From contig NZ_JRFE01000022.1 in the NCBI RefSeq assembly GCF_000756305.1, forward strand, positions 1 to 64,000: 64,000 nt of DNA, given 5' to 3'. A program made the translations under genes and the position numbers. The DNA comes from Myxosarcina sp. GI1 (GTDB lineage: Bacteria > Cyanobacteriota > Cyanobacteriia > Cyanobacteriales > Xenococcaceae). This document shows, in pieces, positions 1-64,000 of this stretch. The notes beneath the pieces are model-generated. The model was not told the origin of the DNA. It saw only the letters and a program-made list of their open reading frames with translations, and made no database searches. Numbering within the stretch: position 1 is the first letter of the stretch; each line of letters opens with the position of its first letter.

Positions 1-1101
1 GAAACCGAAACTATTACCTTCAATGCCACCAAAGTTAACGGCAAAGTAGTTGCTCCTAAAAATTTATCTTTCAATGGCGGTAAATCTAACGGAACCATAA
101 ATACGCCTACTAACCCTAAACCTACTAACCCTAAACCTACTAACCCTAAGCCTACTAACCCTAACAATCAAAACGGTCGCGACCAATCTGGAGATGACCA
201 ACATCTCCAAGTAAAAGGAAGATTCCTCTACGATGCAAATGGCGATAAGGTGATCATGAGAGGAATTGAAAATGTCGTTCGATATGGTGAGTATCAAGGT
301 TCGGGTGAATGGAATGACCCTTACGAAAATGGTTCGCTAATCGATGGCAATGGTGATAATGTTGCAGAACTTGCTAAGACTGGAGCTAACGCCACGCGCT
401 TGATAGGCGGACGACCAAACGAGTTTAAGAATGCCCTTGAAGAGGCAATAGATAATAATCTTTGGGTTTCAATCGGACACGTCGATTTCAGAGACAAACA
501 AGTCATGAAAACAATTAAGGACTACGAAGCTTACGTCACGCTTCATGCTCAGGGCGAAGTAGTTCATGAAGATGAAAACAAGTGGAGAAAAGATTCTATT
601 AAAGCAATTAAGGAAATTAGAGCACTTGGATATAAAGCCCCAATTGAAATCACCGCTGGTTTTTATGGGCAAAGATTTGAAATGATTCTGAATCAAGGTA
701 AGGCGATTTTAAATTCCGATCCTTTAAATAACGTAGTTTTCGTAACCCAAGCCTATTCAGAAATTGAGCTTAGGGGTGGAGTAACTAATACTCTTGATAA
801 ACTTCAGAACTTTCCCGCACCGATTTTAGTAGGAGCGTCTAACTTCGGTATAGGGCTAGAGAACGGCTATGGTAATAAACCCAATACTTACAAAAAAGTA
901 TGGGATGAAACTTATAAAAGAGATCTTGGCAGCTTTTATTGGGTTTGGTCAGATGCTGGATATGGTGATGTAGTTAGTTCCAACCGAAAATTTAGTGGTC
1001 TTACTTCCGTAGGTGACTATCTGGTAAACGATAGCCCTGCAAACTTAAGCTCTCATGCTCCAAAAACCGAATTTCTCTTAGATGCACAGCCACTAATGTA
1101 G
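1..1101 (+). CDS. GH5-like cellulase/mannanase-family protein, 3' part, probably catalytically dead
   Basis: The frame is open from base 1, so the true start lies to the left. The visible part begins with the end of a beta-rich domain (possibly a carbohydrate-binding module), then a linker of repeated NPKPT units (about bases 109-165), then a GH5-type (beta/alpha)8 domain. Several segments line up with bacterial GH5 mannanases, such as LAKTGANATR, ILNSDPLNN and FYWVWSDAG. The three catalytic positions do not: the usual ANE acid/base segment reads AQGE, the usual GEFG nucleophile segment reads GASNFG, and the usual His-x-Tyr reads QAY. It is probably exported, but the signal peptide is outside the window. 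I infer a carbohydrate-binding pseudoenzyme; the family assignment is from recalled motifs. Confidence 0.75.
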   Translation, partial: ETETITFNATKVNGKVVAPKNLSFNGGKSNGTINTPTNPKPTNPKPTNPKPTNPNNQNGRDQSGDDQHLQVKGRFLYDANGDKVIMRGIENVVRYGEYQGSGEWNDPYENGSLIDGNGDNVAELAKTGANATRLIGGRPNEFKNALEEAIDNNLWVSIGHVDFRDKQVMKTIKDYEAYVTLHAQGEVVHEDENKWRKDSIKAIKEIRALGYKAPIEITAGFYGQRFEMILNQGKAILNSDPLNNVVFVTQAYSEIELRGGVTNTLDKLQNFPAPILVGASNFGIGLENGYGNKPNTYKKVWDETYKRDLGSFYWVWSDAGYGDVVSSNRKFSGLTSVGDYLVNDSPANLSSHAPKTEFLLDAQPLM

Positions 1102-1264
1102 AAATGTAGATGTAATCTAAACTCAAGAAAAGATACAGTACTGTAGTATCACAAGCGCGTCACTCTCGTGCTAAGTCGTTCGATCTAATTTAAAACGAAC
1201 GACTCCGTCCAGATGGATGCCAGTGTTGCTCGACTAACTACAATATTTAACAATAAACTAATGT

Positions 1265-1303
1265 AAGTGGGATAAGAATTAAATTTCGTCCCACTTTATT
1301 TTT
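1265..1303 (+). terminator. Possible terminator hairpin after the GH5-like gene
   Basis: AAGTGGGA (1265-1272) pairs perfectly with TCCCACTT (1289-1296) across a 16-base loop and is followed by TATTTTTAT. The long loop and the 160-base distance from the stop codon keep confidence low. It could instead be the end of the neighbouring decayed insertion sequence. Confidence 0.35.
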
Positions 1304-1320
1304 ATATAAAATTTATAGCA

Positions 1321-1524
1321 TTACGCGAATACGTTAGGACATTGAGCAAAAGCAGAATCAACACATTCTTTGATATTTTCAAAGTCATAAATTCTCTGTT
1401 TCATCCAAGTTTTGAGAATAGACCACCAACGCTTGATTTTATTCAGGTCAGGCGAGTATGGTGGTAAATACCAAATTTCACATTCTGCATCAATCGCTAT
1501 TTCTTGAATGCTTTGACCTTTATC
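1321..1524 (-). pseudogene. IS630-family transposase remnant (C-terminal end)
   Basis: Reading the minus strand gives about 66 codons ending in TAA at 1321-1323. They contain WYLPPYSPDLN followed by IKRWW, which is the last DDE block of IS630-type transposases (normally PPYSPDLNPIE). The catalytic Glu of this block is Lys here, and an in-frame TAA at 1525-1527 closes the frame upstream, so the piece cannot be active. It is a relic of an insertion next to the GH5-like gene. Confidence 0.85.
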
Positions 1525-1667
1525 TTATTTTAGGTACTTGTGCCAAATAAATTTCTCGGTTGAGATTGGGAAAAGGTTAAAGGGCAAAGGGAAAAGGGAG
1601 ACTAAAGTATGTAATTAAATTTGCCTTACTACTTATTTTTCGCTTCCCTTTGATTATGTCCTAATCT

Positions 1668-1772
1668 TTATACGTAAAGCTGTATCTTGATAACCAGTGT
1701 TATTATCCCTTCAATTGCTCGATAAATTACTGGTTGGTTACAACCTAAGTTCATTCCTAAAACTAATAGCTT
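1668..1772 (-). pseudogene. Possible transposase N-terminal remnant
   Basis: A 34-codon minus-strand stretch ends in TAA at 1668-1670 and reads LVLGMNLGCNQPVIYRAIEG. It resembles the helix-turn-helix at the start of IS630-like transposases. It lies upstream, on the same strand, of the C-terminal remnant at 1321-1524, as expected if both come from one element. It is short and has no start codon, so the assignment is tentative. Confidence 0.3.
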
Positions 1773-3511
1773 TACGATAAAATTGCTTCAGCGATAAACC
1801 AATTACCTGCTAAATTAAATCTTCCCACAACAAAAATTTCTTTACCTTCCCAATAAGACTGTAATCGTTCATTTACTGTCGAATTTAAAGTAATTAACTG
1901 CCAGCGAGAAATATTATTTTGCGGTTCTTTTAAAGTAATAGCGTATTCTCCATCGCCTACATTATGAAAAGTACCTCGATAGTAATTGCCGTTAGCAGTA
2001 GTTTCGCTCGCGCAATTGGTAGGACAATTACCGTCAACGGGGTAATCTTGAGGACTATCCAGATAATATCGTTGCCAGTAAAGCCATTGGGGGTGTTCTG
2101 GCGGTAAGTTGTATAAAGGAACAACACCAGCAGGTGCATCTTTATCTGTTAGCAACGCTTCCTGTAATTTTCTAACTGATAGTTTTTGTGGCTGACAATT
2201 AGCTTCGATACATAATGCTGCTGCCATACCTGCTGCTTGTCCGATATTCATTACTACAGGCTGTAGACGAGTACTGCCATTGGCAATATGAGAGACAGAA
2301 ATATTTTTTTCGCAGACAAGTAAACCTTCGGTAGACTCTGGAACTAAAGCTTCATAGGGAATAGTGAACGGCGTACCAGTCCATCTTCCACCCCAACGTA
2401 TCGATTTGGGCTGCAAGGAAAAATCGAACCCAGGATAGTGATGATCGTTAGCATAATTACCAATAGCGACCGCGCTAACTTCTCCATTAGCATTTATGGG
2501 TAAGGGTGCGACACAGCCATTGGCTATAGGTAAAATATCATTTTCGGTAATAGTTGTTTTACCTTTTAATCTGCGACTTTCTCGATAGTAAGGGTGTAGG
2601 GCAAAAGCTGAATTTAATTGTGATTGAGGAAAAATATTTGTTGCCATACTATAGTTTGGCAACTGAGATTGAATATAAACGGCAAAGTCATAACTATGTT
2701 GATATGCTTCTGCTAAAAATTGCTTTGCTTCAGTCTCAGAAGCGATAAGGCGATTTAAATTTTCTCCATAATCATTACCTACGATCGGCCAATTAATCAT
2801 ATAGAGATTATTTTGCAGTTTGCCATAATTTAAAAAAGTTTCTGCACCATAACTAGCCCAGGCATCTCTAAAAGGCGATGAATCTTTTAAAGTATAAAAA
2901 TTTTGAGAATTATTAGAATGTTGTAGCATAAATACCCAAGTTGGAGCTTGTACGGGATATTTAGCTGTTAGTTGGTTATGTGCTACGGGCGCGCTAGGTT
3001 CGTTAAATTCTGCCTGTAATTCCCAACCCCAACGATGGGGTATTTGAGCCAACGCCAGTAAATCGCCTAATTCCGTAGCGTCGATAATAACTTTGGCTGT
3101 AACGACAAAATCTTCAAACTCAACTTTAGTAATTTTATTACCCTGTTTTACTACTGCCAGTGGTTTATAGTTATAAATACAGTTAAGATTGGGTAATTCT
3201 CTTACCCAGTTGGCGAAAATCTTGGCACCTACCTGGGGATGATAGGTAAACAAACTGACCCAAGCATTATCCAATCCTCCAGACTGTTTTTTTTGTAACT
3301 CTCTTAAATATTTACCCCACAAACCAGTTTGCCAGGCTGCTAATTCATTGCCGTCAGGCGCACAGACACCCGCACTGGTAAGCATTCCTCCTAACCAGGA
3401 AAATTCACTAACTACAGTAGTTGCTACTCCCCGACGAGCAGCTTGAATGGCGGCTGCAACTCCTCCAGTACCACCACCAACGACTAAAACTTCGGTGCTA
3501 ATTTGCTGCAT
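1772..3511 (-). CDS. FAD-dependent oxidoreductase (FAD_oxidored family)
   Basis: The protein has 579 residues and opens with a Rossmann FAD-binding motif, GGGTGG at residues 12-17, followed by an acidic/polar strand end. Its N-terminal region (WLGGMLTSAGVCAPDGNE) and the later VSHIANGSTRLQP and GQAAGMAAALC blocks fit the FAD_oxidored family, whose members are often annotated only as FAD-dependent oxidoreductases. The C-terminal ~80 residues form a small beta-rich region. No signal peptide is evident and the substrate is unknown. It is followed 17 bases away by the DUF2854 gene on the same strand (which lies upstream in transcription), so the two may be co-transcribed. Confidence 0.8.
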   Translation of the reverse strand: MQQISTEVLVVGGGTGGVAAAIQAARRGVATTVVSEFSWLGGMLTSAGVCAPDGNELAAWQTGLWGKYLRELQKKQSGGLDNAWVSLFTYHPQVGAKIFANWVRELPNLNCIYNYKPLAVVKQGNKITKVEFEDFVVTAKVIIDATELGDLLALAQIPHRWGWELQAEFNEPSAPVAHNQLTAKYPVQAPTWVFMLQHSNNSQNFYTLKDSSPFRDAWASYGAETFLNYGKLQNNLYMINWPIVGNDYGENLNRLIASETEAKQFLAEAYQHSYDFAVYIQSQLPNYSMATNIFPQSQLNSAFALHPYYRESRRLKGKTTITENDILPIANGCVAPLPINANGEVSAVAIGNYANDHHYPGFDFSLQPKSIRWGGRWTGTPFTIPYEALVPESTEGLLVCEKNISVSHIANGSTRLQPVVMNIGQAAGMAAALCIEANCQPQKLSVRKLQEALLTDKDAPAGVVPLYNLPPEHPQWLYWQRYYLDSPQDYPVDGNCPTNCASETTANGNYYRGTFHNVGDGEYAITLKEPQNNISRWQLITLNSTVNERLQSYWEGKEIFVVGRFNLAGNWFIAEAILS

Positions 3512-3528
3512 CGAGTAATTAGTTGAAC

Positions 3529-4104
3529 TTATTCTTCATTTTCAGCTTTTTCCTTCTCGGTGCGATCGCATTTAATTAATGCCAGATCGATTCTCGATTT
3601 ATCTGGTTGAGTAATTACCGCTTTAATATTAGGACCGAAAAACTTCTCTATTTTTTCTTGCTTTTCTTGCCACTGTTCGAGAGATATAAATGGCGAATTG
3701 AACTGCATCAGTAAAGTATAAGCACCGTCTGTTTTAGTTTCTTGAATGCCAATTAATACTGGTCGATCTTCGTCAGTCGGACTCAAGCCGAGTCGTTCTA
3801 GAGATTCATCCAAATGTGCTTCTTGTCCGTAACGGTAGCGAGTTACATCTTTTCTCAACTGGGTTTGGGTTGCGGTTGCCTGTTCGCGCAGCGCAACAAT
3901 TTCTGGTGGAGTTTCTTTGGTGTAGGGAATTGGTTTTAGTTCGGCAGCCTTAAGAGCAAAACCTCCTAATAACAAGGGAATACCGTAAAAGAATCCTGCT
4001 AAATTAAGTGTAGGTTTACCGACCGCATAAGCATAAAAACCGATCGTCGTTAAAATGCCACCTACGGTCAAACCAACAGCAGCTAAAGGTATTTTGCGAA
4101 ACAT
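3529..4104 (-). CDS. DUF2854 family membrane protein
   Basis: This 191-residue protein has two hydrophobic helices near the N-terminus (about residues 8-28 and 34-52), then a soluble, charged domain with LGLSPTDEDRPVLIGI. This layout matches DUF2854, a family conserved in cyanobacteria and in chloroplasts of plants. The role is not established to my knowledge. The C-terminus is very rich in Glu and Lys. It lies just upstream of the FAD oxidoreductase gene with 17 bases between them, so a shared transcript is likely. Confidence 0.8.
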   Translation of the reverse strand: MFRKIPLAAVGLTVGGILTTIGFYAYAVGKPTLNLAGFFYGIPLLLGGFALKAAELKPIPYTKETPPEIVALREQATATQTQLRKDVTRYRYGQEAHLDESLERLGLSPTDEDRPVLIGIQETKTDGAYTLLMQFNSPFISLEQWQEKQEKIEKFFGPNIKAVITQPDKSRIDLALIKCDRTEKEKAENEE

Positions 4105-4185
4105 AAGCTAGAAAATATTGTTTAAATTTGTCAATATTGTCTATTCTAGAGCTATGGGACACGTTAATTTAACTTAAAGCAAGAT

Positions 4186-4374
4186 ATGGATAAAGCTACT
4201 ATTAAATCTAAAGTTGCCGAAATTGAAACCAAGCGCGAACTATTAGTCAACTTGTTAGAAGACCCTAGTATCGGTACTTTAAGAGTAGATGTCGATCAGG
4301 CACTAGAAGAATTAGATGAATTAGTTGAAGAATTTCACGAAACTTTTCCTGAAGAAAAAAATTCTAATGTTTAG
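4186..4374 (+). CDS. Small acidic conserved hypothetical protein
   Basis: The ORF encodes 62 residues, highly acidic and predicted almost entirely helical (IETKRELLVNLLEDPS, then ALEELDELVEEFHETFPEE). There is no membrane segment and no Cys. It is divergent from the DUF2854 gene, with 81 bases between the starts. I do not recognise a named family. The regular charge pattern and codon use look like a real small cyanobacterial protein, possibly a helical-hairpin protein. Confidence 0.65.
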   Translation: MDKATIKSKVAEIETKRELLVNLLEDPSIGTLRVDVDQALEELDELVEEFHETFPEEKNSNV

Positions 4375-4409
4375 CTTTGGTAGGCATGACTAAAGTTATC
4401 GCGATTAAA

Positions 4410-4445
4410 AGTAGCGGAGGCGCGTCTGGCGATCGCTATTCTAAA
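4410..4445. repeat. Short GC-rich palindromic repeat containing HIP1-like core
   Basis: The segment around GTAGCGGAGGCG and CTGGCGATCGCTA is markedly more GC-rich than the AT-rich gap around it (4375-4642) and can fold on itself. It resembles the small dispersed palindromic repeats of cyanobacteria. A related GC-rich unit occurs near 10296-10330 and another inside the start of sbpA. Confidence 0.4.
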
Positions 4446-4642
4446 CGCCAGTCAAGAATTGCTGGATCGAAATTCTTTTTGTTGTTTGTCGCTAGTTAAT
4501 ACTACAAAATCTTTTATTAGAGAGTAACATGAGTGTTATAGCAGTGGCTTTGACAGCAGGTTATGCCAAAGCTAGTTACTTTGCTACTGCTTTTAGAAAT
4601 AAGATTTTGTCCTGGTGAATCACAACACATGATTTTGCCATT

Positions 4643-6316
4643 CTATTGGGCTTCGCTTGGCTGTAACTCTTCCAAAATTGTAAACCGTACGTGATTTAGA
4701 GCCAGTTCGCCGATGGAAACTTTTTCTTTGTCTACTGGCATTCCTTCACTAGTTAAAGTTTCAAAAGAAGTGTCTTTTGCCATTTCCGCATGATACCAAG
4801 CCAGTCCCATAAAAAAGCGGGTGGGATAAGGACCTCCTTCTAAGATGTCGTCGGGGTTAGACTCCATTGGTAGCCAGCCATAGTCGGGAAGATAAAACTC
4901 CATCCAAACGTGATTGTAATCAGGTTGAAGGGGATTATGTTTATTGTTGGGATGGGGAGGGCATTTATAACGTCCTACAGTACGACAGGCAATACCATTG
5001 AGACGACACAAAGCTAAAAGTAAACCTAAATATTCGCCACAAGAACCGACACCCCGTCTGAGGACAATATCGGGCGTATCGATGTGAGGTTTAATGCCGT
5101 AGGTTAGTTTGTCATAAACATAGTTGCGAATACTGTAGACTTTTCGCAATAGATTGGTTTCTCTGCTTACGGCATCATTAGCAGCGCGTTGAATTATTTC
5201 GCTGTTCATAGCCAAATTATCGTTATCGACTAAATATTTGGCGGCAAATTCTTCGGAAAGTTCACTCAGGTTTTCACAGTCGCGGGGTTTAATTTGATAT
5301 TTAATACTCCAGACTTCGATAATTGCCCTCCAACCAAAAACGTGACGTTCTTCCGAATTTAATTTATCGAATTTAAAAACGGCGATTCTCTGTCCATCTT
5401 TGACTTCTTCGGTAAAGGGGATTCCGATCGCTTCTACCTCTCTAATCTTTTGACGGTCGGTTTCAGCAGGTAGAGCGATGCGCCATTCTAAATCTTTTAA
5501 CTCTACAGGATCGAGAGGCGAAATTTCTTCGGCGTAGGACATTTCGATCGCATAGCCATTAGAAAGGGCATATTTCTGGTCTGGATAGTAGCAAAAGTGT
5601 AGGGGATGGATAAAAGTGCGATCGCGATACTGTAATTCGTAGTTGGGTTCGGCGTTAGGATTATCGCGGATATAAACTTCGCGGTCGGCATAAGCGACAT
5701 ACAGGGTTTCTTTGCCGTCAGAATTAGGAGCAAAAGCCAGTCCCGTAGGCGACTCAAAGGGAGTCAGGACGCTAAAAATAGTCTCTCCCGTAGCGCGATC
5801 GAGACAGTAGACGGTTTGTTCGAGCGTATCACTGAGCCAAATATGTTCTTCGGTGACGGTAATGTTTTCCAAACCAATCCCAGGGGTGTAAAAATGGGTG
5901 ATTTTGCTGGCGCGATCGCGACTGTAAATAAGAATTTGCCCCAATCTTTGACTGGTAATATAAATGGTAGATTGCCAAACGGCGATCCCATCAGCATCGC
6001 TATCGAGGCGGACAAATACCTCTGGTTTGAGTATGTCGTCATCGAGAGAACAATAATAAACGCTTTCGCGATTGGTAAACCAAAGACGATCTTCAGCGAT
6101 CGCCAAACCCGTGGCACCTAAAAAATCCGACCAGTTATGAGAGTTGACAATAACGGTATTATCTGTAGCGGGGTCGATCTTTAATAAATAGCCGTTTCTC
6201 GAATCGATCGCCCACAAATAACCTTGATAAAAGACAATACCGTAAATCGAACTTGCCGCGATCGGTCTAATAGTTTTGGAGGTGCTGACAGAAGTGACTA
6301 TTTTAGAGATGGTCAT
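4643..6316 (-). CDS. Beta-propeller/transglutaminase-like fusion protein
   Basis: The protein has 557 residues. Residues about 15-270 form repeated NHL/SMP-30-like blades (for example YLWAIDSRNGYLLKIDP and YVAYADREVYIRD). Residues about 280-370 form a beta-rich linker, and residues about 395-500 a transglutaminase-like domain. The presumed catalytic triad is visible: Cys426 in GVGSCGEY, His469 in YNHVWMEF and Asp489 in SNPDD. No signal peptide or membrane helix is seen, so it may be cytoplasmic. The family includes peptidases and amidases as well as true transglutaminases, so the reaction cannot be named. The fusion to a propeller suggests binding to a protein or polymer substrate. Confidence 0.8.
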   Translation of the reverse strand: MTISKIVTSVSTSKTIRPIAASSIYGIVFYQGYLWAIDSRNGYLLKIDPATDNTVIVNSHNWSDFLGATGLAIAEDRLWFTNRESVYYCSLDDDILKPEVFVRLDSDADGIAVWQSTIYITSQRLGQILIYSRDRASKITHFYTPGIGLENITVTEEHIWLSDTLEQTVYCLDRATGETIFSVLTPFESPTGLAFAPNSDGKETLYVAYADREVYIRDNPNAEPNYELQYRDRTFIHPLHFCYYPDQKYALSNGYAIEMSYAEEISPLDPVELKDLEWRIALPAETDRQKIREVEAIGIPFTEEVKDGQRIAVFKFDKLNSEERHVFGWRAIIEVWSIKYQIKPRDCENLSELSEEFAAKYLVDNDNLAMNSEIIQRAANDAVSRETNLLRKVYSIRNYVYDKLTYGIKPHIDTPDIVLRRGVGSCGEYLGLLLALCRLNGIACRTVGRYKCPPHPNNKHNPLQPDYNHVWMEFYLPDYGWLPMESNPDDILEGGPYPTRFFMGLAWYHAEMAKDTSFETLTSEGMPVDKEKVSIGELALNHVRFTILEELQPSEAQ

Positions 6317-6784
6317 TGGTTAGTAGTTGTTTGATATTTAAGTTTTATAGCAGGTTTCGCGTAAAATAGAGTCGATCGAATCAGGCTTGAGTTATTAAGA
6401 CTTTACTAAATTTAAAATTTCACCTTGCCCTCGGTCAAAACCGCTATACTTCATAAGCTTTAGGCTCTAATCTTTTAGAAATATGTTTCCTAAAACTGAG
6501 GAGTTTCAAACATAATATTTCAGAACAGGCTTGACATAAAGCCCAAAGCCTCGTCCTTGCAAAACTATAGAAACTGGAGTTGGCTCGCCATTAAGCTTTG
6601 TTGTTCTCCAAGGTCAATTAACTAAGGAGATGTACATAATAGTAGCAACAACTAGATCGGTAAATTCGATCTATCAATACTTATTGCTTGAATTGTTAAT
6701 TTTCAAGTTTGACAATTTATAGCTGTATGAGTTTAATCTTCAAATACAAGTTTTCAACTAGCATTTCTTATCATAAATTTTCCC
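6317..6784. other. 468-base intergenic region before the P-type ATPase gene
   Basis: The region is AT-rich and without a convincing gene. It holds a perfect 7-bp inverted repeat, TAGATCG/CGATCTA (6653-6659 and 6667-6673), 110 bases before the GTG start, which could be an operator or leader hairpin. I looked for a yybP-ykoY-type leader, common before cation ATPases elsewhere, and did not see its conserved segments. Confidence 0.5.
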
Positions 6785-9598
6785 GTGAACCCATCAGATC
6801 GCTCTAATTCTTTGCCCGCTATCCAACATCCCTGGCATACGCTACCTGTTGCTAATACCCTCGAATTACTCAATAGTAATATTGAAAACGGACTAACTTC
6901 GGCTCAAGTAGAAAGACGACTAAAACACTACGGCAAAAATGAAATTGAAGAATCCGCAGGACATAGCAACTGGGAAATTTTACTCGATCAGTTCAAAGAC
7001 ATCATGTTATTGATGCTGATTGCGGTGGCAGTCATTTCGGGAATTCTCGATTTAGTCAAGTTGAAAGAGGGAGGTAATACGTCTGGAGAACTACCCTTCA
7101 AAGATACGATCGCCATTATGTCTATTGTTATTCTCAATGGAGTTTTAGGTTATCTACAGGAAAGCCGCGCTGAAAAAGCCCTGGCTGCTCTGAAAAATAT
7201 GACTTCCCCTTTGGTAGAAGTGCTGCGTAATGGCAAGAAAGTTGAGGTAGATGCCCCCAACCTCGTACCTGGAGATATTATTTTCCTCGAAGCTGGCGAT
7301 CGCTTGTGTGCTGACGGACAGATATTAGAGGCGGCAAACCTGCAAATTCAAGAATCGGCTTTAACGGGAGAAGCACACGCCGTAACCAAACGCTGCCAAG
7401 AAGGTTTGAACGAAGATACTTTAATTGGCGATCGCGTCAATATGGTTTTTGCTGGTACGGAGGTATTACAAGGCAGAGCCAAAGTAATCGTCACTAAAAC
7501 GGGTATGGCTACCGAGTTGGGTAAAATAGCTCAGATGTTGCAGTCGGTAGAACAGGAAGATACGCCTTTGCAGCAAAGAATGAATCAGTTGGGACAGGTG
7601 TTAGTAACTGGTTCGATGATTTTGGTAGCAATTGTCATTATTATTGGCGTAATTGCTGGCGGTTGGGATGCCCTGCAAGATTTAGTCGAAGTTTCTCTAT
7701 CGATGGCGGTGGCAGTAGTACCCGAAGGTTTGCCCGCCGTTATTACCGTTACTCTGGCATTAGGAACCCAACGAATGGTCAAACGCCACGCCCTGATTCG
7801 CAAGCTACCTGCGGTTGAAACTTTGGGTTCTGTCGATACTATTTGTTCCGATAAAACGGGAACTCTAACACAAAACAAGATGGTAGTGCAGCAGGTAGAA
7901 TGTGTAGCGGGTTCTTGGATAGTTACAGGAGAGGGATATCAGCCATCTGGACAATTTAAAACCAATAGCAATTTAGCAATCGAACCTGCTAACCATTCCG
8001 AATTAGAAATTTTATTGCTTGCCAGCATACTATGTAACGATGCTACTCTGGCGCAAAATGATAAACAAGAATGGCAGATTATCGGCGATCCTACCGAAGG
8101 AGCATTATTATCTTTAGCTGGTAAAGCAGGTTTCGACCAACCTACACTTAACAGCAAAATCCGCAGAGTTACCGAGTTTCCCTTTTCCTCAGAACGCAAA
8201 CGGATGAGCGTTGTTTGTAATCTAGGAGCATATCGGGATAAATCGATTGCGGGAATAGAAAGTTACGAGTTAATTTTGTTTGCTAAAGGTTCGCCAGAAT
8301 TAATTTTAGAAAGGTGCAGTTTTTGGCAACAGGGCGATCGCATCTTACCTTTAACCGACACAGAACGCGATCGCATTATGGCAACCAATGACCGTATGGC
8401 AGCTAACGCTTTAAGGATTTTGGCATTGGCATACAAACCCCTGGCGGAAGTTCCCTCAGAAGCTGCTGCCGAAGCTACCGAGAGCAACCTAATTTGGTTG
8501 GGATTAGTGGGCATGATGGATGCACCGCGCACTGAAGTTAAAGATGCAGTGGCAGAATGTCTGCAAGCGGGCATTCGCCCAATAATGATTACGGGGGATC
8601 ATCAGCTAACTGCTAAGGCGATCGCCCAAAGTTTGGGCATTGCCACTCAGAGCGATCGCGTACTCAATGGACAACAGCTAGAACAACTTTCGCAAGCAGA
8701 TTTAGAACGGGAAGTAGCAGAAGTAAGTATTTACGCCCGTGTTTCTCCCGAACATAAGTTACGCATTGTGCAGGCATTACAAAAACAGGGTAAATTCGTG
8801 GCGATGACTGGAGATGGAGTCAACGATGCGCCAGCCCTCAAACAAGCCGATATCGGTATTGCTATGGGCATTACAGGGACGGACGTAAGTAAAGAAGCCA
8901 GCGATATGGTGTTGCTCGATGACAATTTTGCTACTATCGTTGCCGCTACCGAAGAAGGCAGAGTAGTCTATAGCAACATTCGCCGCTTTATTAAATATAT
9001 TCTGGGAAGTAATATTGGAGAAGTAATCGTGATTGCTACCGCACCAATAATCGGACTTTCCGATGTTCCCCTAACTCCGTTACAAATTCTCTGGATGAAC
9101 TTAGTTACCGATGGTTTACCAGCTTTGGCTTTAGCGGTCGAACCTCCCGAACCTAACATTATGAATCGTCCTCCGTTAAATCCCCAAGAAAGTATTTTTG
9201 CTAGAGGTTTGGGTCTTTACATCATTCGCATCGGTATTATTTTTTCTATTATTACCATTACTCTTATGGTTTCGGCTTATGAAGCTTTTCCCGACACCTG
9301 GCGTACGATGGTATTTACTACCCTGTGTATCGCTCAAATGGGACACGCTCTAGCGGTGCGATCGCACGAACGTTTGACTTTAGAAATTAATCCTTTTTCC
9401 AATCCTTACTTACTCGTTTCGGTTGCAGTTACTACTGTTTTACAGCTAATGCTAATTTACGTACCGCCATTACGCAGTTTCTTCGGAACGCAAGTGTTAA
9501 CGGGAGGGCAATTATTAATTTGCCTGGGTTTTAGTATGCTAATGTTTGTTTGGGTGGAACTAGAAAAGTTATTTATTCGTTTTTTCATTAAAAGATAA
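6785..9598 (+). CDS. P2A-type Ca2+-transporting ATPase (PacL-like)
   Basis: The 937-residue protein begins at GTG. It shows the full P-type ATPase set: TGEA actuator loop, phosphorylated Asp356 in [14 protein letters not shown] in the nucleotide domain, TGDHQLTA and [10 protein letters not shown]. The membrane motifs PEGLPAV, SNIGEV and NLVTDGLPA carry the residues that bind Ca2+ in SERCA-type pumps, so Ca2+ export is the likely job, with Mn2+ possible. It acts in the cytoplasmic membrane with about ten helices. A close paralogue of almost the same length lies at 44733-47543. It stands alone on its transcript as far as can be seen. Confidence 0.92.
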
Positions 9599-9958
9599 GA
9601 TAAGTAGCGTAACAATAATGTACTTACGTAATGCTAACAATAGCTACAAATCTTTCGTAAATTACGCGATCGCGTAATTCAGTGGCAATCAGAAACACCT
9701 CTAAGCGATCGCAATCGTTGGCGTTCGATAAATGTACAAATCACTTGGTACTCCAATTGACTCAGTTGCCAAAAGTGTCCGTAATATAAGAAAATACGCT
9801 TTCCCTATTGTCTTTAGAAGATACTAACAAAGTTGAAGCTTACTTTGATTATCTAATTGAAGCTCTTTCATAGATAATAAAGACAATCTTCAAGCGATCG
9901 TCTCAAATAGCTAGCGATCGCTGCAAAACTTACCAAACATATCATTTTAAAAATTATT
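9599..9958. other. 360-base intergenic region between the ATPase and PII-like genes
   Basis: No gene is visible. A short frame ending near 9870 (LEDTNKVEAYFDYLIEAL) has no start codon and may be a coding relic. Several GCGATCGC-type octamers occur (for example around 9666 and 9706). Confidence 0.45.
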
Positions 9959-10255
9959 ATGTCTTCTTTAAATAGAGGTATGCTTGTAACTATTATCTGC
10001 GAAGCGGTTTTGCAAGACCGTTTAATTAAGTTACTACAAACGTTAGCTGTTTCTGGATATACGATTATTCCCGCACAGGGTGCGGGTGGACATGGCAGAC
10101 GCATGGGAGATATGGCTGGTTACAACACCAATATTGAAGTCAAAACTATCGTCACATCTGAAACATCCGACCAGTTACTTGAAGAGCTAAAGCATTTTCC
10201 GCAAAATCACGCTTTGATTGCCTATAGACAACAGGTAGAAGGTTTATTTGATTAG
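9959..10255 (+). CDS. PII-like signalling protein
   Basis: The product has 98 residues and the ferredoxin-like pattern of the PII superfamily: strand LVTIIC, helix LQDRLIKLLQTLAVSG, strand YTIIPAQG, a short glycine-rich T-loop-like segment GAGGHGRR, strand IEVKTIVTSE and a final helix. It differs from classical GlnB (about 112 residues) and from SbtB, and lacks the GlnB uridylylation/phosphorylation loop. PII-like proteins usually bind nucleotides and control a neighbouring membrane protein. The nearest upstream gene is the Ca2+-ATPase, 360 bases away, so a partner cannot be assigned. The start might be Met8, seven codons later. Confidence 0.7.
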   Translation: MSSLNRGMLVTIICEAVLQDRLIKLLQTLAVSGYTIIPAQGAGGHGRRMGDMAGYNTNIEVKTIVTSETSDQLLEELKHFPQNHALIAYRQQVEGLFD

Positions 10256-10295
10256 AAATATGTATGAAAATTCAAGCGTTAAATATCAGAACTGG

Positions 10296-10330
10296 CGATA
10301 AGCAAGCGCGGCATGGCTTTGCTACGCATT
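10296..10330. repeat. GC-rich imperfect palindromic repeat
   Basis: AGCAAGCGCGGCATGGCTTTGCT-like sequence can fold back on itself and stands out from its AT-rich surroundings between the PII-like gene and aroB. It resembles dispersed cyanobacterial palindromic repeats. Confidence 0.35.
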
Positions 10331-10492
10331 ATTGTTTATTTTAAGAATAAAATGCAGGTATGCACGATAAAACGCATTTTTACTTTTGAAAGCAGCAACA
10401 TCTAACTATCGGTGTTTTTAGGGAAACATTTACAGTATAAAAAACTACAGATAAATTTTGTATGTTCGAGGTCTATTGCTGAGGTGTTTTTT

Positions 10493-11575
10493 CTACGGCA
10501 AAGCTTCTTTAATAAGCTCGGAAGTTGAGCGGTCGGTAATTGTCACCGCACCTATTTTAGTTGGCAAAATAAAGCGTACTTTTCCTGCTTTAACTTTTTT
10601 GTCGCTTTTTATCGTTTCGAGTATGTCATCAATCTTTAGCTGTGAGGGAATATCTAAAGGTAAACCTGCTTTGGCAATTAATTTATCCTGTCGTGCGGCT
10701 TCAGCTTTTGTCCATAGTCCCATACGAACGGCAATTTTTCCTGCTGCTACCATGCCTATTGCCACCGCTTCACCGTGAACGAACTGTTGATAGTTAGTCA
10801 AACTTTCTACAGCATGACCGATAGTGTGACCGTAGTTTAAAATTGCTCGCAAACCTGCTTCTTTTTCGTCTTGGCTGACAACATCAGCTTTAGCCTGACA
10901 AGAACGAACTAAAATTGTTTGCAAAAATTCTGGAGCGATCGCGCTAAAGTTATCTATATGCTCGGCTTGTTCTAGTTTGGTAAATAAATCTTCATCCCAG
11001 ATAACGCCATACTTAATAACCTCGGCAATTCCCGCCCTAAACTCTTTTTCTGGTAGAGTTTTTAAAACATCGGGATCGATTGCCACCAGTTTGGGTTGAT
11101 AAAAAGCACCAATAAGATTTTTGCCTTGAGGATGATTGACACCCGTTTTTCCGCCGACAGAAGCATCCACCATTGCCAGCAAAGTGGTTGGTACCTGTAC
11201 GAAGTTAACACCTCTCAACCAGGTTGCTGCTGCAAATCCTGTCATGTCGCCAATTACCCCTCCTCCTAAAGCAACTAAAGTAGAAGAACGTTCGATACGG
11301 TTGGTTAGGGCGGTATCGTATATTTGTTCTATAGAGCGGAGATTTTTATATTGTTCTCCCGCAGGTATTAAATGAGTAAAAGTTTCAAAACCATTATTCT
11401 GTAGGGAGTTGATACAAGTATCGCCATAGTAGTCAAATATTTCTGGGTTGGAAACAACTAAAACTTTTTTACCTACACCAAGCTTTTGCATTTGCTTGCC
11501 TAACTGGTTGAGACTACCAGAAGCAATATCAATCTGATAGGAAGTTTGAGGAAGGCTGACGGTTATAGTAGGCAT
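10493..11575 (-). CDS. aroB: 3-dehydroquinate synthase
   Basis: This 360-residue protein converts DAHP to 3-dehydroquinate, the second step of the shikimate pathway, in the cytoplasm. The NAD-binding glycine motif [13 protein letters not shown] and the lysine-containing GGKTGVN are clear, and the divalent-metal ligands fall in [10 protein letters not shown] (Glu), [11 protein letters not shown] (His) and HGEAVAIGM (His). Length is normal for the family. The gene ends about 240 bases from the PII-like gene, convergently, and starts 287 bases from the divergent penicillin-binding protein gene. Confidence 0.96.
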
Positions 11576-11862
11576 GACTTGCTTTTTTAAAAATTAGTTA
11601 TTCATTATTATATTTTTTCGCTGGCTCTGAGACATCGAGTAAAAATAGATTTTAGCTGCTAATAACTTTAATTTGACCGATACTTGCTTTTTGATTGCTA
11701 CAATTGTCGATCTATAGTGGGCACAAAATTCTTAGGTAGTTTACAATCGCGATTATTATCTGCTATTTCTAATTCTTTACGTACTATTTAGGTTTAGGTT
11801 AGTCTACTATTCAAGCAACTGTCTTTGGTGCATTCCGATCTTCTGGAGGAAATTGAAATATC

Positions 11863-13785
11863 GTGTCGTCTAAAACTATTAGACAGAAATCAAAATCAAT
11901 TGGCAAAGGTGCGATCGCTCTAAATTTTTTATCTGGAGTCGCTCAAGCTACAGGCGGTACCGTACTGGGAATTACCATGATTACTAGCTCGGTTGTTGCC
12001 GGAGGTTTAGTCGGTTTGGCATTTAGCTTCCGCAACCTTCCCGACGTAAGAGTATTGCGTAATTACGTTCCCTCAGAAACTAGCTATATTTACGATATCA
12101 AAGGTAGACTGCTTACGAGGCTTCATGGCGAAGCTAACCGAGAAATTGCGCCACTAGAAGGAATTTCTCCCGATCTAAAAAGAGCGGTACTGGCAATTGA
12201 AGACAGTAGTTTTTATCGGCATCCAGGAATCAATCCATACAGTATTGGTCGTGCAGCTTTAGTAAACTTTCAAAGTCGCGGCGTATCTGAGGGAGCTTCT
12301 ACGATTACCATGCAGCTAGTTAAAAATTTGTTCTTGACTAGCGAGCGCACTTTTAGCCGCAAGCTGGCAGAAGCAGTTTTGGCAATAAGGGTAGAACAGG
12401 TTTTTACTAAAGACGAAATTTTAGAAATGTATCTCAATAACATTTATTGGGGTCATAATAACTACGGCATACAAACCGCAGCCGAAACCTATTTTAATAA
12501 AAGTGCTTCAGAATTAAGCCTATCAGAAGCAGCAGTATTGGCTGGATTAATTCAGGCACCACAGCAGTACAGTCCTTTTCTTAACTATGCCGAAACCAAA
12601 CAAAGACAAGCCGTAGTATTGCAGCGAATGCAAACTCTCGGCTGGATTACGCCCGAACAGGCCGATCTCGCTCTAAAAGAACCTTTATTAGTCGGAAAAC
12701 CAACGGCGTGGGGTAAAAGCAAACTACCTTTTATTACCGAAGCAGTAGTTAGAGAACTAGAAGAACGTTTTGGTAGAGATAAAGTTCTGCAAGGCGGTAT
12801 TAGGGTTCAAACCACTATCGATCTTAACTTTCAAAAAATGGCGGAACAAAGCGTCAAAGACAGTCATCGGCTACTGCAAAGCTGGGGCTTGCGAGCCGAT
12901 CAAATTGCTCTTGCCGCAGTCGATCCCCGAACTCACTTTGTCAAAGCTTTAGTGGGTGGCACCAATTACGATGAAAGTCAGTTCAATCGAGCGGTACAGT
13001 CTCGCAGACAGCCTGGTTCTTCTTTTAAACCTTTTGTTTTCTATACTGCATTGGCAAGTGGTAAGTATACTCCTAGCACCACTATTACCGATGCTCCCGT
13101 TACCTATCGCGTTCCTGGCGGTTATTACGAACCGCAAAATTATGGCGGAAAGGGAGATTTTAAAGGGGCAATGTCTATTTCGACAGCCTTAATTCAGTCG
13201 CGTAACGTGCCTGCGGTAAAACTAGGTAAAGCAGTAGGCTTAGAAAAAGTAATTGAAATTTGTCGGGCTTTAGGAATTGAAAGTCCTTTACAGCCAGTAA
13301 TTTCTTTGCCTTTAGGTTCGATAGGCGTAACTCCTTTAGAAATGGCTGGCGCTTTTGCTACTTTTGCTAGTAATGGTTGGCATTCTAAGCCAACTTCAAT
13401 TGTTCGAGTAACAGATAGTAAAGGCAATATTCTGTTAGACAATCGACCAGAACCGCAACGTATTTTAGATCCCTGGGCAACTGCTAGTCTTACTACCATG
13501 TTACAGGGAGTAATTAATGAAGGTACTGGTAGAAAAGCTAGTATTGGTCGCCCCGCAGCAGGTAAAACTGGAACCACTTCCTCAGAACGCGATGTTTGGT
13601 TTGTAGGCTATGTACCCCAGTTAGCAACAGCAGTTTGGGTGGGAAATGATGATTATCGAAGTATGGGTAAGGGAATTACTGGAGGCGATTTTGCCGCACC
13701 AGTTTGGCGTTCTTTTATGTTAAAAGCTTTAGAAAACGAACCAGTCAAGCAGTTTCCTGCGGCCTCTAAATATCCTCGTCCTTAG
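11863..13785 (+). CDS. Class A penicillin-binding protein (transglycosylase/transpeptidase)
   Basis: The 640-residue protein starts at GTG with a good GGAGGA ribosome-binding site 12 bases upstream. A membrane anchor lies near residues 30-55, followed by the GT51 glycosyltransferase domain (EDSSFYRHPGIN, GASTITMQLVKN) and the penicillin-binding transpeptidase domain. The active serine is Ser386 in PGSSFKPF, with SRN and AGKTGTTS as the second and third motifs. It polymerises and cross-links peptidoglycan on the periplasmic side. It lacks long C-terminal extensions and is PBP1A-like. All catalytic residues appear intact. Confidence 0.94.
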   Translation: MSSKTIRQKSKSIGKGAIALNFLSGVAQATGGTVLGITMITSSVVAGGLVGLAFSFRNLPDVRVLRNYVPSETSYIYDIKGRLLTRLHGEANREIAPLEGISPDLKRAVLAIEDSSFYRHPGINPYSIGRAALVNFQSRGVSEGASTITMQLVKNLFLTSERTFSRKLAEAVLAIRVEQVFTKDEILEMYLNNIYWGHNNYGIQTAAETYFNKSASELSLSEAAVLAGLIQAPQQYSPFLNYAETKQRQAVVLQRMQTLGWITPEQADLALKEPLLVGKPTAWGKSKLPFITEAVVRELEERFGRDKVLQGGIRVQTTIDLNFQKMAEQSVKDSHRLLQSWGLRADQIALAAVDPRTHFVKALVGGTNYDESQFNRAVQSRRQPGSSFKPFVFYTALASGKYTPSTTITDAPVTYRVPGGYYEPQNYGGKGDFKGAMSISTALIQSRNVPAVKLGKAVGLEKVIEICRALGIESPLQPVISLPLGSIGVTPLEMAGAFATFASNGWHSKPTSIVRVTDSKGNILLDNRPEPQRILDPWATASLTTMLQGVINEGTGRKASIGRPAAGKTGTTSSERDVWFVGYVPQLATAVWVGNDDYRSMGKGITGGDFAAPVWRSFMLKALENEPVKQFPAASKYPRP

Positions 13786-14088
13786 TTTTATATCAGTTTG
13801 ATTTTTAACTAATACACATCATTTATTTATTATTTATTCTAGTTCTTAGCTTTTAGCTTGTGGCTCGATTAAAAATAGTCTGAATCTACTTTTAATATAG
13901 TTTTTGTTTACTATACAATTCAAATAGTTTCTATCGATTTAACAATCAACAGGAAGCAATAAACAATGAGGAAATATTAACGAGTAATATATCAATTGTA
14001 CGATGTTAAATGATAATTGTTTGTCTAGCGGACACTGACAGTAATCTAGCCGATCGCCAAGATTGATTATAAATTTTTTCGCTTGAAC
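13786..14088. other. 303-base intergenic region without visible features
   Basis: AT-rich sequence between the convergent PBP and DUF1825 genes. I see no ORF with a plausible start and no strong hairpin followed by a T-run. Confidence 0.5.
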
Positions 14089-14406
14089 TTAGGGTTCAAT
14101 TTCCGATTTCATTCTTTTGAGAGTCATTTCCATGCGATCGAACATTTGCTGGGGAGTAATGCCAAACTGGTCGAGTTGAGTTTTTAACTGCTGAACCGTC
14201 ATCTGCGCCATAAAGTCTTCAGAAAGCTCGAAACGCTTCATAAAAATACGGTAGCGTTCCATTAACTGTTCCATACGTTCGATATATAGCTTTTTACCTT
14301 CGCGATCGAACTTGCCGTATTCCCCACCTAGCTGCATTAAAGATTGATAGTCTTCAAACAACTGTTTGGCTTCTTGCTGAACTACTTGAGAATCAAAAAA
14401 TCCCAT
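14089..14406 (-). CDS. DUF1825 family protein
   Basis: The 105-residue, mainly helical protein (MGFFDSQVVQQEAKQLFEDY near the start, then MEQLMERYRIFMKRFELS) matches DUF1825, a short family found across cyanobacteria. It has no membrane segment. The function is unknown to me. It is convergent with the PBP gene and 150 bases upstream of the GGDEF-EAL gene's stop on the opposite reading side, with a clear gap on both sides, so it is probably monocistronic. Confidence 0.85.
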   Translation of the reverse strand: MGFFDSQVVQQEAKQLFEDYQSLMQLGGEYGKFDREGKKLYIERMEQLMERYRIFMKRFELSEDFMAQMTVQQLKTQLDQFGITPQQMFDRMEMTLKRMKSEIEP

Positions 14407-14555
14407 AATTGCTATCTCGATTTTGTCAATTATTATTAAAAATTTGACCTTAAATTAATTTATATTTATCTTTATTCTAATATTAAAACAGCAGAAAACC
14501 CGAATGAAATACGGTTTTCCACATACTAATGACTAGATAAAATAGCTCTATAACC

Positions 14556-16841
14556 TTACCAACGAGGAAAACTAGCAATTAAAGCTTCAGCTTCAGCTTT
14601 ACACAGAGGTGGAGAGAAAAAGAAGCCCTGTCCATATTCGCATTCAAGTAATTTCAGTTGGGCTAGTTGAGCGGAAGTCTCTATACCTTCGGCGATAACG
14701 TCCATATTTAAAATGTGAGCTAAAGTGACAATCGCTTCGACAATTGCCGAATTTTCGCGATTAGACTGCATTCGAGCGATAAAAGAGCGGTCTATTTTAA
14801 TAGTATCGACGGGAAAACGATGCAAATAGCTTAGAGATGAATAACCAGTACCAAAATCGTCAATACTAAACCTGATTTGTTTTGCTTTTAATTGCAAAAT
14901 CTTTTTAGTAACGGCTTCTAAATTATCAATTAAAATGCTTTCAGTAATTTCTAACTTGAGATGTTTGCCCTCTAATCCAGTTTCAGTCAGAGTGCGCTCG
15001 ATAGTTTTAACTAAATGAGGTTGGCTAAATTGTTTACCAGAAAGATTAATGCTGATATTGAGAGCTAAATCTTGATGTTCTACTTGGGGATATTTAGTTT
15101 GCCAATTCCGTAGTTGTTGACAGGCTTCTTTGAGTAGCCAAGTTCCCAAAGGAACGATCGCTCCCGTTTCTTCAGCAAGAGGAATAAAGTTTACAGGTGA
15201 AATATAACCCTGGCTGGGATGCCGCCATCTAGCTAAAGCTTCAAAACCTGTAAGAACACCCAATTTTAGACTGACAATTGGTTGATAGTAAACCTCAAAT
15301 TCTTGGCGTTCTACCGCCCGTCTTAGATCGGTTTCTAACTGTAGTTGAGAACAGGCGCGATCGCGCAGCGAGCGATCGAAAACTTCGTAGCGAGCCTTGC
15401 CTTGATGTTTGGCACTGTACATAGTTAGATCGGCATCGCGCAAAATATCTTCGGGTTTTTGGTAATCTGAAGTAGAAAGGGCAATACCAATACTAGCAGT
15501 AGTGAATAGTTCGTAATTGCCAACTTTAAAGGGATAAGCTAGAGTTCGATCGATGCTGCGAGCCACTAAAGTAGCATCTTCAATTCCCCGTATATTTTCG
15601 AGTAAAATTGTAAACTCATCTCCGCCGAGGCGTGCTACCGTATCGGTAGGAGCGATCGATTTTTCAAGTCTTTTGGCAATCTGAATCAGTAATTTATCAC
15701 CTATTAGATGTCCCGCACTATCGTTAACTACTTTAAAACGATCTAAGTCGAGAAATAAAACGGCAAATATATAGTTTTCAGAATTCTGGGCTTTTTTTAG
15801 CTGTTGGGCGAGACGATCCATGAACAAAGCACGATTGGGCAATCCTGTCAGAGTATCGTGTAGAGCATCGTGAAGTAACTGCTGCTCCATTTTTTTGCGA
15901 TCGCTAATATCGACAATTTGATTGTTAAAATGAAGCACGTCGCCCATCGAGTCGCACATGATTACTATTTTTAGCAGGGCATACATCACTCGTCCGTCTT
16001 TGGTAAGATAGCGGGTTTCAATCTGAAGATTAGAGTCTCGTTCGGCAATCAGCTTTTGTTGCAATTCACGCTGTAATTTCCAATCTTCTGGATGGGCAAT
16101 TTTAGTTAAAGAAAGCTGTAGTAATTCTGTTGAAGAATAGCCTAAAGCCAAACATAAAGACTTATTAACACGTTTAAATTTGCCGTCGAGGTCGGTAATT
16201 GCCATGCCAATAGGAGCCATTTCAAAAGTCAGGCGAAATTGTTCCTCACTCTTTCTCATTGCTGCTTCGGCTTCGTGACGTTGAGTAATATCTTCAGCAA
16301 TACCGACAAAGCGACTGACTTTTCCCAAGACATCGCGGACGGGAAAAGCACGTACCCTAACCCAACGGATAGTATTATCTGGTCTGACGATACGATACTG
16401 CTCTTCAAATTCATCGCCCGTCCTAAATTGTGTTTCAACTGTCGCCAGAGCATTTAAAATATCATCTTGATGAATTGCCATCAACCAGGATTGTGGATCT
16501 TCATACAAACTTTGGCGACTTCTACCCCAAATCTTTTCGTAGGCGGGAGAAATATAGAGTATTTCGTCAGTTTGGGCTGAAATAACAAAAAAAACTTCCC
16601 TTACGTTTTCGGCAATCTCTCTAAATCTTTCTTCTCTTTCTTCTAGTTCCCTTAGCTCTTGTTTTAGCTGTTGATTTTCTTGTAATACTTCTTGTATGCG
16701 TCTTAAAAGTGAAGACAGCAGTTCTGATGAAATCTCAGAACCATTAGCTTGATGAGATGAAGCAAGATTTGAGAAAACATCGAGGGTTTCAGTCTTAGGG
16801 GCATTTCGCTGGGATACAGACTCCTGTTCTCGATTGGACAT
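14556..16841 (-). CDS. PAS-PAS-GGDEF-EAL protein (cyclic-di-GMP turnover)
   Basis: The 761-residue soluble protein has a coiled coil at about residues 40-75, PAS domains at about 71-190 and 198-317, GGDEF at about 320-480 and EAL at about 500-755. GGDEF is intact at residues 406-410 (ARLGGDEF). The inhibitory RxxD site before it is not (APTD). EAL motifs look complete: FEALARW, LKLEITES, IDDFGTGYSSL, IKIDRSF and AEGIET. Both synthesis and breakdown of c-di-GMP are therefore possible, with the direction set by the PAS sensors. Whether it works mainly as cyclase or phosphodiesterase cannot be read from sequence. Confidence 0.92.
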   Translation of the reverse strand: MSNREQESVSQRNAPKTETLDVFSNLASSHQANGSEISSELLSSLLRRIQEVLQENQQLKQELRELEEREERFREIAENVREVFFVISAQTDEILYISPAYEKIWGRSRQSLYEDPQSWLMAIHQDDILNALATVETQFRTGDEFEEQYRIVRPDNTIRWVRVRAFPVRDVLGKVSRFVGIAEDITQRHEAEAAMRKSEEQFRLTFEMAPIGMAITDLDGKFKRVNKSLCLALGYSSTELLQLSLTKIAHPEDWKLQRELQQKLIAERDSNLQIETRYLTKDGRVMYALLKIVIMCDSMGDVLHFNNQIVDISDRKKMEQQLLHDALHDTLTGLPNRALFMDRLAQQLKKAQNSENYIFAVLFLDLDRFKVVNDSAGHLIGDKLLIQIAKRLEKSIAPTDTVARLGGDEFTILLENIRGIEDATLVARSIDRTLAYPFKVGNYELFTTASIGIALSTSDYQKPEDILRDADLTMYSAKHQGKARYEVFDRSLRDRACSQLQLETDLRRAVERQEFEVYYQPIVSLKLGVLTGFEALARWRHPSQGYISPVNFIPLAEETGAIVPLGTWLLKEACQQLRNWQTKYPQVEHQDLALNISINLSGKQFSQPHLVKTIERTLTETGLEGKHLKLEITESILIDNLEAVTKKILQLKAKQIRFSIDDFGTGYSSLSYLHRFPVDTIKIDRSFIARMQSNRENSAIVEAIVTLAHILNMDVIAEGIETSAQLAQLKLLECEYGQGFFFSPPLCKAEAEALIASFPRW

Positions 16842-16903
16842 TCGATTTATGCTAATTATGGCGGCATCCGTCTAAATCTATACTTCCCCAATTAGCAACA
16901 AAA

Positions 16904-18187
16904 CTAACTATTTTTTCCTCGCCAGGTCTGAATTACTTTGCCTGTAATTTGTCGATCGCGCCATAGTGTATTGTTGGCAGGAGATTTAAGATTGTTACTG
17001 CTGGCTAACCAAGTTTGGGTGGGAGCAAATAATACTAGTTCGGTTGCGTCTAAAGCAGAAATTGGCAGGGTGGCTCGCTGCAAACAACTAAGGGGACGAC
17101 TGCTAAGGGCTTTCCATAGTTCTAATGCCGTCCACTCACCGCTACTGACAAACCTCTGCCATAACAAAGGCAATGCTATTGACAAACCAACTACTCCAGG
17201 TGGTGTCTGTGCGAATGATACTGTTTTTTCTTCATAGGTATAGGCGCGATGGTCGATGGCGATCGCATCGATGATGCCCTGTTTTACCCCATCAATCAAA
17301 CCAAGGCGGTCGTTTTTATTTCCCAGTGGTGGTTCGAGACGCAAATTGGGATCGTAGCTGTCGAGCGTCTCGGTATCGTGCAGGAGGTGCATCCAGGTAG
17401 TGCTGGCAGTAATTGGTACCCCACGTTGTTTGGCACTGGCAATTAGTTCTACACTGCGTTGAGTAGAAACCCGCATAATGTGGACGGGTGTGTTAATGGC
17501 GGCAATAATTTCTAAAGCGGCAGCAATGGTTGCCGTTTCAGAATAAGCAGGATTACCCAGTAAACCCTGACGTATAGAAGCAGCTCCTTCTCTGGCAACA
17601 CCCATACCGCTGAGAGGTTTGTCGGTTAGAGCGATCGCTACTGGTTTTTGCCAGGGTTTAATGTATTCCAGCATTTGTTTGAGCAAGTAAAGTTCGCCCA
17701 AATTATATTTGCCTGTGAAGCCAACAGAGGCTGTTTTAAGTTCTGCTAGTTCGTTCATTGTCTGGGTATTGGCAAAAGCAGCCGCCCAAAAATGAATTTG
17801 AGGTAAGGTAACATCTCTACTGCATAAATTTTTGCTTCTCTGCTGTAGAGATGCCAGTATGTCGGGATTATTGATGGCGGGAACCGTATCGGGAAGAATG
17901 GCTATTTGAGTAAATCCTCCTGCTGCCGCCGTTTCTGCTAACTCTTGTAAGGTTTCTCGGCTTTCGTTTCCAGGTTCTGCACTGTGACTGTACAAGTCAA
18001 CCAGTCCCGTACCCAAAACCATTCCTCTGGCATCGACTACTGCTGTATGTTGAGGATAATTGGTTAGAGAAGTTTCTATAGTGGCAACTCTACCGTTAAC
18101 GAGTAACACGTCTTGCTGGCGATCGCTGTTGGCTACAGGGTCGATGATTCTAACCTGCCGTAATAATTTTGCTTCCTCGTTCATCAA
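16904..18187 (-). CDS. Dihydroorotase-like protein, metal-site residues altered
   Basis: At 427 residues with an amidohydrolase fold it would usually be annotated pyrC. However, the canonical D-x-H-x-H-x-R metal motif reads VDLYSHSAEPG, so the first His is Tyr and the substrate-binding Arg is Ala. The region that carries the carboxylated Lys reads VGFTGKY, without a clear Lys in the expected place. The late Asp motif is kept (IAIDHRAY). This pattern fits PyrX-type non-catalytic dihydroorotase homologues, which support aspartate transcarbamoylase in some bacteria. A true PyrC may be encoded elsewhere. It is 54 bases downstream of the hybrid kinase's stop in the opposite order, on the same strand. 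Confidence 0.75.
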   Translation of the reverse strand: MMNEEAKLLRQVRIIDPVANSDRQQDVLLVNGRVATIETSLTNYPQHTAVVDARGMVLGTGLVDLYSHSAEPGNESRETLQELAETAAAGGFTQIAILPDTVPAINNPDILASLQQRSKNLCSRDVTLPQIHFWAAAFANTQTMNELAELKTASVGFTGKYNLGELYLLKQMLEYIKPWQKPVAIALTDKPLSGMGVAREGAASIRQGLLGNPAYSETATIAAALEIIAAINTPVHIMRVSTQRSVELIASAKQRGVPITASTTWMHLLHDTETLDSYDPNLRLEPPLGNKNDRLGLIDGVKQGIIDAIAIDHRAYTYEEKTVSFAQTPPGVVGLSIALPLLWQRFVSSGEWTALELWKALSSRPLSCLQRATLPISALDATELVLFAPTQTWLASSNNLKSPANNTLWRDRQITGKVIQTWRGKNS

Positions 18188-18240
18188 ACTTTAGAGCGAA
18201 ATTTTTGCTAGTTAATTCTATCAACGCTTATCGACTGTTG

Positions 18241-21200
18241 TTAATCTTTACTAATTAATTGCACCATTAAGTCTATAAATGCGTTTATATCGATTGGTTT
18301 GTTGATGTGTCTGGCAAATCCCGCTTCCATACTTTGTTGACGATCTCGTTCGGTGGCATGGGCAGAAAGAGATATTGCTATAACTTCTATTTCTAGTTCT
18401 ACAGACAAACTTTGTATTTTTTGCAGTAATTGATAGCCATTCATCTCGGGCATACTAATATCGCTAATTAAAAAGTGAGGCTTAAACTCTTTAAATATTT
18501 CTATAGCTTCACTGCCCGATGCTACCGCTTTTACTTCGGCATTTTCCGCTTTGAGGATAAACAGCAGCATGTCGCGAGAGTCAGCATCGTCATCAACTAC
18601 CAAAAATTTAGTTCCCGTTAAATTAGTTGGCGTCAATTTAACCGTTTCTGCTGGCTCGATTTCTAGGCAACTACCGCTTATTGGCAGGGTAACGGTAAAA
18701 GTCGCTCCTTTTCCTTTACCAAGACTTTCTGCCTTTACGGTTCCGCCATGTAGTTCGCTTAGATGGCGAACGATTGCCAAACCCAATCCCAATCCGCCAA
18801 AATTGCGGGTATTGCTGCTTTCTGCTTGACGAAAGCGCTCGAATACATAGGGCAAAAAGTCAGATTCGATCCCAATTCCCGTGTCGATAACTTGAATTTG
18901 AGCGCGAGCAGCATCACCCTGCAGTTTGATAGTTATCCGCCCACCCTCGCTGGTAAATTTGATTGCATTGGTCAGCAGATTCCAGAGGATTTGCTGTAGA
19001 CGGGCTAAGTCTCCCAAAACTCGACCGACATTGGGGTCAAATATAGTCAGAATCTCAATTGATTTAGCTTCAGCCGCTAGCCTTACGGTTTCTCGGGCAT
19101 CAGCAATGATAGAGCTTAAGTTGACTGAAGTTAGTTTGAGTTCTAGTTTTCCCCGCAGAATCCGCGATACATCTAATAAATCGTTAATAAGCTGCAACTG
19201 TAGGGTGGCGTTTTTGTAAATTGTGTTTAGTCCCGTAGTTATTTGCTGTGCTTTGAGTTTGCCATCGATTAACAGTTGCGACCAACCTAAAATAGGATTG
19301 AGTGGGGTACGCAGTTCGTGTGAGACAATCGCTAAAAATTCATCTTTTAGCTGGTTGGCGTGAAGTAAATCTTCTGTTTGTTGCCGTAGTTCTTCTTCTA
19401 GTTCTTTAATGCGGGTAATATCTGTATTGGTACCATACCACTTAATAATTTCTCCTTTTTCGTTGCGCAATGGTCTACCTCTACCTAAAAACCAGCAGTA
19501 GGTTCCATCAGCTTTACGTAAACGCGCTTCCATATCGTATTTTTTTCCCGAACGTACCGAGTCCATCCAAGTTCTATTTAGCCGAGAGAAGTCGTCAGGA
19601 TGTACCATTGTCACCCAACCACGCTCTTGTATTTGTGCTAGAGTAGCACCCGCATAATCCTGCCAACGTTGATTGATATAGTCTACGGCACCGTTTGGGG
19701 TTGCCGTCCAGATCTGTTGGGGAATTACTTCAGTAATTAGTTTGAGTTCGTATTCGCTTTGCCGTAGGGCTTGTTTGCTTGCTTCGCGATCGCTGACATC
19801 AATACCCGATGGAATCAAGTATTCTACTCGTCCATTAGGATCGAATAGAGGAAAAATACTAAAATCAACTAAAATATAGTTTTTTGATGTCAATCGAACT
19901 ACAACATCATAACGAACCACTGCTCCTGTTGCTGCCCTTTTAATAGCCCGATTTAACTGCGCTTGAACTTCAGAATCATAAGACCACCAATAAGTTTCGG
20001 CAAACGGTTTGCCTATGACATCTGCCGCTTGCAACTTAGCAGCTGCTAAAGCCGTACGATTGGCTTCAATTAATACTCCGTCAGGTGTCATTACGCCGAC
20101 AAAGCTGGTTAAACTGTCCAAAACACGTCTTAGGTGTCGTTCGCTGTTCTGTAACTTTGCTTCTACTAGTTTGCGCTCGGTGATATCGAGATTGATGCCG
20201 CTGAGACGAATTGGTTTACCATAGTCATCAAAGGTCACATTGCCGATACCCAACAACCAGCGAATTCCTTTCTGGGGATGAAAAATCCGAAATTCGATTC
20301 GTAACTCCGCTTTCTCACCAGCTAAAACCTTTTCTATTTGCCGATTGGTTGATTCTAAATCCTCTGGATAAAGAGTACGTTCCCAATCTTGAAATTGCAA
20401 GGGATTGCATTGGCGATCGATACCATACAAATGGTAATTTTCTGGCGACCAAAAAACTTTATTAGCAGCAATTTGCCAAACCCAGAAACCTGCTTTGGCA
20501 CTTGATAGTGCTAGTTTGAGCAGTTGTTCTTGTTCTTGTTGTTTTTGTTCTGCTTCTTCTAGAGAAGTAATATCTCTAGAAATACCAATAACTCCTAAAA
20601 TATTTCCCGTTTCGTCGCGCCAGGGATATTTACTAGTAAGTAGCGATCGCATCGTATCTCGATAGGGAACTTGTTCTTTGTAAGCAATAAACTCCCCACT
20701 TTTGATTACCAAACGGTCTTTTTCTATAATCGATCGAGCGATTTGAGGCGGAAACAAAGCAGCGTCATCTCGCCCCACTATCTCTGAAATCTTAATATTT
20801 AACCAGTCAGCTGCCGCTTGATTGGCGATTACATAGCGACCTTGTAAATCTTTGACATAAATTACGTCGGGAGTATCGTTAATAATAGATTGCAAAATAT
20901 TATTAGTTTTGACTAACTCGGCTTCGGCTTGTTTGCGTTGAGCGATCTCTTCGGCAATACCCAAGATCTGATGTACAGAATTATCAGAAGTGCGACTAAA
21001 CACTCGATCTTGACTGCGAAACCACCGCCATTCTCCATTTTTATGACGCAGGCGATATTCAAATGGATACACCGCTGACGATCTTGAGCGATGAAGCTGC
21101 TCGATATGAGAGACAAAGCGGTCGCGATCTTCAGGATGCATTAATCCCTCAATAAAATTTGCCCCCATAGCCAGTATTTGTTCTGGGGTATAGCCCAAGC

Positions 21201-21726
21201 GGTCGTATACTTGAGAATTAACAAAAAGACTGCGTTGGGCGATCGCGTCAAATAAATACAGTATTCCTGGTATAGCATCGGCTACTTCCTGGGTAAATAA
21301 AAAAGGAGTATGTATCGGCTCGGTTGGCGTAGCTTCTGACTTGGCAATCTGTTCGCTAATATCGCTAAAAGTGACTACTACAGCATAAGGCAGGCGATCG
21401 CCCGATTGATATAATGGCTGAGAGTCAATAGATAACCAGACTAATTTTCCACTGGGTTGATACAATCCCATTACTACAGCAGAATGTGATTCGCCAGTAG
21501 CGATTGAAACGTTCCCTGGATGAGTTTCTGGTAAAAAAAGAGAACCATCTTGATGAATTGTTTGCCAGGGAGGTTTAAAGGAAGAAGTACCCATTAGTTG
21601 CTCGACGCTGTAGCCTAAAATCTTGACTGCGTCTTCGTTACAGCCTTGAATGCTACCGTCTGCTAACTGCAACAGCATTCCTTTTGATGGGTTAGAATTT
21701 GAGACGCGAGCAATATCTGTGTCCAT
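18241..21726 (-). CDS. Six-PAS hybrid histidine kinase with receiver domain
   Basis: The 1161-residue protein has no membrane helix, so it is a cytoplasmic sensor. Six consecutive PAS/PAC units fill about residues 10-785. The HisKA domain has the phosphorylated His in IVSHELRTPLNP, the HATPase_c has LLTNAIKFTSEGG and GLGLGLAIVRHL, and a C-terminal receiver (about 1040-1161) has VVDDDADSRD, the phospho-acceptor Asp in SDISMPEMNG and the Lys in NKPID. All catalytic motifs look intact. No response-regulator gene is adjacent. The signal is unknown. Confidence 0.93.
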   Translation of the reverse strand: MDTDIARVSNSNPSKGMLLQLADGSIQGCNEDAVKILGYSVEQLMGTSSFKPPWQTIHQDGSLFLPETHPGNVSIATGESHSAVVMGLYQPSGKLVWLSIDSQPLYQSGDRLPYAVVVTFSDISEQIAKSEATPTEPIHTPFLFTQEVADAIPGILYLFDAIAQRSLFVNSQVYDRLGYTPEQILAMGANFIEGLMHPEDRDRFVSHIEQLHRSRSSAVYPFEYRLRHKNGEWRWFRSQDRVFSRTSDNSVHQILGIAEEIAQRKQAEAELVKTNNILQSIINDTPDVIYVKDLQGRYVIANQAAADWLNIKISEIVGRDDAALFPPQIARSIIEKDRLVIKSGEFIAYKEQVPYRDTMRSLLTSKYPWRDETGNILGVIGISRDITSLEEAEQKQQEQEQLLKLALSSAKAGFWVWQIAANKVFWSPENYHLYGIDRQCNPLQFQDWERTLYPEDLESTNRQIEKVLAGEKAELRIEFRIFHPQKGIRWLLGIGNVTFDDYGKPIRLSGINLDITERKLVEAKLQNSERHLRRVLDSLTSFVGVMTPDGVLIEANRTALAAAKLQAADVIGKPFAETYWWSYDSEVQAQLNRAIKRAATGAVVRYDVVVRLTSKNYILVDFSIFPLFDPNGRVEYLIPSGIDVSDREASKQALRQSEYELKLITEVIPQQIWTATPNGAVDYINQRWQDYAGATLAQIQERGWVTMVHPDDFSRLNRTWMDSVRSGKKYDMEARLRKADGTYCWFLGRGRPLRNEKGEIIKWYGTNTDITRIKELEEELRQQTEDLLHANQLKDEFLAIVSHELRTPLNPILGWSQLLIDGKLKAQQITTGLNTIYKNATLQLQLINDLLDVSRILRGKLELKLTSVNLSSIIADARETVRLAAEAKSIEILTIFDPNVGRVLGDLARLQQILWNLLTNAIKFTSEGGRITIKLQGDAARAQIQVIDTGIGIESDFLPYVFERFRQAESSNTRNFGGLGLGLAIVRHLSELHGGTVKAESLGKGKGATFTVTLPISGSCLEIEPAETVKLTPTNLTGTKFLVVDDDADSRDMLLFILKAENAEVKAVASGSEAIEIFKEFKPHFLISDISMPEMNGYQLLQKIQSLSVELEIEVIAISLSAHATERDRQQSMEAGFARHINKPIDINAFIDLMVQLISKD

Positions 21727-22003
21727 CCTGCTAACCGTAACCTGTAGTAAATTTATTTTAGATAAAAAAAAGCATCTGCTATGCGAGCAAACCTATATTT
21801 TTTTTGTGTTTGTCATCGAGCGTCTTTACTAAACTGCCTTTATTTGAAAACCATAGTTTTTTGTTTTTTCAGGTAAAAAAGTTGCCTGACAAAAGCAATT
21901 GATGCCACAATCCAATAACGTATTGCTATAGTAAGTATGCAACAAAAACGTAGCAAACAGTTTGAAGTTAAACGCTCTGTTTTGTCGTCAAGCAAGATAA
22001 ACT

Positions 22004-23476
22004 TTATCTATCATCCCATTTACTCGATTTTTCTGCTGCTTTTAATTTTTTATTTTTATTTACTTGAGAAGGAACTATTTCTAATTGACGATAGGCAGAT
22101 TTATCGGTTTGTTCGCCCCGACGGCGTTCGGAAGTTCTCTCTTCGCTAGTGTTTTCGGTAACTACTTCATAGAGAATTGCTTGTTTGTGGTTGGTTTTTC
22201 CCTTACGTAATACTCTACCGAGTCTTTGAATATATTCTCTTGTCGAACCCGTACCAGATAAAATGACGGCAATTCGAGCCTCAGGTACATCGACACCTTC
22301 ATTAAGTACGTGGGAGGCCACCAAAGTTTTATAGTCTCCTGTTTTAAATCCCTGCAAAATGTCGTGACGTTCTTTAACGGGTGTTTGATAGGTAATGGCA
22401 GGAATGAGAAACTCTTGCGAGATGCGATAGACAGTAGCATTATCATTAGTAAAAATTAAAATTGGTTCGGGAATGTGGCGTTCGATTAAGTCAGACAGAA
22501 TTCGTAATTTAGCCTCGGTTCCCAAAGCAATTTCTTTGGCTTCTCGATGTGCTAGCATTGCTTTTCTACCCAATGGCGATCGCGCACTGGCTTTTACAAA
22601 TAGCTGCCAACCTTCGAGACTGCCCAGAGAAATATTTGACTGGCGTAAAAAATTATTGCGCGTGGCGATTGCCGCGTCGTATTTTTTTCTTTCTTCTACG
22701 GCTAATTCGACTCTAATTTGCACTATTTTGTGCTGTGCTAAAGCTTGTCCAGAAAGTTCGGCAGCAGTTTTGCGATAGACAATTTTACCGATCAGGGTGT
22801 CTAAATCGCGATGGGAACCGTCGCTACGTTCGGGCGTAGCTGTCAAACCCAACCGATAGGGAGCGATCGCATATTCGGCGATGACTTTAAAATAGTCGGT
22901 GGGTAAATGATGGCATTCGTCAAAAATTTGTAAGGCGTATCGATTACCCAAAGTTTCGGCATGAATTGCCGCACTGTTATAAGTAGCAATTAAAATTGGC
23001 GTGCGATCGCGCGAACCGCCACCCAACAAACCTACTTCAGCATTGGGAAACGCAGCTTTTATCTGAGTGTACCACTGATGCATCAAGTCTAAAGTCGGCA
23101 CGACGATCGAGGTAGTGCGAGGAGTTGCCTGCATTGCCAACTGTGCCAAATAAGTTTTTCCTGCTGCTGTCGGTAACACTACCACTCCCGTTCTGCCATT
23201 TCGTTTCCATGCCTCTAATGCCTCTTGCTGATGGAGATATGGTTCTAAATTGGTTTGGGAGTCGAGTTGCAGATTATAAAATTCACTGGCTTCGTCAACA
23301 AACTCTTTATTGTCTGCTTGTAAAGCTTCTACTAAGGGACGATAATAAATTGCAGGAATACGAAACTTTTCGACGCGATCGTCCCAAGTAGCAAAATCTA
23401 ACCAGGCTTTACCTCTTGGAGGCGGATGTAATAGCAAAGTTCCTCTGTCAAATTGCAGTTTTGGAGCGCGGGGCAT
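22004..23476 (-). CDS. XPB-like SF2 DNA helicase
   Basis: The 490-residue protein has an N-terminal ~75-residue domain, then superfamily-2 motifs: Walker A in PTAAGKT, motif II as DECHH (DExH type), motif III GLTATPERSDG, and motif VI QRLGRVLRKG. The order and the short N-terminal domain resemble archaeal and bacterial XPB-type repair helicases. The basic tail (KNKKLKAAEKSSK) may bind nucleic acid. The gene stands alone; no Bax1-like nuclease gene is adjacent, although that is the usual partner in archaea. The role in repair is inferred from the family. Confidence 0.8.
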   Translation of the reverse strand: MPRAPKLQFDRGTLLLHPPPRGKAWLDFATWDDRVEKFRIPAIYYRPLVEALQADNKEFVDEASEFYNLQLDSQTNLEPYLHQQEALEAWKRNGRTGVVVLPTAAGKTYLAQLAMQATPRTTSIVVPTLDLMHQWYTQIKAAFPNAEVGLLGGGSRDRTPILIATYNSAAIHAETLGNRYALQIFDECHHLPTDYFKVIAEYAIAPYRLGLTATPERSDGSHRDLDTLIGKIVYRKTAAELSGQALAQHKIVQIRVELAVEERKKYDAAIATRNNFLRQSNISLGSLEGWQLFVKASARSPLGRKAMLAHREAKEIALGTEAKLRILSDLIERHIPEPILIFTNDNATVYRISQEFLIPAITYQTPVKERHDILQGFKTGDYKTLVASHVLNEGVDVPEARIAVILSGTGSTREYIQRLGRVLRKGKTNHKQAILYEVVTENTSEERTSERRRGEQTDKSAYRQLEIVPSQVNKNKKLKAAEKSSKWDDR

Positions 23477-23520
23477 AGCAGCGAACAGTTTAATTGACTA
23501 TTTATTATCAATATCATGAT

Positions 23521-23548
23521 TAGGCACTAGGCACTAGGCTTTAGGAAA
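23521..23548. repeat. Heptameric short tandem repeat (TAGGCAC family)
   Basis: Two exact TAGGCAC units are followed by TAGGCTT and TAGGAAA, in phase every seven bases. This is the STRR type of repeat known from cyanobacteria. It sits between the helicase gene start and the divergent exported-protein gene. Confidence 0.75.
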
Positions 23549-23685
23549 AAGACATTTAGCATTTAACACTGTTCATTGCTCATTGTTTTCAGCGTATATC
23601 TCGATACCAAATATTCCTAGAGATGACAATTCAAGTTAAGCTGAAATATAAGCAAACTATATTTGAGTAAAAAAATTATATTTTT

Positions 23686-24147
23686 ATGATGCAACCGCGA
23701 TTGTTAACAGTACTGTTAGTTTCGGGTTGGTTGTGGCTAGCAAGTTGGGCAATTGCTCCAGCAGCAGAAGCTCTAACCTCTATTAAGCTTTCCGATCTTT
23801 CCTACGAACCCTGTCCCGAAGCAATGCAGGCAGAAGGCAGCGTCAGCAGCGGTACCATGCAGCCAGTCAACTGCTTTTTAGTTAAAGGAAAAGCAAAAAA
23901 TCCTTCTGGTAAAACCGTTGTCGATGCTGACGTATTTGGGTACATTTATGACGCGAACGAAAACCCTGCAATGGAAAACCGTGGCAGAATTGGCACTCTC
24001 GAACAAGTACCTCCTGGAACCAGCGATTTTTCCATTAGAATTGACGTTGCTGCCAACCAACCAACTCCTCTAAAACTAGAGCATTTTAAAGCTTCTGGTT
24101 TTGCTGGAAAAGTACGTCCTTACTATTATGATGATTTTGAATATTAG
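23686..24147 (+). CDS. Exported conserved hypothetical protein
   Basis: The 153-residue product has a signal peptide (hydrophobic LLTVLLVSGWLWLASWAIAP, then cleavage near AEA). The mature part is beta-rich with two Cys (CPEAMQ and VNCFLVKG), which may form a disulfide, and reads like an immunoglobulin-like or C2-like periplasmic domain with VKGKAKNPSGKTVVDADVFG. I do not recognise a named family. Its stop codon overlaps that of the convergent yggT gene by four bases. Confidence 0.7.
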   Translation: MMQPRLLTVLLVSGWLWLASWAIAPAAEALTSIKLSDLSYEPCPEAMQAEGSVSSGTMQPVNCFLVKGKAKNPSGKTVVDADVFGYIYDANENPAMENRGRIGTLEQVPPGTSDFSIRIDVAANQPTPLKLEHFKASGFAGKVRPYYYDDFEY

Positions 24148-24419
24148 AAATATAATCCTGCGGTTTGCGTTAGTGGCACTAAGGATTGCTGAATGAATTG
24201 TAAAACCAAAAGTGCTAAAATCGCCGAAATATCAATGCCGCCTATAGGTGGGATAATCGAACGAAATATATTGAGATAGGGATCGGTTATAGGACTTAGG
24301 AAAGACATAATTTGCATTGCCCAAGATGCAGTTTGAAACCAGGAAAGCAAAATTCTGACGATTAGTAATACCCAATAAATTTGCAAAAACTGAATTAGGC
24401 TGGCAACTATTAGTTCCAT
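24144..24419 (-). CDS. YggT family membrane protein
   Basis: This 91-residue protein has two hydrophobic segments (IQFLQIYWVLLIVRILLSW and the C-terminal ILALLVLQFIQQS) with the family signature SFLSPITDPYLNIFRSIIPP between them. YggT/Ycf19 proteins are thylakoid or plasma membrane proteins in cyanobacteria and plastids, implicated in nucleoid or division-plane organisation. The family assignment is strong and the exact role uncertain. The gene overlaps the upstream convergent gene tail to tail. Confidence 0.9.
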   Translation of the reverse strand: MELIVASLIQFLQIYWVLLIVRILLSWFQTASWAMQIMSFLSPITDPYLNIFRSIIPPIGGIDISAILALLVLQFIQQSLVPLTQTAGLYF

Positions 24420-24619
24420 AAATTAAATTTTCTCCGTTATATATAAAAACAATTGCAACTAGATTTTCGATTATCTATACCATATTTTAAAGTATAAGTT
24501 ATTAGCAGCGAGCAGTGAATCAGTGCTAATAAGCAATCGACGTTGAGCTTTTTGTTTATCTTTGCTCCTACTTTCTATGTCCATTCTTAATTACACAATT
24601 TATAACTAACCCTCGAACG

Positions 24620-26155
24620 CTAGTTGCTTTCTGTTATCTGTCTTACTACTGTTAAAGCAGAATAGCTCACTCCTGCCGTACCTTCGCCAGGATGGGTAGA
24701 GTCTCCCACCAACCATAAATTTTTAATCGGAGTGCGGTTGGCAAAACCAAAAGGTCCAAAAGTAGATATTCTTTGTCCTACGCCGCCAACTATGCCTTTA
24801 TCTCTAGAGGTGAATTTTTGAAAGGTGCGGGGGGTAGCTGCTTCAACGTGAATAATATTATCGTCAGTCAGAGCGAAATATGTTCCCAAACGAGCGATCG
24901 CTTCTTGGGTATACTGTTGTTTTAGTGTCTCGTAATTTTCCGAATGCCACCACAAATCGACATCGGTAAAGGTCGAAGCAATCAAAGTCGCGTAGCCTTC
25001 GGGGGCGCGTCCGTCTCCTGGCTTGCTAACCGAAACAAATAGCGAATTATTTTCGCCAATAACGCCTTCTTCATCGTAAAAAAACTGAAGATGAGGCGGG
25101 CAGTTTTGAGGAATAGCTTCGCGTTTGACACCCAAATAGATTACAAAAGCACCCGATGGTTGGGGTAATTTATCTACTCGGCGTTGAAAAATATTTAATA
25201 GTTTGTCTCTCCAACCGTAACCAGAAACATTTGTATCTATTAAAGATACTAAATTTTGAGCGGTAACGTTAGCAATTACTTGCTTTGCTGGTATAGTTTT
25301 AATTTCTCCTTGGCGATTGCGAACCGTTACTCCAGTTACTTTACCTGCTTGGGTGTGTATTTTCTCTACACTATGACGCATCAATAACTTACCGCCATAT
25401 TTTTCTAATCCCGCTACCAGGCGATCGCTCAATACCTGCATACTGCCTTGAAGATGAAATAATCCTTGGGGAGATTGTGATACCGCCAATGCTGTAGCGG
25501 CATACAGCAAAGCTGTTTCATCGGCATTTACTTGAGAATAAAGCTTGAGTTGCAGATCGAGAAAAGTTTTCAACCGTTTATCATCATACAAGCCGTAGAT
25601 TTTTAAAGCATCACCAACCGTCATCAAAGTAAAAGGTACGGTGATTAAAGTATCTAGTCTTACTGCCGAGACTAACTGCCACAAATCCCAAGGACTTCGG
25701 GGTGGTAACACGGGATCGCGTTTCTGAAATTGCCAACTAGCCTCAAACAAACGTCTCATCAACCGCCAAAATGTTTCGCTATTAGGAAATTGTCTGGCTC
25801 TTTCCTCTTGCCAGCGCCCAACATCGCGCCAGACATTAATCGGTTGGGTTTCTCCTGGCAAAAATACCGCACAGGCTGGATCGCAATAACTAGCTTTTGG
25901 CGGTTCGATTTCCAATTCTTGAAAAATACGGTGGTGAATACCTCCAGGTTCTAATCCCGCTACCTGAGTCGCACCAACATCAAAAGTAAAACCACGACGT
26001 TTGAAAGTAGAAGCACAACCACCAGGAACGATCGCCCCATCATAAATTGTTACTCGATAACCACGTTTGGCAAGCAACGCTCCAGCAGTCAGACCACCTA
26101 TTCCCCCACCAACAACAACTATCGAGTTTTGTTTGCTATCTGCCGCCAATGCCAT
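24620..26155 (-). CDS. crtD: Carotenoid C-3',4' desaturase
   Basis: The 511-residue flavoprotein has an N-terminal FAD site (VVVGGGIGGLTAGALLAKRG) and the C-terminal carotenoid-oxidoreductase block ending in WLVGDSTHPGEGTAGVSYSA. The PGGCASTFKRRGFTFD segment is typical of CrtD-type desaturases of cyanobacteria, which act at the 3',4' bond during myxol glycoside synthesis. CrtH/CrtI relatives share the fold, so the exact substrate is by family resemblance. It is peripheral to membranes. No other carotenoid gene is adjacent. Confidence 0.82.
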   Translation of the reverse strand: MALAADSKQNSIVVVGGGIGGLTAGALLAKRGYRVTIYDGAIVPGGCASTFKRRGFTFDVGATQVAGLEPGGIHHRIFQELEIEPPKASYCDPACAVFLPGETQPINVWRDVGRWQEERARQFPNSETFWRLMRRLFEASWQFQKRDPVLPPRSPWDLWQLVSAVRLDTLITVPFTLMTVGDALKIYGLYDDKRLKTFLDLQLKLYSQVNADETALLYAATALAVSQSPQGLFHLQGSMQVLSDRLVAGLEKYGGKLLMRHSVEKIHTQAGKVTGVTVRNRQGEIKTIPAKQVIANVTAQNLVSLIDTNVSGYGWRDKLLNIFQRRVDKLPQPSGAFVIYLGVKREAIPQNCPPHLQFFYDEEGVIGENNSLFVSVSKPGDGRAPEGYATLIASTFTDVDLWWHSENYETLKQQYTQEAIARLGTYFALTDDNIIHVEAATPRTFQKFTSRDKGIVGGVGQRISTFGPFGFANRTPIKNLWLVGDSTHPGEGTAGVSYSALTVVRQITESN

Positions 26156-26729
26156 AAAAGTTTTTTTACATTTCTTAATATATTATGACAAAATTTTCGA
26201 GCGATAAGTGAAGACAGGGATATTAAGCTTGATATTTTTAATAGCTACTAACGCTAAAATTAGTTTGTTTGAATAGCTTTTAGGCAGGAGAAACAAACAT
26301 CAGATAACTCCTAAAACGCTAAAGTTTAGTTTAAATAAAGTTTAAAACTTAAATATTCATTATTCCATAAGCTACCGTTGACAATTCGTTAGTATTAAAT
26401 ATTGTTTTGCTGCTCTAACTGAAGGCACGTATTGCATTAAGTTATATCTATTAATAGTTAGAATTTATAATTTTGCGGCTATTTCTATAACGTTACTTTA
26501 GATAGAGGCAACTATTAGCCATTTTTTTATACTGGTATAGTTAGTTTACAATTACTTAATTCCGCTAGGTCGAATGCATTCAATATTGCCAAATATCTTC
26601 AAACCTGCTTTTTAGATAATTTAGTTGGCTTTTATTTTGTAAGCGATCGCTCATCTTTTTAATTAGCAAGATGTAATGTGGAAATTTGCAATTTAACGAT
26701 TTTTAAAACCTTTTAGAGGAACTAAAATT
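26156..26729. other. 574-base AT-rich intergenic region
   Basis: The region lies between two divergent genes, crtD and the lipoprotein gene, and must hold both promoters. It has one GCGATCGC octamer near 26643 and the ribosome-binding site AGAGGA just before 26730. I see no ORF, strong inverted repeat or RNA-gene signature. Confidence 0.5.
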
Positions 26730-27287
26730 ATGAAGAGAATTATTAATCTAATCCGTTCTTTCCAACCCCGTAATTTATTAATTGTTTTATTGGCTAGTTC
26801 GTTACTTATCTTTGGTACTGCCTGCAACCAAGGTCCAGCAACCGCTTCTGATAAAACGGTCGGCGAAGAAATAACAGCTAAAAGCGATCGCGGTTACGAT
26901 AGTCTCGATGCCAGAGATTCGGCTAAAGGTGGCATGAACAACTACAATGACGATGTTCGCTATGACCAACCTTTAAAATCTACAGGCAAAACACCAAATG
27001 AAAAAGCTAAAACTTTAATCAATCAAGCAAAGAGCCAGGTTAATAGTCAAGACAACCCAGCCGAATTTGCTGAAGGTGTTGGCGAGCGTGCGGGCAAATC
27101 TCTAAAGCAAGCTCAAAAAGAAATTCCTCAAAAATTAGGAGAGCGTAAAGACGAGTTGGTCAACGCAACTCAAGATAAAGCTAGCAATCTTAAAGGAAAG
27201 TTAGAAAATTTACCAGAAAAAGCTTCTAGAAGTTTAGATGAAGCGGGCGATCGCGTACAAAAAACTCAAGCAGAACTTTCTAACTAG
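26730..27287 (+). CDS. Periplasmic lipoprotein with amphipathic helix repeats
   Basis: The 185-residue product begins with a basic N-terminus and a hydrophobic stretch ending in the lipobox FGTAC, so it is a predicted lipoprotein. After a polar segment, residues about 90-185 are long amphipathic helices with recurring KSLKQAQKEIPQKLGERKD-like 11-residue periodicity. This pattern resembles LEA/apolipoprotein-type stress proteins and some CsbD-like proteins. I infer an envelope-stress or desiccation role without certainty. It has a good AGAGGA ribosome-binding site and a hairpin terminator at 27343. Confidence 0.7.
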   Translation: MKRIINLIRSFQPRNLLIVLLASSLLIFGTACNQGPATASDKTVGEEITAKSDRGYDSLDARDSAKGGMNNYNDDVRYDQPLKSTGKTPNEKAKTLINQAKSQVNSQDNPAEFAEGVGERAGKSLKQAQKEIPQKLGERKDELVNATQDKASNLKGKLENLPEKASRSLDEAGDRVQKTQAELSN

Positions 27288-27342
27288 AATACAAACTAGC
27301 TAGTTTTAGTGTAGTTAAATACAACAAATTAATTTAATTCAT

Positions 27343-27366
27343 GCAGGGCGATTGCCCTGCTATTTT
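27343..27366 (+). terminator. Terminator hairpin with HIP1-like apex
   Basis: GCAGGGC (27343-27349) and GCCCTGC (27354-27360) flank GATT and are followed by TATTTTTG. The apex is a one-base variant of the HIP1 octamer. It ends the lipoprotein gene and lies between it and the convergent ATPase gene. Confidence 0.75.
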
Positions 27367-27376
27367 TGTGGAAGTG

Positions 27377-28156
27377 TCATTTACCTAAATAGGCTTCTAA
27401 AACCCGCTCGTTGTTTTGAATTTCTGTTGGCGTACCTACAGCCAGATTAGTACCTTCAGCCAACACCCAAACGCGATCGCACAAACTCATGATTACGTCC
27501 ATGTTGTGTTCGATAATCAAAAAAGAAATTCCCTGTTGATTCCATCTTTCAACATGTTGACAAATTTGTTCGATCAAAGCTGGATTGACTCCTGCTGCTG
27601 GCTCGTCTAGTAAAATCAGTTTGGGATTGGTCATTAAAGTACGCGCTATTTCTAATAGCTTTCTCTGCCCACCTGATAATGCTCCCGCATAATCGTACGC
27701 TTTTTCAGCCAAACCTACCGATTCTAAAATATTCATTGCTCGCTGTTTATTTTCTCGTTCTTCTGTTCTCAGTTGTGATTGTTGAAACCAGATTCTAAAA
27801 AAGTTTTCTCCAGTTTGCCTGGGTGTTGCCAAGAGCATGTTTTCTAATACTGATAATTTAGACAGAACTCTGGCTACCTGAAATGTACGAACTACGCCTT
27901 TAACAGCAATTTCGTGAGTTGGCAGATGATGAATGGGAGTATCTTCAAAAGTGATGCTGCCGCGATCGGGTTTAATAAAATTTGATAGTAAATTAAATAA
28001 GGTAGTTTTGCCCGCACCGTTAGGACCGATCAAGCCTGTAATGCTTCCTGTTTCAACAGCTATTTTGACATTATTTACCGCTTTGATTCCGCCAAAGCTT
28101 TTGGACAGTTCTTTAGCTTTTAATATAGAAGTGGAGTTAGAGTTTTCTCTCGCCAT
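27377..28156 (-). CDS. Branched-chain/neutral amino acid ABC transporter ATP-binding protein (LivG/NatA-like)
   Basis: The 259-residue ATPase has Walker A GPNGAGKTT, signature LSGGQRKLLE, Walker B LILLDEPAAGVNP and the switch His in IIEHNMD. The extended loop after Walker A and the VVRTFQVARVL Q-loop are typical of LivG-type ATPases of the HAAT family. In cyanobacteria such subunits serve the Nat neutral amino acid and Urt urea systems, with genes often scattered. No permease or binding-protein gene is adjacent here, so the substrate is unassigned. Confidence 0.85.
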   Translation of the reverse strand: MARENSNSTSILKAKELSKSFGGIKAVNNVKIAVETGSITGLIGPNGAGKTTLFNLLSNFIKPDRGSITFEDTPIHHLPTHEIAVKGVVRTFQVARVLSKLSVLENMLLATPRQTGENFFRIWFQQSQLRTEERENKQRAMNILESVGLAEKAYDYAGALSGGQRKLLEIARTLMTNPKLILLDEPAAGVNPALIEQICQHVERWNQQGISFLIIEHNMDVIMSLCDRVWVLAEGTNLAVGTPTEIQNNERVLEAYLGK

Positions 28157-28272
28157 TTAATTACAAAATTAGTCTTAGATTAAACTTAAATACTGTAACT
28201 TTAACAATAAGATTATCTTTTTTAAAGTATTTTTTATTGATAAAAAATTGCTATGTTTTTTGAATTTTGGTG

Positions 28273-28821
28273 TTATGGTGTCAATCTAGTGCTGCCGCCC
28301 AAACACAGGAGCCAAACAACTACAATTAACCAATGAAAAACTACAGGAGTCCACAAAGAACCGCTATCGAGATATAAATAGATACAAGATATACCCAAAC
28401 CAGTAGCCAGAAGCAAAAAAATTGGATTGGTAAAAGTTTTTGCACCTGCTGTATATAAAGTAAAACCATTAACTGGATGATAGATTACAAATGTCAGTAA
28501 ACTAATTAAAACCCAAATCAATACATAGTTTACTCCATGATTTTCTTCAGGATGAGGTAGCAGCAAAACACGAAACAAGATTTCCTCGCTAATTGCAGGA
28601 GCTAGCAGAGCAGTAAATGTCACACGACTAATACTTATCCAGTTCTGTTCGACTGCAAATGTTAAAAACTTAGTTTTAAAGCCAGTTACTAAGGCTAAAA
28701 GAGCATAAATAAATATTGCCATTATTAAATGCTCTATAGCCTGTAAGTTTGGTAGTCTAAGTATAGCCGTAACTACTCGGTGCTGCAAAATATTTACTAT
28801 ATTGAGAAGAAACGTAGTCAT
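28273..28821 (-). CDS. CPBP-family intramembrane glutamic protease
   Basis: This 182-residue protein has four to five hydrophobic helices. The motif EEILFRVLLL carries the EExxxR catalytic pair of CPBP (Abi) proteases. FVIYHPVNG and VVFHWLIVV supply the two later conserved His positions. CPBP proteins in cyanobacteria are mostly of unknown substrate; relatives process prenylated or membrane proteins. It is monocistronic and divergent from plsC. Confidence 0.78.
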   Translation of the reverse strand: MTTFLLNIVNILQHRVVTAILRLPNLQAIEHLIMAIFIYALLALVTGFKTKFLTFAVEQNWISISRVTFTALLAPAISEEILFRVLLLPHPEENHGVNYVLIWVLISLLTFVIYHPVNGFTLYTAGAKTFTNPIFLLLATGLGISCIYLYLDSGSLWTPVVFHWLIVVVWLLCLGGSTRLTP

Positions 28822-28992
28822 CTCTATTACTTCTGTCTGAGCTATTAGTTTATTAAAACCTTAAAATTTAATTTTTAAAATCTTTTAGTTTAATAATTTG
28901 GTGACAACCAAACAACTGTCCTCTTAAGAAAAGACATTAGATTATATTGAATCTAGATTAAATATAGTCTTATCTAAAAATTTGGTTCGTTA

Positions 28993-29712
28993 ATGGCTAA
29001 CCTCAAACAAGATTCTGTAAAAAGTAATATCGATTTTAAAAGATCTGATTCCATACATTCTCACGTCTCTCCTTGGTTAGCACGAATACTCTATCCCCTT
29101 GGTGGCTATTTAGTTTTGCCTTTTTTCTTTAAAAAAATTGTTATTAACGGTAGACAAAACATTCCTAAAACTGGCGCGATTTTGGTCGCTCCAACACATC
29201 GTTCTCGATGGGATGCTGTGATAGTTCCTACTGCTGTGGGTAAAACAGTTAGCAAGCGAGATGTACATTTTATGGTTACTACTAATGAAGTAAAAGGATT
29301 GCAGGGTTGGTTCATTCGCCACATGGGCGGGTTTCCCGTCAATACCGAACGTCCTCAAATTGATAGCGTACTTCACAGTATTGACATCTTACAGCAAGAT
29401 GACAAGATACTAGTAATTTTTCCTGAAGGAAATATTTTTCGCGAAGATACCATTCAACCATTAAAAAGAGGAGTAGCTTCAATTGCTCTAGAAACCAAAC
29501 TCAAGGAACCCGAACGAGATGTAAATATACTACCTGTCAGCATACGCTATAACGAGCGATATCCTACTTGGGGTACCAGAGTAAAAGTTGATATTGGTTC
29601 GCCTTTAAAGGTTCTCAGTTGCGATCGCAAATCCCTACGCAGTAGTTCGCAAAAATTAACAAAATCTTTACAAGCACGACTGCAAGAATTATACGAAAGC
29701 CAGTCGGCATAA
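28993..29712 (+). CDS. 1-acyl-sn-glycerol-3-phosphate acyltransferase (PlsC family)
   Basis: The 239-residue protein has the acyltransferase motif HRSRWD (HX4D) followed by FPEGNIFRE as the substrate-binding block, and a hydrophobic N-terminal segment (LGGYLVLPFFF). It should transfer an acyl chain to lysophosphatidate or a related lysolipid at the membrane. Length is typical for a minimal PlsC. It is divergent from the CPBP protease gene. Confidence 0.86.
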   Translation: MANLKQDSVKSNIDFKRSDSIHSHVSPWLARILYPLGGYLVLPFFFKKIVINGRQNIPKTGAILVAPTHRSRWDAVIVPTAVGKTVSKRDVHFMVTTNEVKGLQGWFIRHMGGFPVNTERPQIDSVLHSIDILQQDDKILVIFPEGNIFREDTIQPLKRGVASIALETKLKEPERDVNILPVSIRYNERYPTWGTRVKVDIGSPLKVLSCDRKSLRSSSQKLTKSLQARLQELYESQSA

Positions 29713-29812
29713 AAAGCGATCGCTCATTAGTAAAACTTAACTTTCCCAAATTAGAGCCTACAAATTTCGAGTGATACATTTTTAAATAAGTTTTAGACGC
29801 TATAATCGCTAG

Positions 29813-29985
29813 CGTAATAAACTATATATTAAGCTTACGACATCAATCAGATCGACGTTTGCAGCAGTAATCCATCTTAGATCCAATGGGGCTTTAAAAA
29901 CGCGATACAGGTTCGCAAGGACGTGACACTGGAATTTATTTTAGTGCTTGAGGGCAGCATTCCCTGGCAAGAGAATGCCGCTTTT
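29813..29985 (+). ncRNA. Candidate small RNA (unassigned)
   Basis: The candidate is delimited by TATAAT at 29801-29806 and by a hairpin with TTTT after it (29954-29985). Internal short complementary segments occur, for example GCGA/TCGC in the middle. There is no good -35 box. I considered 6S RNA because of the length but could not recognise its conserved bubble, so no family is claimed. Confidence 0.25.
29954..29985 (+). terminator. Imperfect hairpin followed by T-run
   Basis: GCAGCATTCCCT pairs with AGAGAATGCCGC at 10 of 12 positions across a four-base loop, and TTTTATG follows. It looks like a rho-independent terminator or the 3' end of a small RNA. It is 240 bases past the plsC stop codon. 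Confidence 0.5.
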
Positions 29986-30212
29986 ATGAAGGAGTAATCT
30001 GTAACTTTTATGCGAGCGTGTGAATTTTAGGTTGCTGACAACTTAAAATTGCTGCAAGCAAAAGCTTTCAAAATAATGTCAGAGTAATGTTTAGTTTAGT
30101 CGTTATTAAGGGAACTATGATCTTGAAGCTATCAGCTTTAGCAATTTATAGCAAAATTCATCCACTTAGAGCGGTCAAACTAATTTAGTTGTCCGTCTTT
30201 ATAGAGAGTGTA

Positions 30213-30243
30213 ATTTGAAGGCTAAAACATCTAGCCTTCAAAT
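30213..30243. promoter_or_regulatory. Perfect 12-bp inverted repeat upstream of PP2C gene
   Basis: ATTTGAAGGCTA (30213-30224) and TAGCCTTCAAAT (30232-30243) are exact reverse complements separated by seven bases. The repeat lies 76 bases before the PP2C start codon and has no T-run after it. It could be an operator or a 5' leader hairpin. Confidence 0.6.
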
Positions 30244-30318
30244 GAGTTTTGTATTTGTCTTAGAACCTGTAAGTAGGATAAACTCTCGTAAAGCAAAACT
30301 TACTCAGCGCAAAAAAGT

Positions 30319-32226
30319 ATGGAGCGCGAATTTAAGCCTAAAACATTTATGCCAAATTCTGAGCCGAGAATTCAATGCTCGAATCCCCACTGTGTAGCTT
30401 CTAATTTGTTAGAAGCCGAGCTTTGTCATGTCTGCAAAACTCCAATAACCAAACGCTACTTATGGGCATTTGAAGAAGCAATATCTCCAGAGCAAATTAA
30501 TCGGTTAATAGGCGGTCGTTACTTAGCACTAAGTAATAAGATTTTTTTAGATACCAAACCGAGACTATCTCCTCAGATTCCCGATAATATCCCACCAAAC
30601 ATAGTAACTTATTTGCAGTTGTTCTCTCTCTATCCTCATATTCCTCAAGTTTACGGTCAACTAGAAGGTACAGATGTATGGTTGTTAGACTTCGGAACGG
30701 TTCCTACTACCGATACAGGTAAACTAATTGCACCAATGATTCCCAGAATCACAAATTTGTGGCATCAAGCAACAGCATTACAACAGCTAAATTGGTTGCA
30801 CCAACTGGCGAAATTATGGCAGCCTTTAACAGAAAAACAAGTCGTTTCAAGTTTGTTGGTACCACAATCGATTGGAATTAATGGCTTACACGTTCAATTA
30901 CTCCAGCTAGAATTCGACCGCGATCGCTCGATTAGCTTGCAGGATTTAGGTCGAGTGTGGAAAAAATACCTTAAGTCCCGCGCTCCTGAAATTGAATCGG
31001 TGTTAGAACGAATATACGACCTATTAGAGCTAGGTGCGATCGCCACAGTAAGTCAGTTAATAGCAGCATTAAATCGAGCGATCGAGTTAGTTAGCAAGTC
31101 TTATGAATACTCTTATCAAATTTATGCTACTTCCGATACGGGACCCAATCGCCAAAAAAATCAGGATGCAGTTTTCCCGCCTCAAAACAAACTGATAAGC
31201 ATTACAGGAACAGAACCAGCTTTAGCTATTGTCTGTGATGGTGTAGGAGGACATGAAGGAGGAGAGATTGCCGCTACTGAAGCGATCGAACAGTTGCGAT
31301 CGCGTATTTATAAACTTTCTGAAAGTAATGACAGTCAAAGTTCAGAAACTATAATCGCCAAACTGATTGAATTTATCAACAGTACCAACGATGCTATCAG
31401 CAAACGTAACGATAGCGAACAGCGACAAGAAAGGCAACGAATGGGTACTACTCTTGTCATGTCACTATCTCGCGCTCATGAAACCTATCTCGCTCATGTA
31501 GGTGATTCTCGCATTTATAGTATCACTTCAACGAGTTGTCATCAGCTTACCGTTGACGACGATTTGGCATCGCGAGAAGTACGACTGGGTTATGCAGTTT
31601 ACCGCGATTCTGTTCAGTATCCTTCTGCGGGTGCTTTAATCCAAGCCATAGGAATGCGAGATTCGATGTCGCTACACCCAAATATACAGCGGCACTTTGT
31701 CGATCGCGACTGTATTTTTCTCCTATGCAGTGATGGCTTGAGCGATTTCGACCGAGTCGAGCAATACTGGAAACAAATAGTTTTACCCGTTTTAGATGAC
31801 AAAAAAGATATTGCTACTTCGGTTAAAACTTTAATTAGAATTGCCAACGAACGAAATGGACATGACAATGCTACAGTAGCTTTGGTACATTGTCGAGTTA
31901 AACCAAAACCCAACTCTACTCAAGTCAGGGTTTCATGGTCTGAGATCGAACCTGTTATTAGCGAATCTGTTGTATCGGCACCGCTCGCGCCAGAAACGAG
32001 ATCGTTACCCGATACTAAAACTGTAGATACCTCAGACGATTTACCAACCCAAAAAACAGAAATAATTGAAACTAAAAACTCTTCACAACTACTAAAAACA
32101 GTCGCCTTAATCTTGTCTGCATTAGTAACAATATTGTTATTGTATTTTTATTTGCAACCCGAACCAGGCGATCGTAATGACTCAGAAACCGTACCTGAAA
32201 CTTCCGAACCAGAAATAATTGAATAA
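30319..32226 (+). CDS. Zinc-ribbon/PP2C serine-threonine phosphatase with C-terminal membrane anchor
   Basis: The 635-residue protein begins with a CX4C...CX2C zinc-ribbon-like segment (CSNPHC, then CHVC). A central ~230 residues with no recognised catalytic motif follow, and then a PP2C domain (about residues 265-530): GPNRQKNQDAV, CDGVGGHEGGE, AHVGDSRIY, CSDGLSD and GHDNATVAL supply the metal-binding Asp residues. A single helix (TVALILSALVTILLLYFY) lies near the C-terminus. It should dephosphorylate Ser/Thr phosphoproteins on the cytoplasmic side of a membrane. No protein kinase gene is adjacent. Confidence 0.85.
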   Translation: MEREFKPKTFMPNSEPRIQCSNPHCVASNLLEAELCHVCKTPITKRYLWAFEEAISPEQINRLIGGRYLALSNKIFLDTKPRLSPQIPDNIPPNIVTYLQLFSLYPHIPQVYGQLEGTDVWLLDFGTVPTTDTGKLIAPMIPRITNLWHQATALQQLNWLHQLAKLWQPLTEKQVVSSLLVPQSIGINGLHVQLLQLEFDRDRSISLQDLGRVWKKYLKSRAPEIESVLERIYDLLELGAIATVSQLIAALNRAIELVSKSYEYSYQIYATSDTGPNRQKNQDAVFPPQNKLISITGTEPALAIVCDGVGGHEGGEIAATEAIEQLRSRIYKLSESNDSQSSETIIAKLIEFINSTNDAISKRNDSEQRQERQRMGTTLVMSLSRAHETYLAHVGDSRIYSITSTSCHQLTVDDDLASREVRLGYAVYRDSVQYPSAGALIQAIGMRDSMSLHPNIQRHFVDRDCIFLLCSDGLSDFDRVEQYWKQIVLPVLDDKKDIATSVKTLIRIANERNGHDNATVALVHCRVKPKPNSTQVRVSWSEIEPVISESVVSAPLAPETRSLPDTKTVDTSDDLPTQKTEIIETKNSSQLLKTVALILSALVTILLLYFYLQPEPGDRNDSETVPETSEPEIIE

Positions 32227-32294
32227 AAAACGACGTTTTTTTTAGAGAATTGGTATAAGCTTTGAAAAATATTAAAATCCTAACTTAACTACGG

Positions 32295-33035
32295 CTATAT
32301 ATATTTATATATTTTTCTTAACCTAAAAAATCCTAATAGAATAGCACAAATAATAATTCCTAAGCTAGGACTAAATTCGAATGGAACAGCTTTGGTAGTT
32401 TGAACAAAATTATATTGAAAATTTAGTGCGCTAGGTGCATTATTGGTAGTAAGAGATATAGACTTAACATTTTTAACATTGACTTCGTTATTATCAATTT
32501 TATTATAGTTAAAAGCGGTATCTCTACCGACTCCTTGAGTGTAACCAGCTACACTTTCATTGTACTTAGGCACATTTTTTATAATACTTCCAGAATCGTT
32601 TTCAATGTCGGTAACGATAAATTCTAAATTAGCTGTTTGGTCTAAAAAAAGAACGTTTATCAAAAAGGCATTATCGCCATTTTTAGTTAAATCTATACCA
32701 TTGCCACCAAAACCACTAATTGGGTCACCACCGTTCCAAGTAAAAGTAGCTTTAGATTGTACACCCGATTGAGTATCTAAGTAAGCAGTTTCATTAGTAA
32801 TCTCTACCTGAGAGCTTCTTTCACCGCTCAAAATCTCAAGCTCTATATTGCGCTGTCCGCCAATAATATCGGAACCGCTAGTAGTAACACTGCTAGTAAT
32901 AGATCCCTTTCCTGTTTGTACGAGAGGATCTTATGGAGTAGTAAACAAATCTATGGTCACACCCATCGCTGGAGTAGAGATTAATCCTAAAAGTAAAGTG
33001 CTAAATCCTAAGTTTAAAAAATTAAACAATTTCAT
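32295..33035 (-). pseudogene. PFE-CTERM exported protein gene with one in-frame stop
   Basis: Minus-strand translation from ATG at 33033-33035 gives a signal peptide (MKLFNFLNLGFSTLLLGLIS) and continues in one frame to the stop at 32295. The only interruption is TAA at 32931-32933 (codon 35). Without that stop the protein would have 246 residues. It would carry a beta-rich middle and a C-terminal sorting signal: VPFEFSPSLG, a hydrophobic helix and RLRKIYK, the PFE-CTERM type found in cyanobacteria. A CAA to TAA change would explain it (TTP-stop-DPLV). It could be a fresh pseudogene, a sequencing error or a recoded stop; the internal Met at 32831 could give a leaderless product. Confidence 0.8.
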
Positions 33036-33469
33036 TTGTTTCAATTTAATTTGTATATAGTTACTACTTTGCTGTTTTAGTCAACATTACTTTAAACTAA
33101 AGCCGAATGTTTTCTATCCGTATATTTACAAAAAAATATTAGTTTAACCTTTAATTTTCGGTATTTTTATGGAATTTATTTCTTATTGGCAAAAACTAGC
33201 AACCAATTCTGTAATTATCAACTATTTTTCCGTAAAAACACTTGGTTGTTTAAGTAAATATAACTAAAAATATTATATTTACTTGAGGTTTTTATTAGAG
33301 CAGAGTATAACAGCAGAAGTATTACTAATTAAATGCAGTTAATTGATTGAAAAATCGAAACTGTGTTCGTTTATCTATGTTTGTCTATTTACCAATTAAA
33401 GATAAACGAAATTTCTTATTCGACTGTTTTAGATTTGCTGTCAATCGCAATAGTTATTGCTTAAAGTGT
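33036..33469. other. 434-base AT-rich divergent promoter region
   Basis: The region separates the minus-strand PFE-CTERM gene from the plus-strand surface-protein group. An open frame continues upstream of 33470, but its residues are rich in Asn/Cys/Phe and lack signal-peptide character, so I treat it as non-coding. No clear operator was found. Confidence 0.45.
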
Positions 33470-34483
33470 ATGCGTAAATTATTAACTTCTGTTTGTTGTG
33501 GTGTGGTATTTTTGCCAATTTCTAGTTTGAGTGCCTTCGCAAATACTACTGTCGAATTGCCCGAACAATTATTATCTTTAGACAATCGGATGCCAAATGG
33601 CGATCGCCAAAGTACGGTAACTGCAAAGCAAGACTATTTAGCTCAAAACCAGTGGGTGACAGATTCTACATTTCTAAGTCCTAAAGTGGCTCAAGCTGAT
33701 GGAGAAACTGAAGAAGTTGCCGATAGTTCTTGGACGGACTCAGATGCCAAACAGGATGAAGTAGAAGAAGTAAAATTTAAATTACAACAGCTTAGCGAGC
33801 GTAATTTTACCCCCAATCGAGGTGCGCCAGCCTTAACAATTGCTAATCCTTACGGTTTTGGTTCCGACCGAGGTTTTTATTCAAGTCTAAGCTATCAAAC
33901 TGATACGCGCTTTGGCAACGATAGCGATGGCGATGCAACTATGGGTTTTGGTTTTGGGGTTGGAGATGCTCGCAAAGCTGTAGGTGCAGAACTCAGCTAC
34001 ACTCTAGCTAGTTTTGGCAATAATCGTGATTTTGGTACTGGTGGTTTTAATGTCAAGGTTCATCGTCGGCTCTCAGAGGGTTGGGGTGTTGCTGCGGGTT
34101 GGAATAGCTTTCTTTCTGTAGGTGACGATAACGACTTACAAGATTCTTTGTACTTGACGACTACCAAAATTTTCAAAACCAGAGAAAATTTAGATTCTGC
34201 TTTTAGTCGCATAGCGGCAACTGTTGGAGTTGGTAACGGACAATTTCGTACCGAAAGTGCTATCGAAGATGACGAAGAACAGTTTAATGTCTTTGGTAGT
34301 TTGGCTTTTCGTGTAGCTCCTCCAGTTAGTTTTGTTACGGAGTGGACAGGACAAGATTTGGCACTAGGTCTGTCAGCATCACCGTTTAGAACTATCCCCG
34401 TCACGATTAATGTAGGCGTAAGAGATCTTACTGGCGCTGGAGATGGAGCGCGTTTTGTCGCGGGTGTTGGCACATCATTTTAA
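33470..34483 (+). CDS. Predicted outer-membrane beta-barrel protein
   Basis: I place the start at 33470 because the signal peptide MRKLLTSVCCGVVFLPISSL begins there; the frame is open further upstream. After a short acidic coiled region (DEVEEVKFKLQQLSERN), residues about 125-337 alternate polar and hydrophobic residues in strand-like segments (GFGFGVGDARKAVGAELSY, RFVAGVGTSF). The chain ends in Phe, as outer-membrane barrels usually do. I do not recognise a named family. It is the first of three same-strand exported-protein genes separated by 14-32 bases, which suggests one operon. Confidence 0.7.
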   Translation: MRKLLTSVCCGVVFLPISSLSAFANTTVELPEQLLSLDNRMPNGDRQSTVTAKQDYLAQNQWVTDSTFLSPKVAQADGETEEVADSSWTDSDAKQDEVEEVKFKLQQLSERNFTPNRGAPALTIANPYGFGSDRGFYSSLSYQTDTRFGNDSDGDATMGFGFGVGDARKAVGAELSYTLASFGNNRDFGTGGFNVKVHRRLSEGWGVAAGWNSFLSVGDDNDLQDSLYLTTTKIFKTRENLDSAFSRIAATVGVGNGQFRTESAIEDDEEQFNVFGSLAFRVAPPVSFVTEWTGQDLALGLSASPFRTIPVTINVGVRDLTGAGDGARFVAGVGTSF

Positions 34484-34514
34484 TTAAATCAAACTTTAGA
34501 TTGAGGATTCAATT

Positions 34515-35108
34515 ATGCAATATAAACAATGGCTCTGGAAAAGCTCATTTGCCGCACTTGTGGGGATTGCTTTTACAAACCCAGTTGCTGCCCAAACTAA
34601 TCAGTCAGATACTTCGGGTCATCAGACCTACAATGCACCTTTCGTTACCATTGGTAGTGGTGGGACTAGTGCTAGTGCGCTGAGTAGAATTAGAAGACGA
34701 GCTTACAATCCTGCTACGGGACAAATTAGTTTTGGTTTTGAAGGCTTTACTGGAGAATTTAGTATCGACCCAAGAGTTATAAGCAGATTTGACAGTAGTA
34801 TTTCAAAAGGGTGTGTAGGCGAATCTTGTCAACAAGCATCGCTCGGTGAAACTCAAGAAATTACCCTTAACGAAATTGCCGAATTGTTAGAACTCGATCT
34901 AGATAGCTCTATAGAACAGCTAGCGAGGGCTGAAGATGAAGTGCAAAAAGCTGCTTTAGAACCAAGACGGATTGTAAGAAGGAGCAGTCAAGACGCATGC
35001 GTCAATCCTTACATTAAAGCTAGTCAAGAAGTCGAAAGCAAATTAGAGCAGTCGAAGAAATTTATCGAACAAGTAGATCCGATTGAACCACAAAACGAAC
35101 TTTGGTAG
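34515..35108 (+). CDS. Exported protein of unknown function
   Basis: The product has 197 residues with a signal peptide (WLWKSSFAALVGIAFTNPVAAQ) and a mature domain with several paired Cys (KGCVGESCQQ, SQDACVNPY). A helical C-terminal half reads SQEVESKLEQSKKFIEQ. It lies 31 bases after the barrel gene and 13 bases before the next gene's likely ATG. The three are probably one transcript and one surface-associated assembly, but no function is claimed. Confidence 0.65.
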   Translation: MQYKQWLWKSSFAALVGIAFTNPVAAQTNQSDTSGHQTYNAPFVTIGSGGTSASALSRIRRRAYNPATGQISFGFEGFTGEFSIDPRVISRFDSSISKGCVGESCQQASLGETQEITLNEIAELLELDLDSSIEQLARAEDEVQKAALEPRRIVRRSSQDACVNPYIKASQEVESKLEQSKKFIEQVDPIEPQNELW

Positions 35109-35121
35109 TGAGGAGAAAAAT

Positions 35122-35895
35122 ATGAAGTTCAAACATCAGATGCAAAAAATGTTGCCAAAAACAATAAAAGTCAATCTATTTAGTCTACCTAGTGCGGCTA
35201 TTGCTATAGGAATTTTGGGATTGCTTAATGCACCAGCAGCAGCAGAAGATTATGTTGGTAATGAAGGTATTAGCTTCGAGCGCGATACGATTGTAGAATT
35301 TGAATTTATCGAGTCTCATGGTGCTTACCAATCTACCTTTGGCGCGATCGATTTAGATTCTTGTCAAATGGATGCTTCTGGCGCAATTATGCTTGATTCT
35401 TGCGATAAAACTCCGTTGCTAGAAGAAGTTAAGCCTTCTGATAATTATCAATACGAAAATGTTTATCGCAGTTCCGACTATATGACCAATCTAGGAAATG
35501 CAGACTCGGCAGATTTTGCAGGAACTCCTGGTAATACCGTTCCCCAGCCTAAAGCAGAATTTTTATTTGAGGCTGGAAAACGATACGCTTTCTATCTCGA
35601 ATCTCAGTTTGAAGACCGATCTGCTGGTACGGTTTATTCCGTAGATACGATTAACTCTCAAAGCGAAAGACAGGCTTTATTTGAAAACGAAATTATTTCT
35701 ACTACCGAAGTAGCTACTCGTAGAAATAGCCCTGCTGGTAATAAATTTGAGAAGTTAGTTGATGGCGGCTTACTACTTAACTTTGATGATACTGGTTTGG
35801 CTTTAGTAAAAGAAAACAATCGCGATGCTGACTTTGATGATTTTGTGATTGGGGTTGGTGGTAGCTTAGATTGTATTTACCCTCAAACAAAATAA
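35122..35895 (+). CDS. Exported beta-rich protein (DUF4114-like end)
   Basis: The likely start is ATG at 35122, preceded by GTGAGGAGAAAAAT as ribosome-binding site; a longer frame begins at 35083 inside the previous gene. The 257-residue product has a signal peptide ending near APAAAED and a beta-rich body with two Cys pairs. The C-terminal DADFDDFVIGVGG resembles the DFNDvvv-type calcium-binding end of DUF4114 domains. It is the third gene of the exported group. A HIP1-centred terminator follows. Confidence 0.65.
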   Translation: MKFKHQMQKMLPKTIKVNLFSLPSAAIAIGILGLLNAPAAAEDYVGNEGISFERDTIVEFEFIESHGAYQSTFGAIDLDSCQMDASGAIMLDSCDKTPLLEEVKPSDNYQYENVYRSSDYMTNLGNADSADFAGTPGNTVPQPKAEFLFEAGKRYAFYLESQFEDRSAGTVYSVDTINSQSERQALFENEIISTTEVATRRNSPAGNKFEKLVDGGLLLNFDDTGLALVKENNRDADFDDFVIGVGGSLDCIYPQTK

Positions 35896-35925
35896 AGTAT
35901 CTTAGTTAAGGTAATTTTCACTTGT

Positions 35926-35953
35926 GATGGGTGTTGCGATCGCAACACCCATC
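35926..35953 (+). terminator. Perfect 28-bp palindrome centred on HIP1, between convergent genes
   Basis: GATGGGTGTTGC, GATC, GCAACACCCATC reads identically on both strands, and its centre is GCGATCGC. TTTATATTTATT follows on the plus side, so it should terminate the exported-protein operon. It lies between two convergent genes. Confidence 0.75.
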
Positions 35954-35964
35954 TTTATATTTAT

Positions 35965-36777
35965 TCATATATTACAACTTGCCTGTGTTGAAATATCAAT
36001 TTTTCCTGCAATTGCAACTGTTTCGGGCAACTTTAACTGAGGTACTAATTCGTAAACACGTTCTGGTAATATGCCTCCGTCTGCCTGCATTACTGCTAAC
36101 AAAGTAGGTGAAAGTTCGGTTAAATCAACATTCTGTTGTACTATTGCTACTCTACCTCTACCTTGAGGAGAGTTTGTTAATTGCCATTTAAAGGTATTAA
36201 TTGCTTTCCACTGCGCTTCGTTAGAATCTAGATCGTAGTTTTTTACTCCTACCAAATGGGTAACAAACTCAATCGCTTCTCCTGGCTTTAGTCTATAGTC
36301 CGAGGGAAAGTCTTCAAACACTAACTCAAACCTACGAGTAATGCGCGGATGTTGATAGTGATGGTATTCCTGACAGCCCTCACATTTTGACATATCCCAA
36401 TAAAAAGGCAAGTTGTCTGCTGTTTCGTACTGATATCCACCTATTGGTGGGTCGTTGTAGGGTGTAACCATTAAAGAACCGGCATTATTGGCTATACCGT
36501 AGGGATCTCGTTCGACGTAACTAACCCAATTAAAGTGATCGTAACCCAATTTCGTTGCCAGTTTGCTTAACTCTATTGGTTGTCCGAGATCGTCTTTTGG
36601 GGCAAATTTAGCAGTAATTATCGATTTTACCGTACTAAATTTTAAAGGTTTTTCGTTGAAAAAATAGGTTTTATCGCTGTTTGCCGAGCAGATAAGATCT
36701 TTAGAATTAGCTTTGATGGGTATAGCTAATAGACTTACACCGACCAAAGTATTAATAATTAGTTTTTTAAGAGCCAT
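35965..36777 (-). CDS. Exported protein of unknown function
   Basis: The 270-residue product has a signal peptide (LIINTLVGVSLLAIPIKA) and a mature, aromatic-rich domain with CEGCQEYHHYQHP, a possible metal-binding cluster of two Cys and three His. Another Cys pair lies near each end (LICSAN, ASCNI). I do not recognise the family. It converges on the three-gene exported group and may belong to the same surface system, but this is only proximity. Confidence 0.65.
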   Translation of the reverse strand: MALKKLIINTLVGVSLLAIPIKANSKDLICSANSDKTYFFNEKPLKFSTVKSIITAKFAPKDDLGQPIELSKLATKLGYDHFNWVSYVERDPYGIANNAGSLMVTPYNDPPIGGYQYETADNLPFYWDMSKCEGCQEYHHYQHPRITRRFELVFEDFPSDYRLKPGEAIEFVTHLVGVKNYDLDSNEAQWKAINTFKWQLTNSPQGRGRVAIVQQNVDLTELSPTLLAVMQADGGILPERVYELVPQLKLPETVAIAGKIDISTQASCNI

Positions 36778-37107
36778 TTCACAATATCAATTATTTATAT
36801 AAAAATTAATATGTGTATATTACTACGTATTTCTACGTAAGTGGCTCGAACATTATTAAATTAACCGACTCTTTAATAAATTGGCTTTATAGGTCGTTAA
36901 ATTTATCGATTGTGTATCTTGTAAGCTATTTCATTGTCAATATTATAAAAATGTTTAAATATTTTTGAAAAACAAACAATTTGAAACACGAAAATAGCCT
37001 TTAAATTTAATAAATCAGAGAAAATACCGAGTAAAAGTTTGCAGTTTTGGGAATACTTAGATCGGCTTTGCAAACTTTACACTTAAATACTTGGGTGAAT
37101 ATATAAG
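36778..37107. other. 330-base AT-rich divergent region
   Basis: It lies between two divergent genes. The sequence CTACGTATTTCTACGTA near 36823 gives a short direct repeat of CTACGTA, ten bases apart centre to centre, that might be a binding site. Nothing else stands out. Confidence 0.45.
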
Positions 37108-38457
37108 GTGTTTAAATTATCTAATTTTTGGGCGATTGAAGTAAAAAATTTATTCAAACAAACTTTTCAGGAAAATTTCAAAGAATTAGTGCAGGCTAAT
37201 GCTAACTTTCGCTTATTAATAGTCACTCAGTTTTATCCCCCTGACTATGCTGCCACAGGGCAACTCATTCAAGAACTATCAACTCAATTAAGTAAAGAAA
37301 ATATCCAGGTAAGTGTATTTACGGGACAGCCTGGATATGCCTTCAAGCAAAAACAGGCACCAACTTACGAAGAAAATGGGCTATTAAGAATAAAGCGATC
37401 GCGAGCCGCACAGTTTTGGTCTAAAAGAGTACGCGGCAAAACTCTTAACGGTATCTTTTTTTGTGTGCGAGCTTTATTGCATTTATTGCGCTCGGCTCGA
37501 AAAAACGACATCGTTTTATTAACAACTGCACCACCATTTTTATCCACAGTCGGTTATATTGCTAATTTGTTATTTAAACTCGATTATGTTTGTTTGGTAT
37601 ACGATTTGTATCCAGAAGTGGCGATCGAGTTAGATATAATTTCACCCGAACACCCAATTACTAAACTCTGGCATAAACTAAATAGTTTAGTCTGGCAGAG
37701 GAGTAAAAAAATTGTCGTTCTTAGCGACACTATGAAAGAACGCATCGTAGCCAGACATCCACAGGTTGCTGACAAAATATCGATTATTCATAACTGGGCA
37801 AATGCTGATTGGATCGTACCTATGGCAAAAAAACACAATTGGTTTGCCCGCCAACATGGTATGGATTGCCAATTTACAGTTTTGTATTCTGGTAACTTAG
37901 GGCGATGTCACGATTTAGAAACAATTTTAGGCACTATTAAACTACTCAAAAAAGAATCGGTTCGGTTTGTTTTTATTGGTGCGGGAGCTAAACACGATCT
38001 TTGCCGTCAAACTGTAGCAGAACTTAAGTTAAACAACTGCATTTTTCTACCCTATCAAGATCGTAAAAACTTACCATATTCTCTAACTGCTTGTGATTTG
38101 GCACTAGTTAGTATCGCTCCCGGTTTAGAAGGAGTAGTAGCTCCAAGCAAACTATATGGAATTATGGCCGCAGGAAGAGCGATCGCTGCAATTTGCGAAC
38201 CTCACTCTTATTTAAGAAACTTGATTTCTGATGCCAATTGTGGTGCTTGCTTTGATAATAATAGCAGCGAGAGTTTGGCTGAATTTATCTTGACTTTATC
38301 TAACAATCCTAGAAAAGCAATTGAATTAGGAGATGCTGGACGTAAATACATGGAGCAGTATTTTACTCCTAGGATTATCGCCAAACAATACAGTGAAGTT
38401 CTAGCTCCTACCAGCCAATCTGCTTTTGTTACCGAGTTAAGTCCTAACAATTTTTAG
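37108..38457 (+). CDS. WcaI-type group 4 glycosyltransferase
   Basis: The 449-residue protein likely starts at GTG 37108; an unusual ~36-residue extension precedes the Rossmann start LLIVTQFYPPDYAATGQ. The N-terminal acceptor domain and the C-terminal donor domain (LYSGNLGRCHDLETIL, VAPSKLYGIMAAGRA) fit GT4-type transferases related to WcaI, which act on the cytoplasmic face in exopolysaccharide or colanic-acid-like synthesis. No other polysaccharide genes are adjacent, so the polymer is unknown. Confidence 0.8.
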   Translation: MFKLSNFWAIEVKNLFKQTFQENFKELVQANANFRLLIVTQFYPPDYAATGQLIQELSTQLSKENIQVSVFTGQPGYAFKQKQAPTYEENGLLRIKRSRAAQFWSKRVRGKTLNGIFFCVRALLHLLRSARKNDIVLLTTAPPFLSTVGYIANLLFKLDYVCLVYDLYPEVAIELDIISPEHPITKLWHKLNSLVWQRSKKIVVLSDTMKERIVARHPQVADKISIIHNWANADWIVPMAKKHNWFARQHGMDCQFTVLYSGNLGRCHDLETILGTIKLLKKESVRFVFIGAGAKHDLCRQTVAELKLNNCIFLPYQDRKNLPYSLTACDLALVSIAPGLEGVVAPSKLYGIMAAGRAIAAICEPHSYLRNLISDANCGACFDNNSSESLAEFILTLSNNPRKAIELGDAGRKYMEQYFTPRIIAKQYSEVLAPTSQSAFVTELSPNNF

Positions 38458-38598
38458 CAAAGATAGAGTTTCATTTAATGAAATTACTATTATATATATA
38501 CCTTGCCATTGATTTGTTGAAAAGCCAGGTGGCGAATTCATTGTGCCACCTAGTACATTTCCTTTTGGGCGTTAAGGGGTTTTGAAGTCACTATTACC

Positions 38599-40113
38599 TT
38601 ATCTTCTGCGCCACCATAAGATTACTCCGATAACTAGTCCCAATAAAGGCATAATTATTAAAGCCATCCAGCTAATAAGACCTGCTTGCAGAGGTGTCAG
38701 ATTGATGCGTCGATTAGTCTGTTCTCTGGGACGCACTGCCAAAACAGTTTCGTTTTCTCCTATCAGCCAGTCAACCGAATTGAGAAAAATATCGCCGTTT
38801 AGCTGTTGCTCGAACCAGCCGTTAGTAGCAAAAGTAGAACTGCCAAAAACAACTAGGCGAGAAGATTGGGGTTGCTGTTTGCTACTGGCGATTGCGACGT
38901 TTAAAGGACCTCGAAGATCGCTTTCGGGATCGAAGGTAATTTCTCCTGCTAGATCGCTTTCGCCCCAAGTGTTATCGCCGCTAACTATCAAAGGAGTAGT
39001 ATCGATCGCTTCACGCTCTTGAATCTCTAAAGGAAGTGATTCGGGAAAAATAGAAATGCCGTTACCAAAACTATTTGTAATTGGATGATTGCCGTAACTA
39101 TTAATTATTAGTACCGCAGGTCCCAAACCCAAAACGTTACCCGCACCAGAACCATCGATAATCAGACGGTCGTCAATTTCTATACCCCAGTTGTTTAATA
39201 GCGAACCAAAGCCAGTTTCGGTATCGGGTGATAGCATCAGCAATAAATTACCACCATTGTCGATATATTGCTGGAGTGCCTCTACTTCGCCAGCGAGTAA
39301 AGTTCTAGTCGCACCTGCTATAACAACGACATCGGCATTATCTGGAATACTGCCGCTAGCAGCTAGATTAAAAGTTTCGACAGTATAACCTTTATTTTCT
39401 AGGCTACCAACTGCCTGTGATAATCCTCCCTGAGCCGCTTCTAAGGAAGATTCTCCGTGTCCCTGAAGAAAATAAATCGTATAGTTGCGATCGCGCTTTA
39501 TGTTGGCGATCGCGTTAGTTAATTGGGTTTCGGTAAGATTTTCACCCAAGGCAGTTGATTGCAAGGTTATTTGCTGGCGTTTGTCGTTATATTCGAGATA
39601 AATTTCTCCTGGTGAAGTAACGCCAAACTCTCGCGCTACGGCAATTTCAATGTCTGGATCGACAAACTCGTACTGAAAGTTCGAGCTATAGCGACGATAG
39701 TTTTCTAGCAGGTTTTCTAATTCGGGGTTGGGGTTACGCTCGAATACCCAGACTTTTAGCGGCTGCTCTATATTTTTGGCGATCGCCTGAGATTGGGTTG
39801 ACAGAGTAAAAATTTGATTTTCAGTTAAATCCCATCTAGCTGCATGTCGAACCCCCAAAAAATTGATTAAACCTAGAATAACTAATACCGACACAGTAGT
39901 AATTAAAGCGTTAGTTCCTACCTGAGTCGATCTTTTACTCCAAATACCTCGATTTTTACTGGCGATCGCCAAACTAATAACAATTAAAATCACTCCCGCA
40001 GCCAATAGTAAAATTGGGATTAAACTCCATTCGCCTACACCGCCTGCAACTAAACCTGCAACCCCTAAAGCCAAACCAAGTAAGAATAAAATTTTTGTTA
40101 TCATCGACTTCAA
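38599..40113 (-). CDS. Gld-type ABC auxiliary protein (GldG-like)
   Basis: The 504-residue protein has N-terminal membrane helices (about residues 5-50 and 70-90), a large soluble middle and a C-terminal helix ending in WWRRR. LTENQIFTLSTQSQAI, FLQGHGES and FGSSTFATNGWFEQ are typical of GldG-like ABC auxiliary subunits. It is the third gene of a three-gene operon with the permease and the ATPase; in Flavobacteria such a transporter supports gliding. In cyanobacteria the cargo is not known to me. Confidence 0.85.
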   Translation of the reverse strand: MKSMITKILFLLGLALGVAGLVAGGVGEWSLIPILLLAAGVILIVISLAIASKNRGIWSKRSTQVGTNALITTVSVLVILGLINFLGVRHAARWDLTENQIFTLSTQSQAIAKNIEQPLKVWVFERNPNPELENLLENYRRYSSNFQYEFVDPDIEIAVAREFGVTSPGEIYLEYNDKRQQITLQSTALGENLTETQLTNAIANIKRDRNYTIYFLQGHGESSLEAAQGGLSQAVGSLENKGYTVETFNLAASGSIPDNADVVVIAGATRTLLAGEVEALQQYIDNGGNLLLMLSPDTETGFGSLLNNWGIEIDDRLIIDGSGAGNVLGLGPAVLIINSYGNHPITNSFGNGISIFPESLPLEIQEREAIDTTPLIVSGDNTWGESDLAGEITFDPESDLRGPLNVAIASSKQQPQSSRLVVFGSSTFATNGWFEQQLNGDIFLNSVDWLIGENETVLAVRPREQTNRRINLTPLQAGLISWMALIIMPLLGLVIGVILWWRRR

Positions 40114-40191
40114 TCGAATAGAAAAACTACCAACTAAATTGTTTTTTTGATTGAGAAATGTAATTTGTCTTTCTTAGAGCCTAGTGCCTAA

Positions 40192-40986
40192 TTATTGACG
40201 ATTAAAGCGTAATATTTCAATCGATTGAGCGGATAAAAATACACCTAAAACTACATAACTAAACAACAAAATAATATCGTTAGTATTAATGACTCCCTGA
40301 ATTAAATTGTTGTAGCTTTCTAACAACGAAATTTCTTTTAAAGCTTCACCGAACCAGCCCTGGAAATTATTAGCTAGCGAATCAACAATCCAAAGTAACA
40401 AAATTATGGCAAAAGTCATTACTGCTGCCAGAATAGTGCTATCTGTCAGCGACGAAATAAACATTCCCAAAGACAAAATTGCTGCTGCAAACAAAATAAG
40501 ACCGAAGTGCGCCAAAAGCGGAACGGCAACCGGAAAAGCAGGATCGGCAGCACTAAAAGCGATCGCTTCGTATAATAACAAAGGTAAAATTGCTACGCTA
40601 AAAAAGATAACCACACCGACCAGCTTACCCAAAGCAACTACCCAATTAGTTATGGGAGATGTCGCGAGTAATTCTAAAGTTCCGCGCTTTCTTTCTTCTG
40701 AATATAAACCCATAGAAAGAATTGGCAAAACAAACAAACAGAGAGAACCTAGAATCGAAAAAAATGAGTTAAGAAATACATATGCCACATCAATATCATC
40801 GGTAGGAATACCGCTCTGTTCGCTTATAGCTACCTGTTGAATTATTCCTTGCGCTCCTAATAGTATTTCGACAAAAAACAATCCCGAAATTAGCCAGAAA
40901 ATCGCCAAAATAACATAATATAAAGGCGAAGCAAAATAACTCTGTAATTCTTTTTGGGCGATCGCAAGTATATTGGCAATAATCAT
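40192..40986 (-). CDS. ABC transporter permease (GldF-like)
   Basis: The 264-residue protein has six predicted helices and the ABC-2 type start ILAIAQKELQSYFASPLYYV. SEERKRGTLELLATSPITNW is a conserved block of ABC-2 permeases. It starts directly at the ATPase stop codon (40987/40986), so the two are translationally coupled. It forms the membrane part of the Gld-type exporter with the neighbours on both sides. Confidence 0.88.
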   Translation of the reverse strand: MIIANILAIAQKELQSYFASPLYYVILAIFWLISGLFFVEILLGAQGIIQQVAISEQSGIPTDDIDVAYVFLNSFFSILGSLCLFVLPILSMGLYSEERKRGTLELLATSPITNWVVALGKLVGVVIFFSVAILPLLLYEAIAFSAADPAFPVAVPLLAHFGLILFAAAILSLGMFISSLTDSTILAAVMTFAIILLLWIVDSLANNFQGWFGEALKEISLLESYNNLIQGVINTNDIILLFSYVVLGVFLSAQSIEILRFNRQ

Positions 40987-41943
40987 TTAATTTGCTTCTT
41001 CTGTAGTTAGCTGTAAGAATACATCCTCCAAACTCGGACGAATGCGCCGCATTTCGTGCAAACTCAATCCTTTAGTAATAATCGCTGCCGCCAAGTCTTT
41101 TCCTGGTTCGCAATTAGGTTTACAGAGAACTTCGATCGCTTCTCGTCTTGTCGGTGTCTGACGAGGGATGACTTTTACTTCGGCAACCCCAGGAATGTTT
41201 TGCAGTTCCTGAAGCAGTAAAGCAATTTCTCCTTCTACCTCTAATTCATAACCAGAATTACTGTTTAGCTGTTTCATTAACTCGCCAGGAGTATTAGTAG
41301 TAACGACTTTCCCCTTGTTAATGATGGTGACGCGATCGCAAGTAGCACTGACCTCTGGCAAAATATGAGAAGAAAGAATAACTGTATGTTCTCCTGCCAA
41401 ACTCTTAATTAAATTGCGTACTTCAATAATCTGTCGCGGATCGAGTCCTATAGTTGGTTCGTCGAGAATAATCACTGGTGGTTCGTGAACTATAGCCCCT
41501 GCAATACCTACTCGCTGACGATAGCCTTTGGATAGTTGGCGAATAGTAGTTTTAGTTTTATCTACCAGTTGACAGCGATCTAGTGCTGCTTTAACTTGTT
41601 TGATGCGGTTGCGTCTGGCAACTCCTTTAAGCTTGGCGACAAAATGTAAATAACCTCCAACGCTCATATCAGGATACAAAGGGGGATTTTCTGGTAAGTA
41701 ACCAATACGGCGACGTACCTCCAGCGAGTGGTGATGAACGTCATAACCAGCAACTTTAGCTGTGCCTGTAGTTGCGGGCAGATATCCAGCTAGAATTCGC
41801 ATTGTGGTAGTTTTACCCGCACCATTAGGTCCTAGAAAACCAATGATTTCTCCCGATTGTACAGAAAAATGAACGTCCTCAATAGCAGTGTTTGAACCAT
41901 AAACCTTGCTAAGATGTTCGACTTCAATCGTGCCTGAAGACAT
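40987..41943 (-). CDS. ABC transporter ATP-binding protein (GldA-like)
   Basis: The 318-residue ATPase has Walker A GPNGAGKTTT, signature LSKGYRQRVG, Walker B VIILDEPTIGLD and the switch His in LSSHIL. A C-terminal ~90-residue extension follows, as in GldA/ABC-2 ATPases. It is the first gene of the operon. The downstream genes give the permease and the GldG-like subunit. Confidence 0.9.
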   Translation of the reverse strand: MSSGTIEVEHLSKVYGSNTAIEDVHFSVQSGEIIGFLGPNGAGKTTTMRILAGYLPATTGTAKVAGYDVHHHSLEVRRRIGYLPENPPLYPDMSVGGYLHFVAKLKGVARRNRIKQVKAALDRCQLVDKTKTTIRQLSKGYRQRVGIAGAIVHEPPVIILDEPTIGLDPRQIIEVRNLIKSLAGEHTVILSSHILPEVSATCDRVTIINKGKVVTTNTPGELMKQLNSNSGYELEVEGEIALLLQELQNIPGVAEVKVIPRQTPTRREAIEVLCKPNCEPGKDLAAAIITKGLSLHEMRRIRPSLEDVFLQLTTEEAN

Positions 41944-42051
41944 AGTTTGAATACGTAAACTTTATTTAGTTAGTTTAATTGAATCGACGTTTTGTAGTTT
42001 ATCCTTTGGGATCGGTCATTGACATCTCAACCTGCAAATTTTATTTTTTCT

Positions 42052-42465
42052 TTAAATAAACGGTTTAATTAGCTTATGAGCGATCGCTAAATCTATAACC
42101 CAACGAGCGAAGGCAAAACTAATCAAGCTTTGTACGATTATCAGCACCAGCGACCAAACTTCAATGTTCGTTAACTGTCCTTCTGCCAGTGCCAAACCTC
42201 TAACTAAGCCAAAAGCTAGCACGGCACCGTCTTGAAGATGAGAGTTGCGATCGTTACGAACGATGTAGCGATAAGTTACGCCAAACAAAAAACCGCTAAA
42301 GGTAGCGATCGTTATTTTGAGGAGCGATTCTGGCTCTAATATTTGGCTCTCAGCTATTAACAGTATTTCTAATAAAACTATAGTCGTTTCGGCGATCGCC
42401 AAAGAGCTAGCCCCTACAGTTCCCGCTTTTAGCGATTCTATTCTTTCTGTTACTAAATTTGGCAC
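42052..42465 (-). CDS. Small membrane protein of unknown function
   Basis: The 137-residue protein has three to four hydrophobic segments ([52 protein letters not shown]) and a central [19 protein letters not shown] do not recognise a named family. Its start lies 87 bases from the divergent petN, so the two share an upstream region. Confidence 0.65.
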
Positions 42466-42552
42466 GATTGCCCCTGCAAAATACCACTAGGAAGTATCAT
42501 AGTAAGATATAGTCGGCAAATTAACTGCATATTTTACAAAATAAATACTGAT

Positions 42553-42642
42553 ATGGATATTTTGACATTAGGTTGGGTTGGCATGCTCGCTTTATTTACT
42601 TGGTCTTTAGCAATGGTAGTATGGGCGCGTAACGGATTCTAA
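42553..42642 (+). CDS. petN: Cytochrome b6f complex subunit PetN
   Basis: The 29-residue peptide reads [20 protein letters not shown], then MVVWARNGF. It is a single membrane helix with the invariant WARNGF end of PetN (subunit VIII). It is needed for assembly and stability of the cytochrome b6f complex in the thylakoid. It is easily missed because of its length. One base separates its stop codon from the next small ORF. Confidence 0.95.
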
Positions 42643-42643
42643 A

Positions 42644-42784
42644 ATGGAAACGGATTATTTACTAAACATCCTGTTTATAGCTGCTGTGGTGCTATTAGGC
42701 ATCGTCAGTTTGGGAATTGTTTATCTCTCTGCTGCTCAATGGCGCGATCGCCGTCGCCGCAAGCGTGACGAGCGCGGCTTTTAA
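42644..42784 (+). CDS. Small single-helix membrane protein downstream of petN
   Basis: The 46-codon ORF begins at ATG one base after the petN stop. It encodes METDYLLNILFIAAVVLLGI, continuing as a hydrophobic helix to about residue 31, and then a strongly basic tail (WRDRRRRKRDERGF). Coding is supported by the overlapping start context and the positive-inside tail. The spacing suggests translational coupling to petN. I do not recognise a named family; it may be a small thylakoid protein. Confidence 0.7.
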   Translation: METDYLLNILFIAAVVLLGIVSLGIVYLSAAQWRDRRRRKRDERGF

Positions 42785-42937
42785 AGATAATACTCAGTTA
42801 GATAGTCTTAAAACCCAACTAAATTTATCGACAAAGTAATAGGAATATTCTTTAGAATGTTCCTATTATTTTTTGTAAAATTGGCTCTACTAATATTTAT
42901 AATTCAGACATATTAATGCTAAATTAACTAATTAAAA

Positions 42938-43246
42938 ATGAGCAAAACCTTAATTAAATTTTCTTCAGAAGATTGTGGCACTTGTCATAAAATGTCTTTT
43001 TACGATCGCAAAATTGCCAGCGAGTTAGATTTAGAATTTATTGATGTCAAAATGCAGGACACGACTACTTATCGCAAGTATCGTCAAATTTTAATGGCGC
43101 GATATCCTAACAAAGAAGGCATTGGCTGGCCTACATATATTATCTGCGAATCACCTGAAGGCAATTTTAACATCATTGGAGAAGTAAAAGGTGGTCATCC
43201 CAAAGGGCAATTTCGCAGACGCTTACAGGCGATATTAAATAAATAA
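42938..43246 (+). CDS. Thioredoxin-like protein with CGTC active site
   Basis: The product has 102 residues with the CXXC motif CGTC at residues 13-16 (SSEDCGTCHKM), a strand LEFIDVKMQD and the cis-Pro region GWPTYII. The fold is thioredoxin-like and short. It probably acts as a cytoplasmic reductant, but the partner is unknown. It stands alone downstream of the petN pair. Confidence 0.8.
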   Translation: MSKTLIKFSSEDCGTCHKMSFYDRKIASELDLEFIDVKMQDTTTYRKYRQILMARYPNKEGIGWPTYIICESPEGNFNIIGEVKGGHPKGQFRRRLQAILNK

Positions 43247-43381
43247 AAACAAAATAAATGGCGGTTTAATTATAGGCGACTTACTCTCGTCTTTTTTATT
43301 GGGCGATCGCACTTTTAATTAACTACTAACTAAGTCTAAAAATTTAAAAAAGCCTGAAAAATAAAAATAATTAAGACAATA

Positions 43382-43501
43382 TTCTATTGGATCGATATAG
43401 AACTCAGTTTCTTAGATGGTAGTAATAACTTTGTAATTAACGGTATAGAAACAGGCGATCGCGCTGATTACTCCGCGAGCAGTCCAGGAGATGTTAAATA
43501 G
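43382..43501 (+). pseudogene. FG-GAP repeat protein fragment
   Basis: The plus-strand frame ending in TAG at 43499-43501 reads LSFLDGSNNFVINGIETGDR and then YSASSPGDVK. This matches the repeating unit of cyanobacterial FG-GAP (integrin-like) surface proteins, where DGSNGFVINGI and SVSSAGDVNGD recur. There is no start codon and the frame stops inside the calcium-binding part. It is a relic of a once larger gene. Confidence 0.7.
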
Positions 43502-43531
43502 ATACCTCGAAGCGGTTAAAGTTCGGTAAAT

Positions 43532-43555
43532 AAAAAACCGCCTCACAGGGCGGTT
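43532..43555 (-). terminator. Rho-independent terminator of the DUF362 gene
   Basis: On the minus strand AACCGCC and GGCGGTT pair across a six-base loop (CTGTGA) and are followed by TTTTATTTA. It lies 175 bases past the DUF362 stop codon. Confidence 0.8.
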
Positions 43556-43729
43556 CAAATAAGCAATCGGAGGGAGACTTTAGATTACAAAACATTGACT
43601 AGTTTGTTTGTAACAAAATTAACCAAAGGCTTTTATAACGGTTCTTAAATAAATGAGGTATGAATTTGAACTTATAACAAACTTACCAAATATCTCTTGC
43701 CTGTTGCCTATTGTTTGTATCTATCAAAC

Positions 43730-44686
43730 TCATCTGGTATAAGCTTTAATCGGTTCGCGCACGAAGCGAATATAAAAGTGCTTGAAGGTCGATCGCATCA
43801 CGCGAGGCAAACCAAAGTCAATAGGCATTATCGCATCGGGCAACTTCCAGTTTGTTACCTGTAGTTCCTGGGGTTTACAGTAAGGAAATTCAATCTCAGC
43901 TAAATCTTCACACAACCCCAATCTAAACTGCGCGGCTAGAGTTGGTACTAATTGCGGTTCGACGTTGAGAATGTCGATAAAGGCACGATCTAAAGCAAAA
44001 ACATCGGTAGATGCGCCAAGAATGCCTAAATTTCTCGGTTCGCCACCGCTAGGACCATTACCCTCATGTCCGATAATACCGTCAATAATAGTTAAATCGG
44101 GGGCGATCGCTCTCGCCGTTTCTACCAGCATTTCACCAAAGCGATCGGCATCTTTACCTGCTTCCATGTGCCACCAGGCTTTCATTTTTCCAGGAACGCA
44201 GCCAAAGAGATTTTTAACCCCCATAGTCATCGTAAGCTGCATATGGGATTTGACTTTAGGTAAATTAATTACCACGTCTGCATCCATTGCTTCTTTAGAA
44301 AGTCGCAGATGATTGAAGTTTTCGCTTTCCGTCTGGTAACGTTTGCCTTTAAATTCCACAATTGGCAGATCTAATTCCTGACACAAGGGTAAGTAACCAT
44401 TGGCTTTAGCTACACCTTTGGCACTACCAAAAGCGGGACTGTCACCTAAAAATGGTTTACCCCCTGCATCCTTTACCAGTTGAGCGATACAGTAAACTAA
44501 CTCTGGACGAGTTATACATTCTTTAGTGGGACGACTACCTGTAAGTAAATTGGGCTTTAGTAAGACACGATCGCCTTTACTAACTATCGCTTTTATTCCC
44601 CCCAAGGGTGCGAGTAAATATTCCAAGTGCGATCGCAGTTTGGTTAAGTCGTAAGAACTGGCGCGGATTAGACTGACTTTATACAT
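43730..44686 (-). CDS. DUF362 domain protein
   Basis: The 318-residue protein matches DUF362, with GDRVLLKPNLL, INLPKVKSHMQLTMTMGVKN and GNGPSGGEPR. The family is of unknown biochemical role and often linked with iron-sulfur proteins; here I see no ferredoxin-type Cys cluster. It precedes the second Ca2+-ATPase gene in reading order downstream (46 bases away, same strand), so the two may be co-transcribed. Confidence 0.85.
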   Translation of the reverse strand: MYKVSLIRASSYDLTKLRSHLEYLLAPLGGIKAIVSKGDRVLLKPNLLTGSRPTKECITRPELVYCIAQLVKDAGGKPFLGDSPAFGSAKGVAKANGYLPLCQELDLPIVEFKGKRYQTESENFNHLRLSKEAMDADVVINLPKVKSHMQLTMTMGVKNLFGCVPGKMKAWWHMEAGKDADRFGEMLVETARAIAPDLTIIDGIIGHEGNGPSGGEPRNLGILGASTDVFALDRAFIDILNVEPQLVPTLAAQFRLGLCEDLAEIEFPYCKPQELQVTNWKLPDAIMPIDFGLPRVMRSTFKHFYIRFVREPIKAYTR

Positions 44687-44732
44687 TATGTTGAGTTTTA
44701 TCTTACTATGAGTTCATTTTTAACAATTTTAT

Positions 44733-47543
44733 TTACAAAAAAGAAGAGCGACGACGGGACAAGAACCAGCGTTGAAACAGTTTCTCTAATTCTATCCAAA
44801 CAAACATCAGCATACTAAAACCGAAGCATATAGCTAATTCTGTAGAACTAAGCAAGTGAGTATCAAAGAAGTTACGCAGAGGTTCGACATAAATAAGCAG
44901 TAGTTGTAAAACAGTAGTAAGTATTACCGCACCCAATACATAGAGGTTAGAAAAAGGATTCATTTCGATAGTAAGTCTAGTATCAGAACGAACTGCTATA
45001 GCGTGTCCCATTTGAGCCAGACATAGGGTAGTAAACACCATTGTTTTCCAACGATCTGGGTCGCCATCGAGACTATCGTATCTATAAGACCAAACCATTA
45101 GCGAAATCGATAATAAGGCAAAAATAATTCCAATTCTCAGCATATATAAACCCAAGCCGCGAGCGAAAATACTTTCTCTAGGACTGTAGGGAGGACGGCG
45201 CATCACGTTGGGTTCGGCTGGTTCCATTGCCAAAGCTAAAGCGGGTAAACCATCTGTTACCAAGTTCATCCACAAAATTTGCAATGGAGACAGAGGCACT
45301 CCACCCAAACCGAGTAATGGTGCTGCGGCGATAGTTAACACCTCACCGATGTTGCTACCGAGGATATATTTAATAAACCGACGAATATTATCGTAAACTA
45401 CTCTGCCTTCTTCGGTAGCAGCCACGATGGTAGCAAAATTATCATCCAGTAAAATCATATCGCTGGCTTCTTTACTGACATCGGTTCCCGTAATTCCCAT
45501 AGCCACTCCAATATCGGCTTGTTTGAGAGCGGGAGCATCATTAACGCCATCTCCTGTCATGGCTACAAACTCACCACGCTTTTGTAAGGCTTTAACGATG
45601 CGTAGCTTGTGTTCTGGTGCCACGCGGGCATAGATATTTACTTCTTCAACTACTCGTTCTAGTTCTTCCGTAGACATTGCTTCTAGTTTCCGTCCCGTAA
45701 GAGAGCTTTCGTTATTGTTGGCAATCTCTAAGCGAGCGGCGATCGCTATAGCGGTAAGGGGATGATCGCCAGTAATCATTACGGTACGAATTCCTGCCTG
45801 TTTGCAGCGTCTAACGGCTTCTTTGACTTCGGTACGGGGTGCATCGAGCATTCCCACCAAGCCCAACCAAATTAAATTGTTTTCGGCTTCAGCTTCTGTA
45901 CCTGCGGGGGGAACTTCGGCAAGGGGCTTATAAGCAAAACCCAATACTCTCAAGCCATTACTTGCCAATTTGTTATTAATTTCAAGAATTTGCTGTCTTT
46001 GAGGTTCGGCGATCGCTTCTGGAGTATCTTTGTTTTCCCAGCGATTGCATCTTGCCAAAATTATTTCAGGAGAGCCTTTGGCAAACATCAGGTAGGGCAG
46101 TTCATTTTCGTTAGGATTAGCCACAATTACCGACATTCGTTTGCGTTCGGAGGAAAAGGGAAACTCTCCCAAACGGGGCATTTTGGAATCTAAATTTTCT
46201 TTGAAAATATCTGCCTTACCAGCAAGTGCGAGTAAGGCTCCTTCTGTCGGATCGCCCAAAATCGAATACTCAATATTATTTTTGGTACGATCTTTGGTTT
46301 GCTTTAGTAGAGCATCGTTACAGCAGACACAAGCCTGAAACAATTTGTTGACTTCTGGCTTTCTTTTAATGCTGTTGCTTTCTCGACAGTCAAATGTTCC
46401 TGATGGTTCGTAACCTTCACCCGTAACGCTAAAGTTATAAGAACCCGTATATACTTGCTGCACTACCATTTTGTTTTGGGTTAAAGTTCCTGTTTTATCA
46501 GAACAGATAGTAGTTACCGAACCGAGGGTTTCTACTGCAGGGAGTTTGCGTATTAGTGCCTGACGGCGGATCATCTTTTGAGTGCCAATTGCCAAAGTAA
46601 CGGTAACTACAGCAGGCAGTCCTTCGGGCACGACTGCTACAGCCATACTCAAAGATATTTCTAACAGTTCGTCAAAAAACTGCCATCCCGCTCGCAACAC
46701 CCCACCAATAACTACTAGAGCTACTAAAGCCATCGAACCACTAACTAAGACATTGCCTAGTTGAGTCATTCTTTGCTGCAAGGGTGTCGGTTCGCTTTCT
46801 ACGCTTTGAATCATGGCAGCGATACGACCGATTTCGGTTTCCATACCCGTGCGCGTAACGATTGCTGTGGCTCTCCCCCGAATCACTTCCGTTCCCTGAA
46901 ACACTAAGTTGATGCGATCGCCTAGAGCAATATCTTCGGCTAAAATAGCACTAGCATCTTTATCAACCGCAGTAGCTTCACCCGTGAGGGTAGATTCGGC
47001 AATTTGTAAATTTCGCGCTTCTAATAAGCGTCCATCGGCAGCAATTTGTACTCCTGCTTCTAACAACATGATGTCTCCTGGTACTAGTTCTCTAGCATCG
47101 ACTTCCTGAGTGTTGCCGTTGCGAATTACTCGTACTTGGGGAGAAGAAAGACGCTTGAGTGCGGCTAAAGCTTGTTCTGCCCGACTTTCCTGGAGATAGC
47201 CCAAAATTCCGTTTAAAATAACGATGGCAGAGATCGCCACGGCATCTTTAGGAAAGTTGCCCTGACGTAGATCTAAAATTGCCGATACTATCGCTACCGC
47301 AATTAGCATCAGCAACATGATGTTGGTAAACTGATCCCACAAAATGCTTAAGGCACTGCGTCCGCCAGTTTCTTTTAGTTCATTTACGCCAAAGTAGTGC
47401 TGTCTGCTTTTTACTTCATCGCTATTCAAACCTCTCTTGCGATCGCTTTGTAGTAATTCGATAGCTCGTTCGCTATCGGTTGCTTGCCAAGGTTCGCTAG
47501 TTTGAAGTATTGTTTTTGACTTAGAAGTAGTAGGAAAATTCAT
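44733..47543 (-). CDS. P2A-type Ca2+-transporting ATPase (second paralogue)
   Basis: The 936-residue pump carries Asp349 in [26 protein letters not shown] and [23 protein letters not shown] and NLVTDGLPA supply Ca2+-binding positions as in the paralogue at 6785-9598. The two are close in sequence along the whole length. The gene sits between ExoD and DUF362. It acts in the plasma membrane. Why the chromosome keeps two is unclear; different regulation is the obvious guess. Confidence 0.92.
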
Positions 47544-47593
47544 AAATTTATTTTGTTTATTAAATTAAGTTGGGCTAAAGCAAAAGTCATCAG

Positions 47594-48199
47594 TCATCTA
47601 AAAAAGTTGGGTAATAAATTAGGTGCTTGCCAAAAGGCATAGCCGATAAAGAAAAAAAATACAGTGTTGACTATAGTAAAAAAATAACCGATACACATTA
47701 CTAAGCCATCGGCTTCCAAAGTAGCTATTGCCAACAGCAAAATTGTCGAGGCTGGCAAAGGATTGGTAAAAGGAATTGGCAACATTAGTAAGATTGATAG
47801 CCAAGCGATACAAAAGCCGTTGCTTTTCCAGACATAAATATTAGTGGCTACTCGTTTCCAACGCGGACATAAAATTATCTCTAATCTAAGAGTAAGGCGA
47901 CGAACATTTTGTAATAATTTCTGGCAAAGGCTACGAGGGAATTTAAATTTAGCTACTCGTTGCGGCAGCCAAGGCGATTTGCTACCTAGCGCCATTTGTC
48001 CTCCCAACACCAAGCATCCAGTACCCATTACGCTAGACAAACCAGGAGGCATCGGAAATAAAAAGGGTAATGCTAATAAACTAATAATCAAACTAAATCC
48101 TCGTTCGGCAGTTTCTTCGAGCATCTCGCCGAGAGTTATTGGTTTAGCAGCTAATTTTATAAGTAATAGTTCAATTTCTCGTGAAAATTTAAGAGACAT
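47594..48199 (-). CDS. ExoD family membrane protein
   Basis: The 201-residue protein has several hydrophobic helices and the typical ExoD pieces LAAKPITLGEMLEETAERG, LPFLFPMPPGLSSVMG and LPIPFTNPLPASTILLLAIA. ExoD proteins are membrane proteins linked to exopolysaccharide synthesis and alkaline tolerance. It begins 48 bases before a HIP1-centred palindrome and ends 50 bases from the ATPase gene start. Confidence 0.85.
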   Translation of the reverse strand: MSLKFSREIELLLIKLAAKPITLGEMLEETAERGFSLIISLLALPFLFPMPPGLSSVMGTGCLVLGGQMALGSKSPWLPQRVAKFKFPRSLCQKLLQNVRRLTLRLEIILCPRWKRVATNIYVWKSNGFCIAWLSILLMLPIPFTNPLPASTILLLAIATLEADGLVMCIGYFFTIVNTVFFFFIGYAFWQAPNLLPNFFR

Positions 48200-48247
48200 T
48201 TAGTGACATTCTTAACAACTGTAAATTGTTGGCAAATTTAACTGAAA

Positions 48248-48275
48248 TACGATGCAGGCGATCGCCTGCATCGTA
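48248..48275 (-). terminator. Perfect 28-bp palindrome centred on HIP1 after the ABC operon
   Basis: TACGATGCAGGC, GATC, GCCTGCATCGTA is an exact palindrome whose centre is GCGATCGC. On the minus strand it lies 47 bases after the ATPase stop and is followed by TTTCAGTTAAATTT. The T-run is weak, so a terminator role is likely but not certain. Confidence 0.6.
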
Positions 48276-48322
48276 AACTGAATCTCTCACAAGACAACTG
48301 CAACAGAGTCTTGATGATTTAA

Positions 48323-49147
48323 TTATTGGTATTGTTCCAAAAAATCTAAGGCGCGATCGCGCAATTTATGATATTCTTCTGATTCATAAATTGCGTGGCG
48401 ATCGCGTGGATGAGGAAAAGGCACGTTTAAAATTTCCCCAATTTTGGCTTCTGGTCCATTAGTCATTAAAATGATGCGATCGGACATATAAATCGCCTCG
48501 TCAACATCGTGAGTAATCATCATTGCCGCTTGTCGATGTCCTTCCCAAATTTCTAGTACCTGCTTCTGTAGCTTTCTTTTAGTAAGAGCGTCTAAAGCAC
48601 CAAAAGGTTCGTCCATAAGCAGCATTTTCGGACGAGTAATTAAAGCGCGAGCAATTCCCACTCGTTGTTTCATTCCTCCCGATATTTCATCGGGATAGCG
48701 ATCGGCAGCCTGGGTTAAATTAACCATTGCTAGATGCTCGTCAATCAGACCAGCTTTTTCAGCGCGAGATGCCCCATCGAGAACTTCATCTACTGCTAAG
48801 CGAATATTTTCTCTAACCGTCAGCCAGGGTAACAGTGCATAGTTCTGAAAGACCATCATGCGATCGGCACCAGGCTTACGAATTTCTTTACCTTCTAAAG
48901 TTACTAATCCCGAAGTTGCTTTGTCTAAACCAGCAACAATTCGCAATAAAGTCGATTTACCGCAACCAGAGTGACCGATAACTGAAATATACTCCTCCGC
49001 ACCAATAGTTAGGTTGATGCCATCGAGAATTACTACCCGTCCGCCATCGGGAGTAGGAAAAGCTTTGACTAAATTTTCAATTACTAAAAATTCTTCTCGA
49101 TCGCGCTCTCTCGTATAATGTGTTGTCGCAGTATTATAATCGTACAT
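48323..49147 (-). CDS. CmpD/NrtD-type ABC transporter ATP-binding protein
   Basis: The 274-residue ATPase has Walker A GHSGCGKST, signature ISGGMKQRVG, Walker [15 protein letters not shown] and the switch His in ITHDVDEA. The MVFQNYALLPWLTVREN and EIWEGHRQAAMM blocks are those of nitrate/sulfonate/bicarbonate (NitT) family ATPases. It is the last gene of a three-gene operon under a c-di-AMP riboswitch. No second ATPase with a fused binding domain (NrtC/CmpC) is present. Confidence 0.88.
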   Translation of the reverse strand: MYDYNTATTHYTRERDREEFLVIENLVKAFPTPDGGRVVILDGINLTIGAEEYISVIGHSGCGKSTLLRIVAGLDKATSGLVTLEGKEIRKPGADRMMVFQNYALLPWLTVRENIRLAVDEVLDGASRAEKAGLIDEHLAMVNLTQAADRYPDEISGGMKQRVGIARALITRPKMLLMDEPFGALDALTKRKLQKQVLEIWEGHRQAAMMITHDVDEAIYMSDRIILMTNGPEAKIGEILNVPFPHPRDRHAIYESEEYHKLRDRALDFLEQYQ

Positions 49148-49230
49148 TGTAAAGGCTCCTGTTTTAGTAAAATAATTAAAGCTGTAGGCTATAGTCGCTA
49201 CACACTGTGCGCTCGATGAATCCTATTTAC

Positions 49231-49244
49231 TATTGCCTATTGCC
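49231..49244. repeat. Two-unit heptamer repeat (TATTGCC)
   Basis: TATTGCC occurs twice in tandem in the 102-base gap between the binding-protein and ATPase genes. It is a short STRR element. Confidence 0.6.
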
Positions 49245-49249
49245 TCGTC

Positions 49250-50644
49250 TCAAGACATAAAAAATGAGCGCGGTGCATTAGCGCGAATCTTAAAGCTGTT
49301 GAGATAGCCAACGGGATCGCTAGGATTGAAGGCTTTATTATCAATAAATGCCTCTGCTGATTCGACTTTATGATTTTCTGTCGGGCATTCGATGCCCATT
49401 TCGGCAGCAATTTCTCGATACAGATCGGTACGCCAAGCTTTACGGGCAATTTCGTCGGCATTTTTGGGAAATCTTTCTACCTGTTGCCAGCGTACTGCTT
49501 GGGTAAGTAGCCATAAGTTTTGCGACTGCCATAAAAAAGTCGAATGATCGTTGGGAATAGTGGAAACATCGCTAGGAAGATCGAAAAACAGGGTAGTTTC
49601 CAGGCTCTTTACAATTCGCTGCTTGTCGTCAAAACCGCCATAGTTGTAATTGCCCACAATACCAGCACTAGTTATTTTAGGTTCGGCACCTGTAAAAGAA
49701 CGTCCAGAAATAATTTCGGCTACTTCTGGGCGATTTTCTGGTTTGCTGCAATATTGACAGGCTTCAATTAATGCTTTGACTAAAGAACGATAGGTTTTGG
49801 GATTTTCGTCAATAAACGATTCCATTACTGCCAAAACGCGATCGGGATGTCCTTTCCAGATTTCACGACCCTGAGCGAAAGTAAACCCAATGCCTTCATT
49901 ACCAGAAATTGCCCGTGTATTCCATGGTTCTGCCACCATATAGCCCTGCATCGCACCGATACGCATATTGCTAACCATTTGGGGTGGCGGCGTGATTAAA
50001 ATGCGAAACTCCTCGACGGGATCTAAACCTGTAGCAGCAATTAAATAGCGCGTAAAATATTCATAAATTGCCGAACTTAGCACTACTGCCCAAGCTCTTT
50101 TTTCTGGAGGAGCCTTGCCAAAGTAACCGTCTAGATCGCGTCCGAACTGTTCTAAATCTCCTCGATAATCTTGCCAGGGTCGAACACCAGCATCCCAAAG
50201 TTCTTTACTCAGTGTCATAGCGTTACCGTGACGGTGAATCGTCATAGCCGCACATAAGGGTGCTTTACGCGCTCCTTCGGCTCCTGCTCTAGCGTTCATC
50301 ACCGCCCCAGAAACTACAGGTGAAGCATCGAGGCGACCAAAAATTACCCCATCGCGAGAGTTAGCCCAACTAGCCTCGCGGCTGAGAGTGACATTTAAAC
50401 CATACTTGTGAAATAAACCTTTTTCCCAGGCAACGGCAAAGGGCGCACAGTCATTAACGGGAACATAGCCAATAGTTAGATTGGGTTTTTCTAAACTTTT
50501 GGGATTTACAACTGGTTCGACTGCTAGGGCAGGTTTGGTTAACTTTGAGGTAGTGCGACTGCTATTAGTACAAGAAGCAAAGGCGATCGCTGACGCACTC
50601 GCCCCCAAGCCTTGTAGTAAGGCTCTTCGAGTTAGCTTATTCAT
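49250..50644 (-). CDS. CmpA/NrtA family ABC transporter substrate-binding lipoprotein
   Basis: The 464-residue protein has a twin-arginine-like start (MNKLTRRALLQGLGASASAI) ending in a lipobox FASC, so it is anchored outside the plasma membrane. The family pattern is clear: IGYVPVNDCAPFAVAWEKGLF, ASWANSRDG, MAAPL-like CAAMTIHRHGN, and QYCSKPENRPEVAEIISG. The Trp of ASW and downstream DPW-type PW pair match NrtA/CmpA. Where NrtA has Lys and CmpA has Glu (before IGY), this reads GNEGIGF, so nitrate versus bicarbonate cannot be decided. Other oxyanions or organic solutes are possible. Confidence 0.82.
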   Translation of the reverse strand: MNKLTRRALLQGLGASASAIAFASCTNSSRTTSKLTKPALAVEPVVNPKSLEKPNLTIGYVPVNDCAPFAVAWEKGLFHKYGLNVTLSREASWANSRDGVIFGRLDASPVVSGAVMNARAGAEGARKAPLCAAMTIHRHGNAMTLSKELWDAGVRPWQDYRGDLEQFGRDLDGYFGKAPPEKRAWAVVLSSAIYEYFTRYLIAATGLDPVEEFRILITPPPQMVSNMRIGAMQGYMVAEPWNTRAISGNEGIGFTFAQGREIWKGHPDRVLAVMESFIDENPKTYRSLVKALIEACQYCSKPENRPEVAEIISGRSFTGAEPKITSAGIVGNYNYGGFDDKQRIVKSLETTLFFDLPSDVSTIPNDHSTFLWQSQNLWLLTQAVRWQQVERFPKNADEIARKAWRTDLYREIAAEMGIECPTENHKVESAEAFIDNKAFNPSDPVGYLNSFKIRANAPRSFFMS

Positions 50645-50683
50645 TTATAAAAATTCTCCAGCTTAGCTAAATAGACTTGGCAA

Positions 50684-51517
50684 CTAAGAACGAGCGGGAC
50701 GATGGGTTATCCATGTTTCCAACAAACTCAAGAGGTAGTCGAGGATCAAACCCGTCAAACCGATAACAAATACAGCCAAAAATACCGAACTGAGATTGAG
50801 GCGACTCCATTCATCCCAGACAAAAAAGCCAATACCGATACCGCCAGTCAACATCTCTACTGCTACGATGACTAACCAGGCAACCCCCAAACTAATTCGC
50901 AAGCCAGTAAAAATATAGGGCAAGCTGGCAGGTAAAATAATTTTCACGATCTTTTTCCAAGTGGGCATTTCCAGCATTCGCGCCACATCTTGATAGTCTT
51001 TTGGTACGCTGGCTACGCCCATCGCAGTATTAATAATCGTAGACCACAGAGAAGTTATAAAAATTACAAAAATTGCCGAAGGATTGGCAAGATTGAAAAT
51101 AGCCAGAGCGATTGGCAACCACGCTAGAGGGGATACGGGCTTGAGAACTTGAATCAAGGGGTTAATTGCCAGCATCGCCGATCGCGACATTCCAATTAAA
51201 AATCCTACGGGAATGGCTACTGCCGCCCCGATTAAAAAGCCAATAGTAACCCTTCTCAAACTTGCTAGCAATAGCCAACCCAATCCTAAATCTCCAGGTC
51301 CCCGACGATAAAAGGGATGAAAAATATAGTCTAAATTTTCGATTAGAGCTTCTGGGGGTGTGGGCATTAGTTCGTGGCGTACTAGCGCGATCGCCCACCA
51401 AACAAGTATCAAACCTAAAAAACCCGCCGCAGGTAATAAAACAGTGTCACGAATGACTACGGGCTTAATTCGCTTCCAGGCTATCTGCCCAGCAACGGCA
51501 AGAATAGACAAATTCAT
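50684..51517 (-). CDS. CmpB/NrtB-type ABC transporter permease
   Basis: The 277-residue protein has six helices and the BPD_transp_1 signature. LLLASLRRVTIGFLIGAAVA, LIQVLKPVSPLAWLPIALA and WKKIVKIILPASLPYIFTGL are typical of NrtB/CmpB/SsuC. It is the first gene of the operon, starting about 95 bases past the riboswitch. With the binding protein and ATPase it forms a complete importer. Confidence 0.88.
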   Translation of the reverse strand: MNLSILAVAGQIAWKRIKPVVIRDTVLLPAAGFLGLILVWWAIALVRHELMPTPPEALIENLDYIFHPFYRRGPGDLGLGWLLLASLRRVTIGFLIGAAVAIPVGFLIGMSRSAMLAINPLIQVLKPVSPLAWLPIALAIFNLANPSAIFVIFITSLWSTIINTAMGVASVPKDYQDVARMLEMPTWKKIVKIILPASLPYIFTGLRISLGVAWLVIVAVEMLTGGIGIGFFVWDEWSRLNLSSVFLAVFVIGLTGLILDYLLSLLETWITHRPARS

Positions 51518-51611
51518 GATAAATAACCCCCATGTTTCAGGAATTCACACGAATGAACAGTATGATTCGGGAAGACTGATGAGGATAAATTAAAAAATTC
51601 CTTCAGTTTCC

Positions 51612-51720
51612 TCTCAACGCCGACGAGGTTAGCTGACGGGCTAGGACTGAGAGTTGTCCTTCTCTGCTTTTTCCTTAGAGATACGCCCCAGATTTGGTTC
51701 CCCCGCTCTCTAGTCGCTAA
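51612..51720 (-). promoter_or_regulatory. ydaO-yuaA cyclic-di-AMP riboswitch
   Basis: On the minus strand the leader contains the conserved segments of the ydaO-yuaA class in order. They are GAGAGCGGGGGAACCA, GGGGCGTATC, a GGAC/GTCC hairpin, then TAGCCCGTCAGCTAACCTCG and GGCGTT closing the P1 stem against GCGAC near 51715. The loop of the GGAC hairpin (CTCTCA) is complementary to TGAGAG just past the aptamer, which may be part of the switch. A T6 tract follows at 51592-51597. It precedes the CmpB/NrtB-type permease gene by about 95 bases. In known cases the class is an OFF switch that lowers expression when c-di-AMP is high. Confidence 0.9.
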
Positions 51721-51844
51721 ATTGAGTTAGCTAGTAGAGACTAGGCTTAATAGAAAAATATAAGTTCTTTTTTTAATTTGCATATATATAATTAGATAGA
51801 TATTAGATACTGACTTTACGCAGTACGTACCGAAAATTGGTGTT

Positions 51845-51939
51845 GTTAGTCGTTAGTCGAATGAACAACTTTTCAATGAGCAATGAGCAATTATCAACGG
51901 ACCGCTAAACACTGTTCACTGTTCACTGTTCATTGTTCG
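51845..51939. repeat. Cluster of heptameric tandem repeats
   Basis: TTAGTCG occurs twice near 51845-51859, AATGAGC twice near 51875-51888, and CTGTTCA three times (51912-51932) followed by the variant TTGTTCG. Three different heptamer families in 95 bases are unusual even for STRR regions. Confidence 0.7.
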
Positions 51940-52151
51940 TAATGTCGATCGGGTAATAAAAACTCAACCGAACCGATAGAAGTGCAGTTTACTCTACTTA
52001 AATAAGCTGTTATTGGTTCGGGCAGAAAGCACTACTATGTATGGGATACAAGCCACACTTAAGAATATTCAACTTACTAATTAACATAATAATTAAAGAA
52101 ACAAATAAACCAACTAAGTTAAGCAAATAGCAATCGGAGAAAACTTTAATT

Positions 52152-52616
52152 ATGGCTTTAACAAGATACAATCCCTGGCAAGAAATGAACTCTTTACAAC
52201 GTCAACTAAATCGTTTATTCGACGATGCTTTAACTCCCGAATCTTGGAGTGACTTTAATAATTTGTCTAGAGTTCCTGCTGCCGAAATTACCGAAAAAAA
52301 TGATGCTTTGCATCTCAAACTCGAAGTTCCTGGCATGGAAGCTAAAGATCTAGATATTCAGGTTATGGCAGATCGCGTAGCGATTTCTGGCGAACGCAAA
52401 TCAGAAACTAAATCTGAAGACAGTGGTAAAACCAGAAGTGAATTTCGTTACGGCAAATTCTCTAGAGTAATTCCTCTACCCGTAAAAATTCAAAACACCA
52501 ATGTTACTGCCGAATACAAAGACGGTATTCTCAATCTGACTCTACCTAAATCGGAAGCAGAAAAAAATAAGGTAGTGAAAATTAATCTTGGTGAAGCTAA
52601 AAACCAAACTGCATAA
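52152..52616 (+). CDS. hspA: Hsp20/alpha-crystallin small heat-shock protein
   Basis: The 154-residue protein begins with the helical MALTRYNPWQEMNSLQRQLN and then the alpha-crystallin domain (about residues 45-140), containing FRYGKFSRVIPLP and GILNLTLPK, with a short tail. HspA of cyanobacteria is an ATP-independent chaperone that protects thylakoids and phycobilisomes. A hairpin terminator follows at 52672. Confidence 0.93.
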   Translation: MALTRYNPWQEMNSLQRQLNRLFDDALTPESWSDFNNLSRVPAAEITEKNDALHLKLEVPGMEAKDLDIQVMADRVAISGERKSETKSEDSGKTRSEFRYGKFSRVIPLPVKIQNTNVTAEYKDGILNLTLPKSEAEKNKVVKINLGEAKNQTA

Positions 52617-52671
52617 TTGGTGCTTCAAAGCTAAAGGTTCACACTTCTAGTCACATAGATTAATAATTAAG

Positions 52672-52702
52672 CCCAGTTACCAAAAGCGTGACTGGGTTTT
52701 TT
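52672..52702 (+). terminator. Rho-independent terminator of hsp20
   Basis: CCCAGTTAC (52672-52680) pairs with GTGACTGGG (52688-52696), one G-T pair in nine, across a seven-base loop, and TTTTTT follows at 52697-52702. Confidence 0.9.
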
Positions 52703-52827
52703 GCTGTCAAAAATTTACGCGCTATTTAATCTTGGCTCAATTAGCTTTCGCAATAATAACCAAACTAAAAGCAGAAAACCCTTGTATGGCAAGCATTATA
52801 TAAAAAAGATCCAATCTTGTTTGTATT

Positions 52828-52851
52828 AAAAATGTTTTTAAAAACATTTTT
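52828..52851. promoter_or_regulatory. Perfect 24-bp palindrome at the sulfate operon promoter
   Basis: AAAAATGTTTTT followed by AAAAACATTTTT is an exact palindrome with no spacer. It ends two bases before the predicted -35 box. The position suits an activator site, as sulfur-starvation genes need one. The sequence could also be a simple A/T-rich hairpin. Confidence 0.6.
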
Positions 52852-52852
52852 G

Positions 52853-52881
52853 TTTGCATTTTAGAATTTATGCGGTACAAT
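52853..52881 (+). promoter_or_regulatory. Predicted sigma-70-type promoter of the sulfate operon
   Basis: TTTGCA at 52853-52858 and TACAAT at 52876-52881 are separated by 17 bases. The start codon of sbpA is at 52912 with GAGGAA just upstream as ribosome-binding site. Confidence 0.55.
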
Positions 52882-52911
52882 TCGATTTAACTAAAGGTTG
52901 AGGAACTTGTC

Positions 52912-54039
52912 ATGATTTGGAGCCGATATATCAAACACCACCTGCGATCGCGAAGCGGATGCCCTTCGGACTTATCGCGCTCTGCGCACTGGCATCGCCA
53001 ATCGCCACAAAGATTTATAGGTTTGTCGCTGACAGGAGTGTTAATTGGTTTCACCAGTACCGCTTGTTCGCCAGCAGATAGCAATGATGCTGAGGCTAGC
53101 GAGTCGGTAAATTTAACTTTGGTATCTTATGCAGTTACTCAAAGTGCCTACGAAAAAATCATTCCCGAATTTGCCGAACAGTGGAAAGAAAAAACTGGAC
53201 AAACCGTCACTTTCGACCAAAGCTATGGCGGTTCTGGTTCGCAAACTCGCGCCGTAGTTGATGGACTAGAAGCCGATGTAGTTGCATTGGCACTGGCACT
53301 AGACACCAAAAAAATTGAGCAAGCGGGATTAATCAAACCAGGTTGGGAACAAGAGTTGCCCAATGACTCCATCGTTCACAAGTCGGTAGCGGCAGTTGTG
53401 ACTCGCGATGATAGCGTAAAAATAAGTAAATGGTCGGATTTGGCTAATAATAATATTCACGCCATTACTGCTAACCCTAAAACATCTGGAGGTGCGCGGT
53501 GGAACTTTTTAGCTTTATGGGGTTCTGTCACTGAAGCTGGTGGCACCGAGCAACAGGCGGAAGATTTTGTTGAAAAAGTTTATCTCAATGTACCCGTACT
53601 GCCTAAAGATGCTCGCGAGGCAACAGAGGTATTTTACAAACAGGGACAGGGAAATGCCTTAATCAACTATGAAAACGAGGTACTGTTGGCAAAACAGCAG
53701 GGAGATACACTACCCTACTTTATTCCCACCGACTACAACATTTCTATTGACAGTCCAGTTGCGGTAGTTGATGCCAATGTAGACAAACACAATACTCGTG
53801 AGGTAGCAGAAGCCTTTGTTAATTTCTTATACACACCCGAAGCACAGCGAGAATTTGCTCGTGTCGGTTTTCGTCCAGTAGACCAAAGTGTAGCAGCAGA
53901 GTTTGCCAGTCAATACCCTAAAATCGACAAGCTATTTACTATCGAAAGTATGGGCGGATGGGACAAAGTGCAAACTAAATTCTTTGCCGATAAAGCAATT
54001 TTCGACAAAATTCAGGAAAAAGCTCTCACAGCGAAATAA
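52912..54039 (+). CDS. sbpA: Sulfate ABC transporter substrate-binding protein
   Basis: The 375-residue periplasmic protein binds sulfate or thiosulfate. The family pattern is clear: VSYAVTQSAYEKIIPEF, FDQSYGGSGSQTRAV, LANNNIHAITANPKTSGGAR and INYENEVLLA. The N-terminus is odd. After MIWSRYIKHHL, residues about 12-30 (RSRSGCPSDLSRSAHW) are encoded by a GC-rich repeat containing GCGATCGC and GATGCCCTTCGG, and only then comes the hydrophobic signal helix ending in STAC. The lipobox suggests a lipoprotein. It is the first gene of the operon. Confidence 0.9.
   Translation: MIWSRYIKHHLRSRSGCPSDLSRSAHWHRQSPQRFIGLSLTGVLIGFTSTACSPADSNDAEASESVNLTLVSYAVTQSAYEKIIPEFAEQWKEKTGQTVTFDQSYGGSGSQTRAVVDGLEADVVALALALDTKKIEQAGLIKPGWEQELPNDSIVHKSVAAVVTRDDSVKISKWSDLANNNIHAITANPKTSGGARWNFLALWGSVTEAGGTEQQAEDFVEKVYLNVPVLPKDAREATEVFYKQGQGNALINYENEVLLAKQQGDTLPYFIPTDYNISIDSPVAVVDANVDKHNTREVAEAFVNFLYTPEAQREFARVGFRPVDQSVAAEFASQYPKIDKLFTIESMGGWDKVQTKFFADKAIFDKIQEKALTAK
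52944..53006. repeat. GC-rich dispersed repeat inside the sbpA signal region
   Basis: The segment from GCGATCGCGAAGCGG to GGCATCGCCAATCGCC, with GATGCCCTTCGG inside, is far more GC-rich than its surroundings and looks like a cyanobacterial palindromic repeat that kept the reading frame. It adds about 20 residues before the signal helix. Confidence 0.6.
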
Positions 54040-54074
54040 GAACTACTAATTTACTTCTTAGGAGTCTTTTAACA

Positions 54075-54374
54075 ATGCAAAAACTTCTTACTCAAACCAA
54101 AAGCGAAATAGATAGCAATAGACTAACGCAAACTCGCATCAAGATCCAAGTTCCCGAACGATACCATCGAGAACCTGTAATTGCTAATCTCTTTTACCAA
54201 CATGGCTTAAAGGTTAATATTGCTGCGGCTTTGCTAGATGCTAATGCTAATGGAGACGGTTGGTTCGATCTCCAACTTTATGGGACTCAATCTCAAATCG
54301 ATAGTGGCTTAATTTACCTTTCAGAAATGAACGTGCGGTTTTGGAATGAAGCCTCGGAACTCGATGGCTGGTAG
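54075..54374 (+). CDS. NIL-domain protein in the sulfate operon
   Basis: This 99-residue protein matches the NIL/ACT-like domain seen at the end of MetN ATPases: RIKIQVPERYHREPVIANLF, GLKVNIAAALLDAN and DGWFDLQLYGT. Free-standing NIL proteins are expected to bind a small ligand such as an amino acid. Small ORFs at this place are found in other cyanobacterial sulfate operons. I infer a sensor that adjusts uptake to the level of cysteine or methionine. Confidence 0.82.
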   Translation: MQKLLTQTKSEIDSNRLTQTRIKIQVPERYHREPVIANLFYQHGLKVNIAAALLDANANGDGWFDLQLYGTQSQIDSGLIYLSEMNVRFWNEASELDGW

Positions 54375-54426
54375 TAAATAACGCAACTATTAATATCTCT
54401 TAACTTACGTATACGATCGCTAGGCC

Positions 54427-55266
54427 ATGACTAATTATCCACTACCAATTTTACGCTCGAAATTGACTTCAATTTCTTTACCCAAAACCATAACGGGATT
54501 TTATTTAATTCTGTTTTTAATCTTACCTATCGCGGCTTTATTCAGCAGTGCCTTAAGCGTTGGCGTAGGTGAATTTCGTCAAATTGCTACCAGTAAAATT
54601 GCTCTTTCCGCTTACAACGTTACCTTTATTACCGCCTTGCTTGCTGCTTTGGTTAACGGTTTGATGGGAACTTTGGTTGCCTGGGTATTAGTGCGTTACG
54701 AGTTTCCCTGTAAAAAATTGGTTGATGCGATTGTAGATTTACCCTTTGCCCTGCCAACTTCAGTCGCGGGGGTAGTGTTAGCAACTTTGTATAGCGAAAA
54801 GGGTTGGATCGGTGGAGTTTTTGCTCCTCTTGGCATCAAAATTGCCTTTACTCGCCTGGGCGTATTCGTAGCAATGATTTTTATTTCTCTACCCTTTGTC
54901 GTGCGAACCCTCCAGCCAGTAATGCAAGAAATGGAAAAAGAAGTAGAAGAAGCCTCGCGATCGCTTGGTGCCAACCAACTACAAACATTTTGGCGCGTGT
55001 TATTTCCCCCCTTAATACCGCCAATTTTAACGGGAATAGCATTAGGTTTTTCCAGAGCGGTTGGGGAATATGGTTCGGTAGTAATTATCTCCTCTAGCGT
55101 TCCGTTTAAAGATTTAATCGCTCCAGTTCTAATTTTCCAACAGCTAGAACAATATGACTATGCAGGTGCGACCGTAATTGGTACGGTGCTGTTACTGGTA
55201 TCCCTGGGAATATTGCTACTAATCAACGGTTTACAACAGTGGAGTCGTCGTTATGCCGTTGAGTAA
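54427..55266 (+). CDS. cysT: Sulfate ABC transporter permease CysT
   Basis: The 279-residue protein has six helices and the CysT pattern: FALPTSVAGVVLATLYSEKG and EMEKEVEEASRSLGANQLQT (the EAA loop). It is the first of the two permease subunits. Its last 14 bases overlap the start of cysW, so the two are coupled in translation. Confidence 0.93.
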   Translation: MTNYPLPILRSKLTSISLPKTITGFYLILFLILPIAALFSSALSVGVGEFRQIATSKIALSAYNVTFITALLAALVNGLMGTLVAWVLVRYEFPCKKLVDAIVDLPFALPTSVAGVVLATLYSEKGWIGGVFAPLGIKIAFTRLGVFVAMIFISLPFVVRTLQPVMQEMEKEVEEASRSLGANQLQTFWRVLFPPLIPPILTGIALGFSRAVGEYGSVVIISSSVPFKDLIAPVLIFQQLEQYDYAGATVIGTVLLLVSLGILLLINGLQQWSRRYAVE

Positions 55267-56092
55267 AAACAGTTCTCAATCCCAACCCAAATTTGCCGTT
55301 CCTCTAGTACTAATCACCATTGTCCTAATTTACCTGTTGCTAGTGTTGTTTATTCCTGCGATCGCAGTATTTTACCAAGCTTTTCATTTAGGATTAGAAC
55401 CATTTTTTGACGCAATTAACAGTAGAGAATTTTGGCACGCAACCAGGCTAACCTTAATTATGGCAGCGATCGCCGTACCCCTAAATACGATTTTCGGACT
55501 GTGTGCGGCTTGGGTCATTGCTCGCGATCGCTTTCGGGGACGCACTTTACTTCTAAGCATTATCGACCTGCCTTTTTCAATCTCCCCTGTAGTCGCTGGT
55601 TTGATGCTAGTTCTGCTTTACGGACGCAATGGTTGGTTTGGTGGCTGGCTCGATAGCATAAATTTTAAAGTTATTTTTGCCTCGCCAGGAATGATTTTAG
55701 CAACCATGTTTGTCACCTTACCTTTTGTCGCCAGAGAAGTCATTCCAGTCTTGGAGGCAATTGGCTCGGAGGAAGAAGAAGCGGGAAGAACTTTAGGAGC
55801 GAATGACTGGCAGGTCTTTTGGCGAGTAACCCTACCTAACATTCGTTGGGGCTTACTCTACGGCATTTTGTTAACCAATGCCAGAGCAATGGGCGAATTT
55901 GGAGCGGTTTCGGTGGTTTCTGGCAGTATTGTCGGACGGACTCAAACCCTACCGATTTTTGTCGAGCAGGCATACAAAAACTATCAGGTTCAAGCTGCCT
56001 TCGGCGCGGCAGCGATTTTAGCTTTACTAGCGGTAATCACGCTGATTTTTAAAGAAATTTTAGAACGACGTACACACATAGGTAACAAATAA
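55253..56092 (+). CDS. cysW: Sulfate ABC transporter permease CysW
   Basis: The 279-residue permease has the EAA loop GSEEEEAGRTLGANDWQVFW and the family segments DLPFSISPVVAGLMLVLLYG and NARAMGEFGAVSVVSGSIVG. It pairs with CysT to form the membrane channel. The start overlaps the cysT stop by 14 bases and the cysA start follows 18 bases after its stop. Confidence 0.94.
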   Translation: MPLSKNSSQSQPKFAVPLVLITIVLIYLLLVLFIPAIAVFYQAFHLGLEPFFDAINSREFWHATRLTLIMAAIAVPLNTIFGLCAAWVIARDRFRGRTLLLSIIDLPFSISPVVAGLMLVLLYGRNGWFGGWLDSINFKVIFASPGMILATMFVTLPFVAREVIPVLEAIGSEEEEAGRTLGANDWQVFWRVTLPNIRWGLLYGILLTNARAMGEFGAVSVVSGSIVGRTQTLPIFVEQAYKNYQVQAAFGAAAILALLAVITLIFKEILERRTHIGNK

Positions 56093-56110
56093 ACAAGAGG
56101 TACAACACAG

Positions 56111-57139
56111 ATGAGTATTTTTGTAAAAGGCGTTTCCAAACAATTTGGTGACTTTCAAGCTCTAGAGCGAGTAACTTTAGAAGTAAAAGAGGATTCGATA
56201 GTGGCATTACTCGGACCTTCAGGATCTGGAAAATCGACGCTGTTGCGAGTTATCGCTGGTTTAGAGTTACCAGACAGGGGGCAAGTTGTAATTAATGGTC
56301 GAGATGCTACCAATCTTGACGTACAAAGACGCAACATCGGCTTTGTTTTTCAGCACTATGCTTTATTCAAACATCTGACAATTCGCCAAAATATTGCCTT
56401 TGGTCTGGCAATTCGCAAACATCCCCGACAGCGCATTAAACACAGAGTTGAAGAATTATTAGAATTGATTCAGCTACGGGGTTTGGGCGATCGCTATCCC
56501 GCTCAACTTTCTGGCGGTCAACGACAACGAGTGGCACTGGCTCGCGCTCTGGCTACACAACCCCAGGTTTTATTACTAGACGAACCTTTTGGGGCATTAG
56601 ATGCCAAAGTCCGCAAAGACCTCCGCGCCTGGCTGCGTAGACTACACGATGAAGTCCACGTTACCAGTATTTTTGTTACTCACGACCAAGAAGAGGCGAT
56701 GGAAGTAGCTGATGAAATCGTGGTAATGAACCAAGGCAAGATCGAACAGGTAGGCACTCCTGCGGAGATTTACGATCGCCCCGCTACGCCGTTTGTAATG
56801 AGTTTTGTTGGCGAAGTCAACGTTTTACCCAGTTCGGCAGATTTATTCCGTCATCACAGCCACAATCCCTTACAGTCTGATGTATTTATACGTCCTCATG
56901 AGGTTGAAATTTTAACAACAGCTAATAGCAATACTACACAAGCAATAGTCAAACGTATAGTCCGTTTAGGTTGGGAAGTTCAGGTAGAACTGATTTTGCC
57001 AGATAACCTAACAGTAGTCGCACATTTAAGCCGTGAAAAGTTTGCCCAATTGAATCTGCAACCGTCCCAACGAGTGTTTGTCAAACCTCAAAATGTCAGA
57101 TCTTTTGCTGATACTGCTCTATCTCCCATAGCCGCTTAA
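56111..57139 (+). CDS. cysA: Sulfate/thiosulfate ABC transporter ATP-binding protein
   Basis: The 342-residue ATPase has Walker [10 protein letters not shown], signature [16 protein letters not shown], Walker [18 protein letters not shown] and switch His in [12 protein letters not shown]-terminal TOBE-like domain (about 240-342) follows. The [20 protein letters not shown] start is typical for CysA. It powers the importer built by sbpA, cysT and cysW. Confidence 0.95.
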
Positions 57140-57199
57140 AGCACTTACCGAAACGCTTATTCGCTTTAATACAAACAACCAACACATTGAGAAATTACC

Positions 57200-57568
57200 A
57201 TGTCTACCATATCGACTCCTATAAACCTGCTCAAAGAAAATAAAGCCAAATACAATTCACAAAAATTTGGCTGGAATCGCCTTCAAAACAGTTTAGTAGT
57301 CTCACGCCCATCTAAAAAATCAGCTGAGAAAAACCTCGGCAATCGCGTTAATAAATTTTTATACGACGATAAAGAATTTTACGCTCGCGCTGGAGTTAAA
57401 GGTAATTTTAATCCAGTTGAAGTTTTTATTAATCACTGTTTGCTACTATTATTTACAATAATTGCAGGAATACTCGCATATAATGTTTCAACACCTTTTA
57501 GAGTGACAGTAATTGAAAACTTTATGTCTAGCTTTGCAGATAATAAAGCGCAAAAATCTTCAGTCTAA
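57200..57568 (+). CDS. Small membrane protein of unknown function after cysA
   Basis: The 122-residue protein has a polar, basic N-terminal half and one hydrophobic helix (INHCLLLLFTIIAGILAY, about residues 75-95). I do not recognise the family. It is 60 bases past cysA on the same strand and may be read with the sulfate operon, but no link in function is visible. Confidence 0.6.
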   Translation: MSTISTPINLLKENKAKYNSQKFGWNRLQNSLVVSRPSKKSAEKNLGNRVNKFLYDDKEFYARAGVKGNFNPVEVFINHCLLLLFTIIAGILAYNVSTPFRVTVIENFMSSFADNKAQKSSV

Positions 57569-57612
57569 TAAGCCGATATGAGATGCAGTGAAAATTGAGA
57601 TAAATTAATTTT

Positions 57613-57735
57613 TTATTGCCAGTTAGCTATAGCCTTATTAAGATAACCGTACTCGTTTATCCACTGTTCTATTGATTCAAAATCTTTAGTTAGATAAAGA
57701 ATAAGTTTTTTGGCTACATTTTCCCATACATAGGT
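57613..57735 (-). pseudogene. Short coding relic
   Basis: The minus-strand frame ends in TAA at 57613-57615 and reads VWENVAKKLILYLTKDFESI, then EQWINEYGYLNKAIANWQ. It has protein-like composition but no start codon, because a stop precedes it. It is probably the end of a decayed gene of unknown family. Confidence 0.3.
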
Positions 57736-57798
57736 TTAATAGCTTAAAGGACTTACCATCAAGCAAAAACATTTTCTAGTGATAATTTTTTTCCTTCC

Positions 57799-58233
57799 TT
57801 GTTACCAAATCGATCTATTAAAACAGAAAAACGTCGAGAACACTTAAAAACACTCAATCTTACAAGTTCTTCACGCGTTAGAGATCATCTAGCAAATGAG
57901 CGTACCTATCTAGCATGGATGCGTACGGCAATCTCTTTAATGGGTTTTGGGGTTGTAATCGTACGTCTACGGTTTTTTAGACCCCCTATAACTACATCTC
58001 CTGGAAATACCTGGAAGCTAGGAACGATCTTTGCAATTGTAGGATTACTAACCGTGTTGTTTTCAAGTTATCATTACTTTGCTGTCTGTCGAGACATAGA
58101 TAACAGTTCATACGAACCGCCAATTCGTAGGGTGTTAGTGTTTAGTATTATTATGATGTTGTTAGGAGCAGGTATTATTTATTATGTTTTTACCTTACCT
58201 CTCAATCCAATTAACACTCTTACTTTTGAATAG
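57799..58233 (+). CDS. DUF202 membrane protein (YidH family)
   Basis: The product has 144 residues with three helices and the DUF202 signature RDHLANERTYLAWMRTAISL. No ATG or GTG precedes the conserved part in this frame back to a stop at 57745; the only early candidate is TTG at 57799, and no ribosome-binding site is visible. So the start may be non-standard or the 5' end may be damaged. The function of DUF202 proteins is unknown. Confidence 0.72.
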   Translation: MLPNRSIKTEKRREHLKTLNLTSSSRVRDHLANERTYLAWMRTAISLMGFGVVIVRLRFFRPPITTSPGNTWKLGTIFAIVGLLTVLFSSYHYFAVCRDIDNSSYEPPIRRVLVFSIIMMLLGAGIIYYVFTLPLNPINTLTFE

Positions 58234-58303
58234 CAAATTATTAGGCTATTTTCGGATATTGTAAAACCATAACCGCAATCAAGATTTTCTCAATAATTGC
58301 AAA

Positions 58304-58711
58304 TTATATCTTATCGAGCCATTGGGCGATCGCATCGGGAAGTTCGATTCTGGTTCTAGCTTGAGGATCGATACAAACGTGTCTGGTATTAGCTTTTACT
58401 AATACTTTATTTGGTTCGGATACAGAAACTATTTGATAGGCGATCGCAAATTCACTATCTTTCAGACGAGTGGTTATCAAATTAATCTGTAACTTATCAC
58501 CGCAGTGTAAAGGACGCAAAAAATCTATCGCGGCATGAACGATGGGTATAGCTATTTTTCCTTCAGCTAAAAACTGTTGCAGGCTAATTCCCACTGAATC
58601 TAAAGATGCTTCATAAGCCTCGTGACACATCTGCAATCCAGTAGCGAAATAAACTACTCCTGCCGCATCTGTATCTGATAGGTAAACCATTCGAGAATGA
58701 GTAAAGGTCAT
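58304..58711 (-). CDS. 1,4-dihydroxy-2-naphthoyl-CoA thioesterase-type protein
   Basis: The 135-residue hot-dog thioesterase has the 4HBT catalytic block YLSDTDAAGVVYFATGLQMC and the HAAIDFLRPLHCGDKL segment. Cyanobacterial members of this subgroup (MenI-like) release DHNA from CoA in phylloquinone synthesis, the quinone of photosystem I. Other acyl-CoA thioesterases share the motif, so the substrate is by family and lineage. Confidence 0.8.
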   Translation of the reverse strand: MTFTHSRMVYLSDTDAAGVVYFATGLQMCHEAYEASLDSVGISLQQFLAEGKIAIPIVHAAIDFLRPLHCGDKLQINLITTRLKDSEFAIAYQIVSVSEPNKVLVKANTRHVCIDPQARTRIELPDAIAQWLDKI

Positions 58712-58764
58712 TTATTTGATGAAAGCGATCACCTCTGGTTAACTGTATCTCAAGTAATATTTAA

Positions 58765-58977
58765 CTAAGGACGAAACACTTCTTCTTCTCTACCTTTCCA
58801 CCATTCACCCAAATTTAGTAAATCTTGCTGGATATCTTGTAATTGTTGAAAATATTCGTTTTTATCTAGCTCGTCTTTTCGCTCTTGTAATTTCTTAAGC
58901 CTTAACTGCACCAATAGCCAGGGTTTAGATATGCCATCGGTAGCTTCGATATACTGTGCTAATTCTTTACTATCCAT
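58765..58977 (-). CDS. Small conserved hypothetical protein
   Basis: The ORF encodes 70 residues, mostly helical (WLLVQLRLKKLQERKDELDK and YFQQLQDIQQDLLNLGEWW). It is soluble and has no Cys or membrane segment. I do not recognise a named family. It lies 53 bases upstream of the thioesterase gene on the same strand and may be co-transcribed. Confidence 0.65.
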   Translation of the reverse strand: MDSKELAQYIEATDGISKPWLLVQLRLKKLQERKDELDKNEYFQQLQDIQQDLLNLGEWWKGREEEVFRP

Positions 58978-59109
58978 GTTGTCGAGCTAAGGATATTTAC
59001 TAAATCTCGATATACCTTAACGCATTACTACGCATAAAAGCTTATTAAACATAAACGAATTAGCCCAAATGTTATTTTCTTCGATTCGCTTCCTCTTACA
59101 GCATTGCTG

Positions 59110-59451
59110 TTATGAAGAAGAACGGCAAGTCATGACTCCTTCTTTTTGGGTGTTGGTATCGGAATTATTTCCCATCGCTCTGACTGTTATTGTTGGTTCA
59201 TAGGTAGGGTAACAGCGCACCAAGACAGTATCGTCAGCTTGAGTAACATATAAAACATAAACCTGTTTACCTCCTAAAATGGCAGATACGAGTTTTGGCG
59301 GAGCGGTAGCAGTCGCAACAGTTTCTTGCTTAAGAGAGTAAGTACTTGTTGTTTCGGGTAGAGCAGGTTTTTTAAATGATTGAAAATAGAACAGTAATAA
59401 AATTGTTACAACAATCGCCAAGACAGATAATTTAGTAGATAGCCTGAGCAT
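59110..59451 (-). CDS. Membrane-anchored hypothetical protein
   Basis: The 113-residue product has an N-terminal helix (LSVLAIVVTILLLFYFQS) and a small periplasmic beta-rich part (AILGGKQVYVLYVTQADDTV, then VRCYPTYEPTITVRAMG). A second Cys lies near the C-terminus (VMTCRSSS) and may pair with the first. The family is not recognised. Confidence 0.6.
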   Translation of the reverse strand: MLRLSTKLSVLAIVVTILLLFYFQSFKKPALPETTSTYSLKQETVATATAPPKLVSAILGGKQVYVLYVTQADDTVLVRCYPTYEPTITVRAMGNNSDTNTQKEGVMTCRSSS

Positions 59452-59796
59452 ATAGTCGATCCTGCACTTTTTTTACGGTTAAAAATTGTAGCCAAAGATT
59501 GGTTGATATGTATTGTATGTTAATACAATATTCACTTCATATTGTGGTGCTAAAAATTGTAATTTAATCTTACCTTAAGTCACTTTTTCAAAAATCAGCA
59601 GCAAAAGCTATAAGTAAGTGGGTGTAATTAAATATAAGATAGTTTATTTTGGGATTAGGGATTGGGTATTGGGGATTAGGGATAAAATTTAACGTTCGAG
59701 TTTTATAAATTATTTCGCCTACCTACTTAAGTAATTTGAAAAGAGACAAAAATGGTAATTTAAAGACAGTTTAGAGCAATTTTTAAAGGCAAATTT
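59452..59796. other. 345-base intergenic region with heptamer repeats
   Basis: AT-rich sequence holding a five-unit heptamer repeat (59651-59685). No gene or operator was recognised. Confidence 0.55.
59651..59685. repeat. Five-unit heptameric tandem repeat (GGGATTA/G family)
   Basis: GGGATTA, GGGATTG, GGTATTG, GGGATTA and GGGATAA follow each other in exact seven-base phase. This is a typical cyanobacterial STRR. Confidence 0.85.
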
Positions 59797-60774
59797 ATGC
59801 GAGCTTTCGTTACGGGTGGAACTGGTTTTGTGGGAGCCAATTTAGTCAGGCTGTTGTTAGAACGAGGTTATGAAGTTAAAGCTCTAGTTCGTGCTAACAG
59901 TTGTCTGGACAATCTCGCTTCGTTAGATATAGAAATTGTCAAAGGAGATTTGAACGATCGCGACTTGGCACAAAAGATGCGGGGATGTCGGGTATTATTT
60001 CACGTTGCGGCACAATATTCTCTCTGGCAGCGCGATCGCAACTCTTTATATCACAATAACGTATTGGGAACTCGTAACGTCTTAGCAGCCGCACGGCAAG
60101 CTAAAATAGAGCGTACTGTCCATACTAGTTCGGTGGCGGCAATTGGGGTAGGAGGAAACGGCAAACCTGTAGACGAAACCTATCAAAGCGCGGTCGATAA
60201 GCTAGTAGGAGATTACAAAAAATCTAAATACTATGCCGAACGCGAGGCAGATAAAGCCGTTAAGTTGGGACAAGATATAGTTATTGTCAACCCTAGTACC
60301 CCCATCGGTGCTTTAGATATCAAACCCACCCCTACAGGAGAAATTATTTTACGTTTTCTGCGTCGTCAGATGCCTTTTTATGTAGATACGGGTTTAAATT
60401 TAATCGATGTTAGAGATGTTGCCTGGGGACATTTACTGGCGTTAGAAAAAGGAAAAACGGGCGATCGCTATATTTTGGGCAATCAAAATTTAACCTTCCA
60501 GCAGCTACTAGCTAAATTAGAGGCAATAACGGGTTTACCCGCACCCAAAAGAAAAATTCTCTTCCAGATACCATATACGGCAGCGTGGCTAGATGAAAAA
60601 GTTCTCGCACCTTTGGGCAAAAAACCTTCTTTGGCTTTAGATGGGGTGCGAATGTCTCGTCAAAAGATGTTTTACGATGCTGCTAAAGCCGTCAGCCATT
60701 TAAGTTTACCGCAATCTTCAATCGATCGCGCTTTAGCCGATGCAGTAAATTGGTTTCATCGCTACCAAAAGTAA
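59797..60774 (+). CDS. hpnA: HpnA-type NAD-dependent epimerase/dehydratase
   Basis: The 325-residue SDR-type protein has the NAD motif TGGTGFVGANLVR, the YxxxK catalytic pair in YKKSK and the HpnA-type end WLDEKVLAPLGKKPSLALDG. HpnA is linked to hopanoid side-chain glycosylation, and the closest match by eye is the hopanoid-associated sugar epimerase group. No squalene-hopene cyclase gene is nearby. It is 49 bases before the trehalase gene. Confidence 0.82.
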   Translation: MRAFVTGGTGFVGANLVRLLLERGYEVKALVRANSCLDNLASLDIEIVKGDLNDRDLAQKMRGCRVLFHVAAQYSLWQRDRNSLYHNNVLGTRNVLAAARQAKIERTVHTSSVAAIGVGGNGKPVDETYQSAVDKLVGDYKKSKYYAEREADKAVKLGQDIVIVNPSTPIGALDIKPTPTGEIILRFLRRQMPFYVDTGLNLIDVRDVAWGHLLALEKGKTGDRYILGNQNLTFQQLLAKLEAITGLPAPKRKILFQIPYTAAWLDEKVLAPLGKKPSLALDGVRMSRQKMFYDAAKAVSHLSLPQSSIDRALADAVNWFHRYQK

Positions 60775-60823
60775 AAAAATCGTTGAAAATAGTAAATAAC
60801 TTTTGGTAGTAGGTAGATAATTA

Positions 60824-62362
60824 ATGGAATTTCTCGACCCTTCACAGATAGAAAGAGTTAGAGCTTATATCAAACAAACTTGGAAAACCCTGACTCGCTC
60901 GCAGAAAGACCTGTTGGTAGCAGCACGAGATCCCAAGATCGAACATAACCCTAATAAGCCCTGGTTGGTTTATGTTTCCCCGCAAGAAGATCTAGATAGT
61001 ATAAAAGCCTCTCTACAAAAAATGCTGCCTGCTGAAGAATGGCAACAGTTAGAACTAAGGGTTCTACCTACAGAAATCGAATTAATTAAAGAACACGGTT
61101 TGCTCTATCTGCCCCATCCTTATGTAGTTCCTGGGGGACGTTTTAACGAGATGTACGGTTGGGATAGCTATTTTATTATTCTCGGCTTGTTACAGGACGA
61201 CGAAATAGAACTCGCGAAAAATATGGTCGAGCAGTTAGCTTATGAAGTCGAGCATTTTGGCATGATTCTCAATGCCAACCGTACTTATTTTTTGACGCGA
61301 TCGCAACCTCCCATACTTACTCACGCGGTACTCAAGCTTTACGAACACACTCAAGATAAACAATGGCTGCAATCGCTCTTACCGACTGTCGAGGCTTATT
61401 ATTACTATTGGGTCGTTCCGCCACACCTCAATCAAGCAACTGGACTATCTCATTATTCTAGTTTTGGTTATGGTCCCGCACCAGAAGTAATTGCCTCGGA
61501 ACTAGACGAACGGGGCAGAACTCATTTCGATCGCGTCAAAGAATATTACCAACAGGTTGATTTTGACGATTACGATGTCAATCTTTACTACGACCGCGAC
61601 ACCGATGAACTAACCGAATTATTTTACAAGGGCGATCGCTCGATGCGCGAATCGGGTTTTGATATTACCAATCGTTTTGGTCCTTTTAGCGTCGATATTA
61701 TTCACTATGCCCCCGTCTGCCTCAATGTCTTGCTGTGTCAAATGGAAGCAGATACGGCTAAAGTCTACGAAAACTTAGGCTATTCAGAAATTGCCAGCCA
61801 GTGGCGCGATCGTGCTAAGTTACGACACGAACGCATAGATCGTTTCTTGTGGGATGAAGAAGCGGGACTGTATTTTGACTACAATTTTCACACTGGCAAG
61901 CGTAGAAAATATGAATATGCTACGACCTTTTATCCCTTATGGGCTGGTCTGGCATCTCCCGAACAAGCCAAGCGCGTCTGGCAAAATTTAGCTAAATTTG
62001 AAGTTGCAGGAGGGATACTCACTAGTACGCAGGTCAGCGGCAATCAATGGGACGCACCTTTTGGTTGGGCACCGTTAAATTTAATTGCCATCCAAGGATT
62101 ATTAAACTATGGTTTTCATGACGATGCCAAACGTATTGCCCGTAAGTTCTTAGAAATGACTTTCGAAGAATTTGACAAAAATGGAACTTTAGTAGAAAAA
62201 TACGATGTCTGCGCTGCTTCTGCTAATGTTTCTGACGAAATTAAGTTCGGCTATAGCTCCAACGAAATTGGTTTTGGCTGGACTAATGGGGTAATTTTAG
62301 AGTTGTTAGATATTTTTGATTTTGGGGGATCTCAAATTAACAGGCAATCGCCTGAGTATTAA
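60824..62362 (+). CDS. GH37 family trehalase
   Basis: The 512-residue protein carries both trehalase signatures, PGGRFNEMYGWDSYF and QWDAPFGWAP, and the (alpha/alpha)6-barrel pattern. There is no signal peptide, so it should act in the cytoplasm. It splits trehalose into two glucose, which removes this osmolyte after salt or drought stress. No trehalose synthesis genes are adjacent. The 49-base gap to hpnA suggests co-transcription. Confidence 0.9.
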   Translation: MEFLDPSQIERVRAYIKQTWKTLTRSQKDLLVAARDPKIEHNPNKPWLVYVSPQEDLDSIKASLQKMLPAEEWQQLELRVLPTEIELIKEHGLLYLPHPYVVPGGRFNEMYGWDSYFIILGLLQDDEIELAKNMVEQLAYEVEHFGMILNANRTYFLTRSQPPILTHAVLKLYEHTQDKQWLQSLLPTVEAYYYYWVVPPHLNQATGLSHYSSFGYGPAPEVIASELDERGRTHFDRVKEYYQQVDFDDYDVNLYYDRDTDELTELFYKGDRSMRESGFDITNRFGPFSVDIIHYAPVCLNVLLCQMEADTAKVYENLGYSEIASQWRDRAKLRHERIDRFLWDEEAGLYFDYNFHTGKRRKYEYATTFYPLWAGLASPEQAKRVWQNLAKFEVAGGILTSTQVSGNQWDAPFGWAPLNLIAIQGLLNYGFHDDAKRIARKFLEMTFEEFDKNGTLVEKYDVCAASANVSDEIKFGYSSNEIGFGWTNGVILELLDIFDFGGSQINRQSPEY

Positions 62363-62569
62363 GCGACCGCAATTTTGAAAATGAAGAAAATAGCAAAAAG
62401 CTAACTTGGTAGTGTAAAAGCCAATTGCAAACTCTCTCAAATTTGCTCCAGTCCTAAATTACCCTATTAGTCCGTCATCTTTAAACTGAGGGGTTTGGGC
62501 AGGCTGCGTCTGACTGGGGAATTGGGAGAAATATTACCCATCATTAATTAATGAAAATACCACTATAAA

Positions 62570-62863
62570 CTACGCTCTTACTTTTTGCTTGCCAACCCAA
62601 CTAAAGTGTTTTTGCAAGGATTTGTCTTGTTTGAGTATGTCAACTGAGTTAAATTCTTTTGCCAGCCTCATTTCATCGTATAGATCGTGGATACCGTTAT
62701 GACATAATCTACAAATATCTATACCCTCGTTCAAGCATTCTTTGCTATATTTCTTTTTAAAGTATTCTCTACGGTGCATCTTTTTGGGAATTAGATGATG
62801 AAAGGTTAGATTGACATCTCGCTTACAAAATGGACATTTCCCAAACTTCGATTCTTTGGGCAA
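62570..62863 (-). CDS. Small HNH endonuclease
   Basis: The 97-residue protein has a zinc-type pair CPFC at residues 15-18, the HNH core TFHHLIPKK, and a second CRLCHNGIHDLYDE cluster. Length is typical for stand-alone HNH proteins, which may be homing-type, anti-phage or housekeeping enzymes. No intron, phage or restriction genes flank it. Confidence 0.78.
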   Translation of the reverse strand: MPKESKFGKCPFCKRDVNLTFHHLIPKKMHRREYFKKKYSKECLNEGIDICRLCHNGIHDLYDEMRLAKEFNSVDILKQDKSLQKHFSWVGKQKVRA

Positions 62864-63016
62864 AACTAAATATTTCCCTAACTTGAGATTTGTAATCTAT
62901 TTATCTTAATTATAGAAAAAGTTTTTCTGGCGCGATCGTTTTATTGCTAGATGCAAGAAGCAAAAAAAAGGAAATAGCGGTAATTACGAATCTTATCGTG
63001 TTGGTTTTATATCGAA

Positions 63017-63181
63017 ATGGGTATTGGTTTATCGGGTGGTTTGCTGAGTTCGATGGCTTCTAGAGAAGACTTTATCAATCGTTTATCTGGTGAGGGTGAG
63101 ATTTATTTGCAATCTCGTAGCATCAAAGGGTTCTTAAGTTTTTTAACTCCTAAAATGCTCAAACATGCTAATTCATTCTAA
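63017..63181 (+). pseudogene. AIM24 family gene fragment, C-terminal end
   Basis: The 54-codon frame reads GIGLSGGLLSSMASREDFIN, then RLSGEGEIYLQSRSIKGFLS. This is the end of AIM24/TIGR00266 proteins (glycine-rich segment, then GxVYLQS). The N-terminal three quarters are missing. It is followed 17 bases later by the start fragment of a second AIM24 gene. Confidence 0.75.
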
Positions 63182-63198
63182 TAGAAGACGAATTTAGA

Positions 63199-63312
63199 AT
63201 GGAAATTGAATTATTACGACAGTCCGATAGCGCGATCGCCCGTGTAAAATCAAATACTAGAGAAGAATTAATCGCTGAAGCTGGAGCGATGAGTGCTATG
63301 AGCGAGCGATAA
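63199..63312 (+). pseudogene. AIM24 family gene fragment, N-terminal end
   Basis: The 37-codon frame reads MEIELLRQSDSAIARVKSNT, then REELIAEAGAMSAMSER. This is the start of AIM24/TIGR00266 proteins (EAGAM-MS). It stops after about one sixth of the usual length. The pair looks like the outer ends of two tandem genes after internal deletions. Confidence 0.75.
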
Positions 63313-63397
63313 GCTTCAGGTAACATTACCATGCTCCAGGAAAGAAGAAGAGAAAAAACATCTTCCCTCGCTCTTCTTCCTCAGTCAATATTAAATT

Positions 63398-63655
63398 TTA
63401 CAAATTGAACTGTGGCTTTATCGCTTGAGTACAAACAGCACAGGTACAACCAAAGTGAGAAAAAGAAGTATATGATTCTGTAGCTGTTTTTAGTTCGGGA
63501 CTAATAACATTTAAACTAACCCGTTGCAATTGAGAATCAACAAGAGCTTTTGGAAACTCTACCTTTTGAGGTAAAGCAGTTGCTGAGGTAGCTATCAGTA
63601 ACAGCGTTACCAAACTCGTGGCAGTAGCTAGCAAATTAATTAAATATTTAAACAT
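63398..63655 (-). CDS. Small exported protein with CxCxxC motif
   Basis: The 85-residue product has a signal peptide (LLATATSLVTLLLIATSATA) and a mature part of about 57 residues ending in HFGCTCAVCTQAI, which has three Cys in CxCxxC spacing. I do not recognise the family. The motif could bind a metal or form disulfides. Confidence 0.65.
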   Translation of the reverse strand: MFKYLINLLATATSLVTLLLIATSATALPQKVEFPKALVDSQLQRVSLNVISPELKTATESYTSFSHFGCTCAVCTQAIKPQFNL

Positions 63656-63819
63656 TATCGTTCTAGATTTGGCTATTGAATAATTTTTTTTTTACAAAAA
63701 ATAATTGCGACAATTATAGCGCGATCGATTTAGTTATTTTTTACAGAGTAGACATCAATTAAATACCCATCAATTGTATTTAACAATAATAAAAAAGAAG
63801 ATTATCTTTTTGATAATAA

Positions 63820-63849
63820 AAAATCCTCTACCCGAAGGTAAAGGATTTT
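63820..63849 (-). terminator. Rho-independent terminator of psaB
   Basis: On the minus strand AAATCCT-T-TACC and GGTA-G-AGGATTT pair around a TTCG loop, followed by a T-run (TTTTTTATT). It is 34 bases past the psaB stop. Confidence 0.85.
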
Positions 63850-63882
63850 GTTTACTTGACTAAATGATACTTTTGGCTACGG

Positions 63883-64000
63883 TTAACCAAACTTACCAGC
63901 AGTCGAAGCAATCAGGAAGGCGGCATAAGTCAGTACGTAACCGATTGTAAAGTGAGCTAGACCAACTACGCGACCTTGAACGATGGACATAGCAACGGGC
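63883..64000 (-). CDS. psaB: Photosystem I P700 apoprotein A2, 3' end
   Basis: The minus-strand frame runs off the right edge and ends in TAA at 63883-63885. The visible 38 residues end in [20 protein letters not shown] and then TAGKFG, which is the conserved last helix of PsaB. PsaB is a core subunit of photosystem I that binds P700 and the electron-transfer chain. The rest lies outside the window. Confidence 0.93.

Follow-up and report, generated by a model that had tools for sequence, protein, structure and literature searches.

A predicted c-di-AMP riboswitch with a Shine-Dalgarno-blocking leader precedes an NrtA/CmpA-like importer operon in Myxosarcina sp. GI1 and other cyanobacteria

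The leader of an ABC importer operon on the minus strand of the 64,000-nt stretch of the Myxosarcina sp. GI1 genome analysed here (the window) probably belongs to the RF00379 class of c-di-AMP riboswitches and carries a four-segment V-X-Y-Z switch ahead of an importer that co-regulation ties to ion and osmotic homeostasis. More tentatively, the leading target of c-di-AMP riboswitches in cyanobacteria as a whole could be an uncharacterised third branch of NrtA/CmpA importers, governed by a strand-relay translational ON switch that would couple anion uptake to the osmotic or ionic state of the cell. The finding points to a c-di-AMP target that is widespread and conserved in cyanobacteria, apparently uncharacterised, and equipped with a defined leader. 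Few c-di-AMP RNA targets of photosynthetic bacteria are described in the literature searched, and the substrate of this importer, together with the direction of its switch, would tell what c-di-AMP controls in these organisms.

The only Rfam match found by cmscan within the whole window was to RF00379. It covers the full model (1-134/134) and scores 79.9 bits against a gathering threshold of 38, with an E-value of 5.9e-17, far above chance (Table 1). This score bears out the first-pass annotation, which had recognised four ydaO-yuaA blocks about 95 bases before the operon; on the minus strand they occupy 51706-51695, 51689-51680, 51639-51624 and 51621-51616, all within the RF00379 match, and the last of them ends 95 nt 5' of the ATG at 51517. 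The span proposed at that stage (51518-51720) located the aptamer correctly but missed its first 37 nt. The 3' end of the aptamer lies 85 nt from the permease start and the spacing is similar in relatives, as for an element of the 5' leader. In an alignment of 100 rows of relatives that had been fitted to the structure, the 26 pairs of the aptamer helices were 93.5% paired and covaried (0/500 shuffles). The pseudoknot was paired in 96.3% of cells across 59 leaders and is too invariant to covary. A DAC-domain (diadenylate cyclase) protein is encoded in the genome, and c-di-AMP should therefore be present. Control of the operon by the predicted c-di-AMP-class aptamer has good support from the covariance score, the phylum-wide co-occurrence of aptamer and operon, and the conserved Shine-Dalgarno-blocking platform, the latter two of which are described below.

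Table 1. Features of the riboswitch leader and the downstream operon (positions in the window).
Feature	Position	Strand	Basis
c-di-AMP (ydaO/yuaA, RF00379) riboswitch aptamer	51603..51757	-	cmscan, full-length
Aptamer loop CUCUCA, pseudoknot 5' side, part of segment V	51648..51653	-	pairs with UGAGAG 51616-51611
UGAGAG, pseudoknot 3' side of aptamer	51611..51616	-	pairing across leaders
Segment X (GGAAACUGAAGGA), H1 5' arm, directly 3' of pseudoknot	51599..51611	-	pairing, covariation, swap test
Segment Y (UCCUCAUCAGUCUUCC), H1 3' arm and anti-Shine-Dalgarno strand	51570..51585	-	covariation, swap test
Hairpin H2 (GAAUCAUAC...GUGUGAAUUC) between anti-Shine-Dalgarno and Shine-Dalgarno	51541..51568	-	ortholog covariation; window arms read from sequence
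GGGGG, candidate Shine-Dalgarno (segment Z), 9 nt before ATG	51527..51531	-	sequence; position of the Shine-Dalgarno in orthologs
ABC transporter permease, NrtB/CmpB family	50684..51517	-	TIGR01183 241 bits, cut-off 209
Lipoprotein-type substrate-binding protein, NMT1_2 family, clade apart from CmpA/NrtA	49250..50644	-	PF13379 235 bits
ABC transporter ATPase, NrtD/CmpD-like, without fused regulatory domain	48323..49147	-	TIGR01184 352 bits, cut-off 292
ExoD-family membrane protein, probably a distal gene of the operon	47594..48199	-	PF06055; relatives directly targeted by RF00379 at other loci
P-type cation ATPase, probable distal operon gene	44733..47543	-	similar ATPase after RF00379 aptamer in L154

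The operon reads permease, binding protein, ATPase on the minus strand, as previously annotated, with gaps of 39 nt and 102 nt. The gap from the ATPase to the ExoD-family gene is 123 nt, and that from the latter to the P-type cation ATPase is 50 nt. Divergently from the operon, positions 52152-57139 of the plus strand carry an HSP20 gene followed by a sulfate importer set, whose binding-protein and permease genes are separated by a gene for a small NIL-domain protein.

The same gene order recurs in all 80 named loci with the closest binding proteins. The aptamer precedes the permease in 77 of the 80, as detected with a covariance model that was built from 27 aptamers and to which some of these loci had contributed; no confident match before the permease was obtained with this model or with Rfam for L078, L096 and L102. 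Rfam's own RF00379 model, which is independent, was positive in 12 of the 13 loci tried. Among 149 genomes of the order Cyanobacteriales, 58 encode the binding protein at no less than 65% identity; RF00379 is present in every one of them (58/58) and lies just upstream of the permease in 54. The distance from aptamer to start codon in relatives is mostly 72-137 nt. Aptamer and operon, first linked from the window leader, thus co-occur in orthologous leaders as well, and judged from these comparisons the pairing is old and has been retained in much of the phylum. Two of the 77 aptamers (L034 and L043) have low scores and are probably decayed. Such cases raise the question whether the window RNA, too, has ceased to respond to c-di-AMP or has acquired another ligand, which is very improbable: its conserved cores are all intact, its score ranks high among the 150 matches listed for the order, and the helices covary strongly over the 100 relatives. 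Tandem RF00379 aptamers about 0.4 kb apart were observed before the importer permease in two genomes, G086 (G086:C1:2313200-2313346 and 2313753-2313887) and G103.

In most leaders the aptamer is followed by segment X (GAGACUGAAGAG), a short apical part, segment Y (CUCAUCAGUGUCC), hairpin H2 (GGUAC...GUACC) and a Shine-Dalgarno (SD) sequence, UUGAGGU, a few bases 5' of the start. The window leader has the same parts in different letters; at 51531-51515, GGGGG takes the place of the GAGG-type SD that relatives usually have, at the same position. The window GGGGG is still complementary to the altered anti-SD strand.

The leader sequences are related, and the following covariation and swap counts therefore overstate independence: H1 (X.Y) was paired in 88.4% of cells, far above slid controls, and its double-change cells numbered 60, compared with 21.6 for shuffles (0/500); H2 covaried across orthologous leaders (0/500 shuffles); the SD-blocking pairing Y.Z covaried weakly in a fixed alignment (78.9% paired vs 76.7% shuffled, 2/500 shuffles); and in a swap test the native X.Y and Y.Z duplexes exceeded swapped ones in strength (0/2000 permutations for either pairing). 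With the same reservation, the best SD-complementary 21-mer fell at Y in 38 of 51 leaders. The V.X alternative is energetically plausible, though no covariation of this pairing was detected across leaders, and minimum-energy folds of the leader were no better than those of shuffled sequences (z -0.04 and -0.56).

The computational results on the aptamer, on its conserved placement upstream of the operon and on the covariation of X.Y, Y.Z and H2 are consistent with the following relay. As in attenuators, the segment order V-X-Y-Z would provide an off state, V.X with Y.Z, in which pairing of Y with Z would block translation of the permease, and an on state, X.Y, which would leave Z, the ribosome-binding site, free. 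The conserved SD-blocking strand points to translation as the likely level of control. Binding of c-di-AMP to the aptamer would set the aptamer state, and this state would decide between X.Y and Y.Z. The ligand would favour X.Y, because the bound aptamer retains V, which then cannot capture X. H1 overlaps the pseudoknot by a single base, so that X.Y should be compatible with the bound aptamer, which leans to activation by the ligand. We slightly favour c-di-AMP turning the predicted switch ON.

The opposite sign, in which ligand binding would sequester X and leave Y to block the SD, or would terminate transcription, falls somewhat short of an even chance. Characterised c-di-AMP riboswitches are mostly OFF switches acting on transcription, and many leaders have a U-run in the H2 loop. 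Constrained folding of 50 leaders gave a mean SD openness of 0.22 with the aptamer enforced vs 0.26 without it, values that do not separate the states; with the aptamer enforced the SD was less open in 12 of the 50 leaders and more open in 4, a tendency in the direction of an OFF switch. However, the one-base overlap of H1 with the pseudoknot means that the bound aptamer need not prevent X.Y, and a search of the leader's minus strand revealed neither an intrinsic terminator nor a terminator-like site.

CmpABCD (the BCT1 bicarbonate system) and NrtABCD (nitrate/nitrite) share their ABC family and binding-protein fold with the window importer, whose permease and ATPase both score above the NCBI nitrate-transporter cut-offs. 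The nearest solved relatives of the binding protein by sequence (PDB) are the regulatory domains of CmpC and NrtC, followed by CmpA and NrtA; the best Foldseek matches of its predicted fold (model pLDDT 70) are NrtA and CmpA, with the CmpC/NrtC regulatory domains also recovered. The window importer differs from CmpABCD and NrtABCD in its gene order (permease, binding protein, ATPase vs A-B-C-D), its pocket residues, its c-di-AMP aptamer leader, and the lack of a fused regulatory ATPase, its ATPase being a single-domain protein of 274 aa devoid of the CmpC/NrtC-type fused domain.

The pocket was compared by aligning 81 members of the binding-protein clade with CmpA (2i48), NrtA (2g29) and two regulatory domains, in NrtA numbering. 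Trp102, His151, His153, Asn155, Tyr196 and Arg269 are invariant in 81/81 members, and Arg152 is present in 80/81. At the variable positions NrtA has Gln155, His196 and Lys269, of which we take Gln155 and Lys269 to be ligand residues; CmpA in this numbering has Asn155, Gln196 and Glu269. The ligand residues of CmpA are Glu271, Gln155 and Gln198 (PMC13249358), and NrtA His196, the counterpart of CmpA Gln198, is a putative ligand residue (PMC11349869). The clade therefore follows neither the CmpA nor the NrtA ligand pattern. Arg269, a basic residue at the place of NrtA Lys269, would fit an anionic substrate. A reading of the pocket from the AlphaFold model was discarded, with several pocket loops at pLDDT <50.

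Phylogenetic analysis separates the clade from CmpA, NrtA and the CmpC/NrtC regulatory domains with moderate support (93/68), on a tree that lacks a good root, the outgroups being too long. The earlier designation "CmpA/NrtA-type" thus holds at the family level (PF13379, TIGR cut-offs and fold) and does not extend to the ligand residues or the tree position of the binding protein. The same genome contains a true cmpABCD, whose CmpA matches 2i48 best (1.1e-234), and a cyanate operon with cyanase; no RF00379 match was found at either region.

It is unlikely that the operon encodes a second bicarbonate or nitrate importer (a BCT1 or NRT system) through which the riboswitch would tie c-di-AMP to carbon or nitrogen uptake. 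The cut-offs exceeded by the permease and ATPase, the NrtA/CmpA fold of the binding protein, and the retention of Trp102 and of a basic Arg at NrtA Lys269 would fit such a role, but the other clade residues are unlike those of NrtA and CmpA, the clade stands apart on the tree, no regulatory ATPase is fused, and the genome already has CmpABCD and the cyanate operon, both without RF00379. The distinct pocket, the separate clade and these resident systems mean that a carbon or nitrogen role is not readable from the family name, and such a role is somewhat disfavoured. The carbon/nitrogen link proposed in the first-pass annotation is not supported, given the absence of both the CmpA (Gln/Glu) and the NrtA (His/Lys, Gln155) residues, the placement of the protein outside both groups, the lack of an aptamer at the real cmpABCD, and co-regulated genes that look osmotic or ionic. 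The predicted importer would carry a small, probably anionic solute.

The importer operon was the commonest target found, with 56 of the 150 aptamers listed for the order standing at it. Of 72 sampled aptamers, 35 stand before the importer permease, 14 a CitMHS/ArsB-like permease, three ExoD, three cation/H+ antiporters, two Usp proteins, one a P-type ATPase and one a sucrose-phosphate-synthase-like (SPS-like) transferase. A small conserved protein is encoded about 0.5 kb downstream of each of four aptamers (L012, L013, L134 and L135).

The importer is named nowhere as a c-di-AMP target in the literature searched, whose scope excludes the primary lists in which Nelson 2013 and Block 2010 reportedly set out targets of the class; it is probably a major, under-noticed target of a known riboswitch class. 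The window RNA matches the covariance model of the ydaO/yuaA leader (RF00379) in full, down to every helix, the pseudoknot and the conserved cores. It departs from that leader in the SD-blocking platform after the aptamer and in standing before an NrtA-like ABC importer, not before a gene for K+, osmolytes or the cell wall. A verified cyanobacterial c-di-AMP riboswitch acts on slr0753, a putative chloride exporter (review PMC10117731; also PMC9896922). This Synechocystis riboswitch is of the same class and phylum as the window RNA, and its target gene differs. A passage of PMC5986932 cites Nelson 2013 for osmoprotectant targets in cyanobacteria, and sorbitol stress raises c-di-AMP in some species (PMC5986932).

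The genome contains a total of three RF00379 aptamers. One (G000:C24:434395-434524) precedes a CitMHS/ArsB-type permease resembling slr0753, and another (G000:C25:2339-2489) precedes a Na+/H+ exchanger (Na_H_Exchanger) fused to Usp domains. The first gene found after an RF00379 aptamer belongs to the ExoD family or encodes a P-type cation ATPase in L018, L149, L150 and L154. Both resemble the distal genes of the window operon and are thus targeted independently by riboswitches at other loci. Co-regulation of the importer with the CitMHS/ArsB permease, cation/H+ antiporter, P-type ATPase, ExoD and Usp proteins suggests a function in ion or osmotic homeostasis; ionic and osmotic genes are the usual theme of the RF00379 class. 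In about 20 named loci (e.g., L072:7560-7698, L044:7316-7477 and L101:8128-8314) a second aptamer follows the ATPase gene and precedes a Usp-like gene and/or a CitMHS/ArsB-like permease, forming a c-di-AMP gene cluster.
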